From an uncultured Solirubrobacteraceae bacterium (GTDB lineage Bacteria; Actinomycetota; Thermoleophilia; Solirubrobacterales; Solirubrobacteraceae), in contig CADCVR010000081.1 of assembly GCA_902806205.1 (NCBI GenBank), positions 1-51,657 of the forward strand: DNA of 51,657 nt. The letters are read 5' to 3'. Positions 1 through 51,657 of the stretch are shown here, piece after piece. A model generated the notes under the pieces. The model was not told where the DNA came from, made no database searches, and saw nothing but the letters and a program-made list of their open reading frames with translations. The translations under genes were made by a program, and so were the position numbers. How positions within the stretch are numbered: position 1 is the first letter of the stretch; every line of letters starts with the position of its first letter.

Positions 1-977
1 GGCGGTGCGGAAGGGTAACCGGGCCGTCGCGTCGCGGCGGCGTCCGGGGGCGGCGGGGCTGCGCCCGGGTCGCCGGCCACCACCGTCGGGGCGGGGACCG
101 GGCGGTCCGCCGGGGCCACCGCGACGGCCTCCCGCGCCGCGCGCCGCATGGACTGCACGAGCTCGCGGCAGGAGGCGAAGCGTTCCTTCCGGTCGATCGC
201 CATGCTGCGGGCGAGCAGGGCGTCGAGGGCGGCGGGCAGGTCTTCACGCCGGTCGGTGATCCGCGGCCGCGCGGCCTCGCGGTGGGCGGCGATCACCCCG
301 TCGGCGTCGGACGCCGAGAAGGGCGGCGCTCCGGACAGCACCTCGTAGATCACGCACGCCAGCGCGTACTGGTCGCTGCGGCCGTCCAGTCGCTCACCGC
401 GGGTCTGCTCGGGCGAGGCGTAGTTGACGGTTCCGATGAAGGCTCCGGTCCGGGTCAGCGCGCGGTCGGCGGCCTCCAGCTTGGCGATCCCGAAATCGCA
501 CAAGTAGGCGTGGTCCGGCTGCTCGGGGCTCCGGCGCGGGTCGACGAGGATGTTCTCGGGCTTGACGTCACGGTGCACGAGCCCGTGCTCGTGGGCCACG
601 TCGAGCGCCCACGCCACCTGGTCGGCGATGTTCAACGTCCGGGTCAGCGCGAGCGGGCGCTCGCGCTCGGCCAAGGCGGCCAGGTCGTCCTCGACCAGGC
701 TCATGGCGAGGTAGTGCCAGCCGTCGTCCTCGCCGTGGTCGTAGACGGTGAGGATGTGCGGATGCGGGATGCGCGCCGCGTGCTTGGACTCGTCGAGGAA
801 CCGGAGGCGGAACTCGGTGGCGCGGGCGAGGCGCGGGTTGAGCAGCTTGACGGCCACCCTGAAGCCCTGCTCGAGGTCGAAGGCGCTGTAGACGGAGCCC
901 ATGCCACCGCCCCCGATGAGCTCGTCGATCCGGAACCGGTCGCCCAGCGTCGTGCCCCGCTCCACCCTCTTGGCCAT
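1..977 (-). CDS. Serine/threonine protein kinase, C-terminus cut by window edge
   Basis: Eukaryotic-type (Hanks) Ser/Thr kinase of the PknB group; about 325 codons are visible and the frame stays open to position 1. Seen: glycine-rich loop GGGGMGSVY (about residues 22-30), VAVK lysine at 44, HRDVKPEN at 135-142, DFG at 161-163 and an activation segment ending in SPEQ. All catalytic residues are present, so it should be active. After the kinase domain the chain becomes Ala/Pro-rich, as in juxtamembrane linkers of actinobacterial kinases; any membrane or sensor domain lies outside the window. The ATG at 977 is preceded by TAGCCT with a 10-base gap and no Shine-Dalgarno. Its target is unknown. 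Confidence 0.93.
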   Translation of the reverse strand, partial: MAKRVERGTTLGDRFRIDELIGGGGMGSVYSAFDLEQGFRVAVKLLNPRLARATEFRLRFLDESKHAARIPHPHILTVYDHGEDDGWHYLAMSLVEDDLAALAERERPLALTRTLNIADQVAWALDVAHEHGLVHRDVKPENILVDPRRSPEQPDHAYLCDFGIAKLEAADRALTRTGAFIGTVNYASPEQTRGERLDGRSDQYALACVIYEVLSGAPPFSASDADGVIAAHREAARPRITDRREDLPAALDALLARSMAIDRKERFASCRELVQSMRRAAREAVAVAPADRPVPAPTVVAGDPGAAPPPPDAAATRRPGYPSAP

Positions 978-1010
978 CGCCGGAAGGAGGCTAGCCTCTG
1001 GCCCCAAATG

Positions 1011-1901
1011 CTACGCCGCGAGCTGCGACGGGCCGTGCCTGCCGGCCCCGTGCAGCGCGTGGGCGCCGGCGAGGCCCGCCCAGCCCCCGTAGGGCGCGAA
1101 GAACGCGCGCACCTCGTCCTCCTCGACGCGCGCGCCCGGCACCCCGCCGCTGCGCAGATGGCCGACGAGCTTTCGGTAGGAGACGTCACCCGCGGGGAGC
1201 ACGTCGTAGCGGCCCTGCCCGAGGAGGGCGAGGATGTCGACGGTCCACGCGCCGATGCCCGGGATTCGCCGCAGCCGCGCCCAGCCGCGCTCCTGGTCAG
1301 CGGCGCGGAGGTCGACGCGGCCCCGAGCCACCTCGAGGGCCGCGCGCCGCAACGCGAGCGCGCGGCCGGCGCTCAGGTCGCACGACTCGAGCTCGGCAGG
1401 AGCGATCTGCGCGAGGCGCACGGCGGCGGGGACGTCCCGCAGCCCCGTCCTCGGGCAGCGCGCGCCCCAGCGCCGAACGATCCGGCGTTCGATCTCCACG
1501 GCGCGCCCATAGTCGATGAGCTGCTCGCAGATCGCCCAGGCCAGCGCCTCGAACGGCTCCGGACGGCGGGTGACGCGCAGGTGCGGCGAGCGGCGCACCG
1601 ACGGCCCGATCAGCGCGTCGAAGCGAAACCGCTCGTAGAAGGAGCGCAGGTCATCGTCGACCCCGAGCGCGAAGCGCACCCGCGCGATCGCCTCGGTGCA
1701 GACGTCCCGGCCCCCGGCCGACCACGCGCCCACCACGACCCGGTCGGCCCCGGGCTGCGCCGCCCGCACGATCGCCCGCTCACCCTCCACGTGGACGAGC
1801 CGCTCGAACACCGTTCCGCGGCGGCGCGCGACGCCGTCCATCCCGCCGCGGGGCAGGCGGAAGGGCCAGGCGGGACGGATCTCGACACGGACGTGCTCCA
1901 T
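1011..1901 (-). CDS. AlkA-like DNA-3-methyladenine glycosylase (HhH-GPD)
   Basis: Predicted base-excision repair glycosylase of 296 aa that removes alkylated purines. The helix-hairpin-helix is visible as RRIPGIGAWTVDILAL, followed by a Gly/Pro segment and an aspartate (PAGDVSYRKL) at the place of the catalytic Asp of AlkA. The N-terminal half resembles the AlkA_N-like beta domain rather than a plain EndoIII fold. It lies 33 bases upstream of the kinase on the same strand. A TAGGCT box lies 15 bases before the ATG. Family assignment is firm; substrate range is inferred. Confidence 0.85.
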   Translation of the reverse strand: MEHVRVEIRPAWPFRLPRGGMDGVARRRGTVFERLVHVEGERAIVRAAQPGADRVVVGAWSAGGRDVCTEAIARVRFALGVDDDLRSFYERFRFDALIGPSVRRSPHLRVTRRPEPFEALAWAICEQLIDYGRAVEIERRIVRRWGARCPRTGLRDVPAAVRLAQIAPAELESCDLSAGRALALRRAALEVARGRVDLRAADQERGWARLRRIPGIGAWTVDILALLGQGRYDVLPAGDVSYRKLVGHLRSGGVPGARVEEDEVRAFFAPYGGWAGLAGAHALHGAGRHGPSQLAA

Positions 1902-1948
1902 CGGCAGGAGCGCGGGAGCCTACGCGTCGGCGCGGCGGCGGCCGGCGA

Positions 1949-2287
1949 TCAGTCCTTGCCGCCGAGCAGGTGAACGTCGACGAGGAAGGAGCGGGTGCCC
2001 AGCACGGGCAGCCCGCCCTTGGGCTGGCGCTTGGAGACCGCCCTGACCGCGCGCCGCTTGACCACCCCGTGCACGACCGCGGCGGTCACCGCGCCCGCGG
2101 CGAAGCCCGTCGCCGCGACGGCGGCGGCCTGCACGGCAGGGGCCCTGCGCTCCGGCAGCGGGGCCGATTCGCGCACGATCTGCGGGGGCGGCGGCACGCT
2201 CCGAGGTCCCTCGCCCGAGGGGACCGGGAGGGCGTCGACGACCTCCACGTCGTCGTCGGTGACGTCGTCGGGCTCGGGTTCGCTCAC
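1949..2287 (-). CDS. Small single-pass membrane protein, unknown function
   Basis: 112 aa, not recognised. Residues 1-45 are acidic and proline-rich. An Ala/Val-rich hydrophobic stretch (about 50-73) could be one membrane span. A basic patch (KRRAVRAVSKRQ) follows, suggesting the C-terminus is cytoplasmic. It ends with a short conserved-looking tail (RSFLVDVHLLGGKD). The GTG start at 2287 lies 6 bases after TAGACT, the leaderless arrangement seen repeatedly in this window. It may share regulation with the glycosylase 47 bases downstream. Confidence 0.6.
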   Translation of the reverse strand: MSEPEPDDVTDDDVEVVDALPVPSGEGPRSVPPPPQIVRESAPLPERRAPAVQAAAVAATGFAAGAVTAAVVHGVVKRRAVRAVSKRQPKGGLPVLGTRSFLVDVHLLGGKD

Positions 2288-2349
2288 CCGGCGAGTCTAA
2301 GCGCTGCCGGGCCGCGGGGTGGAGTTGAAGGGCTTGCTAGGTTCACGCG

Positions 2350-3027
2350 ATGGCCACGGACGCGCGTGATCGCGCCGGGCCGGCGAGCTCCCGCGCGGAG
2401 CACCTGCGGGCCTCGCCGCCCATGTTCTCCTCGCCGGCACTGGACCGCTTCACGCGCGTCCACGTCGCGGTGGTGCCGGCCGTCTTCGTGCCCGTCGTGC
2501 TCGTGCACGCTGTCCTCGCCCTGCAGGAGCTGACGCCCGCGGCCGTCGCGGGCTGGGCGTTCGCGGGGTACGTGTTCTGGACGCTGACGGAGTACTCGCT
2601 GCACCGCGTCGTCTTCCACTACGAGCCCCGGCGCGGGCTCGGCGTCCGCCTGCACTGGATGCTGCACGGCGTCCACCATGACCATCCGAACGACCCCATG
2701 CGCGTCGTCATGCCCCCGGGCGCGTCACTGCCCCTGGCTGCGGCCTTCGCACTGCTCTTCCAGCTCGTGCTGTCGTCCGCCGCCGCCTGGGCGTTCGGCG
2801 CCGGCTTCTTCGCGGGCTACCTCGTCTACGACCTGACGCATTTTCGCATCCACCACACCCGGCCGCGGACGCGGCTGGGCAGGCGGCTGCGCGAGCATCA
2901 CTTGCGCCACCACTTCTCTGACCACACCACCGCCTTCGGTGTCTCGACCCCGTTCTGGGATTTCGTGTTCGGCACCACGCCGCGGCGATCGCGTCGCGCG
3001 CAGAACCCTCAGAACGTCCGCTCGTAG
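2350..3027 (+). CDS. Fatty-acid 2-hydroxylase-like membrane di-iron hydroxylase
   Basis: Sterol desaturase / fatty-acid hydroxylase superfamily, 225 aa, integral membrane di-iron enzyme. The histidine clusters are all visible: HRVVFH, HGVHHDHP, HFRIHH and EHHLRHHF, with four hydrophobic segments around them. HGVHHDHP followed by RVVMPP is characteristic of the FA2H/Scs7 branch, which 2-hydroxylates the N-acyl chain of ceramides, rather than of carotenoid or sterol enzymes. TAGGTT lies 6 bases before the ATG. The last 19 bases overlap the end of the convergent GNAT gene. The neighbours (GNAT, alpha-oxoamine synthase) fit a sphingolipid-like role; this is inference. Confidence 0.85.
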   Translation: MATDARDRAGPASSRAEHLRASPPMFSSPALDRFTRVHVAVVPAVFVPVVLVHAVLALQELTPAAVAGWAFAGYVFWTLTEYSLHRVVFHYEPRRGLGVRLHWMLHGVHHDHPNDPMRVVMPPGASLPLAAAFALLFQLVLSSAAAWAFGAGFFAGYLVYDLTHFRIHHTRPRTRLGRRLREHHLRHHFSDHTTAFGVSTPFWDFVFGTTPRRSRRAQNPQNVRS

Positions 3028-4139
3028 AGGCGGAAGCGACGCACGACCTCACCGCCCATCCCCTCCATGGCCCGGTTCATCGGCGTGTTCGTCTCGAGGA
3101 TCCACCCCATCTCCCCGCGCTTTTGACGTGTGCGCTCCGCTGCGTCGAAGTGCATCTCATAGAAACGCGCGGCCACGCCGGTGTGCTGGAACTCCGGCTT
3201 GACCCCGAGTGCGAAGACCCGCACCCGGTCGATCTCCGCGCGCTTGCGCAGTGCCGTGAGCCACCCGAACGGCAGCAGGCGCCCGTCGAGCTCACGAAGC
3301 ACCTGGTTGTAGTCGGGAAGGGTGAGCGCCGCGCCGACCACCTCGCCGGTGTCCTGCTTCTCGGCGATCATCGCCCAGTTCTCGTCGAGGACCGGCTTGA
3401 GCGTCTTGGCGTAGTGGCGCAGCTCGTCCTCGGAGAGCGGCACGAAGCCCCAGTTGCGCTCCCAGGCGGCGTTGTAGACCTCGAGGAAGCGGCCGACCTC
3501 GGCCTCGAGGTCCCGCTTGACGAAGTTGCGACAGACGATCCCGTGCTTGGCCTCGACGTCGGCGGCGACCTGCCAGATCGCCTCGTGGACCCGGTCGCGA
3601 TTCTCGATGTGCAGCTCCCACATGAGCAGGTCCATCGCCTTCTCCAGGCCGCAGGCGTCTTCCAGCAGCTCCTGGTAGTACGGGTGGTGCCAGCCCGAGA
3701 GGATGATCGGCGGGCGCTCGTGACCCTCGATGAGCAGCCCGCATTCGTCGTTGGTCGTGAAGTCCATCGGGCCGACCATCTTCGGGCGTCCCCGGGCGCG
3801 CAGCCACGTCTCGGCGGCGTCGAGGAGCGCGCGGGCGACTTCCGGATCGTCCTCGCACTCGAAGAAGCCGAACAGGCCCCAGTTCGTGCCCTGGAAGGCG
3901 TCGAGGTTCGCGTCGACGTGGGCCGAGACGCGCCCGACGCTCCGGCCCCCACGCCAGGCGAGGAAGAGCTGGACCTGGGCGTGCTGGAAGAACGGGTTTC
4001 TGCGCGGATCGAGGAACTGGCGGCGCTCGAAGCGCAGCGGGGCCACCCAGTTAGACTCGCCGGCGTACAGCCGCCCCGGCAGCTCGATGAACGCGTCGCG
4101 TTCGCGCTTTGACGACACAGGACGAACTTCGACGAGCAC
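3009..4139 (-). CDS. YghO-like GNAT-fold N-acyltransferase
   Basis: 376 aa of the acyl-CoA N-acyltransferase superfamily, in the large YghO-like branch: N-terminal RPVSSKRERDAFIELPGRLY, a central GPMDFTTNDECGLLIEG segment, and a C-terminal GNAT core (ALGVKPEFQHTGVAARFYE). To my knowledge the Caulobacter enzyme reported as bacterial ceramide synthase belongs to this group. The gene is divergent from the alpha-oxoamine synthase with 16 bases between start codons, which strongly suggests joint function. The GTG start at 4139 is preceded by TAGGGT with a 9-base gap. N-acylation of a sphingoid base is inferred; another amine acceptor is possible. Confidence 0.8.
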   Translation of the reverse strand: MLVEVRPVSSKRERDAFIELPGRLYAGESNWVAPLRFERRQFLDPRRNPFFQHAQVQLFLAWRGGRSVGRVSAHVDANLDAFQGTNWGLFGFFECEDDPEVARALLDAAETWLRARGRPKMVGPMDFTTNDECGLLIEGHERPPIILSGWHHPYYQELLEDACGLEKAMDLLMWELHIENRDRVHEAIWQVAADVEAKHGIVCRNFVKRDLEAEVGRFLEVYNAAWERNWGFVPLSEDELRHYAKTLKPVLDENWAMIAEKQDTGEVVGAALTLPDYNQVLRELDGRLLPFGWLTALRKRAEIDRVRVFALGVKPEFQHTGVAARFYEMHFDAAERTRQKRGEMGWILETNTPMNRAMEGMGGEVVRRFRLYERTF

Positions 4140-4155
4140 GAGCCGCGGACCCTAC

Positions 4156-5442
4156 ATGCACCCTTCCAGCCCCCCCGCCGTCCCCGACGTCTTCGCCAAG
4201 GCCCGGTCGCACGAGCGCGTCGCGATCATGGCCGCCGCCCGGGCCGCCGACGTGCTGCCCTACTTCCGCACGCTCACCTCCCCCGCGCTGCCGATCGTCT
4301 CGATGGAGGGCGTCGAGCGGGTCATGCTCGGCTCGAACAACTACCTCGGCCTCACCGACGACCCGCGGGTGCGCCAGGGCGCCCGTGACGCGCTGGACGC
4401 CTACGGCACGGGGCTCACGGGCTCACGCCTGCTCAACGGCACCATCCCGCTGCACCTCGAGCTCGAGGAGCGCATCGCGAGCTGGCTGCACACGGAGTCC
4501 GCGCTCGTCTTCACCACCGGCCACCAGGCGAACCTCGGTGTTCTCGGCACGCTGCTGGGTCCGGGCGACACCGTGGTGGTCGACTCGGGCGACCACGCCT
4601 CGATCCTCGACGGCTGCCTGCTCTCCAAGGCCAAGTTGCGCGCCTTCCGCCACAACCGCCTGGACAAGCTCGAACGCCAGCTCGAGCGCGCGGCCGGTGA
4701 CGGTGGCGGCGTCCTGGTCGTCGTCGACGGCGTGTTCTCGATGGAAGGCGACATCGCGCCGCTGGCGGAGATCGCCACGCTCGCCGAGCGTCACGGGGCG
4801 CGGCTCATGGTCGACGAGGCCCATGCCGCGGGCGTGCTCGGCGCCCGCGGAGCGGGGACCGCGGAGCTTCTCGGGGTCGAGGCCCGCATCGACCTGCGCA
4901 TGGGGACGTTCTCGAAGTCACTGGCCTCCTGCGGCGGCTTCGTCGCCGGCCCCGCGGACGTCGTCGACTTCCTGCGGATCTCCTCGCGCTCGTTCCTGTT
5001 CACCGCTTCGGCCGTGCCCGCCGCCGTGGGCGCCGCCCTCGCCGCCCTGAAGGTCATCGACTCCCCCGAGGGACCGCCGCTGCTCCAGGTCGTCCTGGAC
5101 AACGCCCGCTACCTGCGCAGCGGCCTGCTCGAGCGCGGCTTCGCCGTCGGGGCGGCCCAGGCGCTCCCGGACGGCTCGGACATCGTCACGCCGATCGTGC
5201 CGGTGCTCGTCGGAGACGACTGGAAGGCGGCGCTGCTGTGGCGCGCGCTCTACGACGCCGGTGTGTTCGTCAACACGGCGCTGCACCCCGCCGTCCCGCC
5301 CGGTGGCGCGCTGCTGCGCACCTCGGTGATGGCGACGCACGACCGCCCGACGCTGGACCGGGCACTCGAGGCGTTCACCTCGGTAAAGATCGCCTTTGAG
5401 GCCGAGCACGGACCGCTTCCGGGCCCCGGCGCGATCACATGA
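4156..5442 (+). CDS. Alpha-oxoamine synthase, serine palmitoyltransferase-like
   Basis: PLP enzyme of 428 aa that condenses an amino acid with an acyl-CoA (family of SPT, KBL, BioF). Seen: LGSNNYLGL near residue 60, DHASI with the cofactor-stacking His (about 148), VDEAHAAGVLG with Asp220 and His223, and Schiff-base Lys254 in GTFSKSLASCGG. The start at 4156 gives the usual N-terminus (PDVFAKAR); the frame is open further upstream but that would run into the divergent gene. No other biotin gene is nearby, and the flanking GNAT and fatty-acid hydroxylase favour a sphingoid-base synthase over BioF. The substrate is not provable from sequence. Confidence 0.85.
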   Translation: MHPSSPPAVPDVFAKARSHERVAIMAAARAADVLPYFRTLTSPALPIVSMEGVERVMLGSNNYLGLTDDPRVRQGARDALDAYGTGLTGSRLLNGTIPLHLELEERIASWLHTESALVFTTGHQANLGVLGTLLGPGDTVVVDSGDHASILDGCLLSKAKLRAFRHNRLDKLERQLERAAGDGGGVLVVVDGVFSMEGDIAPLAEIATLAERHGARLMVDEAHAAGVLGARGAGTAELLGVEARIDLRMGTFSKSLASCGGFVAGPADVVDFLRISSRSFLFTASAVPAAVGAALAALKVIDSPEGPPLLQVVLDNARYLRSGLLERGFAVGAAQALPDGSDIVTPIVPVLVGDDWKAALLWRALYDAGVFVNTALHPAVPPGGALLRTSVMATHDRPTLDRALEAFTSVKIAFEAEHGPLPGPGAIT

Positions 5443-5695
5443 GAAAAACCGCGCTCTGAGCGCCTGTTGCGCAAGTTCACACGTTGACTATCAACGCGAC
5501 CCTGTCGTAGCTTCGAGGAACACCGGGGAAGGGTCCCGGGGAGGTGAACCGCCGCGGTGGCAGCCGTTCACGACCGCCGCGCAAAGGTTCCCCTCGAGTC
5601 TCCGGGCGCGCCCGGACCACGTGGGCACCACGCACACAGACCACACATCGGAGAGCCGGGCGCCTTCATCGACGCGCACCGGCCGGGGAGAACGC
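5443..5695 (+). promoter_or_regulatory. Putative promoter and structured 5' leader of the IHF gene
   Basis: Gene-free gap. TTGACT (5484-5489) and TAGCTT (5508-5513) with an 18-base spacer make a plausible sigma-70 type promoter, leaving a leader of about 175 bases. The leader has nested complementary segments: GGGGAA (5525-5530) with TTCCCC (5588-5593), and GTGAAC (5544-5549) with GTTCAC (5566-5571), sharing nearly the same centre. GGGGAG lies just before the ATG at 5696. I do not recognise a known riboswitch. Confidence 0.4.
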
Positions 5696-6028
5696 ATGAC
5701 CGCATTCAGGGAAGGCGCCGGGCCACAGCACCTGTGCGCACTGGCGCGCGCCAACGAAGTTCGCCTCGCCCAGGCCGACCTCAAACGCCGGGTGCTCGAC
5801 GGCGAGCTCAGCGCGGCCGAGGTCATCCTCGACGCACCGCCGGAGGCCCGGAGGATGGCCGTCGCCGTTCTCCTGAAGAGCCAGCGGCGCTGGGGGAACA
5901 CCCGCTGTCGCAAGCTCCTGCAGGGCATCCCGATGTCCGAGAGCAAGACGCTCGGCACGATGACCGACCGCCAGCGCCGGGCGCTCGCCAGCGCGCTCGG
6001 GTGCCCGGTCGCCGACGCACGGCCCTGA
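5696..6028 (+). CDS. mihF: Integration host factor, actinobacterial type (mIHF-like)
   Basis: 110 aa nucleoid-associated protein related to mycobacterial mIHF. The family layout is visible: an N-terminal charged helix (residues 8-38, ARANEVRLAQADLKRRVLDG), a central region (AVAVLLKSQRRWGNTRCRKLL) and the DNA-binding end LGTMTDRQRRALASAL, matching the family's LGDRQRKAL signature. Residues are mostly helical and basic. The ATG at 5696 is supported by GGGGAGAACGC just upstream. In relatives it binds DNA through an H2TH-like motif and affects nucleoid shape and recombination. It stands alone, between the lipid module and a convergent VOC gene. Confidence 0.85.
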   Translation: MTAFREGAGPQHLCALARANEVRLAQADLKRRVLDGELSAAEVILDAPPEARRMAVAVLLKSQRRWGNTRCRKLLQGIPMSESKTLGTMTDRQRRALASALGCPVADARP

Positions 6029-6078
6029 CGCCCACCCGATCCGCCGATGAACGGGACCTCCGTGGGAAAGCAATCTTC

Positions 6079-6507
6079 TCAGGCGGGGACGGCGATCTCC
6101 AGGACGTGGCCGTCGGGGTCGCGGAAGTAGAGCGAGCGCAGGCCGCCCCGGCTGAGTGACTCGGTGCACGGCACGTTCTTCGCGGTCAGCCAGTCGCGCC
6201 ACGCGTCCTGTTCGGCGGCCGAGCCGACCGCGAAGGCGAGGTGGTGCGTCGAGCCGCGCCCCACGCTGCCCTCCGGCATCGCGGGGTACTCGAGGAACGA
6301 CACGAGCGTTCCCGGAGTTCCGGCTGCGTCGCCAAACCAGAAATGGCGGGCGCCCGGGTCGTCGTCGTTCGACCCCTCGCGCAGGAGCGTCAGGCCCAGC
6401 ACATCGCGGTAGAAGGCCACCGTGCGCGCCAGGTCCGCGGAGATCAGCGTGACGTGATGCAGCCCGTTCAGCCGCATGCGGCGGGGCTCGGCGGCCGGGG
6501 TGCTCAT
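6079..6507 (-). CDS. VOC-superfamily (glyoxalase/ring-cleaving dioxygenase-like) protein
   Basis: 142 aa, one vicinal-oxygen-chelate module pair: NGLHHVTLISADLARTVAFY at residues 14-33 gives the first metal His, STHHLAFAV the second, and FRDPDGHVLEIAVPA at the C-terminus the Glu ligand. The length is that of a single-subunit VOC enzyme rather than a two-domain extradiol dioxygenase. The true substrate is unknown. The ATG at 6507 lies 7 bases after TAGGAT; that -10 box is part of the left edge of the inverted-repeat element at 6517-6686, so the repeat supplies or overlaps the promoter. Confidence 0.82.
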   Translation of the reverse strand: MSTPAAEPRRMRLNGLHHVTLISADLARTVAFYRDVLGLTLLREGSNDDDPGARHFWFGDAAGTPGTLVSFLEYPAMPEGSVGRGSTHHLAFAVGSAAEQDAWRDWLTAKNVPCTESLSRGGLRSLYFRDPDGHVLEIAVPA

Positions 6508-6516
6508 GCGCGAAAT

Positions 6517-6686
6517 CCTAGGAGACTGTTGAGACATTCGCGTGGTCGCAGGAAACCACCTTGCGCACCATCCGCCACACGACGACTCGCAGATCCAACC
6601 CGGATCTGCCACGTCATCGCGCGGCGCCTGGCACGGGCGACGCGGCTCCCTGCAACCACACGGCGAGACGTCAACAGCCTCCCAGG
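6517..6686. repeat. Long imperfect inverted repeat, copy A
   Basis: The ends are complementary: CCTAGGAGACTGTTGA (6517-6532) pairs with the run ending at 6686 (read in reverse complement as CCTGGGAGGCTGTTGA). The match continues through GTGGTCGCAGG against GTGGTTGCAGG. Near the centre lies GCAGATCC (6589-6596) with GGATCTGC (6602-6609). The whole 170 bases could fold as one interrupted hairpin. The left end overlaps the VOC promoter and the right end overlaps the stop codon of the membrane gene. It is related to the copies at 28476 and 39975. Confidence 0.7.
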
Positions 6687-7165
6687 GCACCGGTCTTTCG
6701 CGCGAACAGCGTCCGCAACGCCTGAAAGAACGCGGCGAAGAACACCACCCCCAGGATGAGCAGTACCTCGTAGGGCACCCGCGTGAGAAAGAAGAACGGG
6801 ACGACGAGCACGATCGCCGCCGCGCCGCCCAGCAGTGTCGAGTGGGAGCGGTAGCCCGCGAGGTGCTCACGGGCGGTCAGCTCGAGTCCCGCGAGCGACA
6901 CGAGCACGACGCCGATCACCAGCAGCCGTCCGGCGCGGTCGCCGCTGGCAGTGAAGCCGACCAGGATGAGCACCAGGCCGGCGAGGGTGGCGAGCTCCCC
7001 GAGCGGGAACGGAGCCCAGGGCGCCTTGGGCGCCTCTCGCTTACGTGAGCGCCGGTCCGCCAGCGGCGCGGCGCGGGCGGGCGGCGCCGGCGCCGGCCCG
7101 GGTGCGGTTCCTGGACGAGCAGGCGGGCCTGGTGGCCCGGTTCGCTTGCGACTTCGCCTGCCCAT
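6671..7165 (-). CDS. Small multi-pass membrane protein, unknown function
   Basis: 164 aa, not recognised. The first 45 residues are Arg/Pro/Ala-rich and cytoplasm-like. Four hydrophobic segments follow (about residues 52-68, 77-93, 110-127 and 131-150), ending in a short Arg/Lys tail. The ATG at 7165 begins MGRRSRKR; the frame stays open upstream but would overlap the thioredoxin-like gene. It is the last member of a minus-strand run after the RND exporter and the thioredoxin-like protein, 64 bases downstream of the latter, so co-transcription is likely. Its stop codon sits inside the inverted repeat. Confidence 0.55.
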   Translation of the reverse strand: MGRRSRKRTGPPGPPARPGTAPGPAPAPPARAAPLADRRSRKREAPKAPWAPFPLGELATLAGLVLILVGFTASGDRAGRLLVIGVVLVSLAGLELTAREHLAGYRSHSTLLGGAAAIVLVVPFFFLTRVPYEVLLILGVVFFAAFFQALRTLFARKTGALGGC

Positions 7166-7229
7166 CAGCCTGGGTACCCGGAGGCGACGGGGCGCTCGGG
7201 GAAGCGGGCGTGCCTCAGGGTCACAACGC

Positions 7230-7976
7230 TCAGCGCTCCAGCCGGCGCACCCGCGCGTCGAGGTCCCCGGCGGTGATCGCTCCCAGGCTCGTGTCCTGCA
7301 CCCTGCCGCCCTTGCGCAGGAACGTGATCTGGGGACAGACCGCCACGCCGTAGACGGTGGCGAGGATCCCGTCGCGGTCGTAGCCGACGGGAAAGCGCCA
7401 GGCCCGGTCGCCGACGATCCGTCGCAGGTCGTCGCGGTTCCCGCGGATGGAGACGGCCGCGAAGCGCACGTCGGGATGGCGCGCGGCGGCGGCGTCGAGC
7501 GCATCGAGTTGCTCGATGCACTTCTGGCCCCGGGGTGCGAAGAAGGCCAGGACGACGGGCCCCCGCTCGTAGAGCGCGCAGAGGTTGAGCACGTCGGGCC
7601 CCCGGACCGAGCAGGCCGGGACGGCGCCGGCCTCCCCCGCTCCCGCGGCCACCGCCACGTTGACGTCGCCCTCGAGCCGCGACAGCGCGAGGGGCGCCGC
7701 GAACGGCGGCGCAGCGCCCCGAGGGGTGGTCTCCCCGGGCAGGCCCGGGGCCCCCGAGCCGAACGAGCGCAGGGTGATCAGCCCGATGACGAGCAACCCC
7801 ACGACCCCGACGAACCAGCCGTACCGCGGGGCGCCCGCAGGTAGCCGGGCCTGCCGATCGCCCGGCGCGCCGCGGCCCTCCGCGGCGAGATCGGGATCCT
7901 GACGACGCGTCGGCCGGGCGCGGGGCTCCTGGTCCGCGGAGCTGTCGTCGAAGTCGAGCGGCCCGTCGGGCGCCAT
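7230..7976 (-). CDS. Membrane-anchored thioredoxin-like (TlpA/AhpC-TSA fold) protein with degenerate CXXC
   Basis: 248 aa. A charged cytoplasmic head is followed by one membrane span (about residues 53-70) and an extracytoplasmic thioredoxin-fold domain (VVLAFFAP...DVRFAAVSIRG...RFPVGYDRDGILATVYGVAVCPQITFLRKGG). The CXXC site reads GQKC: the first, nucleophilic Cys is missing, while the cis-Pro region (VCPQITFL) is present. Two further Cys lie near residues 122 and 133. It may be a structural or single-Cys redox partner. The ATG at 7976 shares one base with the TGA of the RND gene (TGATG), so translation is probably coupled; a GTG at 7979 is the alternative start. Confidence 0.8.
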   Translation of the reverse strand: MAPDGPLDFDDSSADQEPRARPTRRQDPDLAAEGRGAPGDRQARLPAGAPRYGWFVGVVGLLVIGLITLRSFGSGAPGLPGETTPRGAAPPFAAPLALSRLEGDVNVAVAAGAGEAGAVPACSVRGPDVLNLCALYERGPVVLAFFAPRGQKCIEQLDALDAAAARHPDVRFAAVSIRGNRDDLRRIVGDRAWRFPVGYDRDGILATVYGVAVCPQITFLRKGGRVQDTSLGAITAGDLDARVRRLER

Positions 7977-10714
7977 CACACCGCAGCCGGCTCGCGCCGG
8001 GGCTCGGGCGCGGGGGCGACCGGTTGCGCCCTGCGACGGCGGTGACGGCGTGACACCCGCCGCCGAAGGGCCGCCGCCCCGAGGTCGTCGAAAGCACCGC
8101 GCTCGTCGAGCATGAGCACCGCCGGCAGCACCACGAGTACCCCGAGCAGCGAGACCGTCAGGTCGACGACCGTCACCGCGCCGAAGTCACGCAGCATGCG
8201 GATGTCGGAGAGCACGAGGACGGCGAACCCCGCGATCGCGGTCACGCCCGAGGCGAGCACCGCCGCACCCGTGGAGGCGTACGCGCAGCGCAGCGCCTCC
8301 TGCGGCGCGTGGCCGCCGATCCGCTCACGGCGGTAGCGCTCGGACAGCAGGACGCTGAACTCCGTGGAGATCGCGATGACCAGGGCGCCGAGGGTGACCG
8401 ACATGGGGTTCAGGTCGATCCCGACGAGCCAGAGCACGAGCCCGGTCCAGCCCGTGGCCAGCGCGATCGGGATCAGCGGGAGCACCGCGCGGCGCACCGA
8501 GCCGAAGGCGAGCACCAGGACGAGTCCGACCGCGAGCAGGCCGGCGAGCCCCAGCCCGATGCGACGCAGCGGCGAGGAGGCCTTGGCGTTGGCTTCGGCG
8601 GTGAGCACGGGCAGCCCCGCGAGGTCCGCCTCCACGCCGGGCGGCGGGTCGAGCTCGTCGCGCATCATGTCGATCACCTTCCCCTGGCGCTCGACGCTCA
8701 TCAGGCGCATCCCGAAGCCCAGGGAGGCCACCTTGCGGTCCGGGGTGATCACGCTCTCGGAGAAGTAGGGCGGCACGGCGTCCAGCAGCGACTCGATGCC
8801 CGATCTGGTCTTCGCGGTGTCGCCGCGGAAGAGGTCGGGCAGCGACAGGGCCGGGCAGAGGTTCGCGTCGCCGCAGCCCCGCTCGGCCGAGTAGCCCGCG
8901 CGCTCGAGCACGCGCCGCTGGTAGTCGGCCATCCAGGCGAACGTCGCCGGCTCGGTGAGCTTGTCGGAGGAGACGACGAGATCGACCTCGCCGCCGACGC
9001 CCGTGGCGTCCTGGAGCTGGCGCAGGTCGCCGAGCGCCTGGAGGTCCTGGGGCACGAGACGCTGGATGTCGGACTCCACGCGCGCCTGGGTGTCCAGGCC
9101 GAAGCCGAGCACCGCGGCCCCTGCGGCGACGGCGAGGACCCGGCCCGGCCGGGTGATGGCTTGGGCCAGCGCGCCGCGGGCGAGCGCCAGCCCCCGGCGG
9201 CCCGTGGCGCTCCGGGCGCGTTGGAGTCCCCGCCCGAGCGGGTTCTCGACGAGCAGGTCGCGTGCGCCCCGCAACGCGGGCCCGAGCTTCCGGCCCGGGC
9301 GCGCGCTCGGCAGCCGTCGCGAGCCGCGGATCCGCGTGGGCTCCCCGAGCGCCAGCACCGCCGTACCGAGGGTGAGCGCCAGGCCGAACGCGATCACGAT
9401 GCCCGCGACGATGACCAGCCCGAAGCCCCGCACCATCGGCACGGGGGACAGCAGGAGAACGAGGAAGCCCGCCGCGGTCGCGGCGGCCGCGGTCAGCACC
9501 GTCGGCGCTCCCGCTCGGGCGACCTCGGCGGCCGCTTCTGACACGCCGCCGTCGCCCTGCTCTTCTTCTTCGACCACCCGCGCCTGCAGCTGGATGGCGT
9601 AGTCGACGGCGAGGCCGATCAGCACGGGCAGCACGGCGACGGTCGCGATCGTCAGCGGGGCGCCGAGCAGCGCCAGCACGCCGAACGTGATTCCCGCCGC
9701 CGCGACGGCGACCGCCAGGGGCAAGAGCCGCATGCGGGCGCGGAATACCGTGGCGAGCACGAGCGCCATGACGAGCAGCGCGCCGACGAGCAGCACCGCG
9801 ATGCCCCGAGAGATCGAATCGGTCAGATCGGACACGATCACGGGCGCGCCCGTGACCACATAGGTGCCCTTGCCGTTCGGCAGCTTCCACTCGGGCATGG
9901 CCACCGCGGCGCGGATCAGCGCGATGGCCGTCTTGCGTTCCGGAGTGGTGAGCTCGGGGCGCAGGCGCACCTGGATGAGCGCCGCGTCCTTGCCGGGGAA
10001 GATGTAGGCGAAGCGGGCCTTGGGCGTTCCCGCGGGCTTGGCGGCGTCGAACACCAGGCGGGAGACGAAGGCCGGGTCGTTGATCTGGGGGATCGAGGTG
10101 ATCCCGTACTTCAGCCCGAGTTCGACGTAGGTCTGGGTGAACTCCGCGGTGACCGCCCGCTCGGCCGCCACCGCGGCCCGGTCCTGCTCGGCCGCAGTTG
10201 CGCCCCTGCCTCGCGCGAGCTTGCGTGCGGCCGCGGCGGCGCGGTCGGCCCGCGCCTTCGCGTCGCTCTGCCGGCGAGCGAACTCGTCCTGGATCTGACC
10301 CACCGAGGTGTTGATGAACGTGCCGGGCCCGAGGACGACCTTCGCCGGGCGCATCTGCGCAAGCTTCGCGCAGGGCCCGCTGGGAGCACCCACCGGCGTG
10401 GCGCCGCGCGGCACCGCCCCGCTCACGCAGCCCTCGAGGGCGATGAGCCGCAGCAGGTCGGAGGTCAGCGCGCTCTGCGTCGCGGGCTGACGGACGAGAA
10501 CGTAGACCGCGTCGTCGCCGAAGCGCTTGGCGTAGTCCGCTGACGCCTTGTACTCCGGAGTCCCGCGGCCGACCAGCGTGTCCGGCGAGGTCTGCGGCTC
10601 GAGCTTGACCACGGCCAGAACGCCGCCGGCGACGGCCACGACGCCGGCGAGCAGCACGACGAGCACCGGGCGCCGCGCGGCCAGGGTCATCAGCTGGGCC
10701 AGGATGCGTGACAC
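7976..10714 (-). CDS. MMPL/RND-superfamily exporter
   Basis: About 912 aa from the GTG at 10714 (ATG at 10690 is the alternative), with the RND plan of two six-span halves. A first span (RPVLVVLLAGVVAVAGGVLAV) is followed by a large extracytoplasmic loop (about residues 45-280), a block of spans, a basic loop, then a second span, second large loop and final block of spans with GDxxN-like helices. It belongs to the MMPL/hopanoid-exporter-like group and probably moves a lipid or hydrophobic compound by proton antiport. The long Ala/Arg stretch in loop 1 (KARADRAAAAARKLARGR) may be a coiled coil. It heads a three-gene run. Confidence 0.85.
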   Translation of the reverse strand: MSRILAQLMTLAARRPVLVVLLAGVVAVAGGVLAVVKLEPQTSPDTLVGRGTPEYKASADYAKRFGDDAVYVLVRQPATQSALTSDLLRLIALEGCVSGAVPRGATPVGAPSGPCAKLAQMRPAKVVLGPGTFINTSVGQIQDEFARRQSDAKARADRAAAAARKLARGRGATAAEQDRAAVAAERAVTAEFTQTYVELGLKYGITSIPQINDPAFVSRLVFDAAKPAGTPKARFAYIFPGKDAALIQVRLRPELTTPERKTAIALIRAAVAMPEWKLPNGKGTYVVTGAPVIVSDLTDSISRGIAVLLVGALLVMALVLATVFRARMRLLPLAVAVAAAGITFGVLALLGAPLTIATVAVLPVLIGLAVDYAIQLQARVVEEEEQGDGGVSEAAAEVARAGAPTVLTAAAATAAGFLVLLLSPVPMVRGFGLVIVAGIVIAFGLALTLGTAVLALGEPTRIRGSRRLPSARPGRKLGPALRGARDLLVENPLGRGLQRARSATGRRGLALARGALAQAITRPGRVLAVAAGAAVLGFGLDTQARVESDIQRLVPQDLQALGDLRQLQDATGVGGEVDLVVSSDKLTEPATFAWMADYQRRVLERAGYSAERGCGDANLCPALSLPDLFRGDTAKTRSGIESLLDAVPPYFSESVITPDRKVASLGFGMRLMSVERQGKVIDMMRDELDPPPGVEADLAGLPVLTAEANAKASSPLRRIGLGLAGLLAVGLVLVLAFGSVRRAVLPLIPIALATGWTGLVLWLVGIDLNPMSVTLGALVIAISTEFSVLLSERYRRERIGGHAPQEALRCAYASTGAAVLASGVTAIAGFAVLVLSDIRMLRDFGAVTVVDLTVSLLGVLVVLPAVLMLDERGAFDDLGAAALRRRVSRRHRRRRAQPVAPAPEPRREPAAV

Positions 10715-10796
10715 GCCGATCAGTGTGACTCGTGCTGGCTCCCGGGTGCGCCGCCGCGCGGCGGCAACCGCGTTGCCACTCGGGCTCGAGCTGAGC

Positions 10797-12206
10797 TCAG
10801 GAGCCCGGTCGGCCTGGGTCGGGCGGGGCGGCGCCGGCGGCCGGCTCGCTCTCGGTCTCGGCACGCAGCGCGCGGCGGACCTCTTCGCCCAGCCGCTCAG
10901 ACGTCACGCCGTAGTCCAGCAACGCGTTCACGGCGGCCAGCCCGAGCAGGATGTGCTGGGGGCCGATCTTGAACGAACCGAGCGACGCGTTCATCTTCGC
11001 CACCTCGAAGACCTTCTTGGACTCCGCCGTCAGGGGGATCTCGTCGCCGGTCGCCTCGATGTGCGCGCCTTCAGCGCGCGGCACCCGCGAGCGGGCGAGC
11101 TCCATCGTGATGCCGAGCGCTTCGAGCACCCGGCCCGTCTGGTCGTCCGACGGGTCGCGCAGCAGGGCGACCAGGATGTGCTCCGGCCGGACCTGATCGT
11201 GGCCGTGCTCCCGCGCCTGGTCCCGCGCCCACGTCACCACCGGCTCGACGAACTTCTCGTTCATCCGCGGGTACAGCGACGCGATCAGCTCGGGCGTGGC
11301 CGAGCGCCACTCGCCGTGCGCCGCCTCGCCGCCGCTGTGGCCGTCGCCCGGCTGGAGCGACGGAAGCTTGCCGGAGTCGATGCTGGACTGGTCCATCACT
11401 TCGGGGGCGACGAAGACGGGGGCGCCGAGCCGCGCCGCGAGGTTCAGCGCGTCGCTGGGCCGCGCGTCGACCTCCTGAGATCCGTCGCCGGCCGCGATGA
11501 CCACCGTCGCCAAGAACGTGTGCTCCCGCAGGCTCTCGATCACGACGCGCTCCACGCGGACGCCGCCGGCCTGCAGAAGCTTCGCGGTCAGGTCGGGGCC
11601 CAGCGGCCGAGGGTGCTCGTGCCCACTGCGCGCGAAGACGAGCGCGTCGCCCTCGGGCGCGCCGATCCAGATCGGCAGGACGCGCTCGCCCCCGTGCTCC
11701 TTGAGCAACACCACCCGGATGCCCTCGCGCGCGGTCGGCGGTGCCGGCGCGTCGGCCTCGTCGACGGGCACGCGCATGAACACGTCCTGCACGTCGATCT
11801 CGATCATCGTCATCGCCTCCACGGCATCGATGTAATCGTCCACCGGCGGCTCGGCCGAGCGCTGCAGCGCCGCGAGGATCTGCTGCAAGCGCTCGCGCAG
11901 CCGGTGCTGGTGCTCGAGCTCGCGCTCGACCTGCGCGAGATGGCGCCGGACGGTCTCCAGCAGGCCGGCGCCGCCGTCGTCGAGCAGCGACGCGATCTCG
12001 TCCAGGCGCAGGCCCAGGCGGCGCAACGCGAGGATCCGGTACAGCCGCCGCACATCCGTCGCCTCGTACACGCGGTGCCCGCCGGACGTCCGCTGCGACG
12101 GCACGAGCAGCCCGACGTCGTCGTAGTGGTGCAGCGCCCGCACCGTCAGCCCGGTGGCCCCGGCGAGCTCACCGACCTTCCAGCGCTTGTCGTCCTCTGC
12201 CGGCAT
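10797..12206 (-). CDS. MerR regulator + bifunctional nuclease (DUF151) + ClpN triple fusion
   Basis: 469 aa with three domains. (1) MerR winged helix at about 9-78 (KVGELAGATGLTVRALHHYDDVGLL) plus a coiled-coil linker to 130. (2) Bifunctional-nuclease/DUF151 domain at about 132-277: LPIWIG, RPLGPDLTAKLLQ and the signature ARPSDALNLAARLGAPVFV. (3) ClpA/B/C N-terminal repeats at about 310-455: VRPEHILVALLRDP and IGPQHILLGL. In mycobacteria MerR and DUF151 proteins are separate neighbours (Rv1828-Rv1829-Rv1830); here they are one chain with a Clp adaptor-like domain. The ATG at 12206 is chosen because the upstream GTG (12230) lies inside the predicted promoter. Confidence 0.88.
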   Translation of the reverse strand: MPAEDDKRWKVGELAGATGLTVRALHHYDDVGLLVPSQRTSGGHRVYEATDVRRLYRILALRRLGLRLDEIASLLDDGGAGLLETVRRHLAQVERELEHQHRLRERLQQILAALQRSAEPPVDDYIDAVEAMTMIEIDVQDVFMRVPVDEADAPAPPTAREGIRVVLLKEHGGERVLPIWIGAPEGDALVFARSGHEHPRPLGPDLTAKLLQAGGVRVERVVIESLREHTFLATVVIAAGDGSQEVDARPSDALNLAARLGAPVFVAPEVMDQSSIDSGKLPSLQPGDGHSGGEAAHGEWRSATPELIASLYPRMNEKFVEPVVTWARDQAREHGHDQVRPEHILVALLRDPSDDQTGRVLEALGITMELARSRVPRAEGAHIEATGDEIPLTAESKKVFEVAKMNASLGSFKIGPQHILLGLAAVNALLDYGVTSERLGEEVRRALRAETESEPAAGAAPPDPGRPGS

Positions 12207-12215
12207 CCGAGGCGG

Positions 12216-12246
12216 ACCGTACGCCCTCACGCAACGTCAGCTTCAA
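12216..12246 (-). promoter_or_regulatory. MerR-type promoter with operator in a 19-base spacer
   Basis: Read on the minus strand: TTGAAG (-35, 12246-12241), a 19-base spacer, then TACGGT (-10, 12221-12216), 9 bases before the ATG at 12206. The spacer contains CTGACGTTGCGTGAG (12240-12226), a dyad of form CTnACG-N3-CGTnAG. Overlong spacers carrying the dyad are the hallmark of promoters controlled by MerR-family activators, so autoregulation is likely. The transcript would be nearly leaderless. Confidence 0.6.
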
Positions 12247-12298
12247 GGGAAGACCGTCGTCGGTCACCGGACGCGGCGAACGGGCACGCAGAAGGCGC

Positions 12299-13324
12299 CT
12301 ACTCCATGCCCAGCGGACCCTGCGACTCGCCGGACAGGAACTGCCGCACGAACGCGTTGTCGGAGTCGAAGAGCTCCTCGGCCGGGCCGGATTCCACGAT
12401 CTTGCCCTTCCACAGGACCGAGATGTGCTCGGCTACTCGACGGGCGGTCATGATGTCGTGCGTGATCAGCGTGAAGGCGGGCATGTGCCCGCCGCCGGCC
12501 CTGCGCTCGTTCATGACGTCCTCGTGGATCTCCTGGATGAGCTCGCCCAGAAGCGCGGTGCGGACCGGGTCCAGGCCGGAGTCCGGCTCGTCGAAGAGGA
12601 CGATGTCCGGATCCAGGACGAGCGCCCGCGCGAAGCCCGCGCGCTTGCGCATCCCGCCCGACAGCTCGTTGGGCATCTTGTCGCCGGCGGACTCCAGCCC
12701 GACTTCGGCCAGGCGGCGCGAGACGATGTCGCCGATCTCCTCCTCGCTCTTGTCGGTGTGCTGGCGCAGCGGGAAGCAGACGTTGTCGAAGACGTTCATC
12801 GAGCCGAAGAGCGCGCCGTCCTGGAAGAGGACGCCGAACTTCTTGCGCATCTCGAAGAGCTCGTCGTCGCGCATGTTCGGGACCGACTCGCCGTGAACCA
12901 GGACGTCGCCCTCGTCGGGGTAGAGCAGGCCGACCATGTGCTTGATGCACACGGACTTCCCCGTTCCCGACGGCCCGAGGATCATCGAGATCTTGCCCTC
13001 CGGGAGTCCGAGGTCGAGGCCGCGGAGGATCTTGTTGCGGCCGAAGGCCTTGTGCACGTCGATGAACTCGACGGCGTCGGGCATCCCGGACGGGCGCTTG
13101 AGGCCGGTATGCCAGCGGTACTCGTCGCCCGCGGTACCGGGCACCTGCGGCTCGTTGACGACGGAGACGCGCGCGGGCCCCTCCGGGGTGTCATCCGTGC
13201 CCATGGCGACGGACCCGCCGTCCGCGCCGGCCGCGCGCGGGTCGTCTCGCGGGTCCTGCGACCAGGCGGGACCCGGCCTGTCGTCGCCGTCCGGGGGATC
13301 CGGTCTACGCGGGATGGGGGGCAC
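12299..13324 (-). CDS. mlaF: MlaF/Mkl-type ABC transporter ATPase
   Basis: 341 aa ATPase partner of the MlaE permeases upstream, for MCE-type lipid transport across the envelope. Seen: Walker A GPSGTGKS (117-124), Q-loop GVLFQDGALFGSMNV, signature LSGGMRKRAGFARAL, Walker B VLFDEPDSGLDP and H-loop THD. About 80 residues precede the usual MlaF start, rich in Pro/Asp/Gly. The GTG at 13324 is supported by GGAGG seven bases upstream, 3 bases after the permease stop, so this long tail appears genuine. Last of three coupled genes. No MCE substrate-binding protein is present in the window. Confidence 0.9.
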   Translation of the reverse strand: MPPIPRRPDPPDGDDRPGPAWSQDPRDDPRAAGADGGSVAMGTDDTPEGPARVSVVNEPQVPGTAGDEYRWHTGLKRPSGMPDAVEFIDVHKAFGRNKILRGLDLGLPEGKISMILGPSGTGKSVCIKHMVGLLYPDEGDVLVHGESVPNMRDDELFEMRKKFGVLFQDGALFGSMNVFDNVCFPLRQHTDKSEEEIGDIVSRRLAEVGLESAGDKMPNELSGGMRKRAGFARALVLDPDIVLFDEPDSGLDPVRTALLGELIQEIHEDVMNERRAGGGHMPAFTLITHDIMTARRVAEHISVLWKGKIVESGPAEELFDSDNAFVRQFLSGESQGPLGME

Positions 13325-13327
13325 GAG

Positions 13328-14116
13328 TCAACCTCCGATTGGTGCGCGCGGGTTGGCGCCCCAGAACAGCTGGGTGCCGACCATCCCGATGAGGTGCACG
13401 AGGACGATGTTCAGGACCATGGACTTCGCGGTGGCGGTTCCCACCCCTACGGGGCCGCCCCCGGCGTTGTAGCCGTAGTAGCAGCCGACGAGCACGATCA
13501 CCGTGGCCATCGCCATGCCCTTGATGATGCTGTAGAGCAGGTCGGGAGGGTTCTGGAACATCCAGAAGATCAGGAAGTACCCGCCCGCGGAGACCTCCCC
13601 GATCTGCTCGACCACCGCGAGGTAGCTCGCGAGGAACCCGGCGCCCACGGCGGCCATGTACATGAACGGCAGCACGAGCCAGGCGGCGAGCAGGCGGGTC
13701 GCGCAGAGGAAGACCATCGAGTTGATGCCCATCACCTCCAGCGCGTCGATCTCGTCGGAGATCCGCATGGAGCCGAGCTCGGCGACGATCCCCGTGCCGA
13801 CCTTCGCGGCCATCATGTACCCGAACGCGTAGGGCACGAGCTCTCGCAGGTCGCACCAGGCGGCAAAGACGCCGGCGTAGGCCGGCGCGCCGACGGAGCG
13901 GTTGAAGTAGGCGCCCTCGATGCCGCACTGCAGCCCGATGATGAAGACCAGGCCCCAGATGACCAGCGTCGAGGAGAGGATGAGGACGCCGCACTGGCGC
14001 AGCGCCTCACCGAAGAAGCGGAAGACCCGGAGGCCGTAGACCTGACCCATCACCCGGCCGCAGAACTTCGCGATCTCCCCGAAGCTGGAGAGCAGCTCCT
14101 TGGGCAGCGCGAGCAT
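13328..14116 (-). CDS. mlaE: MlaE-family ABC permease (second copy)
   Basis: 262 aa, about five to six membrane spans. It has the MlaE/YrbE signature region (KVGTGIVAELGSMRISDEIDALEVMGINSMVFL), the coupling-helix Glu-rich segment EIDALEVMG, and a C-terminal span ending at TQLFWGANPR. The ATG at 14116 shares one base with the TGA of the first permease, a tight translational coupling expected for a heterodimeric permease pair as in the mycobacterial YrbE1A/1B arrangement. The downstream ATPase begins 3 bases after its stop. Role: phospholipid or other lipid movement with MlaF. Confidence 0.9.
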   Translation of the reverse strand: MLALPKELLSSFGEIAKFCGRVMGQVYGLRVFRFFGEALRQCGVLILSSTLVIWGLVFIIGLQCGIEGAYFNRSVGAPAYAGVFAAWCDLRELVPYAFGYMMAAKVGTGIVAELGSMRISDEIDALEVMGINSMVFLCATRLLAAWLVLPFMYMAAVGAGFLASYLAVVEQIGEVSAGGYFLIFWMFQNPPDLLYSIIKGMAMATVIVLVGCYYGYNAGGGPVGVGTATAKSMVLNIVLVHLIGMVGTQLFWGANPRAPIGG

Positions 14117-14922
14117 CAGCGGAGGTTCGTGAGCTCGGGGTGGGTGGCCAGCAGCGTCTGGGTGAAGACGTAGTTGAAGGCGAACGCGCCGAGGAAGGCG
14201 ATGACGACGGCCTGGTTGACCGCGCGCCCCACCCCCTCCGCCCCGCCGGAGGCCGTCATGCCCTTGTAGCAGCAGACGATCGCGATGATCGCGCCGAACA
14301 GGGTGGTCTTCAGCACCGAGCCCCAGAGGTCGGTGACCGACGCGTTGGTGAAGAACGTCGCCCAGAAGCCGCCGAGCGGAGCGCGGTAGACCAGCGTGGC
14401 CAGGACGCCGCCGAAGATGCCGAACATCAGCGCGAAGATGTTGAACAGGCCCGTGACGAGCATCAGCGCGAGAAAGCGCGGAACCACGAGGTTCTTGATC
14501 GGGTCGACTCCGAGAACCTGCAGCGCGTCGAGCTCCTCGCGGATCTTGCGGGCGCCGAGGTCGGCGGTGATGGCGGTGCCGGCGACGCCGGCGAGCACGA
14601 TGGCCGTCACGAACGGCGCGAACTCGCGGATCGACGCGAGGACGAAGAAGCCGCCCAGACGGTCGAGCGCACCGAAGAGCACGAGGAAGTTGGCAGCCTG
14701 CAACCCCGGGGCGCCGTAGCCGAAGGCCACGGTGGAGACCAGCAGCGGGAACCAGCACAGGCGCAGTGCGAAGAGGAACTGCGACACGAACTCGCCGCCG
14801 TAGGGGTACGGCGGGCGCAGGGCTGACACCACGGTCTTCCCCGTCAGGATCACCATGTCCCCGACCTCTTCGAGCAGGTTCTTCGTCGGAAGGAACGCTC
14901 TATCGGCGACGTTGCGAACCAC
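14116..14922 (-). CDS. mlaE: MlaE-family ABC permease (first copy)
   Basis: 268 aa, first gene of the mlaE-mlaE-mlaF set. MlaE core visible: SIREFAPFVTAIVLAGVAGT, then DLGARKIREELDALQVLGVD, and a final span near FAFNYVFTQTLL. It starts with a hydrophilic helix (RNVADRAFLPTKNLLEEVG). The GTG at 14922 is chosen because AGGAAGG lies 9 bases upstream; the frame is open further but no better start is seen. With its partner it forms the membrane part of an MCE-type importer or exporter. The direction of transport is not shown by sequence. Confidence 0.88.
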   Translation of the reverse strand: MVRNVADRAFLPTKNLLEEVGDMVILTGKTVVSALRPPYPYGGEFVSQFLFALRLCWFPLLVSTVAFGYGAPGLQAANFLVLFGALDRLGGFFVLASIREFAPFVTAIVLAGVAGTAITADLGARKIREELDALQVLGVDPIKNLVVPRFLALMLVTGLFNIFALMFGIFGGVLATLVYRAPLGGFWATFFTNASVTDLWGSVLKTTLFGAIIAIVCCYKGMTASGGAEGVGRAVNQAVVIAFLGAFAFNYVFTQTLLATHPELTNLR

Positions 14923-15073
14923 GGCTGAAGACCTTCCTCGTAATAACGCCAAAGGCCGTGGGGCACGGCACCCCGAGCACTGTAGGTGACCGATCTGCGC
15001 CCTGCCAAACGGCAACCGCGCGCACGACCGACCCAGCGCTCCTCCGCGCGCCGGATGCTACGTTCGCGACCGG

Positions 15074-15655
15074 ATGACCGGGCACCGGGCAGTGACCAGC
15101 GTCGGGGCCGCGGCGGCGCTCACGCTCGTCGGCTGCGGCGGCACCGGCGAGCAGCGCAACGACGCCGCCGAGAAGGCCGCGCGCGCCACCGTCGACGTCG
15201 TCGAGGCGACGTTTCCGGCTCGCCAGCGCCTCGGCGGGCAGGCGCGGATGCGCATCGCGGTCAAGAACACGGGCGCCGAGCCGCTCAGGGACGTCACGGT
15301 CACCGTCGACTCCTTCTCCCGGCGCTCGGCCCAGCCGAGTGAGGCCGATTCCGAGCGCCCGATCTGGATCGTCGACGAGGCCCCGCGCGGGGGGACGACG
15401 GCCCTCGTGAACACCTGGGCGCTCCCCGTCCTGGGTCCAGGAGAGACCAAGAGCTTCCGCTGGAAGGTCACCCCGGTCGACGCGGGCTCCCACCGGCTCA
15501 GATACACGGTCGGCGCGGGCCTCGATCCGGAGGCCGGGGCGCGCGCCAGGGAAGGATCGCCCCTGGCCGGGGCCTTTCCCGTCCGTGTGAGCGCGAAGCC
15601 GTCGGCCGCGCGCGTCGACCCCGCCACGGGGAAGGTCGAGCGCGTCGAGGAGTAG
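15074..15655 (+). CDS. Secreted lipoprotein, unknown function
   Basis: 193 aa. A short signal ends in the lipobox TLVGC (Cys near residue 22), so it is probably lipid-anchored. The rest is beta-rich and resembles a single CARDB/Ig-like domain: ARMRIAVKNTGAEPLRDVTVTVDSFS and LGPGETKSFRWKVTPVDAGSHRLRYTV. Such folds are usually adhesive or structural; no catalytic motif is visible. The ATG at 15074 lies 9 bases after TACGTT. The gene is convergent with the secreted protein at 15747, and the two share the hairpin at 15705-15741. Confidence 0.7.
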   Translation: MTGHRAVTSVGAAAALTLVGCGGTGEQRNDAAEKAARATVDVVEATFPARQRLGGQARMRIAVKNTGAEPLRDVTVTVDSFSRRSAQPSEADSERPIWIVDEAPRGGTTALVNTWALPVLGPGETKSFRWKVTPVDAGSHRLRYTVGAGLDPEAGARAREGSPLAGAFPVRVSAKPSAARVDPATGKVERVEE

Positions 15656-15704
15656 GCCGGCTGGTTTTCGGCGCAGCAACCGGTCGGGTGGTGTCGCAGA
15701 TGGG

Positions 15705-15741
15705 CCGGGAGGGGCGCGGCACGGACCCGCGCCCCTCCCGG
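15705..15741. terminator. Bidirectional terminator hairpin
   Basis: Perfect 15-base stem, CCGGGAGGGGCGCGG (15705-15719) with its complement at 15727-15741 and a 7-base loop, placed between two convergent genes. No clear U-tract, as is common in high-GC actinobacteria. Confidence 0.75.
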
Positions 15742-15746
15742 TTCTC

Positions 15747-16415
15747 CTAGCCCCTGGCCCTCTTGGCGGCCTTGTGCTTGCCCAGCTTCAGGAACTTCTT
15801 GTTGCCCGCGAGCTCGAGCGTCTCGGCCCGCTCGACGACGACCTTCTGGACGAACACGCCACCCGGGGCGGTGGTGGTGCGGCTGATCAGCGCGAACGAG
15901 GCGGCGTCGACGACGACGACGTCCTCGGTGCCGGGATCGCTCGTGCGGTAGGCCGGCCCGACGCCCAGGACGAGCGCCTGGCGCGTGCCGACCACGGTGC
16001 GGCCCGTCTCGACCAGCGCCTTGTCGGCCACCTGTGCGCGGAGGTTCGCGGCGTCGGTGGCAAAGGAACCGTACGCCGGCCCGGTGGCCTTCTTGGTGAA
16101 GCGGACCTTGTCGGTCTCGGCGTCCCAGGTGAACGACCCGCCGGGACCCGAGGCGGTCTCGGACACGAGCTTGCCCGACTTGACGTCGCGAGTGAGCGAT
16201 CGCGAAGCGTTCGCGGACACGTAGACGTGCGTGCGGACGTCCGACGGGACGGCACGGGATCCCGAGACGGTGACGCGCGAGACGGTGTGCTCGAGCTTGC
16301 CGGCGGCGACGGCGGTCTTGTCGACGGCGGTCGCCGCGGACGCGGAGGGAGCGGCGACGCCGAGGGCGAGCACACCGGTGAGGGCGACGCGCCTGAGGGT
16401 GGTGATGGTGGCCAT
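15747..16415 (-). CDS. Secreted protein of unknown function
   Basis: 222 aa. A clear Sec signal peptide (RRVALTGVLALGVAAPSASA, cleavage near residue 28) is followed by a soluble, Thr/Val-rich domain: VYVSANASRSLTRDVKSGKLVSE, then KKATGPAYGSFATDAANLRAQV. Content hints at a beta-sandwich that tracks a converted value (a VVVDAASFALISR segment is typical of LolA/CU044-like outer-surface proteins), but I cannot assign a family. The basic tail KFLKLGKHKAAKRARG could bind the cell wall. GGAGG precedes the ATG at 16415 by five bases, a strong leadered start. The 187-base gap upstream shows nothing clear. Confidence 0.65.
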   Translation of the reverse strand: MATITTLRRVALTGVLALGVAAPSASAATAVDKTAVAAGKLEHTVSRVTVSGSRAVPSDVRTHVYVSANASRSLTRDVKSGKLVSETASGPGGSFTWDAETDKVRFTKKATGPAYGSFATDAANLRAQVADKALVETGRTVVGTRQALVLGVGPAYRTSDPGTEDVVVVDAASFALISRTTTAPGGVFVQKVVVERAETLELAGNKKFLKLGKHKAAKRARG

Positions 16416-16602
16416 GAGGTCCTCCTTCTGGATGGGAGCGATTGCGATGGACGCGATGTCCTAAAAGCGTCGAACGGCAATTCGAGAAGGAGGTCCCGGA
16501 CTTTCCCCTCACGCCTCGAGCGAGCCGGAGGCGGCGCTGAGGACACCTGAGAGGTGGTGCGGATGGGTCCATGACCCACCACGGCGGGTGGCCGCCGGGA
16601 AC

Positions 16603-17835
16603 CTACTTGGGCAGGCGTGGGGCGATGATGCGATAGGCCTTCAGGCCGAGCCCGAGCCGCTCGCGGTCCTCCGAGAGCATCGGGTCGAGTCCCGTGAGCT
16701 CCTTCACGCGCTCGAGGCGGTAGGCCACCGTGTGGCGGTGGGCGTAGATGGCTGCCGCCGTCGCGTTCATGTTGCAGTTCTGCTCGAGGTAGGCCTCCAC
16801 CGTCCCCACCAGATCGGTGCGGTACTGGTCGTCGTAGCGGACGATCGGCGCGACGGTGTCCTCGTAGAAGGAGCGGACCTCCTCGGGGTGGGAGGCCAGA
16901 ACGCGGAACAGGAGCCGGTAGGTCCCCGTCCCGATGTCCCGGAGGTGAGCGTCCCCACCGGCCGCATCTGATTGACGCAGGACGTCGAGCACCAGCTCGG
17001 CCTCCCCCATCGCGCGCCCGAACTCGCCCGGATCGGCGTAGAAGCTCGACAGGCCGACCGTTCCGTGCTGGCGCAGGCGCTCCGCCAGGCGACGCGCCCG
17101 TCCGAGCGTCTCCTCCGGGGCGGCGTCGGCTCCCGTGGCCGGGAGGATCGCGTAGATGCGATCCTCCATGTGCTGGGCCAGCGCGCCGGGGTACTCGCCG
17201 CCGATGAGCGCCACGACGTGTCGCGGGCGGTCCGTCTTGAGCTCGGCGCAGAGCACGACGGCCCCGCGCGAGAGGTCGCACCCCAGGCGTCCGGCGCGGC
17301 GGACCACCTCGCGCGGCTCGAGGTCCGGTCGCGACCGCAGGTCCTCCAGGAACGAGCCGCGCAGGTTCTGCTCGACCTCCTCCTTGGCCTCCTCGATGGC
17401 GACCTCCGTGAGCGCGGCGACCGCCGCGAGGTGCAGGTACTCCGCGGCGTCGGGCACCGGCGGGTCGGGGCCGCCGAGCAGGACGACCGCGCCGACGAGC
17501 TCGTCGCCGGAGGAGATCGGGACCTCGAGGACGAGGCCGGCGGGGGCCTTCGACGGGAGGCCGGCGACGCGGTCGGCCACGTGGCGGCGCACCTCCTCCA
17601 GGGCCGCCTCGGGCGGCAGGGGCGCCGGACCGCCGGCCATGGCGGCGGCGCCGAGGCGCGGGATGACGATCGACACCGGCGCGCCGGCCGCACCGGCGGC
17701 CATGCGGGCCACGTGCTCGAGGCCGTCGCCGCCGAGGACGGCCTCGACCATCCGCAGGTGAACCGCGCGGAGGCGCTCGACCAGGCCGGGGGGCCCCTCG
17801 GCCACGTCGTTCTCAGGGGCGGGTGCTGCGGGCAT
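16603..17835 (-). CDS. PucR/CdaR-family transcriptional regulator
   Basis: 410 aa. The N-terminal part (about 20-150) looks GAF-like (VLEVPISSGDELVGAVVLLGG), a central GGDEF-related PucR region (about 165-310) follows, and the C-terminus carries the family helix-turn-helix: YLEQNCNMNATAAAIYAHRH then TVAYRLERVKELTGLDP. Such proteins regulate purine, sugar-diacid or nitrogen catabolism. It lies downstream of amt and glnK on the same strand, 96 bases after glnK with a hairpin between, so it may be partly co-expressed and could sense nitrogen status. GGGAGGAG just before the ATG at 17835 supports the start. Confidence 0.85.
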   Translation of the reverse strand: MPAAPAPENDVAEGPPGLVERLRAVHLRMVEAVLGGDGLEHVARMAAGAAGAPVSIVIPRLGAAAMAGGPAPLPPEAALEEVRRHVADRVAGLPSKAPAGLVLEVPISSGDELVGAVVLLGGPDPPVPDAAEYLHLAAVAALTEVAIEEAKEEVEQNLRGSFLEDLRSRPDLEPREVVRRAGRLGCDLSRGAVVLCAELKTDRPRHVVALIGGEYPGALAQHMEDRIYAILPATGADAAPEETLGRARRLAERLRQHGTVGLSSFYADPGEFGRAMGEAELVLDVLRQSDAAGGDAHLRDIGTGTYRLLFRVLASHPEEVRSFYEDTVAPIVRYDDQYRTDLVGTVEAYLEQNCNMNATAAAIYAHRHTVAYRLERVKELTGLDPMLSEDRERLGLGLKAYRIIAPRLPK

Positions 17836-17891
17836 CGTCGGCTCCTCCCTTCGGTAACGGGCGTCTCGAGGACGTGCGAAGGCACGGGGGA

Positions 17892-17915
17892 GGGACGCGG
17901 CGCTCGCCGCGCCCC
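17892..17915 (-). terminator. Hairpin between glnK and pucR
   Basis: CGCGGCG (17896-17902) pairs with CGCCGCG (17905-17911), extended by GGG/CCC on the outside. Likely a terminator or attenuator after the amt-glnK transcript. Confidence 0.5.
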
Positions 17916-17931
17916 TCGATCCGGGGCGGCG

Positions 17932-18297
17932 TCAGGCGGTCGCCGGGTCCGGGTGGGCCTGGAGGATCTCCTCTCCCGACTCGCCGGTCCGGACGCGGTA
18001 GGCGTCGTCGACGGGGATGACGAACACCTTGCCGTCACCCACCGCCCCCGTGCGCCCGTGCTTGAGGATCGTGTCGACGATCGTCTGGACGTCGCGCTCG
18101 GCGACGGCGCACTCGAGCTTGACCTTCGGGCGCAGGTAGTTCGTCAGCTCCGCACCGCGGTAGCGCTCGGTGATGCCCTTCTGGCGGCCCGAGCCCTTGA
18201 CCTCGCTGATGGTCAGCGAGGGGAACCCGAGCTCCAGAAGCTCCATCCGGATGGGCTCGAACGCCTCGTGGCGGATGTACGCCTCGATCTTCTTCAT
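17932..18297 (-). CDS. glnK: PII nitrogen regulatory protein (GlnB/GlnK family) with Leu at position 51
   Basis: 121 aa PII signal protein; it senses ATP/ADP and 2-oxoglutarate and gates the ammonium channel encoded next to it. Signatures: KGSGRQKGITERYRGAEL in the T-loop and HGRTGAVGDGKVFV (the B-loop). Position 51, the uridylylated or adenylylated Tyr in E. coli and other actinobacteria, is Leu here (RGAELTNYL); Tyr46 is kept. Covalent control at Tyr51 is therefore impossible, although Tyr54 exists nearby. The ATG overlaps the amt stop (ATGA), so translation is coupled. The C-terminal tail (HPDPATA) is longer than usual. Confidence 0.95.
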   Translation of the reverse strand: MKKIEAYIRHEAFEPIRMELLELGFPSLTISEVKGSGRQKGITERYRGAELTNYLRPKVKLECAVAERDVQTIVDTILKHGRTGAVGDGKVFVIPVDDAYRVRTGESGEEILQAHPDPATA

Positions 18298-19754
18298 GCC
18301 GGGATCTCCTCCTTGGTACTGGCGGGGGACACCGCCCCGAGGGCCGGCGTCCTGGGCGTCGCACCGTAACCGACGAGCTCCGGGGCAGGGATGAACTGCT
18401 CAGGGTAGCCGTACATCCCGTGCTCGGAGATGTCGAGGCCCGCGTCCTCCGTCTCGTCGTCGACCCGGAGGCCGACGGTCTTCTTGATGACGAAGAACGT
18501 CGTCAACGAGAGAGCGAAGACGGTCAAGAACGTGATGGCCACGGCGCCGGCCTGGGCCCCCAACTGGCCGAACGAGCCCGTGTAGAACAGCCCTGCCTCG
18601 CCCACGCCCACGGTCTCGGCCAGCCGCGGCGACGTGAACAGCCCGCAGGCCAGCGTCCCCCAGATGCCCGCGACGCCGTGCGCCGACAGCGCGCCGACCG
18701 GATCGTCGACCACCTTGTCGATGGCCAGCACGGACAGGACGACGAGGATGCCGGCGACGCCACCGATGATCGGAGCGGCCCAGAACTCGACGTAGCCCGA
18801 CGGCGCCGTGATGGCGACGAGGCCCGCGATGGCGCCGTTGCCGGCCATGCCGACGTCGAGCTTCTTCGACAGCAGGGCGATCGTGATCGATGCGGTGATC
18901 ACGCCGGCCGCCGCACCGAGATTCGTCACCGCCACGACTTCCGCGAAGCGATTGCCCGACGTTTCGAGCGTCGAGGCACCGTTGAAGCCGAACCAGCCGA
19001 GCCAGAGGATCAGCACGCCAAGGCCGAACAGCGGCATGTTGTGCCCGGGGATCGCCCGTGGCTTGCCGTCCGGGCCGAACTTCCCCCTGCGGGGCCCGAG
19101 CAGCAGGAGCACCGCCAGCGCGCCGGTGGCGCCGGTGAGGTGCACCACCGAGGAACCGGCGAAGTCCTGGACGCCGTCGCCGATCTCGGCGAACAGACCG
19201 CCGCCGAAGCCCCAGTGCGCGATCAGCGGGTAGATGATCGCCGAGAAGACCACCGCGTAGATCGGATAGACGATGAACCGGATGCGCTCGAGCGTCGAGC
19301 CCCAGACGATCGCCAGCGACACCGCCGCGAACATGAACTGGAAGATGAAGAACGCTGCCGTAGCGCCGCTGGCGGCCTCCCCGGCGACCTCGCGGCCGAA
19401 CTGGAAGAAGAACCCGCTGTCGCCCGCAATCGTCCCGTCGCCACCGAAGGCGATGCCGAAGCCCACCGCCCACCAGACGATCATGCAGATCGAGAAGTTG
19501 ACGAAGATCTTGGCGATCCCGGCACCGGCGTTCTTGCCGCGCGAGAAACCGATCTCCAGGAAGGCGAAACCGGCCTGCATGAAGAACACGAGGATCGCTC
19601 CCACGATCACCCATGTCTGGTTGAGCTCGTCGATGACCGTCGGAACGGCTTCCCCGAGGTTGAGCGCGTCTTCCTGCGCGAATGCCGCGGAGGGCATGAG
19701 AAGCGCGAGCAAGAGAACAGCGAAGAAGCCCTTCGTCGCAACGGAACGTCGCAT
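18294..19754 (-). CDS. amt: Ammonium transporter (Amt)
   Basis: 486 aa. Signal peptide (MRRSVATKGFFAVLLLALLMPSAAFA in two parts: a charged start, then a hydrophobic run) followed by eleven expected spans. Pore features: twin histidines in SSVVHLTGATGAL and LSAHGVAGIWGTLACG, AGAGIAKIFVNF, and FGFNGAST. The cytoplasmic C-tail (about 55 residues) is long and includes GLRVDDETEDAGLDISEHGMYGYPE, the conserved region that contacts PII. The stop codon overlaps the glnK start. AAGGAGG lies 4 bases before the ATG at 19754. Divergent from GSIII; together they make an ammonium uptake and assimilation unit. Confidence 0.95.
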   Translation of the reverse strand: MRRSVATKGFFAVLLLALLMPSAAFAQEDALNLGEAVPTVIDELNQTWVIVGAILVFFMQAGFAFLEIGFSRGKNAGAGIAKIFVNFSICMIVWWAVGFGIAFGGDGTIAGDSGFFFQFGREVAGEAASGATAAFFIFQFMFAAVSLAIVWGSTLERIRFIVYPIYAVVFSAIIYPLIAHWGFGGGLFAEIGDGVQDFAGSSVVHLTGATGALAVLLLLGPRRGKFGPDGKPRAIPGHNMPLFGLGVLILWLGWFGFNGASTLETSGNRFAEVVAVTNLGAAAGVITASITIALLSKKLDVGMAGNGAIAGLVAITAPSGYVEFWAAPIIGGVAGILVVLSVLAIDKVVDDPVGALSAHGVAGIWGTLACGLFTSPRLAETVGVGEAGLFYTGSFGQLGAQAGAVAITFLTVFALSLTTFFVIKKTVGLRVDDETEDAGLDISEHGMYGYPEQFIPAPELVGYGATPRTPALGAVSPASTKEEIPA

Positions 19755-20024
19755 TGATCCTCCTTGGTCGAGTGCGCTCTGGACTCTGCGGCAGCGCTCT
19801 CCGCGGCACTTTGTCCCCGTGTCCCAAGTTCTGCGCGGCACCTTCGCCCCACGGTCGAACGGCCTTGTCCGCTGAGTCCTCCACGGTGGCGAACAGCGCA
19901 GCAAGCGGTTTGGACGCGGGGATAAGGTCCGTTCGCCGCGTCCCTGTCAGGTTGTGCAGACGTGCCATCCCGCGGCGTGGTGCCCCTGCGCCCGCGTTCA
20001 ACGTCCAGGAGGACTCCTTCCCCC

Positions 20025-22172
20025 ATGCCCCAGCGTCAGCAGAACGTCTACGCCGCTCAGTGGAGCTCCAACGGCGGCGCGCTCGGCGCGCCGGATCTCA
20101 CCGAGCCGGGTGCGTCGCCCTTCGGCGAGAACGTCTTCCACCTGGCCGTCCAGCGTCAGCGCCTGCCCAAGCACGTCTTCAAGGCACTGACCCACACGCT
20201 CGAGGGCGCAGAGCAGATGGACCCCATGACGGCCGACGCGGTCGCGCTGGCCATGAAGGAGTGGGCGATGGAGAAGGGCGCCACCCACTACACGCACTGG
20301 TTTCAGCCCCTCACGGGCCTGACGGCCGAGAAGCACGACTCGTTCTACAGCCCGACCGACGAGGGCACGGCGCTGGCGGACTTCTCCGGCAAGGAGCTCA
20401 TCCGGGGCGAGCCCGACGCCTCCTCGTTCCCGACGGGCGGCATCCGCGCCACGTTCGAGGCGCGCGGCTACACGGCGTGGGATCCGACGTCACCGGCGTT
20501 CCTGCTCGAGAACCCCAACGGGACCCTGCTGTGCATCCCGACGGCGTTCGTGTCGTGGACGGGCGAGGCGCTCGACACCAAGATCCCGCTGCTGCGCTCG
20601 ATGGACGCCTTGTCCCAGAGCGCCGTGCGGGCGCTGGGGCTGCTCGGGCAGGACCCCGCCAAGCACGTCTTCACCACCATCGGGGCCGAGCAGGAGTACT
20701 TCCTCGTCGACGAGCAGTACTACTTCGAGCGCTCAGACCTCTACACGACCGGCCGGACGCTCTTCGGGGCCAAGCCCTCCAAGGGCCACGAGCTCGACGA
20801 GCACTACTTCGGCTCGATCCCCGAGCGGGTGCTGGCCTACATGCTCGAAGCCGAGCAGGAGCTCGCCAAGCTCGGGGTGCCGATCAAGACCCGCCACAAC
20901 GAGGTCGCCCCGGCCCAGTACGAGATCGCGCCGATCTTCGAGAACTCGAACGTCGGCTCCGACCACCAGCAGCTGACGATGCAGATCCTGCAGAACGTCG
21001 CGCGCCGCTACGGCCTGGTCTGCCTGCTGCACGAGAAGCCCTTCGCGGGCGTCAACGGCTCGGGCAAGCACAACAACTGGTCGATGGGCACCGACACGGG
21101 AACCAACCTGCTCGACCCGGGCGAGACCCCCGCCGAGAACGCGCAGTTCCTCTTCTTCTGCACGGCGGTCATCCGGGCGGTCAACAAGCATCAGGCGCTC
21201 CTGCGCGCGTCGGTGGCCAACGTCGGCCAGGACCACCGCCTCGGCGCCAACGAGGCGCCGCCGGCGATCATCTCGATCTTCCTCGGCGCCGAGCTCGAGG
21301 ACGCGTTCGAGCAGATCGTCACGGGCGGAGGCGTCGAGACCAAGCACGGGGAGCTCACCCTGGGCACCGACGCGCTGCCCAAGCTCCCGATGGATTCCGG
21401 GGACCGCAACCGCACCTCGCCGTTCGCCTTCACGGGCAACAAGTTCGAGTTCCGTGCGCTGGGATCGAGCATGTCGCTCGGCTTCCCGAACGCGGTGCTG
21501 AACACGATTGTGGCCGAGGCCATCGACGAACTGGCCACCGCGCTGGAAGGCAAGCTCGACGGCGGCGATGTGTTCGCGGCCGTCAGCGAGGTCGTCAAGA
21601 CGGTGTGGTCGGAGAACAAGCAGATCGTCTTCAACGGCGACAACTACTCCGAGGAATGGCACGAGGAGGCCGAGCGGCGCGGGCTGGCGAACCTGCGCAC
21701 GACGCCCGACGCCCTGCCGAGTGTCGTGTCGGAGTCGACCGTCAAGGCATTCGGGGACTACGGCGTGCTCTCCGAGCGTGAGCTGCACTCGCGCTATGAG
21801 GTCTGGACGGAGCAGTACGCGACCAAGCTCAACATCGAGGCCGAGACGGCGGCGACGATCGCCCGTACGCAGATTCTGCCGGCAGCCCTGCGGCACGCCG
21901 AGATCCTCGACGAGGGCGGCGACGGGGCGGGCGTGCAGAAGCTCAAGGCAGAGCTCTCCGGCCTGCTCGACGAGTTGATCGAGGCGATCTTCGCGCTCGA
22001 GGCGGCCAACGGGGACCCGGGCAAGGAGGGTCTCGAGTTCGCCGAGTACATGCGCGACGTCGTCATCCCTGCGATGGACGCGGTCCGCGCCCCGGCCGAC
22101 CGCCTCGAGCGCATCGTGGCCGACGACCTCTGGCCGCTGCCGAAGTACTCCGAGATGCTCTTCATCAAGTAG
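20025..22172 (+). CDS. glnN: Glutamine synthetase type III
   Basis: 715 aa, matching GSIII (about 720 aa) and much longer than GSI. Seen: GSIII-type N-terminal [17 protein letters not shown], the [20 protein letters not shown] segment, catalytic [10 protein letters not shown], the ATP-loop region [23 protein letters not shown], and [21 protein letters not shown]. It makes glutamine from glutamate, ammonia and ATP as a dodecamer. No adenylylation site of the GSI kind is expected. The ATG at 20025 has AGGAGG 12 bases upstream; an in-frame ATG at 19962 is possible. It is divergent from amt-glnK, suggesting shared nitrogen control, although I see no clear operator in the 270-base gap. Confidence 0.95.
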
Positions 22173-22337
22173 CGCCGCCTCGGCCGCACCGCCGCTGCGC
22201 GCGGGAGCTACCGGGGCTTGATGTACCGCCTTGTGGTCGCTCAGAGCGGCATCGCCCGAAGATCACCACAGGCTCCGAGCGACAATGGATCGTCCCGTCA
22301 TGTGTCCGGCGCCGGGCCCGCCCGTACCGGGCGTACT

Positions 22338-22367
22338 CCGGGGCCCCCGCTCACGCGGGGGCCCCGG
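22338..22367. terminator. Bidirectional terminator hairpin after GSIII
   Basis: Perfect 13-base stem CCGGGGCCCCCGC (22338-22350) with GCGGGGGCCCCGG (22355-22367) and a TCAC loop, lying between the convergent GSIII and secreted-protein genes. Confidence 0.8.
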
Positions 22368-22389
22368 CCCTGCTCGATGTCGCGGTCGC

Positions 22390-24177
22390 CTACCCGCGCC
22401 TGAGCCTCTTGGACGAACGCGCGGAGCACGTCGTCGCACCCTTGGTGCGCTGGGTGACGACCACGTAGACGCGCTTCTTGCCCGCCGTGCTGCGCGTCCG
22501 CCTGATCGAGAAGGTGCCGTCACCCCTCGTGGCGCTCCGGCGAATCGAGCGGCCGTTGCGCTTCAGGACGATCCGGCGGCCCGCCTGGCAGCCGCGCCCG
22601 GAGGACCTGATCCGGCCGGCGTACCGCGTGCGGCTCTTCACCCTGAACGAGGCGAAGGTCGTGCGGAACCTCCTGCGTACCACCGGAGGCGGAGGCGGGA
22701 GCGGGTTCTGGTTCGTTCCCGGCCCCGTCGGCGTCGGCGGGGCACCCCGCTGGAGCTCGTAGCTCACCGCGCTCTGCGGCGACGGGTTCCCCAGCGGGTC
22801 GACCGTCGCGCCCTGCGTGCCGCCGGCCGCGATGGACGAGCTGGCGCTCGTGCCGAACGTCACCGCGGCGATGCCGCCGTTGGTCGTGTTGGATCCCGAC
22901 GTGCCCGACCTCGAGCCCGACGGCGCCGTCACGAAGAACCCGGCGCTGTTGGCGCCACCGAGGTTCTCGTCGAACACGTCGAACACCCGGCTGCCCGGGC
23001 GGTCGTACGCCGCGGCCAGGAGATCCGGGCCGTTCGTGAAGCCCGGGGCGTTCTTCGGCGTGCCCGCGGCGACGGTCGACGGCAGGGAGCCGAGGCCCTC
23101 GGCGTCGCGGGTGCTCACGGCCGCACCCGTGTCGACCACGCGGACCAGCGCCGTCGGGTCAGCCGTGACGTCCGGCGAGCCCGCGGCCTGGAACGTGGCA
23201 CGGATCTCGTTGGCCGCGGAGACGTTCTCGATCTTCGACGCGGGCACCGAGGTGCCGTCGTCGAGGATCGCCACGATGCGCGCCGCATCGGCTCTCACGT
23301 TGACCGGGTTGTTGTAGGCCAGGCGCAGCTGACGCGGGCCGCCGCCGGCGACCGACGCCAGCCTGGTGCGAGCGCCGGTGTCGGCGTAGGTGATGACCCC
23401 CGTGGCCGACGGGGTGCTGAGCGTCAGGCCCGCGACGAAGACGCCGCTCTGCGGCGCGTCGCGGACGGCGCCCGCGTCGACGAAGCTGCCGGCGGCTGCC
23501 CCGACGGTGCCGCCGCCGGCGGTCTCGGTGAACACGACGCGGACGGCGTTGCCGCCCTGTCCCGCCACCGACGTGCCCCGCGTGACGAAGCCCTTGTCGT
23601 CGACGTAGGCGAAGCTGGCCGGGTTGACCGGACTGCCGTCGAGGTTCTCGTCGAACGTGAAGACGATCGAGCTGTCGGCGAGGTCCCTTGCCGCCCCGAT
23701 GAGATCCGGGCCGGTCGTGCTGCCCGCGGCCGGCGTGGCCACGCTGCCGCCGAGCGGCTCGGAGGACGGGACGTTTCGGCGCGCCGCGGCGTCGGTGACG
23801 GCGTCGCCCTGGACCGACCCGATGGTGCCCTGCGCCAGGTCGGCGCCGCTGCCCATGATGGCCAGGACGCAGCTCTGGCTATCGGGAGCGATGGTTGCAC
23901 TCGCCGACTGGATGAACCGCTTGGAGTCGTAGGTCTGGATCAGGAAGCCCGTGGCCGAAGGGGTTGCGTTCAGCGGCTGGTCGAAGCAGAACTTCACGCG
24001 GCGCAGGTCGCCGGCGTCGATGTTGACGCTGCGCAGGTCTGGTGCGTCGGTGGTCTGCTGGACGCCGTTTCCGACTCCCGGGATCCGGGCTTCGGCGACC
24101 GCGATCGTCGTCCCGATGACGGCGGCGGTGGCGACCCCCATGATCGCGCGCCTCCCCGCCCGCTTGGTGATGCTCAA
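22390..24177 (-). CDS. Large secreted multi-repeat beta protein
   Basis: 595 aa. Signal or anchor: basic start, then RRAIMGVATAAVIGTTIAVAEA. Several related Ig-like or SwmB-like units follow: PDLRSVNIDAGDLRRVKFCFD near 45, GPDLIGAARDLADSSIVFTFD near 155, and GPDLLAAAYDRPGSRVFDVFD near 378. A Pro-rich linker (PLPPPPPVV) leads to a basic C-terminal beta domain (SRTRYAGRIRSSGRGCQAGR, VVTQRTKGATTCSARS), similar to C-termini I associate with Solirubrobacterales surface proteins. A TTG start at 24177 is chosen because AGGAGG lies 6 bases upstream; the ATG in the same leader is out of frame and followed at once by a stop. Function unknown, perhaps cell-surface adhesion. Confidence 0.7.
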   Translation of the reverse strand: MSITKRAGRRAIMGVATAAVIGTTIAVAEARIPGVGNGVQQTTDAPDLRSVNIDAGDLRRVKFCFDQPLNATPSATGFLIQTYDSKRFIQSASATIAPDSQSCVLAIMGSGADLAQGTIGSVQGDAVTDAAARRNVPSSEPLGGSVATPAAGSTTGPDLIGAARDLADSSIVFTFDENLDGSPVNPASFAYVDDKGFVTRGTSVAGQGGNAVRVVFTETAGGGTVGAAAGSFVDAGAVRDAPQSGVFVAGLTLSTPSATGVITYADTGARTRLASVAGGGPRQLRLAYNNPVNVRADAARIVAILDDGTSVPASKIENVSAANEIRATFQAAGSPDVTADPTALVRVVDTGAAVSTRDAEGLGSLPSTVAAGTPKNAPGFTNGPDLLAAAYDRPGSRVFDVFDENLGGANSAGFFVTAPSGSRSGTSGSNTTNGGIAAVTFGTSASSSIAAGGTQGATVDPLGNPSPQSAVSYELQRGAPPTPTGPGTNQNPLPPPPPVVRRRFRTTFASFRVKSRTRYAGRIRSSGRGCQAGRRIVLKRNGRSIRRSATRGDGTFSIRRTRSTAGKKRVYVVVTQRTKGATTCSARSSKRLRRG

Positions 24178-24485
24178 AGCATTCCTCCTCGTTGATGGGC
24201 TCCCCGCCGCCCTACGCGACGGAACCGCCCCGCTTTCACCGGAAACCTCCGTACCGTCCGCGCCCGCATCACGACTCGCTCCGTGCTGGACGCTTCGCAC
24301 GCACAGGAGGCGGGCACGTCCCGCCGACTCGAAGAGCTCGTCGATCGGAGGCACTCGAACCGCCCGTCGCGCGGTTGTGGTTCATCGGCGCGGCAGGCGC
24401 CAAGAAGCTCAGACGTCCGTCCACCGGGCCGCCAACCTTGCCACGCTCGTGTCAAGGTTGGCCGATCCGCTGATAGGCTTGGCCG
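24178..24485. other. Divergent intergenic region between secreted protein and metH
   Basis: Gene-free, 308 bases. The minus-strand half holds the AGGAGG for the TTG start of the secreted protein and a G-rich leader whose segments could pair. I considered and did not accept a riboswitch there. The plus-strand half holds the metH dyad and -10 box described separately. Between them (about 24290-24425) I see only mixed GC-rich sequence without a convincing element. Confidence 0.5.
24431..24462 (+). promoter_or_regulatory. Dyad in the metH promoter
   Basis: GCCAACCTTG (24431-24440) is perfectly complementary to CAAGGTTGGC (24453-24462), with a 12-base loop. TAGGCT (24474-24479) lies 6 bases before the metH ATG, so the right arm overlaps the expected -35 region. 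This position suits a repressor operator for methionine or cobalamin control. It is too far upstream of the inferred start site to act as an RNA hairpin. Confidence 0.5.
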
Positions 24486-27400
24486 ATGCGTGACTTCCTG
24501 CAAGCCACCCGGGAGCGCGTCGTCGTCTTCGACGGCGCGATGGGAGCGACCCTCGAGCAGTTCGACCTCTCGCTCGAGCAGGACTACCGCCTGCCCGGAC
24601 GCGCACACGAGGTATTGGTCCTCAACCGGCCCGACGTCATCGAGGGCGTTCACGCGTCGATGGTCGAGGCGGGTGCGGAGGTCGTGGAGACCGACACGTT
24701 CCAGGCCTCGCGCCTGAAGCTCGGCGAGTGGGGGCTGGCCGACCTCACGCTGGAGATCAACCTGAAGGCCGCCGAGCTCGCGCGCAGGGCCGTCGGCGAG
24801 CAGCGCTTCGTGGCCGGCTCGATCGGCCCGACGGGCTTCCTGCCCGCTTCCGAGGAGCCGTCACTCGGCCAGATCCGCTTCCGCGAGCTCGTCGAGGTCT
24901 TTCGGGAGCAGTCCCACGGGTTGCTGCTCGGCGGCGTGGACCTGCTCATCATCGAGACCGCCCAGGACATCCTCGAGGTCAAGGCCGCGATCTTCGGCGC
25001 CCGCGAGGCGTTCAAGCAGACGGGCCGCCCGGTGCCGATCCAGGCCTCGGTGTCCCTGCTGCCCAACGGCGGCAAGATGCTGCTGGGAACCGACATCGCC
25101 TCGGTCCTGACGACCCTGACCGCGCTCGAGGTCGATGTCATCGGCCTGAACTGCTCCACGGGCCCGGAGGACATGCGCGACGCGGTCCGCTACCTCGGCG
25201 AGCACGCGACCGTGCCCGTGCACTGCATCCCGAACGCCGGGCTGCCGCTGCAGGGCCCCGAGGGCGAGACGATCTTCCCGGAGGAGCCCGGCCCGCTCGC
25301 GGACGTGCTCGGCGACTTCGTCGACCGCTACGGCGTGTCGATCGTCGGCGGGTGCTGCGGCACCACCCCGGCCCACATCGCCGCGCTGGCCGAACGCGTG
25401 CGATCGGTCAAGGCCTTCGCGCCGCGCTGGCTGGAGCGCAGGCCACTTCCCTGGATCTCCTCGATGATCTCCGCGGGCCCGCTCGTGCAGGAGCCGCGCC
25501 CGACGATCGTCGGCGAGCGCGTCAACTCCCAGGGCTCGCGCAAGGCCAAGGAGATGCTGCTGGCCGACGACTACGACGGCCTGCTGCAGATCGCCGAGGA
25601 TCAGGTGGAGGGCGGAGCGCACGTGCTCGACCTCTGCGTCGCGCTCACGGAGCGCTCCGACGAGGCCGAGCAGATGCGTACCGTCGCCAAGAAGGTCGCG
25701 CTCTCGCAGCCCGTGCCGATCCAGATCGACTCGACCGAGCCCGACGTCCTGGCCGAGACGCTGGATCAGATCCCGGGTCGCGCCATCGTCAACTCGGTCA
25801 ACCTCGAGGCCGGCCGCGACAAGCTCGACCGCGTCGTGCCGATGGCCATCGAGCACGGAGCGGCCGTGATCGCGTTGACGATCGACGAGGTCGGGATGGC
25901 CAAGACGACCGAGCGCAAGGTCGAGATCGCCCGCCGCATCCACGACATCTGCGTCGGCGAGCACGGCTTGGACGCGGAGATGCTCATCTTCGACGTGCTC
26001 ACCTTCACGCTGACCACGGGCGACGAGGAGTGGCGCCCGTCCGCGGTCGAGACGATCAGAGGCATCCGCGACGTCAAGGCCGCGCTCCCGGGCGTGAAGA
26101 CCTCGCTGGGGGTCTCCAACGTGTCATTTGGTGTCGGACAACCGGCCCGCGCGGTGCTGAACTCCGTCTTCCTCTACCACTGCGTGGAGGCGGGGCTGGA
26201 TCTCGCGATGGTCAACCCGAACCACATCACGCCCTACTCGGAGATCCCCGAGGACGAGCGCGCGCTCGCCGACGACCTCGTGTACGACCGTCGGGAGGAT
26301 GCGTTGCAGCGGTTCATCGAGCACTTCGAGTCGCGCGGCGGCGAGGCCGAGGTCGAGAAGGCCGATCCCACCGCCGGGATGGAGCCCGAGGAGGCGCTGC
26401 ACTTCCACATCCTGCGGCGGCGCAAGGATGGCGTCGAGGACTGGATCGATCAGTCCGTCGCGAAGATCGGCGCGGTTCCCACGCTCAACGAGGTGCTGCT
26501 GCCCGCCATGAAGGAGGTCGGTGACAAGTTCGGCGCCGGCGAGCTCATCCTGCCCTTCGTGCTGCAGAGCGCGGAGGTGATGAAGAAGGCCGTCGCGCGC
26601 CTGGAGAACTACCTCGAGCGCACCGCCGACTACACCAAGGGCACCGTCGTCCTGGCCACGGTCTTCGGCGACGTGCACGACATCGGCAAGTCGCTGGTCA
26701 ACACGATCCTGTCCAACAACGGCTACACGGTGGTCGACCTCGGCAAGCAAGTCCCTGTCGGGACGATCCTCGACGCGGCCAAGGAGCACGACGCGACGGC
26801 CATCGGCCTGAGCGCGCTGCTCGTGTCCACCTCGAAGCAGATGCCGCTGGCGATCAAGGAGCTGCACGAGCAGAAGCTCGGATTCCCCGTGCTCATCGGC
26901 GGGGCCGCGATCAACCGCGATTTCGGCCTGCGCGTGCTCTTCCCCGACGGACGCGAGAGCGACGCCGTCTACGAGCCCGGGGTCTTCTACTGCAAGGACG
27001 CCTTCGAAGGGCTCGGGATCATGGACCGGCTGGTCGACGACGAAACGCGCGCAGAGCTCGTCACGGGCGTTCGCGATCGAGCGTTCAAGCTCCGCGACAA
27101 GGGTCCTGAGCCCGAGCTGGGAGACACGACCGACGCCTCGGTCCGCTCGAGCGCAGTCGCGGACAACCCGGTGCCCGAACCGCCGTTCTGGGGCGCGCGC
27201 GAGGTGCCTGTGAATCTCGATGAGGTATATCCCCATCTCGACACCCACGTGCTGTTCAAGCTTCACTGGGGCGGGCGCGGCGTCAAGGGCGAGGCCTGGC
27301 GCCGGCTTGTCGAGGGCACCGACGAGGAGGAGGGCTTCCTTCCCCGCCTGGAGCGCATGTGGCGCGAGCAGGACTACCTGCGCCCGCGGGCCAAGGTCGG

Positions 27401-28067
27401 CTACTTCCCGTGCAACGCGGACGGCAACGACCTCGTGCTCTTCGACCCCGAGGATCACGACGAGGAGATCGAGCGGCTGACGTTCCCGCGCCAACCCGGG
27501 CACGATCGCATCTGCATCACCGACTTCTACCGGCCGCTCTCGACCGGCGAGCGCGACGTGTGCATCCTCCAGGTCGTCACCGCGGGCGACCGGGTGACCG
27601 AGGTCATGGCCGCTCTGGAGCAGCAGGGGGAGTTCGCCGAGCAGCTCTACACGCACGGGCTCGGGGTGCAGACCGCGGAGGGCATGGCCGAGTGGATGCA
27701 CGCCCGCGTCCGCTCCGAACTCGACATCCCCCGCGGTCAGGGGCGGCGGTGGAGCTGGGGTTACCCGGCCTGTCCCGACCAGAGCGAGCACGAGAAGGTG
27801 TGGCGCCTGCTCGACGCGCCGTCGATCGGGATGCGCCTCTCGGGCGGGTACGCCGTCGAGCCCGAGCAGTCGACCGTCGCGATCCTCGCCCATCACCCGC
27901 AGGCCGTGTACTTCGGCATGAAATCCGGCTTCATCCCGAAGCGCGCGGTGTCCGACGAGCTGATCGCGGGGACCGAGCGCGACCCCCGCAAGCAGGCGCT
28001 CCCGCCCGAGAACTTCGCCGAGGGTGCCGACGTGGAGGCCGGGAGGGCCGAGGTCGCCGAGGTCTGA
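24486..28067 (+). CDS. metH: Cobalamin-dependent methionine synthase
   Basis: 1193 aa, transfers methyl from methyl-tetrahydrofolate to homocysteine. Domains in order: homocysteine-binding (1-310; zinc ligands Cys223 in GLNCSTG and Cys290-Cys291 in GGCCGTTPAH), pterin-binding (about 335-600; VGERVNSQGSRKAKEML, DVLTFTLTTGD), cobalamin cap and Rossmann domain (about 640-870; DVHDIGK with axial His731, SALLVSTSKQMPLAIKEL) and a reactivation domain (about 900-1160; RRWSWGYPACPDQSEH). All four modules are intact, so self-reactivation with AdoMet is expected. A -10 box 6 bases before the ATG suggests a leaderless mRNA. No B12-riboswitch box is visible upstream. Confidence 0.96.
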   Translation: MRDFLQATRERVVVFDGAMGATLEQFDLSLEQDYRLPGRAHEVLVLNRPDVIEGVHASMVEAGAEVVETDTFQASRLKLGEWGLADLTLEINLKAAELARRAVGEQRFVAGSIGPTGFLPASEEPSLGQIRFRELVEVFREQSHGLLLGGVDLLIIETAQDILEVKAAIFGAREAFKQTGRPVPIQASVSLLPNGGKMLLGTDIASVLTTLTALEVDVIGLNCSTGPEDMRDAVRYLGEHATVPVHCIPNAGLPLQGPEGETIFPEEPGPLADVLGDFVDRYGVSIVGGCCGTTPAHIAALAERVRSVKAFAPRWLERRPLPWISSMISAGPLVQEPRPTIVGERVNSQGSRKAKEMLLADDYDGLLQIAEDQVEGGAHVLDLCVALTERSDEAEQMRTVAKKVALSQPVPIQIDSTEPDVLAETLDQIPGRAIVNSVNLEAGRDKLDRVVPMAIEHGAAVIALTIDEVGMAKTTERKVEIARRIHDICVGEHGLDAEMLIFDVLTFTLTTGDEEWRPSAVETIRGIRDVKAALPGVKTSLGVSNVSFGVGQPARAVLNSVFLYHCVEAGLDLAMVNPNHITPYSEIPEDERALADDLVYDRREDALQRFIEHFESRGGEAEVEKADPTAGMEPEEALHFHILRRRKDGVEDWIDQSVAKIGAVPTLNEVLLPAMKEVGDKFGAGELILPFVLQSAEVMKKAVARLENYLERTADYTKGTVVLATVFGDVHDIGKSLVNTILSNNGYTVVDLGKQVPVGTILDAAKEHDATAIGLSALLVSTSKQMPLAIKELHEQKLGFPVLIGGAAINRDFGLRVLFPDGRESDAVYEPGVFYCKDAFEGLGIMDRLVDDETRAELVTGVRDRAFKLRDKGPEPELGDTTDASVRSSAVADNPVPEPPFWGAREVPVNLDEVYPHLDTHVLFKLHWGGRGVKGEAWRRLVEGTDEEEGFLPRLERMWREQDYLRPRAKVGYFPCNADGNDLVLFDPEDHDEEIERLTFPRQPGHDRICITDFYRPLSTGERDVCILQVVTAGDRVTEVMAALEQQGEFAEQLYTHGLGVQTAEGMAEWMHARVRSELDIPRGQGRRWSWGYPACPDQSEHEKVWRLLDAPSIGMRLSGGYAVEPEQSTVAILAHHPQAVYFGMKSGFIPKRAVSDELIAGTERDPRKQALPPENFAEGADVEAGRAEVAEV

Positions 28068-28117
28068 GCCTCGATCACCGATTGCCGCGGCCGAGCGCCG
28101 CGACGACGGCGCGGTGA

Positions 28118-28136
28118 GCCGCAGCTGGCCTGCGGC
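28118..28136. terminator. Hairpin between metH and the GIY-YIG gene
   Basis: GCCGCAG (28118-28124) and CTGCGGC (28130-28136) with a 5-base loop, placed between the convergent stop codons. Probable shared terminator. Confidence 0.55.
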
Positions 28137-28160
28137 CACCTCGTCGGGTTCCCGTGAGCG

Positions 28161-28463
28161 TCACCCCTCCGCACGCTCGCACCGGTTGACCGCCCGCTCC
28201 GCCGCCGCGATCGACGCGGCGTGCGCCACGAGCGCGAGCTTGTCCGCCCGCGGGAGGCGCTTGATGCGCAGCTCCTCCTTCATCGCGCTCGAGCGGTCGG
28301 CCTGCGGCAGGGCGAGCGCGAGCGCTACAGGCAGGCGGGAGCGCGTGTAGCGCGAGGCGGTGCCGCCCGCGTGGGCGGCCAGGCGCTTCGGGAGGTCGTT
28401 CGTCCAGCCCGTGTACAGCGAGCCGTCCGCGCAGCGCAAAAGATAGACCCAGGCGTCGGCCAT
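28161..28463 (-). CDS. GIY-YIG nuclease-fold protein (YhbQ/UPF0213-like)
   Basis: 100 aa, a stand-alone GIY-YIG domain: WVYLLRCADGSLYTGWTNDL at residues 5-24 contains the paired tyrosines (GIY as VYL, YIG as YTG), followed by the conserved Arg of RLAAH and a Glu (KEELRIK) in the expected metal-binding helix. Family members are small, of unclear cell role, and related to the UvrC N-terminal nuclease. The ATG at 28463 lies 10 bases after TAGGCT, and that box forms the edge of the inverted-repeat element at 28476-28600. Confidence 0.85.
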   Translation of the reverse strand: MADAWVYLLRCADGSLYTGWTNDLPKRLAAHAGGTASRYTRSRLPVALALALPQADRSSAMKEELRIKRLPRADKLALVAHAASIAAAERAVNRCERAEG

Positions 28464-28475
28464 CGCTCCGCAGAG

Positions 28476-28600
28476 CCTAGGAGACTGTTGACGTGATTCC
28501 ACGGATCCGATGCGCCGCTCAAACCATTTCGGCTGGCACCTGACACGAACCCGATCGGTTGCCGATCGGGTGCCGCGGTTCGCGGTGGCGTCAGGCGCGC
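28476..28600. repeat. Inverted-repeat element, copy B (half element)
   Basis: It begins with CCTAGGAGACTGTTGA (28476-28491), the same 16 bases as copy A, then continues like copy C: GTGATTCCACGGAT (28493-28506) and TTTCGGCTGGCACCTGACAC (28527-28546), the latter identical to the complement of 40086-40105. The centre is a perfect palindrome CCCGATCGG-TTG-CCGATCGGG (28550-28570). The second half is short and merges into the end of the glycosyltransferase gene, so this copy looks truncated. Confidence 0.65.
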
Positions 28601-30903
28601 TGCGCCTGTCCCCCATCGGGCAGCGGCGGCAGCTCCACGGGCGCGTAGTGCATCGTGCGCAGGCGCACGTCCTGCCAGCTCAGGCCTTCCTTGACGAGCG
28701 CCGGAGCGCCCATGAGCACCGCCGTGGCGATCTCGACGACCTGGAGGACGATGCCGTAGCCCAGCGCGTCGGCGCTCGAGACGCCGTAGGCGCCCGAGAG
28801 GACCGCGACGCACGCGGCTTGGAAGACGCCGAGGTTCGACGGCGTGGCGGGGAGCACCGCGGTGACGTTGACGGCGAAGAGCACCGCGGCAGCCGCACCG
28901 AGGCCCGCGGTCTGGTCCACGCCGAAGGCGACGAGCAGCACGTAGCACGACAGCCACTGCAGGAACCAGGCGAAGAGCTGGGCAGCGGTCGCGGTGGCCC
29001 CGAGGCGGGGCCGCTTGAAGACGGTGAGGCCCGCACGGACCTGACTCAGGGCGGCGCGGGCGGAGCGCACCCAGCGCCCTGGCCGGGAGCCGCGCAGCAC
29101 GGCGGGCGCCGCGACGACGAGCGCCAGCACCGCGATCGGCGCGGCGGCGAACAGCACGAGCGACGAGTGGCGCCCGTCGAAGTAGCTCGACGTCGCGAAC
29201 ATCGTCATGCCGAGAATCAGCAGGGCGAGGATGTTCAGCAGCGTCTGGGAGGCCAGGGTGCCGAGCACCACGGGGAGCGTCTCGCGCGGGCGGCCCACGC
29301 GCCGCGCGACGATCATCGCGCGCGCGGGCTCGCCGAGGCGCGCCGGAAGCGTCGCGGACATGAGCACGCCGATCGTCGTGCCCTGGAAGGCGTCGCGGCG
29401 CTTGACCCCGGCGTCGGGCAGGGCGGCGCGCAGGATCGCGTGCCAGGCGATCGCGCGGACCGCCATCGCCGCGCACATGATCCCGAGCGCGAGCAGCACC
29501 CACGACGGGCTGGAGGTGACGAGCGACTTCGTGATCTGGTCGACGCCGATGCGGTTGAGGGCGACGACGGAGCCGGCCGTCGCCCCCGCGCCGGCCAGGA
29601 CGAGCGCGACCTTGCGGGCCAGCGCGCGGCGCGGGTGGCTGCCGGGCAGCGCCGGCTCCAGCGAGGCGAGGCGGACGGGCGGACGCCGCGGCTCGAGGTC
29701 GGCCGGCAGGGCGCCGATGCGCACCGCCAGACGGCGCGGCGCGGTCGCGGCTTCTCCGACGGCGAGCGCGCGCTCGTAGGTGTCGAGAACCTCACGGGCC
29801 ACCGTCGGCCAGGCGAACGCCTGGGCGCTGAGCGCGGCCTGGCGGCCCATCGCAAGGTGCCGGTCGGGGCGCAGCGCCACGTCGCGCAGCGTCTCGGCCA
29901 GGGCCGTCGCGTCCGCGCGACCGACGAGCAGGCCGTCCGTGCCGTGACGGACCACGTCGCGGTAGCCCGCGATGTCGCTGGCCACGACGGGCGTCCCCGC
30001 GGCGAAGGCCTCCGTCAGGACCATCCCGAAGCTCTCCCCGCCGAGCGACGGGGCGCACAGGAGGTCGGCCCGGCGCAGCTCTGCGAGCTTCGTCGCGTCG
30101 TCGACGCGCCCCAGCGCGCGTACGCCCTCGGGGTTCTCGAGCACCGCGGCGACGTCTTCGGGCGTGGCGCCGATCAGGGTGAGTGTGGCGGGCACCTGGC
30201 TGCGCAGCGCCTCGAAGGCGCGCAGCAGGACCGGCAGGCCTTTGCGCTCGACGGCCTGGCCCACGAACACCAGGCGCAGTGTCGGGTCGGCCGGGTCGCG
30301 CCGCGGACGCAGGGCGAGCACCTGCTCGGGGGAGCCCGCGACGTCCACGCCGTTGGGGATCACGCGGTAGTGGCCGCCGTAGAAGCGCTTCCCGGTCCAT
30401 GCCGCGGCCTCGGAGACGGCGATGCGTGCCTTGAGGTGGTTCAAGCGCCGGCGGGCCCCCATCGCCACCGCGAGGTTGTTGGAGAACCGGCTCTCCGAAT
30501 AACAGTGGAAGGTGCCGACGAGCGGGGCCGGGCTCGAGGCCAGGACGTCCCACCCGATGACCGGCGCGACGGGCTCGTGGACGTGGACGACGTCGAAGCG
30601 CTCGGCCGCCAGGGCACGCCGCAGCTCTGACAGCGGCGCGGCCGGCGGGGCGCAGTTCGACACCGCGCCGTTGGCCGGGAAGCCGACCGTCCGCCCGAGC
30701 GGGCGCAGGTAGTCCGGCGCCTGCCGCGGCTCGGGGGCGTGGCCGTGATGCATCCGGGCCGCCCGGCGATCGGGCGGGTCGAAGGGCGCGAGGACCCGCA
30801 CGTCGTGGCCGGTGCGCAGGAACTCCTGGGCGAGGGCCTCGATGTGCCGGGTCACCCCCCCGGGGTACGTCCAGGAGTATGGGGAGACGAGCGCGATGCG
30901 CAC
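28591..30903 (-). CDS. GT4 glycosyltransferase fused to AglD/MprF-like flippase domain
   Basis: 770 aa fusion. Residues 1-385: PimA-like GT-B glycosyltransferase (RIALVSPYSWTYPGGVTRHI, VIPNGVDV, LVFVGQAVERKGLPVLLRAF, APSLGGESFGMVLTEAFAAG with the donor-binding Glu pair). Residues about 430-745: eight or so membrane spans of the LPG-synthase-TM/UPF0104 family (KVALVLAGAGATAGSVVAL, VLMSATLPARLGEPARAMIV, VTAVLPATPSNLGVFQAA). The combination suggests mannosylation of a lipid at the membrane followed by its flipping or protection. The GTG at 30903 lies 8 bases after TAGAGT. Divergent from hemQ. Copy B of the hairpin repeat overlaps its 3' end. Confidence 0.87.
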   Translation of the reverse strand: MRIALVSPYSWTYPGGVTRHIEALAQEFLRTGHDVRVLAPFDPPDRRAARMHHGHAPEPRQAPDYLRPLGRTVGFPANGAVSNCAPPAAPLSELRRALAAERFDVVHVHEPVAPVIGWDVLASSPAPLVGTFHCYSESRFSNNLAVAMGARRRLNHLKARIAVSEAAAWTGKRFYGGHYRVIPNGVDVAGSPEQVLALRPRRDPADPTLRLVFVGQAVERKGLPVLLRAFEALRSQVPATLTLIGATPEDVAAVLENPEGVRALGRVDDATKLAELRRADLLCAPSLGGESFGMVLTEAFAAGTPVVASDIAGYRDVVRHGTDGLLVGRADATALAETLRDVALRPDRHLAMGRQAALSAQAFAWPTVAREVLDTYERALAVGEAATAPRRLAVRIGALPADLEPRRPPVRLASLEPALPGSHPRRALARKVALVLAGAGATAGSVVALNRIGVDQITKSLVTSSPSWVLLALGIMCAAMAVRAIAWHAILRAALPDAGVKRRDAFQGTTIGVLMSATLPARLGEPARAMIVARRVGRPRETLPVVLGTLASQTLLNILALLILGMTMFATSSYFDGRHSSLVLFAAAPIAVLALVVAAPAVLRGSRPGRWVRSARAALSQVRAGLTVFKRPRLGATATAAQLFAWFLQWLSCYVLLVAFGVDQTAGLGAAAAVLFAVNVTAVLPATPSNLGVFQAACVAVLSGAYGVSSADALGYGIVLQVVEIATAVLMGAPALVKEGLSWQDVRLRTMHYAPVELPPLPDGGQAQRA

Positions 30904-31021
30904 AGCGGAGAACTCTACCCGTCGGTCCCGGAGAGGTTTCGTGCTGATCACCTGGCGCGGGCGCGCCGAGGGACGTTCCCCGCGCGCCCAGCGGCTCACA
31001 GGGCCTAGCATCTTCGGGGTC

Positions 31022-31726
31022 GTGTCCGAGATCGAGCGCCGCCACTTCGTCAAGTACACCTTCCTGAAGGTCGATCCGGCGTGGCGCAGGCTTCCCGCCG
31101 AGCAGCGCGCCCAGGACAAGCTCGAGTTCCTGGCGGCTTGTGAGGACTTCGGCACCGATCACCTCCTGCAGAGCTTCTCGCTCGTCGGCACGCGCGGCGA
31201 CTGCGACCTCATGCTCGTCGCCGAGACGGAGAACCTCGATCGCATCCACGAGTTCCACGTCGTGCTCGCCCAGGCCGGGCTCATGAAGTGGTGCGCCGAG
31301 CCGTACTCGTTCCTCGGGATGCGCAAGTCGAGCGAGTACTCCGACGAGCAGCGCACGGTCGCCCGCCCGTTCAAGGGCAGGTACCTCTTCGTCTACCCCT
31401 TCGTCAAGACGCGCGCGTGGTACGCGCTGGCAGCCGCGGAGCGCTGGAAGATCATGCAGGGACACATCACGATGGGCCGCGAGTACCCGCAGGTGGACAA
31501 CCACACGACGTACTCCTTCGGCCTGGACGACCAGGAGTTCGTCGTCGCGTTCGACACCGACGACATCGCCGCGTTCCTCGACCTGGTGCAGCGGCTGCGA
31601 ACCACGGAGGCCTCGTCCTACACGCTCCGCGACACCCCGAGCTTCACCTGCCTGCGGACCTCCGTCGAGCGCGCGGTCAACGCGCTCGACGGCGAGGCCC
31701 TCAGCCTTGACGCGCTGCCGGGCTGA
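31022..31726 (+). CDS. hemQ: HemQ-type coproheme decarboxylase (chlorite dismutase family)
   Basis: 234 aa, last step of the coproporphyrin-dependent haem pathway of Gram-positive bacteria: coproheme to haem b, using peroxide. Conserved core seen: GTRGDCDLMLVAETENLDRI, RYLFVYPFVKTRAWYAL with catalytic Tyr125, and IMQGHITMGREYP with proximal His148. The active-site Arg of true chlorite dismutases does not appear, consistent with HemQ. The GTG at 31022 lies 10 bases after TAGCAT and gives the usual N-terminus (EIERRHFVKYTFLKVDP). No other haem genes are nearby. Confidence 0.92.
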   Translation: MSEIERRHFVKYTFLKVDPAWRRLPAEQRAQDKLEFLAACEDFGTDHLLQSFSLVGTRGDCDLMLVAETENLDRIHEFHVVLAQAGLMKWCAEPYSFLGMRKSSEYSDEQRTVARPFKGRYLFVYPFVKTRAWYALAAAERWKIMQGHITMGREYPQVDNHTTYSFGLDDQEFVVAFDTDDIAAFLDLVQRLRTTEASSYTLRDTPSFTCLRTSVERAVNALDGEALSLDALPG

Positions 31727-31750
31727 GGTCTGCCTCCACGCGGTCGCGGC

Positions 31751-33046
31751 CTACGGCGCGCCGCAGCCCGCCGGGCGCGGCGGCGCCGCGTCGCCGCGGG
31801 CGTCGGCCCAGGCCTGCCACAGGCGGTGGGTCGGGTAGAGGGCCCGGAGGCGGGTGTCGGCGAGGCCGACGGGGTAGACGGCGTCCTCGCGGAAGGTGTA
31901 CTGGAAGACGGCCTCCACCTTCGGGTCGGCGGCCCAGCGCTCGAGGCGCGCGGCCTGCGCGGCGCACTGGCGCGCGAGGTCGGGGGCGCGCGTCGGGCGC
32001 GGGTCGCCGGCGCGATCGCCGCCGACGCCCGTCTCGGTCACCCACACCGGCAGCCCCGCGGTGCACGGCCGGGCGGCCAGGGCGGCCTCGGCCTCGGCGA
32101 CCGCGTCGCGGGCGAACGGCGCCTCGGGCTCGTCGGCCGGCGAGGCGTACTCGTGTTGGCTCCACGCGCTCGCGGCGCACGCGACCTCCTCGGTGAGCGC
32201 GCGGATGAACTCCCCCACCCCTGTGCTCAGCGCACGCGGCCTGCGGACGCCTGCGAGCTCGCCGAGCACGAGCTTGGCCCCGGAGCCCGCGAGCTCCTCG
32301 CGCGCGGCACTCACGAGGCGGCCGTAGACCGCGGGAGCCAGCGTGGGCGCCCCGGAGGAGCACGCCGCCCGCTGCGGAGAGATGAACGCCGGGTGGTTCG
32401 GCTCGTTCCACGGGCTCCACCAGCGCAGCGGCACCCCGACCTCCTCGCCGAGAGCCCGTAGCCGGCGGACGAGGGCGCGGTACCCGGCCAGGCCCGCCTC
32501 GGAGATCGCGCGGGCGCGCGGCTGGGTCCGAGGCCGCTCGCAACCCTGCGCCGGCGCCGCGGCCCACCCGGGAACGCCGTGGATCGCCACCATGACCTCC
32601 CACCCGCCGCCGGCGGCGCGCCGTGCCTCGCGGACGGCCTCGAGGTTCCCCCGGAGCCCCGCGTACGCGGCGCAGGGCGCCAGGCCGCGCCCGCATCCGT
32701 CCTGACCGAGGCTTAGGTCGGCGGACGCGCCGGGCTCGGGCTGAAGCTTGGACCAGTCGACCACGAGCCGGTAGCGGTCGGGCCGCAGGGTCGCCAGCGC
32801 GTCGCGGAAGGCGCCGAAGGCGCGCGGCGCGGGGCCGGGCGCGAGGAGGTGCACGTTGGCCTCCGACAACCCGAGCTGCAGCGGGCGCCCGGCGGCGGCG
32901 GGAGGCGTTGCGCGCTGGGCGCCGGTCGGGCCAGAGGCCCCGGGCGAGCCGACAGGCGGCACCCCGACGGGCGGCACGCGCTTCTCCGCGCACCCGGCGA
33001 GGAGCAGGGCAACCCCCGCGCAGAGCAGCAGGCGGGGCGCGGTCAT
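31751..33046 (-). CDS. Glycoside hydrolase-like lipoprotein (clan A fold)
   Basis: 431 aa. A signal with lipobox LLAGC (Cys19) is followed by a Pro/Gly linker and a TIM-barrel-like domain from about 55. Two acidic sites match clan-A glycosidases: WWSPWNEPNHP (Glu215, acid/base) and VWVTETGVG (Glu339, nucleophile). Cys pairs suggest an exported, disulfide-bonded protein. The exact GH family (GH5- or GH39-like) is not clear. It starts 22 bases after the erpA stop on the same strand and could be read through from it, though function gives no link. Confidence 0.78.
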   Translation of the reverse strand: MTAPRLLLCAGVALLLAGCAEKRVPPVGVPPVGSPGASGPTGAQRATPPAAAGRPLQLGLSEANVHLLAPGPAPRAFGAFRDALATLRPDRYRLVVDWSKLQPEPGASADLSLGQDGCGRGLAPCAAYAGLRGNLEAVREARRAAGGGWEVMVAIHGVPGWAAAPAQGCERPRTQPRARAISEAGLAGYRALVRRLRALGEEVGVPLRWWSPWNEPNHPAFISPQRAACSSGAPTLAPAVYGRLVSAAREELAGSGAKLVLGELAGVRRPRALSTGVGEFIRALTEEVACAASAWSQHEYASPADEPEAPFARDAVAEAEAALAARPCTAGLPVWVTETGVGGDRAGDPRPTRAPDLARQCAAQAARLERWAADPKVEAVFQYTFREDAVYPVGLADTRLRALYPTHRLWQAWADARGDAAPPRPAGCGAP

Positions 33047-33068
33047 CGACCCCGGCTGCGGGAGGAAG

Positions 33069-33455
33069 TTAGACCGCCGAGACCTCTTCCTCGTCCGCGA
33101 CGCGGAACGAGGAGCCGCAACCGCAGGCGGCCACGACGTTCGGGTTGACGACCTGGAAGCCGGCGCCCTGGAGCGACTCGACGTACTCGATCGTGGATCC
33201 GTCGACGTACGCGAGGCTCTGGGCGTCGACCAGGAGCTTCAGCCCGTGGTCGGTGAAGACCACGTCGCCGTCGCGCTGCTCGTCGAACGCGAGCTGGTAC
33301 TGAAAGCCAGAGCAGCCTCCGCCGCGCACCCCGACCCGGAGGCCGGCGGTCTCGGCGTCAGAGCCCTGAGTCGCGAGGAAGTCGCGGACCTTGATCGCCG
33401 AGTCCTCGGTGAAGACGATGCCCTTGGCGTGGAGAGTGACTTGTGTCGAGCTCAT
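33069..33455 (-). CDS. erpA: Iron-sulfur cluster insertion protein ErpA (A-type carrier)
   Basis: 128 aa A-type carrier that hands Fe-S clusters to target enzymes. The three cluster cysteines are present: Cys48 in RGGGCSGFQYQL, Cys111 and Cys113 in AACGCGSSF. YVDGSTIEYVESLQGAGFQVVNPN is the typical C-terminal half. A 10-residue N-terminal extension precedes the usual FTEDSAIKVRDFL start. Divergent from bolA with only 38 bases between start codons; TACACT lies 9 bases before the ATG. The bolA-glutaredoxin pair across the divergent promoter works in the same pathway. Confidence 0.95.
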   Translation of the reverse strand: MSSTQVTLHAKGIVFTEDSAIKVRDFLATQGSDAETAGLRVGVRGGGCSGFQYQLAFDEQRDGDVVFTDHGLKLLVDAQSLAYVDGSTIEYVESLQGAGFQVVNPNVVAACGCGSSFRVADEEEVSAV

Positions 33456-33464
33456 GCTTCACTA

Positions 33465-33484
33465 AGTGTAGCGCCCGCTACCCT
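33465..33484. promoter_or_regulatory. Overlapping divergent promoters of erpA and bolA
   Basis: The minus-strand -10 TACACT (33470-33465) and plus-strand -10 TACCCT (33479-33484) are 8 bases apart, so the -35 region of each must extend over the other and into the opposing coding region. Each -10 is 9 bases before its ATG. Both units could be switched together by one regulator. Confidence 0.5.
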
Positions 33485-33493
33485 GGCCACACG

Positions 33494-33730
33494 ATGCCAC
33501 GAGCAGACGAACTCAAAGCGCGGATCGAGGCCTCGCTGCCCGGTGCGACCGCGGAGGTCGAGGACTGGACGGGAGGCGGAGACCACTTCCGCGCCACCGT
33601 CTCCGCGCCCCAGTTCGCGGGCTTGTCGCGCATCGCCCAGCACCGCCTGGTCTACGGCGTCTTCGGCGCCGAGATCGGCGGCCCGATCCACGCCCTCGCC
33701 CTCACCACCAAAGAGTCTGTCGACGGTTAG
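33494..33730 (+). CDS. bolA: BolA-family protein
   Basis: 78 aa, close to the YrbA/IbaG-like small BolA proteins. Pattern: LKARIEASLPGATAEVEDWTGGGDHFRATV, then HRLVYGVFGAEIGGPIHALALTT (split here for length). BolA proteins pair with CGFS monothiol glutaredoxins through a shared [2Fe-2S] cluster; the next gene is such a glutaredoxin. The conserved His of GDHF and the His of IHALAL are present as candidate cluster ligands. The ATG at 33494 lies 9 bases after TACCCT. Confidence 0.9.
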   Translation: MPRADELKARIEASLPGATAEVEDWTGGGDHFRATVSAPQFAGLSRIAQHRLVYGVFGAEIGGPIHALALTTKESVDG

Positions 33731-33779
33731 CCGCGTCCGCGGATCCGTCAAGAGGCTCGTCAACCGCGGAGTGACTCCC

Positions 33780-34178
33780 ATGCCCGAGAACCCCATCAAA
33801 GACGCCATCGCCGGCGCCATCGCCGAGAACAAGACCATCCTCTTCCTGAAGGGCACGCCCGCCGCGCCCGCGTGCGGCTTCTCTGCACGCACCGTCGCCG
33901 TCCTGCAGGCGCTCGAGGCGCCGTTCGCGGCCGTCGACGTCCTCCCGGACCCCCGCATCCGCCAGGAGCTCAGCGCGATCTCCGACTGGCCGACGATTCC
34001 CCAGCTGTTCGTCGACGGCGAACTCGTCGGCGGCGCGGACATCGTCGCGGAGATGTACGAGACCGGCGAGCTTTCGACCGTCCTCGGCCTCGAGGCCCCG
34101 GACGACGCGCCGGTCGAGGCGCCCGCTGCGGAGGTCGAGCCGGCGGCTCCGCCGCTGCAGATCGAGAATCGCCTGTAA
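33780..34178 (+). CDS. Monothiol glutaredoxin (Grx4/CGFS type)
   Basis: 132 aa. The single-Cys active site ACGFS (Cys32) with KGTP upstream and WPTIPQLFVDGELVGGADIV downstream identifies the CGFS glutaredoxin family, which stores and passes [2Fe-2S] clusters using glutathione or another thiol. A C-terminal extension of about 30 residues rich in Ala/Pro/Glu is unusual. Actinobacteria of this kind often lack glutathione, so the thiol ligand may be mycothiol or another; this is inference. GGAG precedes the ATG at 33780. It sits 49 bases after bolA, probably in one operon. Confidence 0.92.
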   Translation: MPENPIKDAIAGAIAENKTILFLKGTPAAPACGFSARTVAVLQALEAPFAAVDVLPDPRIRQELSAISDWPTIPQLFVDGELVGGADIVAEMYETGELSTVLGLEAPDDAPVEAPAAEVEPAAPPLQIENRL

Positions 34179-34232
34179 GAACCTGTCTCGAAAAGGCGCG
34201 GCGCCTCATTCCGCAACAGGTTCTAAGAGGCG
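34170..34232. repeat. Concentric palindrome, likely bidirectional terminator
   Basis: Outer arms CGCCTGTAAGAACCTGT (34170-34186) and its near-complement (34216-34232) match at 14 of 17 positions. AGGCGC-G-GCGCCT (34194-34206) sits at the same centre. It spans the stop of the glutaredoxin gene and the gap to the convergent S55-like gene. It is unrelated in sequence to the 170-base repeats. Confidence 0.6.
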
Positions 34233-34244
34233 TCGAAGACCGCG

Positions 34245-36026
34245 CTACCGCACGACGATGGACAGCGCGGTCTTGCCGCTGAGCCGCAGCTCGGGGTCGC
34301 GGTAGACCTCGCGGTTGCGCTGCGCCATCCCCTCCGCGCCGTCGATGCGCTCGTCCTCGGCTTGAACCTGCCCGGGCAGCAGGAACGCGCCGCTCACGCC
34401 GTCGTAGCGATGGATGCTCGCGACGTTGGCCCGGAGTGCGTTGAGTGTCCGTGGACCGGCTTCGCCTTCGGGGTCCTCCTCTCCCTCTTCGAGCAGCGCC
34501 CCGAGGTCGAGGACCGTCGCGAGCGCGTCCTGCCCGCCGTCGGAGACGTCGGCGCTGGTGCCCGTGAACAGGAGCGTGCGCCGCCCGCGCGGCATGCCGA
34601 GGGGCACCTTCAGGCGCACGGTCCGGGTGAGCTTCTCGCCGTCGACGCGGCGCACCTCGAGCTTGGTCGTGATGCGGCTCCCGCGTCGCGCGCTGGCCGG
34701 CCCGCTCGCGGAGAGCAGGAACCCCTGGCGCAGGTCGCGGCGCAGGCGCAGGTAGACCTCGACCCCGGACACGCGCAGCGGCCCGAACTTGTAGGCGTCG
34801 AGCTGCCGGACCATCTCGGTGAAGTCCGCGACCAGCGGTCCCCCGACCAGGCCCTCGACTCCGCCGCCCCCGCCGACGTAGGTGTTGCAGAAGCGCAGCG
34901 GCCGCCCCGGCGACTCCAGCAGGCCGATCTTCGCGCACATCTCCGAGCTCTGGCGAGCGGGTGCGCCTTGCAGCGCGCTGTAAGCCATCTGGGCGAGGGC
35001 CACCCCACCGACCTGCGTCAGCGGCGAGCTGCCGACGGGCAGCCCCACCCGCGTCTCGTCGGCGATCTGCACGTTGGCGACCTGCTCCTTCTTCCGGTCG
35101 ACGTCGAGCGCGACGATCTTCATCGGGTAGCTCGGCGGGCCCGGCCCGAGGCGGCCCGCGACGGCGCTGATGCCGTCGGAGGTGAGCGTCCCGATCGTGC
35201 GACCGGGTGCGGCGTACTTGTACGTCGAGGTCTCGGCCGTCCCGAGCGGGTTGTTGACGACGGTGTAGACGTAGGCGTCCTGGAGGAAGAGTGAGCGCCG
35301 GCCGGCCGAGTCGAGCGGGTGACCGAACGCCCACAGCCGGTCTCCGTCGACGTAGCTGACCGTTCCGACGGCGGCAGAGGTGATGTCGCCGCTGGAGAGG
35401 CCGACCGCCATCGCGGAGCCCGGGACCATGGGGGCGGCGGGGAACGCGGCGCCGGAGGGTGGCGCGGGCGTCGCGTAGACCACGCGCTTGACCCGGCGCG
35501 CCGCGGACTGCACCGCCGAGGCCACGCGCGGCGAGAGCCCGCCGAAGCTCATCGGCTCGGAGATCGGGCGGGCCCGCGCGACGAGATCAGGGCGACTGCG
35601 CGCGCTCACGGGCACGTCGACGGGCTCACCCAGCACGGACTCGATCGGCGTGGCCAGTGCGGTCTTGCCGCCGAACTCGCCGATGCCCTCGGAGATCGCG
35701 CCCGCGATGCGCGGGGTGCCGTCGGCGCCCGGGCAGCGGATCGGCGAGCCGGAGAAGCCCGGGCCGATGCCGGTCCGGTCGATCGCCGGGCCCTCCGCGC
35801 GGAAGAGGATGTACGGCGCCCGGGCGGCGGCGTCGCCGACGATGATGTCGATGACCTCGACGTCGAACGTGCTGACCGCGACCCCCCGGACGACCGAGGC
35901 GCCCTGACAGCGCATGCCCGCGCGGACCTCGGACAGCGGCATGATCGGCTCCCCCGCGCGAGCGGCGCCGGGTGCGCCCGCGAGGAGCAGGAGAGCAAGC
36001 GCGACAGGGCGGCGGATGGGGAGCAC
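34245..36026 (-). CDS. SpoIVB/S55-like secreted serine peptidase
   Basis: 593 aa with a Sec signal peptide (VALALLLLAGAPGAARA). An S55-type site is visible: GIGPGFSGSPI (Ser92/Ser94) and GDRLWAFGHPLD (His236), with GRTIGTLTSDGISAVAGRLG between later strands. In Bacillus SpoIVB the His precedes the Ser; here the Ser comes first, so the core looks rearranged, as I recall for S55 proteins of non-sporulating bacteria. The C-terminal 250 residues are beta-rich (LRVSGVEVYLRLRRDL, RGSRITTKLEVRRVDGEK). The GTG at 36026 lies 8 bases after TACCGT. Target unknown; sporulation is not implied. Confidence 0.72.
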   Translation of the reverse strand: MLPIRRPVALALLLLAGAPGAARAGEPIMPLSEVRAGMRCQGASVVRGVAVSTFDVEVIDIIVGDAAARAPYILFRAEGPAIDRTGIGPGFSGSPIRCPGADGTPRIAGAISEGIGEFGGKTALATPIESVLGEPVDVPVSARSRPDLVARARPISEPMSFGGLSPRVASAVQSAARRVKRVVYATPAPPSGAAFPAAPMVPGSAMAVGLSSGDITSAAVGTVSYVDGDRLWAFGHPLDSAGRRSLFLQDAYVYTVVNNPLGTAETSTYKYAAPGRTIGTLTSDGISAVAGRLGPGPPSYPMKIVALDVDRKKEQVANVQIADETRVGLPVGSSPLTQVGGVALAQMAYSALQGAPARQSSEMCAKIGLLESPGRPLRFCNTYVGGGGGVEGLVGGPLVADFTEMVRQLDAYKFGPLRVSGVEVYLRLRRDLRQGFLLSASGPASARRGSRITTKLEVRRVDGEKLTRTVRLKVPLGMPRGRRTLLFTGTSADVSDGGQDALATVLDLGALLEEGEEDPEGEAGPRTLNALRANVASIHRYDGVSGAFLLPGQVQAEDERIDGAEGMAQRNREVYRDPELRLSGKTALSIVVR

Positions 36027-36080
36027 AGCGGCGCACGGTAGACCATGCTCGGACGCCCCGCGCCCCTAGGATTCGCCGGG

Positions 36081-37124
36081 ATGCATGCGCCGCGCGCCAT
36101 GTTCTCCGCCGTTCACTGGAGCGGCGACCGGCTCGGGCTGCTCGACCAGACGCTGCTGCCCCACCGGGAGGCGTGGATGGACTGCGCGAGCGCCCAGGAC
36201 GTCGGGGCCGCCATCGGCCGGCTGGCCGTCCGCGGCGCGCCGAACATCGGCATCGCCGCGGGCTACGGGGTCGCGCTCGAAGTGCGAACCGCTCCGTCGG
36301 GCTGGGAGCCCGGGGTCGCCGCGCTGCGCGCGGCGCGGCCGACCGCGGTGAACCTCGCGTGGGCCGTGGACCGCGTCGTCGCCGCGACACGTGCCGCCCA
36401 GGCCGCCCACGGCCCCGCCGCGGGACCCCCCGCGGCGCCGGGCGCCGCCGAGGCGCTGCACGCCGCCGAGAACGCCGCGAGCGAGCGCGTCGCCGCGGCC
36501 GGCGCTGATCTCCTGGCCGAGTACGGCGCCCGGCGCGTGCTCACCCACTGCAACACGGGAGTCCTGGCCTGCGCCTCGGGCGGCTCCGCGCTCGGCTGCG
36601 CGATCACCCACGCGCGCGCCACCCCGGGCGCCTCGGTGCTTGCCTGCGAGACCCGGCCGCTGCTCCAGGGCGCGCGCCTGACCGTCTGGGAGCTCGAACG
36701 GGCCCGCGTCGATCACGCGCTGCTGGCCGACGGTGCAGCCGCCGGGCTCATCGCACGCGGCGAGATCGACGCGGTCATCGTCGGCTGCGACCGCGTGGCG
36801 GCCAACGGCGACGTCGCCAACAAGGTGGGCACCTACGCCCACGCGCTCGCCGCCCGGGCCGCGAACATCCCGTTCCTCGTCGCCGGTCCCGTGTCCTCGA
36901 TCGACCCAGCCCTGGCCCGCGGCGCGGCCATCGAGATCGAGGAGCGCGACGCCGACGAGGTGCGGCGGGCGCCCGGGGGCGAACTGCTCACGCTCGCGAC
37001 GACCCCGGTCCGCAACCCGGCCTTCGACGTCACCCCCGCCGGGCTCATCGCTGCACTGGTGACCGAGCGCGGCGTCGCTCGCCCCGTCGACCGTGCGTCG
37101 GTCGCGGCACTGCTGGGACCGTAG
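36081..37124 (+). CDS. mtnA: Methylthioribose-1-phosphate isomerase-like protein
   Basis: 347 aa of the MtnA/eIF2B-alpha fold: VRGAPNIGIAAGYGVAL, THCNTGVLACASGGSALG with the active-site Cys, and DAVIVGCDRVAANGDVANKVGTY with the catalytic Asp. Acts in methionine salvage. The motifs drift from the norm (RGAPAIG, NTGALATAGYGTALG, VGADRIAANGD), so a related sugar-phosphate isomerase (such as 5-deoxyribose-1-phosphate isomerase) is possible. Residues 112-140 are an Ala/Pro-rich insertion. TAGGAT lies 8 bases before the ATG. The gene is divergent from the S55-like gene with 54 bases between starts. No other salvage genes are nearby. Confidence 0.82.
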   Translation: MHAPRAMFSAVHWSGDRLGLLDQTLLPHREAWMDCASAQDVGAAIGRLAVRGAPNIGIAAGYGVALEVRTAPSGWEPGVAALRAARPTAVNLAWAVDRVVAATRAAQAAHGPAAGPPAAPGAAEALHAAENAASERVAAAGADLLAEYGARRVLTHCNTGVLACASGGSALGCAITHARATPGASVLACETRPLLQGARLTVWELERARVDHALLADGAAAGLIARGEIDAVIVGCDRVAANGDVANKVGTYAHALAARAANIPFLVAGPVSSIDPALARGAAIEIEERDADEVRRAPGGELLTLATTPVRNPAFDVTPAGLIAALVTERGVARPVDRASVAALLGP

Positions 37125-37234
37125 GTGCCGCGCCGCCGGTCGGCTCGTCCATGGCCCGCGGCGAGGGCGACCCCTGCGGTTTGGTCGACCCGGGCCCGGG
37201 AACTCATGCACCAACCACGATCTCTGGAGAAGAC

Positions 37235-37864
37235 ATGGCAATGCGCAGCAACGACGACAAGGGTGTGTCGCTCGCCCGTGGCCCCGCCCTCGTGCTCGGT
37301 TCCATCCTGCTGGCCTTCGGCCTGCTTGCGTTCCTGGCCGACGGCACCTCGCCGACCGACGGCTTCCCCGACGGTACGATCAGGGGAGCGGAGACTTTCC
37401 TGGGGATCGGGGTCAACGACTGGACCGCGTTCTTCACCGCGACGGCCGGCGGCCTGCTGCTCTTCGGGGCGGCGCAGCACCTGCTGGCCAAGACGATGTC
37501 GCTCGTGGTCGGGCTCGCCCTGGGCGCCTGCTCGGTGATCGCGCTCGTCGACGGCGACGACGTCCTCGGCCTGGCCGCGGCCAACGGCTGGACGAAGCTC
37601 GGATGGGGCATCGCGGCGGCGATCCTGCTGGTCAACGTGCTTCTGCCCCGCAAGGGCGGCAACGACGATCGCGGCGGCCAGGAGCCCAGGGGCCCCAAGC
37701 GCAGCCGCCCCAAGCTCAGCCGCCCCGAGCGCAGCCGCCCCGAGCCCAGCCGCCCCGAGCCCAGCGAGCGTCGTGAGCCGAAGCGCGGAGCCAAGCGCGG
37801 AGCCGGCGGCGGGTCCCGCCGGGGGAACCCGCTCCCCCCCGGGACCGTGATGCCACGCGAGTAG
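37235..37864 (+). CDS. Four-span membrane protein with Ser-Arg-Pro repeat tail
   Basis: 209 aa, not recognised. Four hydrophobic segments (about 16-36, 67-83, 88-104 and 121-135) make the first two thirds; the segment SPTDGFPDGTIRGAETFLGI between spans 1 and 2 is probably extracytoplasmic, as in DUF4383-like proteins. The last 70 residues are very basic and Pro-rich with four pentapeptide repeats of form xSRP[E/K]. GGAGA precedes the ATG at 37235 by five bases. The tail may bind nucleic acid or cell-wall polymers, but that is a guess. Confidence 0.6.
   Translation: MAMRSNDDKGVSLARGPALVLGSILLAFGLLAFLADGTSPTDGFPDGTIRGAETFLGIGVNDWTAFFTATAGGLLLFGAAQHLLAKTMSLVVGLALGACSVIALVDGDDVLGLAAANGWTKLGWGIAAAILLVNVLLPRKGGNDDRGGQEPRGPKRSRPKLSRPERSRPEPSRPEPSERREPKRGAKRGAGGGSRRGNPLPPGTVMPRE
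37700..37759 (+). repeat. 15-base in-frame tandem repeat
   Basis: Four copies of a 15-base unit of form CNCAGCCGCCCCNAG, encoding xSRP[E/K]. A likely site of copy-number slippage that would lengthen or shorten the tail without a frameshift. Confidence 0.85.
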
Positions 37865-37869
37865 GGGCC

Positions 37870-37896
37870 CGTCCTGGGCGGCCCGCGCTCAGGACG
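37870..37896 (+). terminator. Terminator-like hairpin
   Basis: CGTCCTG (37870-37876) with CAGGACG (37890-37896), immediately after the stop of the membrane-protein gene. Confidence 0.5.
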
Positions 37897-37999
37897 CCCG
37901 GAGCCGGAGGGAGGGCCGCCACGCGTCGATGGTGCAATCGCACCGCGACGTCTCGGCGCGCTCTTTTCCCGCCGAACAGCCGCAATACGAAATCACCAT

Positions 38000-39064
38000 C
38001 TAGACGATGCGCGACAGGAGCGCCTCGGCCTGCCGCAGTCCCGCGCCCGTCGCCCGCAGCGCCAGGGGCTGGCGGGCGCCGGCGGACCGCCCGAGCTCGG
38101 GCTCGCGGTCGTGGTACCAGGCGATGGTCTGCTCCAGGCACTCCTCGTGCGGCCCGGGTGACCAGCCGAGCCGGTGCTTGGCCTTCGTCGAGCGGTACGC
38201 CCAGCGCAGCGCCATGCTCTTCAGCTCGATCTCGTGGATGCCAGGGACGCCCGGCAACGGGGAGAGCACGCGGGCCAGCGCGATCGCCGCCGGCAGCGGG
38301 AGCTTCACCGCGGGCGGCTCGACGCCGCTGATGCGCCCGAGGTCGGCGAAGAGCCGGTCGAGCGTGAAGTTGCGATTGCCGAGCAGGTAGCGCTCGCCCA
38401 CCTCACCGCGCTCGTCGGCGAGGAGATGGCCTGCGGCGACGTCTTCGACCGCGATGACGTTGACGGTGCCATCCACGTAGGCGGGGATCTCGCGGCGCAG
38501 GAAGCGCCGCACGATCTCCGTCGACGATCGGTGGACGTCTCCCCGCCCGAAGACGTAGGTCGGGTTGACGATGACCACGGGCAGGCCGTGTGCTGCGAGC
38601 CGCAGCGCCTCCCCTTCGGCCTCGTGCATCGCGTCGACGTAGGGCAGTCCGAAGCGCCCGGCGCGGAAGTGCTGGCTCTCGTCGGCGGTCCTGCTCGTGC
38701 CCGAGGCGGGACCGACGGCGGCGAAGGACGAGGTGTGCACGACGCGCTGCACCCCGGCGACGAGGGCTTCCTCGAACAGGATCCGCGCGCCCTGGACGTT
38801 GACCCGGAAATGCGCGTCCGCACTCGCGCGCAGCGAGGTCAGTCCCGCGCAGTGGAACAGCCTGTCGACGCCGACCAGCGCCCGGCGGACCTGACGGCGG
38901 TCGAGCAGGTCGCACGTCACCTGCTCTGCGTCGAGTCCCTCGAGGTTCTCCAAGCGCGAGCGGGCGCGAACGGTCACCCGAACGCGATCGCCGCGCTCGA
39001 GCAGCGCGCGGGTGACGTGCGACCCGATGAACCCGGAACCGCCGGTGACGAGGGTGACGGCCAC
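38000..39064 (-). CDS. NAD(P)-dependent epimerase/reductase-like protein lacking the catalytic Lys
   Basis: 354 aa extended SDR, close to the HpnA/dihydroflavonol-reductase group. The cofactor motif VTGGSGFIGSH (6-16) and the active-site Ser region (VVHTSSFAAVG) are present. The YxxxK motif reads Y142-V-D-A-M146, so the catalytic Lys is replaced by Met, followed by HEAE where YEAE is usual. VNPTYVFGRGD and the C-terminal RLGWSP region are family-typical. It may be catalytically altered or a binding protein. The GTG at 39064 is 50 bases from the divergent degV start. Confidence 0.8.
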   Translation of the reverse strand: MAVTLVTGGSGFIGSHVTRALLERGDRVRVTVRARSRLENLEGLDAEQVTCDLLDRRQVRRALVGVDRLFHCAGLTSLRASADAHFRVNVQGARILFEEALVAGVQRVVHTSSFAAVGPASGTSRTADESQHFRAGRFGLPYVDAMHEAEGEALRLAAHGLPVVIVNPTYVFGRGDVHRSSTEIVRRFLRREIPAYVDGTVNVIAVEDVAAGHLLADERGEVGERYLLGNRNFTLDRLFADLGRISGVEPPAVKLPLPAAIALARVLSPLPGVPGIHEIELKSMALRWAYRSTKAKHRLGWSPGPHEECLEQTIAWYHDREPELGRSAGARQPLALRATGAGLRQAEALLSRIV

Positions 39065-39114
39065 CGCTGCATCGTGCCACGGCGGCCCGGCGCACGCCAG
39101 GATAGGGTCGGCCG

Positions 39115-39978
39115 ATGGTCCCGGTCCGCATCGTCACCGACTCCACGCACTACCTGCCGAGCGAACTGGTCGCCGAGCACGACTTCGCCGTCGTCTCGCT
39201 CTACGTCAACGAGGGCGGCGCGACGTCCCGCGAAAGCGAGCTCACCGACCTCGACGCGTTCTACGATCGCCTGCGCGGCGCCCAGGACCTGCCGACCACC
39301 TCTCAGCCCTCCCTGGGTGACTTCCTGGAGGTCTACGAGCCGCTGCTGGCCGCGGGCCACGACATCGCGTCAGTCCACATCGCGGCCGGGATCTCCGGGA
39401 CGGCGGAGACCGCGCGCCAAGCCGCCGCCGAGGCGCGGGCCGCCCATCCCGGCCGCCGCGTGGAGGTCATCGACTCCGGGTCGACCGCCGGCGGGTTGGC
39501 GATGGTGGTCCTCAGCGCCCAGGCGGCTGCCAGGAGCGGCGGTGACCTCGACGCCGTCAGCGCCCGCGCCGGTGAGGCGCGCAGCGCAGCACGGACCTGG
39601 TTCGCCGTCGAGACGCTCGAGTACCTGCGCCGCGGCGGCCGGATAGGGGCCGCCCAGGCCCTGCTCGGCGGCGCGCTGAAGATCAAACCGATCCTGACCA
39701 TGCAGGGTGAGGTCCTCCCGGTCGAGCGGGTGCGCACCTCGGCCCGCGCGTTCGAGCGGCTCGTCGAGTACGCACGCGAGCTCAAGGAGACGGGGGCCGA
39801 CGCCTGGCTGGTCCAGCACATCCAGGCTCCGGAGCAGGCGGCCGCGCTCGAGGCGCGCGTGACCGAGCTCTTCGGCCACGGCCCCCTCTGCACCTCGGAG
39901 ATGGGCCCCGTCGTCGGCGCGCACATCGGGCCGGGGCTGCTCGGCGTGGGTGGCCTGCCGGCTCGCCTGCTGGCCTAG
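39115..39978 (+). CDS. DegV-family fatty-acid-binding protein
   Basis: 287 aa. DegV fold: IVTDSTHYLPSEL at the start, then LPTTSQPSLGDF with the TSQPS lipid-headgroup loop, IAAGISGTAETARQAA, and LRRGGRIGAAQALLGGALKIKPIL. In Firmicutes the homologous FakB proteins present fatty acids to the FakA kinase; no kinase gene is seen here. The C-terminal segment HIGPGLLGVG is also conserved. TAGGGT lies 6 bases before the ATG, giving a predicted leaderless start. Its stop codon is the first part of inverted-repeat copy C. Confidence 0.92.
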   Translation: MVPVRIVTDSTHYLPSELVAEHDFAVVSLYVNEGGATSRESELTDLDAFYDRLRGAQDLPTTSQPSLGDFLEVYEPLLAAGHDIASVHIAAGISGTAETARQAAAEARAAHPGRRVEVIDSGSTAGGLAMVVLSAQAAARSGGDLDAVSARAGEARSAARTWFAVETLEYLRRGGRIGAAQALLGGALKIKPILTMQGEVLPVERVRTSARAFERLVEYARELKETGADAWLVQHIQAPEQAAALEARVTELFGHGPLCTSEMGPVVGAHIGPGLLGVGGLPARLLA

Positions 39979-40147
39979 ATGATTGATTCCACGAGGTGGT
40001 CCCGTCGATCGACGGTTCGGGTGGATGGCTGACGCCGCACGATTTCCGCAGCCGATCCTTGTACGGATCGGCAAGGGATCGGGTGGTGTCAGGTGCCAGC
40101 CGAAACGTCGAGCGGGCGGCACCGAATCCGTGGAATCACTCATCTAG
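39975..40147. repeat. Long near-perfect inverted repeat, copy C
   Basis: Ends match at 18 of 19 positions: CTAGATGATTGATTCCACG (39975-39993) against the complement of 40129-40147. Pairing continues inwards with interruptions (GGTTCGGGTGG against GTTTCGGCTGG; CTGACGCC against CTGACACC). The exact centre is GCCGATCC-TTGTAC-GGATCGGC (40051-40072). The full 173 bases could form a cruciform or a single long RNA hairpin. It fills the gap after degV and before the cobW promoter, and shares a 20-base identity with copy B. Confidence 0.8.
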
Positions 40148-40255
40148 CACGGCGCCCCGCCCGGTCCGAGAAGCGCTGGGGAGGTCCGGAACGGCCGGTG
40201 CTGCGGTGACGCACTGCGGCTGGTGCTCTCGCGTGAACGGGCTAGGGTCTGAGGC

Positions 40256-41248
40256 ATGAGCGCCGCGACCGAAGAGACGCTTGCCCCCGAGGGCCCGATC
40301 CCGATCACGGTCGTCACCGGATTCCTCGGAGCGGGCAAGACGTCGCTGGTCAACCGTCTCGTCGCCGCGCGGGCGGGCGCCGAGCGCATCGGCGTCGTCG
40401 TCAACGAGGCAGGCGAGATCGGGCTCGACGGGAGTCTGCTCGGTGACACCAGCGACGACGTCGTCGAGATCGCCGACGGCTGCGTCTGCTGCACGAGCCA
40501 GGGCGAGCTGCTCGACGCGGTCACGCGGCTGCACCGCGCCGCGGGCAAGCTCGACCGCATCATCGTCGAGACGAGCGGCCTCGCCGATCCGGGGCCGGTC
40601 GTCGACGCGCTGGCAAGCGTCACGCACGTCCTGCGCCTGGACACGTTGGTCGCCGTGATCGACGCCGTCCACGCGCTCGATCAGCTCGACCGCCTCCAGA
40701 GCCCCGAGGCCCTCCAGCAGGTGCAGCTGGCGACCCACGTCGTCGTCAGCAAGAGCGACATCGCGGGCGACGACGCCGTCGAGGGCGTTCGCGCCAGGGT
40801 GCTGGCACTCAACCCCGGGGCACACGTCGTCGTCGCCACGCGCGGGGAGCTGGACCCGGAGCTCCTGCTGGACCACTTCGCCTTCGGCGCCGGAGCCGAT
40901 ACCGGCGACCACGACCACGAGCGCGACCACGACCACGGTCACAAGCACCTCGACGTGGAGATCTTCTCGCTCGAGCTCGAGGGCGAGCTCGACGCCGGGC
41001 GCTTCGAGGGCTGGCTCGGCAGCCTGATCTGGCTCAACGCGCCCGACCTGTACCGCGTCAAGGCGATCCTCGCACTGACGGGTCAGCCGCAGCGGCAGGT
41101 CGTGCACGGCGTCCAGACCTACGTCGAATCGTCCGTGGGGCGCGACTGGGAGCCCGACGAGCCGCGCAGGAGCCGGATCGTCGTCATCGGCAAGAACCTC
41201 GAGAGCGAGCGCTGGCGCGACGAGCTCGAGCGGTGCGTCGCCGGCTGA
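40256..41248 (+). CDS. CobW/COG0523-family metal GTPase
   Basis: 330 aa. Walker [10 protein letters not shown] (22-30), the metal-binding CVCC (76-79), ETSGLADPG (switch/Walker B region) and KSD in the guanine-specificity loop. A His/Asp-rich stretch ([14 protein letters not shown], about 220-233) is a likely metal store, followed by the CobW C-terminal domain. Such proteins deliver zinc or cobalt to client enzymes. A Zur-like box is present elsewhere in the window (50749) but not here, so zinc control is not shown. TAGGGT lies 7 bases before the ATG. Confidence 0.93.
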
Positions 41249-41312
41249 CCGCCGGGCGTGCGGCGCGGGGTGCTCGGCCGGTCCCGCCGCTGCTAGGTTC
41301 GACTGAGCGCCC

Positions 41313-42338
41313 ATGGCCGGTCCTCTGCGTCTCAGCGTGCTCGACCAGTCGCCGGTCTCGGAGGGCTCGACGGGCGCGCAGGCCCTGCGCAACACGGTCG
41401 ACCTGGCGCGGCTCGCCGACACCCTGGGCTATCACCGCTACTGGGTGGCCGAGCACCACGGCAGCCCGTCGCTGGCCGGCACGAGCCCCGAGGCGCTCAT
41501 CGGCCCGATCGCCGCGGTCACCACGCGCCTGCGCGTGGGCAGCGGCGGCGTGATGCTCCCCCACTACAGCCCGCGGAAGGTCGCCGAGACGTTCAGCGTC
41601 CTCAGCGGCCTGTTCCCGGGACGGATCGACCTCGGGGTCGGGCGCACCGCCGGCGCGGACGAGGTGACCTCGCGGGCGTTGCAGCGCGATCGGCGGATGG
41701 TCCCCCCGGACGATTTCCCCGAGCAGCTCGTCGAGCTGCTGTTCTACCTCGGCGACCGCCTCGGCTCCAGGCACCCGTTCGCGGCCCTGGCCGCGCTGCC
41801 CGGCCGCCCGGAGGCCCCCGAGCCGTGGCTGCTGGGCTCCTCGCACGAGAGCGCGGTGTGGGCCGCGCAGGCCGGGCTGCCCTACGCGTTCGGGGACTTC
41901 ATCAACCCCGGTGGCGCCGAGAGCGCGGCGGCCTACGTCGCGCGCTTCCAGGCCGGCCACCTCGAGGCCCCGCGGGTGGCCGTGGCGGTGGCGGTGGTCT
42001 GCGCGCCGACCGACGCCGAAGCCGAGCGCCTGGCTTCCAGCGGCCGGATGGCGCGGGCGCTGCGCGCACAGGGGCGGGAGGTCCGCGTGCCGACCGTCGA
42101 GGCGGCGGTGGCCCACATCGCCGAGCACGGCGCGCCCGCGGACTACGGCCCACGCGGGACGCGGGCGATCGTCGGCGATCCCGCGACCGTCCGTTCCCGG
42201 ATCGAGGAGACCGCGCGCGCCTACGGCGCCGAGGAGGCGATCGTCGTGACGATCACCCACGACCACGCCGCCCGCCGGCGCTCCTACGAGCTCATCGCCG
42301 ACGCCTTCGCGCTCGGCCCCGGCGTGCGCGCCGCCTGA
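41313..42338 (+). CDS. Luciferase-like FMN-dependent oxidoreductase (MsnO8/YhbW group)
   Basis: 341 aa TIM-barrel flavoprotein of the bacterial luciferase superfamily. Seen: LDQSPVSEGSTGAQALRNTV at the N-terminus, YHRYWVAEHHGSPSLAGTSP (the flavin/substrate loop), RVGSGGVMLPHYSPRKVAE, GRIDLGVGRTAGAD, and a C-terminal GDPATVRSRIEE signature. The substrate is unknown. TAGGTT lies 13 bases before the ATG at 41313. It follows the cobW gene by 64 bases. Confidence 0.9.
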   Translation: MAGPLRLSVLDQSPVSEGSTGAQALRNTVDLARLADTLGYHRYWVAEHHGSPSLAGTSPEALIGPIAAVTTRLRVGSGGVMLPHYSPRKVAETFSVLSGLFPGRIDLGVGRTAGADEVTSRALQRDRRMVPPDDFPEQLVELLFYLGDRLGSRHPFAALAALPGRPEAPEPWLLGSSHESAVWAAQAGLPYAFGDFINPGGAESAAAYVARFQAGHLEAPRVAVAVAVVCAPTDAEAERLASSGRMARALRAQGREVRVPTVEAAVAHIAEHGAPADYGPRGTRAIVGDPATVRSRIEETARAYGAEEAIVVTITHDHAARRRSYELIADAFALGPGVRAA

Positions 42339-42376
42339 GCGAGCGTCCCTGCGTCGCGACCATCTAGCGTCCAGCC

Positions 42377-43201
42377 ATGCCTTCTCCCATCCTCGACGTC
42401 CGCGGCGTCAGCGTCCCGCGCCTGGGCTTCGGCACCTGGCAGGTCACGGGCCGCGCGGCCCGCGAGGGCGTCCGCGACGCGCTGCAGCTCGGCTACCGCC
42501 ACATCGACACCGCGAAGATGTACGCCAACGAGGTGCAGGTGGGGGAGGGGCTCAGGGAGTCCGGCGTCCCGCGCGAGGAGGTGTGGCTGACGACGAAGGT
42601 CTGGATCGACGCCGCGCGCGCGAGTGACCTGCGGCGCTCGGCCGAGCAGCAGCTCACCGACCTCGGCGTGGACCGGCTCGACCTCCTCCTGCTTCACTGG
42701 CCGGCGCCGGGCGTGCCGCTCGCCGAGACCCTCGGCGCGCTGGCCGGCCTGCGCGAGGAGGGCCTCATCCGCGAGCTCGGCGTCTCCAACTTCCCGAGCG
42801 CGCTGCTGCGTGAGGCGGCGGCGCTCGCTCCCGTCTTCACCAACCAGGTCGAGTACCACGCCTACCTCGCCCAGGATGCCGTGCTCGCCGCCTGCCACGA
42901 GAGCAGCGTGATGCTCACGGCCTACTCACCCTTCGCCCGCGGGCGGCTGCTCGACGACCCGGTCCTGGGCGACGTCGCCGCCGCTCACGACGCGACTCCC
43001 GGTCAGGTCGCGCTGGCGTGGCTGCTCGCGCAGGAGCTCGTCGCGGCGATTCCCAAGGCCTCGTCGAACGAGCGCCGCGCGGAGAACCTCGCAGCGCTCG
43101 AGCTCGAGCTCTCCCCCGAGGAGCACGACCGCATCGGGGCCCTGCGCTCCCGCGGCATCCGTACCGCGGACCCGAGCGGGCTCGCGCCCACCTGGGACTG
43201 A
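42377..43201 (+). CDS. Aldo/keto reductase (DkgB-like)
   Basis: 274 aa, NADPH-dependent reductase of the AKR5 type. The catalytic tetrad is intact: Asp44 and Tyr49 in HIDTAKMYANE, Lys74 in TTKVW, and His107 in LLLLHWPAP. IPKASSNERRAENL is the cofactor-binding C-terminal motif. Likely substrates are diketo sugars, methylglyoxal or small aldehydes. TAGCGT lies 6 bases before the ATG. It lies 38 bases after the luciferase-like gene; both reduce or oxidise small carbonyls and may form a detoxification pair, but that is only context. Confidence 0.93.
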   Translation: MPSPILDVRGVSVPRLGFGTWQVTGRAAREGVRDALQLGYRHIDTAKMYANEVQVGEGLRESGVPREEVWLTTKVWIDAARASDLRRSAEQQLTDLGVDRLDLLLLHWPAPGVPLAETLGALAGLREEGLIRELGVSNFPSALLREAAALAPVFTNQVEYHAYLAQDAVLAACHESSVMLTAYSPFARGRLLDDPVLGDVAAAHDATPGQVALAWLLAQELVAAIPKASSNERRAENLAALELELSPEEHDRIGALRSRGIRTADPSGLAPTWD

Positions 43202-43283
43202 CCGAGGCCGCCGGGGCCTCGCGAGCTACGGCAGCCCGCGAACGGCTTCGTCCTCCGGAGGCCGCGAGGTGTATCCCGGCCGA

Positions 43284-43305
43284 GTTGATTGGGTAGTCAA
43301 TCAAC
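43284..43305 (+). promoter_or_regulatory. Perfect palindromic operator abutting the acyl-CoA dehydrogenase start
   Basis: GTTGATTG (43284-43291) and CAATCAAC (43298-43305) with a 6-base spacer, ending at the base before the ATG. The -10-like TAGTCA (43294-43299) lies inside it. Geometry and position fit a TetR-family repressor site for fatty-acid catabolism; no such regulator gene is in the window. Confidence 0.65.
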
Positions 43306-45255
43306 ATGGCCACCAACCCCACGTACGAGCAGTCCAAGGAGATCGCCGAGGCGTCCCGCGAGGCCGACTGGACCAAGCCCAGCTTCGGCAAGCAGCTGTT
43401 CCTCGGCTCCTTCCAGCCTGAGCTGATTCATCCGCAGCCCGAGACGGCGCCCGAGATGCGCCAGAAGGGCGAGGCGTTCCTCGTCCGCCTGCGCGCGTTC
43501 CTCGTGGAGCACGTCGACCCGCTGCAGATCGAGGCCGACGCGAAGATCCCCGGGCACGTCATCGACGGCTTGAAGGAGCTCGGTGCGCTCGGCATGAAGA
43601 TCCCCGAGGAGTACGGCGGGCTGGGGATGACCCAGGTCTACTACAACAAGGCCCTCGCCCTGGTGGGCACGTGGCATTCGTCCCTGGCGACGCTTCTGAG
43701 CGCGCACCAGTCGATCGGCCTGCCCGAGCCGCTGCGCATGTTCGGCTCCGAGGAGCAGAAGCGCGAGTGGTTGCCCAAGGTCGCGCGGACGCACGTCTCC
43801 GCGTTCCTGCTGACCGAGCCCGACGTGGGTTCGGACCCCGCGCGCATGACGACCGCGGCGGTCCCGACTCCCGACGGCAGGGGCTATGAGATCTCCGGGG
43901 TGAAGCTCTGGGCGACCAACGGCGTGATCGCCGACGTGGTCATCGTCATGGCCGTGGTGCCGAGGACCGAGGAGTCCAAGGGCGGCATCACCGCGTTCAT
44001 CGTGCCCTGCGACACCCCGGGCATCACGATCGAGGCGCGCAACGCGTTCATGGGGCTGCGCGGGATCGAGAACTCTTTGACGCGCTTCGACACCGTCTAC
44101 GTGCCCAGGGAGAACATCGTCGGCGGGCTCGGCAAGGGCTTGAAGCTGGCGCTGGCCACGCTGAACACCGGCCGTCTGTCGCTGCCGGCGATCGCCGCCG
44201 CCAACACCAAGCACGCCTTGAAGATCTCGCGTGAGTGGGCCAAGGAGCGCAAGCAGTGGGGTCGCCCCATCGGCGAGCACGACCCGGTGGCGCAGCACCT
44301 CGCGTTCGTGACGGGCACGGCCTTCGGCCTGGAAGCCGTCGTGGACGTCTCGAGCCGCCTGGCCGACGACAAGGCCAACGACTTCCGCATCGAGGCGGCC
44401 CTGGCCAAGCTCTACGGCTCGGAGCTCGGCTGGCTGGCGGTGGACACCATGATGCAGATCCGCGGCGGGCGCTCCTACGAGACGGCCGCCTCACTCAAGG
44501 CTCGAGGGGAGAAGGCCGTCCCGGCCGAGCAGATGCTGCGCGACATGCGCATCAACCGGATCTTCGAGGGCTCCACGGAGATCATGCACCTCCTGATCGC
44601 CCGGGAGGCCGTCGACCAGCACCTCTCCGTCGCGGGGGACCTTCTCGACCCGAAGACCCCCCTGGCCGACAAGGCCAAGGCGGCCGTCGACGCGGGGAAG
44701 TTCTACGCGGGCTGGCTGCCGACGCTCGTGACGGGGGAGGGCCAGAAGCCCGGCGCGTTCGCCGAGTTCGGGTCACTGGCCAAGCACATGCGCTACGTCG
44801 AGCGCTCCTCGCGCAAGCTCGCGCGCTCGACGTTCGGGCTCATGGGCCGCCACCAGGCGAGCCTCGAGCGCAAGGGTGCACTGCTCGGTCGCGTCGTGGA
44901 CATCGGCGCCGAGCTCTACGCGATCTCCTGCGCCGTCGTCTACGCGCAGACCATCGCGCGCGAGCACCCCGAGCGCCGCGAGTCGGCCTTCGAGCTGGCC
45001 GAGCTGTTCGCCAAGCAGGCCCGGGGCCGTGCGGAGGCGCGCTTCTCCGAGTTGTTCTCCAACGACGACGCCGCGCAGTACCAGACGGCCCAGAAGGTGC
45101 TCGGAGGCGAGTTCACCTGGTTCGAGGAGAACGTCCTGGACCCGGCGGGCGACGGCCCGATGATCCCCGCCGGAGCGCACGAGGTTCCCGCGAAGAACCG
45201 CCTGGCCGACGTGGACGCGAGCGTGGTCGACGAGCAGGCCGAGATCGTGCAGTAG
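43306..45255 (+). CDS. Long acyl-CoA dehydrogenase (VLCAD/FadE-like)
   Basis: 649 aa, longer than the usual 380-400 because of a C-terminal extra domain (about 450-649), as in mitochondrial VLCAD and some actinobacterial FadE proteins. Seen: EEYGGLGMTQVYYNKALAL, LTEPDVGSDPARM (FAD/substrate loop), WATNG, and FEGSTEIMHL, whose Glu421 is the candidate catalytic base. It introduces the first double bond of beta-oxidation into long acyl-CoAs. The strong palindrome at the start codon suggests repression unless acyl-CoA is present. No other beta-oxidation gene follows directly. Confidence 0.92.
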   Translation: MATNPTYEQSKEIAEASREADWTKPSFGKQLFLGSFQPELIHPQPETAPEMRQKGEAFLVRLRAFLVEHVDPLQIEADAKIPGHVIDGLKELGALGMKIPEEYGGLGMTQVYYNKALALVGTWHSSLATLLSAHQSIGLPEPLRMFGSEEQKREWLPKVARTHVSAFLLTEPDVGSDPARMTTAAVPTPDGRGYEISGVKLWATNGVIADVVIVMAVVPRTEESKGGITAFIVPCDTPGITIEARNAFMGLRGIENSLTRFDTVYVPRENIVGGLGKGLKLALATLNTGRLSLPAIAAANTKHALKISREWAKERKQWGRPIGEHDPVAQHLAFVTGTAFGLEAVVDVSSRLADDKANDFRIEAALAKLYGSELGWLAVDTMMQIRGGRSYETAASLKARGEKAVPAEQMLRDMRINRIFEGSTEIMHLLIAREAVDQHLSVAGDLLDPKTPLADKAKAAVDAGKFYAGWLPTLVTGEGQKPGAFAEFGSLAKHMRYVERSSRKLARSTFGLMGRHQASLERKGALLGRVVDIGAELYAISCAVVYAQTIAREHPERRESAFELAELFAKQARGRAEARFSELFSNDDAAQYQTAQKVLGGEFTWFEENVLDPAGDGPMIPAGAHEVPAKNRLADVDASVVDEQAEIVQ

Positions 45256-45290
45256 GGACGGGAGAATGCCCACCCGGATATGCTGATCGG

Positions 45291-45620
45291 GTGGATACGG
45301 CGAGCGTCATCCGTGCGGCACGCAGGCGCGCCGGCCTGACCCAGGGCGCGATGGCCGAGGCTGCCGGAACGTCGCAGGCGACCGTGTCGGCGTACGAGAG
45401 TGGCCGCAAGCGTCCCTCCGTCGACACGCTGGGCCGGCTGCTCGCTGCAGCGGGCGCGCGCCTGGTCGTAGAAGGCGGACGACGGCCCGTTCGCCTCCCG
45501 TCCCGGGCGTGTCATGAGAAGACCGCCCGAGAGCTCGGCGCGGTGCTCGAGCTCGCGGCCGAGCTTCCGGCGCGGCACGCTCGCACGCTCGCGTACCCGC
45601 GCCTGCGGCCACGACGTTGA
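45291..45620 (+). CDS. XRE-family DNA-binding protein (possible antitoxin)
   Basis: 109 aa. A Cro/C1-type helix-turn-helix occupies residues 6-60 (IRAARRRAGLTQGAMAEAAG, TSQATVSAYESGRKRPSVDT). The rest is a basic helical tail (LGAVLELAAELPARHARTLA). The GTG start lies 6 bases after TATGCT. Its stop overlaps the TTG start of the nucleotidyltransferase gene by four bases (TTGA), so the two are translated together. The order and overlap are typical of toxin-antitoxin pairs with the regulator first. Confidence 0.82.
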   Translation: MDTASVIRAARRRAGLTQGAMAEAAGTSQATVSAYESGRKRPSVDTLGRLLAAAGARLVVEGGRRPVRLPSRACHEKTARELGAVLELAAELPARHARTLAYPRLRPRR

Positions 45621-46165
45621 GGCTTCCCGAGAAGCTGGTCGCGTTGCATCGGGCGTTCGATGCGCGCGGGCTCCCCCACGCCTTCGGCGGGGCGATCGCG
45701 CTGGCCTACTGGACGCTCGACCCGCGCGGCACGAGCGACATCGACGTGAACGTCTTCGTACCGGCCGCCGAGGCTGCCGTCGCGCTCACGGCGCTTCCCG
45801 CCGGCGTGACGCAGCCCGCGGGCGTTGCCGAGGTGGTCGCCCGCGACGGGCAGGTTCGGCTGTTCTGGGAGTCGACCCCGGTCGATCTCTTCTTCGACTA
45901 CGCCGAACTGCACCGCGCCGCGGCCGCCCACGCGCGCGTGGTGCCGTTCGCCGGGACCGAGATCCCGGTGCTCGGTCCCGTCGAGCTCGCCGTGTTCAAG
46001 GCGGCGTTCGACCGGACGCAGGACTGGGCCGACATCGAGGCGATGTTCGCGGCGCGGACGCTGGACCGAGACGCCGTCGCCGCCGCGCTGGCGACGATGC
46101 TCGGCGGCGAGGACGCGCGCCTCCCCCGGCTCGCCGAAGCCGAGCGACGGGCCGTGGGCGGCTGA
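45617..46165 (+). CDS. Nucleotidyltransferase-fold protein (possible toxin)
   Basis: 182 aa. A minimal nucleotidyltransferase core: HAFGGAIALAYW (G-G motif near 24) and RGTSDIDVNVFV with Asp41 and Asp43 as metal ligands, then VDLFFDY with a third acidic residue near 90. It resembles the small AbiEii/DUF6036-type enzymes, which may act on tRNA or protein. A TTG start overlapping the upstream stop is inferred from the frame; a later in-frame start is possible. With the XRE gene it forms a candidate two-gene toxin-antitoxin or defence unit. Confidence 0.75.
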   Translation: MRLPEKLVALHRAFDARGLPHAFGGAIALAYWTLDPRGTSDIDVNVFVPAAEAAVALTALPAGVTQPAGVAEVVARDGQVRLFWESTPVDLFFDYAELHRAAAAHARVVPFAGTEIPVLGPVELAVFKAAFDRTQDWADIEAMFAARTLDRDAVAAALATMLGGEDARLPRLAEAERRAVGG

Positions 46166-46317
46166 CCGGCGGGAGGACATCTCGCCGTCGAGATGCGCCT
46201 CGTCGTAGACCCGGCGAACGCCGGATGGCGCCCATCCCCCGGGCGCTGACCGGGCGCTCGGCGCCGTATGGTCGCCGTCCGCTCAAGCTGCGCGCCGCCG
46301 GCGCCGATCCATGCAGG

Positions 46318-47472
46318 GTGCTTGACGTCGACGCCGCCCTTCGCCACCTCGTCACCTCGGGTGGCTCGGACCTGCACCTCAAGGTGCCCAACCGTCCGCT
46401 GATCCGCGTCGACGGTGATCTGCAGCCCTGCGAGCAGTTCGACGCGCTCGAGCCCGGCGACACCGAGGCCGCCGTGCGCCACATGCTGCGCGACGAGAGC
46501 AAGCTCGCCGAGTGGGCCGCCGACGGGGAGGTCGACTACTCCTACGCCATCGAGGGCGTCGCGCGCTTCCGCGTCAACTCCTTCCGCCAGCGCGGCTACG
46601 CGTCGCTGGTCATCCGCGCGATCCCGGTCTCGATCCGGACCATGGAGGAGCTCTCCCTGCCGCCCGTCATCCGGGAGCTCGCCGAGGAGGAGCGCGGCAT
46701 CGTGCTGCTCACCGGGACCACCGGGTCGGGCAAGTCGACGACCCTGGCGGCGATGATCGACCACGTCAACTCGACGATGCGCAAGCACATCATGACGATC
46801 GAGGACCCGATCGAGTTCCTGCACCTCGACAAGCTCTCGGCGATCAACCAGCGTGAGATCGGCCAGGACACCGAGAGCTTCAAGAAGGCGCTGCGCCGGG
46901 TCCTGCGCCAGGACCCGGACATCATCCTGATCGGCGAGATGCGCGACGAGGAGACCGTCCACACCGCGCTGAGCGCGGCCGAGACCGGTCACCTCGTGTT
47001 CTCCACGGTCCACACCGTCGACGCGGCCGAGACCGTCAACCGCCTCATCGACTTCTTCCCGCCGCACATGCACCAGCAGGTGCGCGCGATGCTCGCCGGC
47101 ACCCTCAAGGGCGCCGTCTCCCAGCGCCTGGTGCCCGCCGCCGAGGGCCGTGGGCGCGTCGCCGTGTGCGAGGTCCTGCGGATGACCGGCCGCGTGCGCG
47201 ACATGATCATGGACCCCGAGCAGACCGGGAAGCTCAACGAGGTCATCTCGGAGGGCGGCTACTACGGGATGCAGACGTTCGATCAGGCGCTCTTCGGCCA
47301 CTTCAAGGCCGGACGGGTGTCGATGGAGCAGGCGATGGGCGCCGCGAGCTCCCCGCACGACTTCAAGCTCCTGGTGGCCGCGGACGGACGCCGGGGCACG
47401 ACGATGGACGACCTCAAGCAGGCGGAGGACGGGCGCGCGGCGCCCGTGTCCGCCGTCGCGTCGCTGCGCTGA
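46318..47472 (+). CDS. pilT: PilT-like twitching ATPase
   Basis: 384 aa hexameric secretion ATPase of the type IV pilus retraction class. Seen: N-terminal SGGSDLHLKVPNRPLIRVDG, Walker A GTTGSGKSTT, the Asp box IMTIEDPIEF, Walker B DPDIILIGEMRD, the His box HLVFSTVHTVDA, and a PilT-like C-terminal ISEGGYYGMQTFD. The GTG at 46318 matches the usual N-terminus; an in-frame ATG at 46225 would add 31 residues. No pilin or PilC/PilM genes are nearby, so partners are encoded elsewhere. The 152-base gap upstream shows TATGGT near 46264 as a possible -10. Confidence 0.9.
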   Translation: MLDVDAALRHLVTSGGSDLHLKVPNRPLIRVDGDLQPCEQFDALEPGDTEAAVRHMLRDESKLAEWAADGEVDYSYAIEGVARFRVNSFRQRGYASLVIRAIPVSIRTMEELSLPPVIRELAEEERGIVLLTGTTGSGKSTTLAAMIDHVNSTMRKHIMTIEDPIEFLHLDKLSAINQREIGQDTESFKKALRRVLRQDPDIILIGEMRDEETVHTALSAAETGHLVFSTVHTVDAAETVNRLIDFFPPHMHQQVRAMLAGTLKGAVSQRLVPAAEGRGRVAVCEVLRMTGRVRDMIMDPEQTGKLNEVISEGGYYGMQTFDQALFGHFKAGRVSMEQAMGAASSPHDFKLLVAADGRRGTTMDDLKQAEDGRAAPVSAVASLR

Positions 47473-47541
47473 GCCGGCCCGGTTCGACGCACGGGTCTTG
47501 CGCCCTTGCGCCCGCGTGGCGGGTGCGCAATCGTCTCGCCC

Positions 47542-48249
47542 ATGGACGACTCCCTCAGCGTGTACGACGAGACCACCTCCACCGAGGCGTTCGCCCTGCA
47601 GAACGCGAAGCTGCTGAGGGTCTCGCTGCGCGACGTGACGATCCAGGCCAAGCTCGGCTCGATGGTCGCCTACCAGGGCGACGTCAAGTTCGAGCACGCC
47701 GGCCAGGGCGGGATGGGCCGGATGCTCAAGAAGGCGGTCACGGGCGAGGGGCAGTCGCTCATGAAGGTCTCGGGCTCCGGCGAGGTCTTCCTCGCCGAGA
47801 CCGCGCAGGAGATCCACGTCATCACCCTCCAGAACGACAAGGTGACCGTCAACGGCGCGAACCTGCTGGCGTTCGACGCCGGCATCGACTGGTCGATCGA
47901 GCGGATGCAGGGCGTCAGCGGGATGATGGGTGGCGGGCTCTACAACACCGCGCTGCACGGGACGGGCTCGGTGGCGATCCTCTCCGACGGCCCGCCCGTC
48001 CGTCTCGACGTCAGCTCCGCGCCGACGTTCGCCGACCCGCAGGCCGCGATCACCTGGTCCTCCGGCGTGACGACCCAGGTCAAGACCGACGTGTCGCTGA
48101 AGACCCTCGTCGGCCGGGGCTCGGGCGAGTCGGTGCAGATGGCGTTCAGCGGGCAGGGCTGGGTGCTGGTGCAGCCCTCGGAGGGGCGTCCCGTCCCGAC
48201 GGAATCCGGGGGGTCGTCCGGGGGGCTCGGAGGCCTGCTGAAGGGCTGA
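47542..48249 (+). CDS. AIM24-family protein
   Basis: 235 aa, beta-rich AIM24/TspO-like fold of unknown biochemical role. Recognised by LLRVSLRDVTIQAKLGSMVAY, GSGEVFLAETAQEIHVITL, NLLAFDAGIDWSIERMQG and GQGWVLVQPSEG (family-typical end), followed by a Gly/Ser tail. Homologues are often found beside oxidative-stress or membrane-integrity genes. The ATG at 47542 is chosen because it fits the family length; no strong Shine-Dalgarno is seen. It stands between pilT and the HxlR regulator on the same strand. Confidence 0.85.
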   Translation: MDDSLSVYDETTSTEAFALQNAKLLRVSLRDVTIQAKLGSMVAYQGDVKFEHAGQGGMGRMLKKAVTGEGQSLMKVSGSGEVFLAETAQEIHVITLQNDKVTVNGANLLAFDAGIDWSIERMQGVSGMMGGGLYNTALHGTGSVAILSDGPPVRLDVSSAPTFADPQAAITWSSGVTTQVKTDVSLKTLVGRGSGESVQMAFSGQGWVLVQPSEGRPVPTESGGSSGGLGGLLKG

Positions 48250-48272
48250 AGCGGCGCGCCGGCCGGGTCGCT

Positions 48273-48288
48273 TCACTTGGTAAAGTGA
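48273..48288 (+). promoter_or_regulatory. Inverted repeat upstream of the HxlR gene
   Basis: TCACTT (48273-48278) and AAGTGA (48283-48288) with a 4-base spacer, 8 bases before the ATG at 48297. It overlaps TAAAGT, a possible -10. Position and form suit autoregulation by the HxlR protein. Confidence 0.5.
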
Positions 48289-48296
48289 TAGGCCGA

Positions 48297-48674
48297 ATGG
48301 CCGCTGACGACACGTGCCCCGTCTGCCTGACCGCCGATGTCGTCTGCGGCAAGTGGACCCTGCTGCTGGTTCGCGACCTCGCGGCGGGGACCTCACGCTT
48401 CTGCGAGCTCGAGCGCTCGCTGGCCGGCATCTCGCCACGCACGCTCTCCCTGCGCCTGCGCGTGCTGGAGGAGGAGGGCATCGTCGAGCGCCAGACCTCG
48501 GGCGAGGTCCCGCCACGCGTCGAGTACGCGTTGACCCCGAAGGGCCTCGCGCTGCTGCCGATCATCGACGGCATGCGCGACTACGGCCGCCGCTGGCTGG
48601 CGGCCGACGACGTCTGCGCCGTCTCCGCCGGCGACCCCGGCGACGTGGTCCGCGCGGTCGCCGTCAGCGCCTGA
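48297..48674 (+). CDS. HxlR-family transcriptional regulator
   Basis: 125 aa winged-helix regulator: CPVCLTADVVCGKWTLLLVR at the start, FCELERSLAGISPRTLSLRL (recognition helix), LEEEGIVERQTSG and VEYALTPKGLALLPII. CPVC contributes two cysteines that could sense oxidants or electrophiles, as in YodB-type members. The ATG at 48297 is preceded by an inverted repeat. The next gene on the same strand is 222 bases away and unlikely to share the transcript. The regulated target is unknown; HxlR proteins often control a neighbouring redox enzyme. Confidence 0.9.
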   Translation: MAADDTCPVCLTADVVCGKWTLLLVRDLAAGTSRFCELERSLAGISPRTLSLRLRVLEEEGIVERQTSGEVPPRVEYALTPKGLALLPIIDGMRDYGRRWLAADDVCAVSAGDPGDVVRAVAVSA

Positions 48675-48896
48675 GCCGCGGTCGCGGGCCGACGGCGCCT
48701 GACCCGTCGCGGAGGTCGACCGAACGCGCCGGGATGACGCATTCGATCGACCCACGGCGTGTTCGCCGCCGCGCTCGCCGGGGTGCCGGGGCGCCGAGGC
48801 CGCAACCCCGCGTCCCGGCGCGGGTTCCGGGTCACCATGCCGGCACGACGCGATGCAGCGCTTGCACGGAAAGCCGCGGCGCCTACCCTGTGGGCG

Positions 48897-50660
48897 GTGC
48901 CCGGCCCCTACGCCGTCACGCGCCGGCGCGCTCTGGCCCTCGGGACCACCGCCGGCCTCGCGTCCCTGGTGCGGACCCCGGCCGACGGCTGGGCCGCCGC
49001 GACGGACCGCACCCGCTCCTTCGGGCTGGACGTCCCCTTCGCCGCGTGGACGCGCACCGGGGGCCGTGCGACCGGGGTGCTGCGTGCTCCGCGGCGCTTC
49101 GACCTGCTCGGCCTGCGCGGGCGCGGGCTGCCCGACGCCCACGTGGAGGTCCGGGTGCGGCGGTCGGGCGGCGCGTGGAGCCCCTGGACGCCGTTGGGCG
49201 TCGGCGTCGAGCACGCCCCCGACCGGCCTCGCGTCGCCGGTGCCAGCGATCCGGTCTGGGCCGGCGGCGCCGACGAGCTGCAGCTCCGTGCGCGCCGTGC
49301 GCCCCGCGGGCTGCGCGTGCACTTCGTCGCCGTGGGACGGCCCGCGATGCGCCGTGCGGCCACCCTCCGCGCGGCCCGCGGCGCGCAGGACGGCCCGCCG
49401 GCCATCATCCCGCGGACGCAGTGGGGCGCCGCCGCCGTGCCCCCGCGCTCCAAGCCCGAGTACGGCGACGTGCAGATGGCCTTCGTGCACCACACGGTCA
49501 CGGCCAACCAGTACACCGCCGAGGACTCTGCGGGGATCGTCCTGGCCATTGCGAAGTATCACCGCGACACGAACGGCTGGAGCGACATCGGCTACAACCT
49601 GCTCGTCGACCAGTTCGGACAGATCTTCGAGGGGCGCGCCGGCGGCGTCGACCTCGCGGTCATCGGCGCACAGGCACAGGGCTGGAACGCGCACTCCACC
49701 GGCATCGCGACGATCGGGACGTTCTCCGACGTCGCCTTTCCCGAGGCCGGGGTGGCGGCGCTCGCGCGGGTGCTCGCCTGGAAGCTCACGCTGCACCAGG
49801 TCCCGGCGACGGGCACCGTCGAGATCGTCTCGGCCGGCGGTGCGGCCAACCGCTACCGGTCCGGGAGTCCGGTCGCCTTCCAGCGGATCTCCGGCCACCG
49901 CGACGGCTGCAAGACCTCCTGCCCCGGCAACGTCCTCTACGACCAGCTCGGCGGCCTGCGCGCCCGCGCGGCACGGCTCGGCGGCGTCGCCGCGGTGCAG
50001 CCGCGGCTGACGCTCGCGCCAGGAGCGGTCGAGGTGGCCTACGGCGCGGGCGCGACGTTCACCGGCACGCTGCTCGGCGGCGACGGACAGCCCGTCGCGG
50101 GGGCACCGGTCTCGCTGCAGAAGCAGGGCGCGTCGAGCTACGTCACCGTCGGCAGCGCGACCACGCGCGAGGACGGGGGCTGGGAGGTCACGGTCCCGTG
50201 GCGCCGGGGCGCGGCGGTGCGCGCGCTGGCCACGGTGGCCGGCAGCCCGGTGCGTTCGGCGCCGGTCAGCGTCGCGGTCGGAACCGTCCTTGAGGTGAGG
50301 CCGGTTGCCGCGCGCCTGCGCATGGGGCGCTCCATCGCCGTGACGGGCCAGGTGCGCCCGGGCGGGCCCGTCCGGCTCCGGGTCGAGCGCAAGACCCGCA
50401 GTGGGGGCTGGGTCCGCGTCGCCGAGGTGCCCGCCAGGGTTCGCGGGGGTCGCTTCACCGCCCGGCTTGCCCTGCGGACTCCGGGGCTCCACCGCCTGAG
50501 CGTGCGCGCCGGGACGAAGGCCAAGCCGGTCGTGGCCCCCAAGCTGTTCGTGCGGGTCGTGCGCAGCCAGGCCGACGTCGCACGGGCCTCCGGCGGGGCC
50601 TTGCCCTCCACGCCGGCGGCCACGCCGGCCGGGGGAGGGGCCGCGGCCCTCGGCCCTTAA
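48897..50660 (+). CDS. Secreted N-acetylmuramoyl-L-alanine amidase (PGRP/amidase_2)
   Basis: 587 aa cell-wall amidase. TRRRALALGTTAGLASLV near the start looks like a Tat-type signal. The amidase_2/PGRP domain (about 170-345) has zinc ligands in VHHTVTANQY (His198 or His199) and GHRDGCKTSCPG, plus DIGYNLLVDQFGQIFEGR. N-terminal to it is a beta domain (FDLLGLRGRGLPDAHVEVRV, PWTPLGVGVE). C-terminal are two Ig-like domains (VEVAYGAGATFTGTLLGGD, LRMGRSIAVTGQVRPGGPV). The GTG at 48897 lies 7 bases after TACCCT. Probably acts in cell-wall turnover. Confidence 0.9.
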   Translation: MPGPYAVTRRRALALGTTAGLASLVRTPADGWAAATDRTRSFGLDVPFAAWTRTGGRATGVLRAPRRFDLLGLRGRGLPDAHVEVRVRRSGGAWSPWTPLGVGVEHAPDRPRVAGASDPVWAGGADELQLRARRAPRGLRVHFVAVGRPAMRRAATLRAARGAQDGPPAIIPRTQWGAAAVPPRSKPEYGDVQMAFVHHTVTANQYTAEDSAGIVLAIAKYHRDTNGWSDIGYNLLVDQFGQIFEGRAGGVDLAVIGAQAQGWNAHSTGIATIGTFSDVAFPEAGVAALARVLAWKLTLHQVPATGTVEIVSAGGAANRYRSGSPVAFQRISGHRDGCKTSCPGNVLYDQLGGLRARAARLGGVAAVQPRLTLAPGAVEVAYGAGATFTGTLLGGDGQPVAGAPVSLQKQGASSYVTVGSATTREDGGWEVTVPWRRGAAVRALATVAGSPVRSAPVSVAVGTVLEVRPVAARLRMGRSIAVTGQVRPGGPVRLRVERKTRSGGWVRVAEVPARVRGGRFTARLALRTPGLHRLSVRAGTKAKPVVAPKLFVRVVRSQADVARASGGALPSTPAATPAGGGAAALGP

Positions 50661-50748
50661 CCGTGACGGTGCCCTTCGTGGGCGGGTGGAAGAGGCAGAC
50701 GTAGCACAGGGTCGTCGGCGCGCGGAGGCAGCCCCGGAAGGCATCGTT

Positions 50749-50766
50749 TGAGAATGAGTCTCATTC
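50749..50766 (+). promoter_or_regulatory. Zur-like operator upstream of the metal ABC permease
   Basis: TGAGAATGAGTCTCA (50749-50763) matches the actinobacterial Zur consensus TGAAAATGATTTTCA at 12 of 15 positions; the overlapping GAATGAGTCTCATTC (50752-50766) is a perfect palindrome. The permease -10 TAGGGT follows at 50771-50776, so the site covers the -35 region. Suggests repression when zinc is plentiful. Confidence 0.65.
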
Positions 50767-50784
50767 CGGGTAGGGTCCTTCTCG

Positions 50785-51657
50785 GTGCTCGAGCCCTTCA
50801 GCTTCCCGTTCGTCCAGCGTGGCCTCGTCCAGGTGCTGGTGCTCGCCATCGGCGCCGGCGTCATCGGCACCTGGATCGTCCTGCGCGGCCTGGCCTTCTT
50901 CGCCCACGCGGTCGGCACCGCCGCCTTCCCCGGCCTCGTCCTCGCCGACGGCCTCGGCTTCGCCGCCACGCTGGGCGCGGGCGCCACGGGCGCGGTCGTC
51001 GCCGTCGCCGTCGGTGTGCTGGCCCGTCGCCCGGGCGCGCGTGAGCGCTACGACTCGCTGACCGCGCTCGTCCTCGTGGGAGCGCTCGCGCTCGGGGTGA
51101 TCCTCGCCTCCGACGTGTTCCGCTCCGGCTCCGACGTCGAGTCGCTGCTGTTCGGGTCGTTGCTGCTGGTCGGTGATCGGGAGATCGCCTTGGCCGGGGT
51201 GGCCAGCGCCGTAGCGGTCGGCCTGGCCGCGATGCTCGAGCAGCGCTGGCTGGTCACGGGCTTCGACCCCGAGACGGCCCCGGCGCTCGGCGTCCGCTCC
51301 GCGCTGCCGGACGTCGCGCTGCTGGGCGTCATCGCGCTGCTGTCGGTGGCCGCGCTGGCCACCCTCGGCGCGCTGCTGTCCATCGCGCTGCTCGTCCTGC
51401 CCGCCGCCACCACGCGGCTCGTGTGCTCCCGGCTGCGGCGGTGGCAACTGGCCACCGTCGCGCTCGTGGCCCTCGAAGGGACCGCCGGCCTGTGGCTCGC
51501 CTTCCAGACCAACACGCCGCCCGGCGCGGCCATCGCCGTCCTGGCCGGTGCGACGTTCGCCGTCGCGGCCGCCGCCCGGGCGCTCGTCAGCGCCGCGCGG
51601 GCCCGCCGTCTCACCCTGGCCGCGGCCGCCGTCGCGGTCCTCGCCCTCGTCGGCGCG
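50785..51657 (+). CDS. Zinc/manganese-type ABC transporter permease, C-terminus cut by window edge
   Basis: At least 291 aa of the ZnuB/MntB family, open at the right edge. Seen: FPFVQRGLVQVLVLAIGAGV (first span), IVLRGLAFFAHAVGTAAFPG (the conserved coupling-helix stretch), LLFGSLLLVGDREI, and LGALLSIALLVLPAATTRLV (family-typical last half), with eight or so spans expected. No ATPase or metal-binding protein precedes it, so those genes, if in the same operon, must lie beyond the edge. The GTG at 50785 is 8 bases after TAGGGT. The Zur-like box argues that zinc is the substrate. Confidence 0.9.
   Translation, partial: MLEPFSFPFVQRGLVQVLVLAIGAGVIGTWIVLRGLAFFAHAVGTAAFPGLVLADGLGFAATLGAGATGAVVAVAVGVLARRPGARERYDSLTALVLVGALALGVILASDVFRSGSDVESLLFGSLLLVGDREIALAGVASAVAVGLAAMLEQRWLVTGFDPETAPALGVRSALPDVALLGVIALLSVAALATLGALLSIALLVLPAATTRLVCSRLRRWQLATVALVALEGTAGLWLAFQTNTPPGAAIAVLAGATFAVAAAARALVSAARARRLTLAAAAVAVLALVGA

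Follow-up and report, generated by a model that had tools for sequence, protein, structure and literature searches.

The TipA class of MerR regulators includes TipAL/TipAS, SkgA, AlbA and Mta. TipA proteins have been described as minimal autoregulated drug-resistance systems in which sensor, activator and drug sink are encoded by one gene (PMC7762955). A second one-gene arrangement is found in mycobacterial ClpC2, a copy of the ClpC N-domain that represses its own promoter, releases it when cyclomarin A binds and soaks up the drug; here the ClpN part itself binds DNA and is joined to a four-helix dimer domain (PMC10030653). The ClpC2 operator is CGTCAAC-n5-GTTGACG.

BFN (DUF151) proteins are widespread and their function in bacteria is poorly understood. 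TM0160 and the plant BBD/UVR-DUF151 proteins contain a complete BFN domain with the family motifs, are stand-alone or linked to a UVR domain, and have no DNA-binding domain fused to them; the plant members associate with CLPC1.

The window, a stretch of 51,657 nucleotides from an uncultured Solirubrobacteraceae bacterium (genome assembly of 3.38 Mb in 108 contigs, 97% complete), contains a gene at 10797–12206 on the minus strand (stop codon included) that joins elements of all three systems. It encodes a protein of 469 amino acids, from an ATG at 12206 to a stop at 10797 with no internal stop codon, consisting of a MerR DNA-binding region, a BFN domain and a double ClpN region. As the initial annotation proposed, the three domains lie in one chain, each above its Pfam cut-off.

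Architecture of the fusion protein

The N-terminal region (residues 9–136; 11799–12182, minus strand) comprises a MerR winged helix–turn–helix and a coiled-coil region of the TipA class. The winged-helix families PF13411 and PF00376 match with E-values of 1.7e-16 and 1e-12, MerR_1 covering residues 10–76 (1.7e-16), and the MerR-DNA-bind family follows at residues 52–109 (1.6e-6), all above cut-off. The closest solved chain for this region is the N-domain of TipA (pdb 2vz4, E 2e-22). Two helices of the coiled-coil region, residues 80–96 and 101–115, are predicted with low confidence in an AlphaFold model (pLDDT 50) built from a two-sequence alignment. The TipA class also makes a second, shorter isoform that starts internally. 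Towards the end of this region GGAGG precedes the ATG codons at residues 132/134, both here and in the orthologue described below, but the same DNA encodes a conserved EAMTMIE peptide.

The BFN domain occupies residues 164–277 (11376–11717, minus strand). It is recognized by PF02577 over residues 166–277 with an E-value of 1.1e-32 and 112.6 bits against a cut-off of 27, and TM0160 is the closest solved chain (3e-22). Both family motifs, RPSDAxxLA and PIWIG, are intact.

The C-terminal region (residues 318–450; 10857–11255, minus strand) resembles the N-domain of ClpC and has no ATPase. By Pfam alone the first Clp_N repeat passes (residues 327–375, 5.3e-11) and the second is too diverged. The N-domain of M. 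tuberculosis ClpC1, the closest solved chain for this region (2.5e-13), aligns over both repeats with an E-value of 4e-14, which bears out the earlier suggestion of two repeats, the second having diverged. The region is 44% identical to the N-domain of the genome's own ClpC. At the positions of the three ClpC1 residues named as critical for cyclomarin (F2, F80 and E89) the fusion protein has N, L and E, and the orthologue W, Y and E. A ClpC2-type cyclomarin site was therefore rejected, as two of the three residues are lost, and with E89 alone retained any putative ligand would not simply resemble cyclomarin. The normal ClpC of the source genome is encoded on contig C42 and a canonical BFN gene, separate from the fusion, on contig C75. 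Additional stand-alone ClpN proteins without ATPase domains are encoded at C43:27011–27379 (+) and C108:7869–8024 (+).

The fusion protein resembles the TipA class in its MerR part, in its MerR-type promoter, in an effector placed C-terminal to the same helix and in single-gene autoregulation, which for the fusion is inferred. However, the TipAS domain (PF07739) is absent by Pfam and the BFN-ClpN module stands in its place; hence it is not filed as a TipA protein. Similarly, it shares with ClpC2 a non-ATPase C-terminus related to the ClpC N-domain, a palindrome near a leaderless start and its own promoter as the apparent sole target, but it has MerR and BFN where ClpC2 has its four-helix dimer domain, keeps one of three cyclomarin residues and is preceded by a different dyad.

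A predicted operator ahead of the gene

A predicted promoter/operator lies directly upstream of the gene at 12216–12246 (minus strand). It consists of a −35 hexamer TTGAAG (12241–12246) and a −10 hexamer TACGGT (12216–12221) separated by 19 bp, a spacing typical of MerR-controlled promoters, in which spacers of 19–20 bp are found (PMC9909328). The complete element, TTGAAG-CTGACGTTGCGTGAGGGCG-TACGGT (12246–12216, minus strand), contains within its spacer the dyad CTGACG-TTG-CGTGAG (12226–12240, minus strand). The −10 hexamer ends 9 nt before the ATG at 12206, which supports this codon as the start; a longer alternative frame from a GTG at 12230 would begin within the operator itself. With so short an interval the mRNA is probably leaderless or nearly so. 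A role as a DNA-binding regulator, initially proposed from the MerR domain, thus gains support from the predicted operator.

The same element is present in the orthologue, 7 nt ahead of its GTG. Of 19 loci of this MerR subfamily, 15 carry a loose form of it, in 13 of them 6–15 nt before a recognized MerR start, and 50 shuffles yielded no match. Besides the fusion gene, the orthologue and a further 13 related loci are preceded by the element. Across the subfamily (L058, L059, L062, L063, L066, L068 and L075–L079) a shared operator, TTGnnnCTsACGnnnCGTsAG with a 19-bp spacer, is usually followed by the start codon 6–15 nt after the −10, while the effectors (TipAS, VOC) are interchangeable.

Allowing up to three mismatches, the source genome contains one site, that before the fusion gene. 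The orthologue's genome contains one site without mismatch; its two additional weak matches do not exceed the control, which gave four. The simplest reading of a single site is that the main or only target is the gene itself, giving self-control as in TipA and ClpC2; judged from these genome scans, the protein most likely controls only its own gene.

Relatives and origin of the parts

A full-length orthologue is encoded by genome G588, from another family of the same order. A single frame there holds the whole architecture, with Pfam matches for all three domains, and the protein is 54% identical over 469 amino acids, so that the fusion is not absent from all relatives. Identity falls from 76% in the MerR part and 67% in the BFN domain to 39% in the ClpN region, and this faster divergence fits a ligand-facing domain. 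The two genes have no neighbours in common; on this ground the MlaF-like ATPase and MMPL genes of the window were rejected as partners in a conserved operon. In G588 a degenerate ClpN gene lies approximately 2 kb away from the fusion (L084:4575–5349, minus strand).

A further relative (G691), from the same family and another genus, encodes an intact MerR part and the start of a BFN domain, followed by an in-frame stop, another BFN piece in a different frame and, beyond this, nothing recognizable; it is decayed or mis-assembled. The intact fusion occurs in at least 2 of 232 genomes of the order. No other full-length match came up among 199 genomes sampled from the class or 396 sampled from the phylum, and when 399 genomes of the class were searched with a different BFN query, G588 alone was returned; as a limited number of candidates was scored in each genome, these counts are lower bounds. 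A DNA scan of genome contigs found no additional MerR-BFN-ClpN gene. The fusion is real and rare and, given this rarity and one decayed relative, dispensable.

By sequence, the fused MerR part belongs to the TipA class. Its relatives (residues 5–136, roughly 48–57% identity) end in TipAS (L058, L075) or in a glyoxalase/VOC domain (L062), and the similarity ceases after the helix ..EAMTMIE.., where the BFN domain of the fusion begins. This common end point indicates that the effector was swapped at the domain boundary. The MerR-glyoxalase/VOC regulators accordingly share the MerR subfamily and operator with the fusion but differ in the effector domain.

In a BFN tree with several long branches and rough support, the fused BFN groups with that of G588, with BFN domains fused to ECF sigma factors (see below) and with a stand-alone variant from G121; the canonical BFN of the class, including that of the source genome itself, falls outside this group. 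The G121 variant (L006:1597–2190, minus strand), from the same genus as G588, has a post-BFN tail resembling that of the fused BFN, and is possibly a source or a loss product of the fusion.

The initial annotation had appealed to the adjacency of MerR and DUF151 genes in the mycobacterial Rv1828–Rv1830 region. This argument does not explain the fusion: MerR genes adjoining BFN were detected solely in L065 and L067, which come from another class, and there they belong to a different MerR subfamily, and none was detected beside the BFN genes sampled in the fusion's own class. Joining of an Rv1828/Rv1829-type neighbour pair was therefore rejected as the origin.

Possible function of the BFN-ClpN module

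Both domains recur on transcription regulators. An ECF sigma factor with a C-terminal BFN is encoded in two genomes of the same class (L087 in G162 and L086 in G191), with the frame broken inside the BFN domain in these assemblies, and a DNA scan of genome contigs found it intact in an Anaerolineae MAG (L034:4176–5423); a second example in the Chloroflexota was not found in 251 genomes. Like the fusion these proteins have an N-terminal transcription factor and a C-terminal BFN, which in the same-class examples groups with the fused BFN, but they carry a sigma factor in place of MerR and have no ClpN. Two adjacent BFN genes, the second diverged, are present in a Nitrospira MAG (L035:4860–5895). 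The source genome has two ClpN pairs, each joined to an anti-sigma helix that resembles RsiG (PF22802), at C7:36029–36718 (+) (L054) and C43:7737–8483 (−) (L052), and a similar fusion is present in G175 (L110). Both ClpN pairs are 87% identical to the ClpC N-domain. The c-di-GMP motif of RsiG is E(X)3S(X)2R(X)3Q(X)3D (PMC8325347), and the fused helix keeps it except that Q is replaced by H or R. Single-motif RsiG genes are common in the order, which fits a placement in the Thermoleophilia. Tentatively, BFN and ClpN could constitute a sensor module by which these actinobacteria link transcription directly to the state of Clp or to attacks upon it; a MerR activator, ECF sigma factors (BFN) and a c-di-GMP anti-sigma domain (ClpN) would each have acquired these domains separately.

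The reading favoured on balance is that of a one-gene, self-regulating switch of the TipA class in which a BFN-ClpN effector module takes the place of TipAS. The sequence itself shows the architecture, its conservation, the operator and a single strong site in the genome; we infer that the site is bound, that a ligand switches the binding, that the signal enters via the ClpN part and that the protein acts as a sink. The MerR part, presumably as a dimer, would bind the spacer dyad of its own promoter. The signal, which might be proteotoxic stress or else a protein or other molecule with affinity for the ClpC N-domain, would engage the ClpN part; once the effector module is engaged, the MerR part would distort the DNA and so switch on transcription of the gene. 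The accumulating protein could then form a sink that protects ClpC, in the way that TipAS soaks up thiopeptides and ClpC2 cyclomarin, and the BFN part would serve as a sensing or dimer-forming module rather than as a nuclease output. Taken together, the protein is most likely an autoregulated sensor of something able to engage the N-domain of ClpC, and perhaps a sink for it as well.

The main rival of this ligand-sensor reading is a sensor of Clp load, in which the ClpN part, instead of sensing a small molecule, places the regulator under Clp control by competing for, or docking, adaptors or substrates, so that protein amount or DNA binding reports the load. The N-domain of ClpC is a docking site for adaptors and substrates (PMC10030653), CLPC1 traps plant UVR-DUF151 proteins, an independent tie of the BFN family to ClpC (PMC8889267), and the ClpN-RsiG fusions of the source genome would also be in keeping with such a role. 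It is nevertheless considered unlikely, as the fusion protein yielded neither a known degron nor a known adaptor motif and its ClpN surface has diverged from that of the host ClpC.

Alternatively, binding of ligand or DNA could bring a DNase or RNase to the gene's own promoter or transcript, the protein then working by cleavage. The full score of the BFN domain and its intact motifs would fit an enzyme as well as a regulator, and plant BBD1/BBD2 are reported as nucleases (PMC7249048). A related BFN is joined to ECF sigma factors, a setting in which regulation is the more natural role, and output by cleavage is considered quite improbable.

Efflux genes are often targets of MerR drug regulators, and an MMPL transporter gene (7979–about 10716) follows in the same orientation no more than about 0.1 kb downstream, so that read-through from the fusion's promoter could make the protein an efflux regulator. 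The chance of this appears slim: the orthologue has no adjoining MMPL gene, and the genome scan with up to three mismatches found no second operator before the MMPL gene. Neutral domain shuffling, a chance fusion whose combination has no special function, would be in line with the rare and patchy distribution and with the decay in G691, but it is given very little probability, since three intact domains are conserved at 54% across families together with the operator and the start spacing. Finally, that an assembly or frameshift error has joined separate genes, as a fragmented source assembly of 108 contigs might suggest, is excluded by the intact copy at a different location in another genome, and codon-position GC is coding-like over the whole frame.

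The initial interpretation is thus partly supported. Its suggestions that the protein acts on RNA or DNA, and that it is handed to Clp or recruits it, describe what the protein may do. Its statement that no function has been described holds for the exact architecture, no paper on MerR-BFN-ClpN, ECF-BFN or ClpN-RsiG fusions having been found in the open-access literature searched, but TipA and ClpC2 provide two close functional models. What is new is a TipA-class MerR protein with a new effector, BFN-ClpN, its own operator and an effector swap at the domain boundary. The occurrence of one operator with interchangeable effectors makes this MerR subfamily a ready sensor scaffold, and with BFN fused to a regulator that has a defined operator, a promoter-reporter gives a direct functional handle on the switching signal. 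If the sensor-module reading is true, BFN gains a regulatory role not described in the literature found. The fusion protein may serve as a reporter of, or a sponge for, molecules directed against the ClpC machine, which would extend to a new chassis the idea, drawn from ClpC2, that copies of the ClpC N-domain act as sensors or decoys for ClpC-directed toxins.
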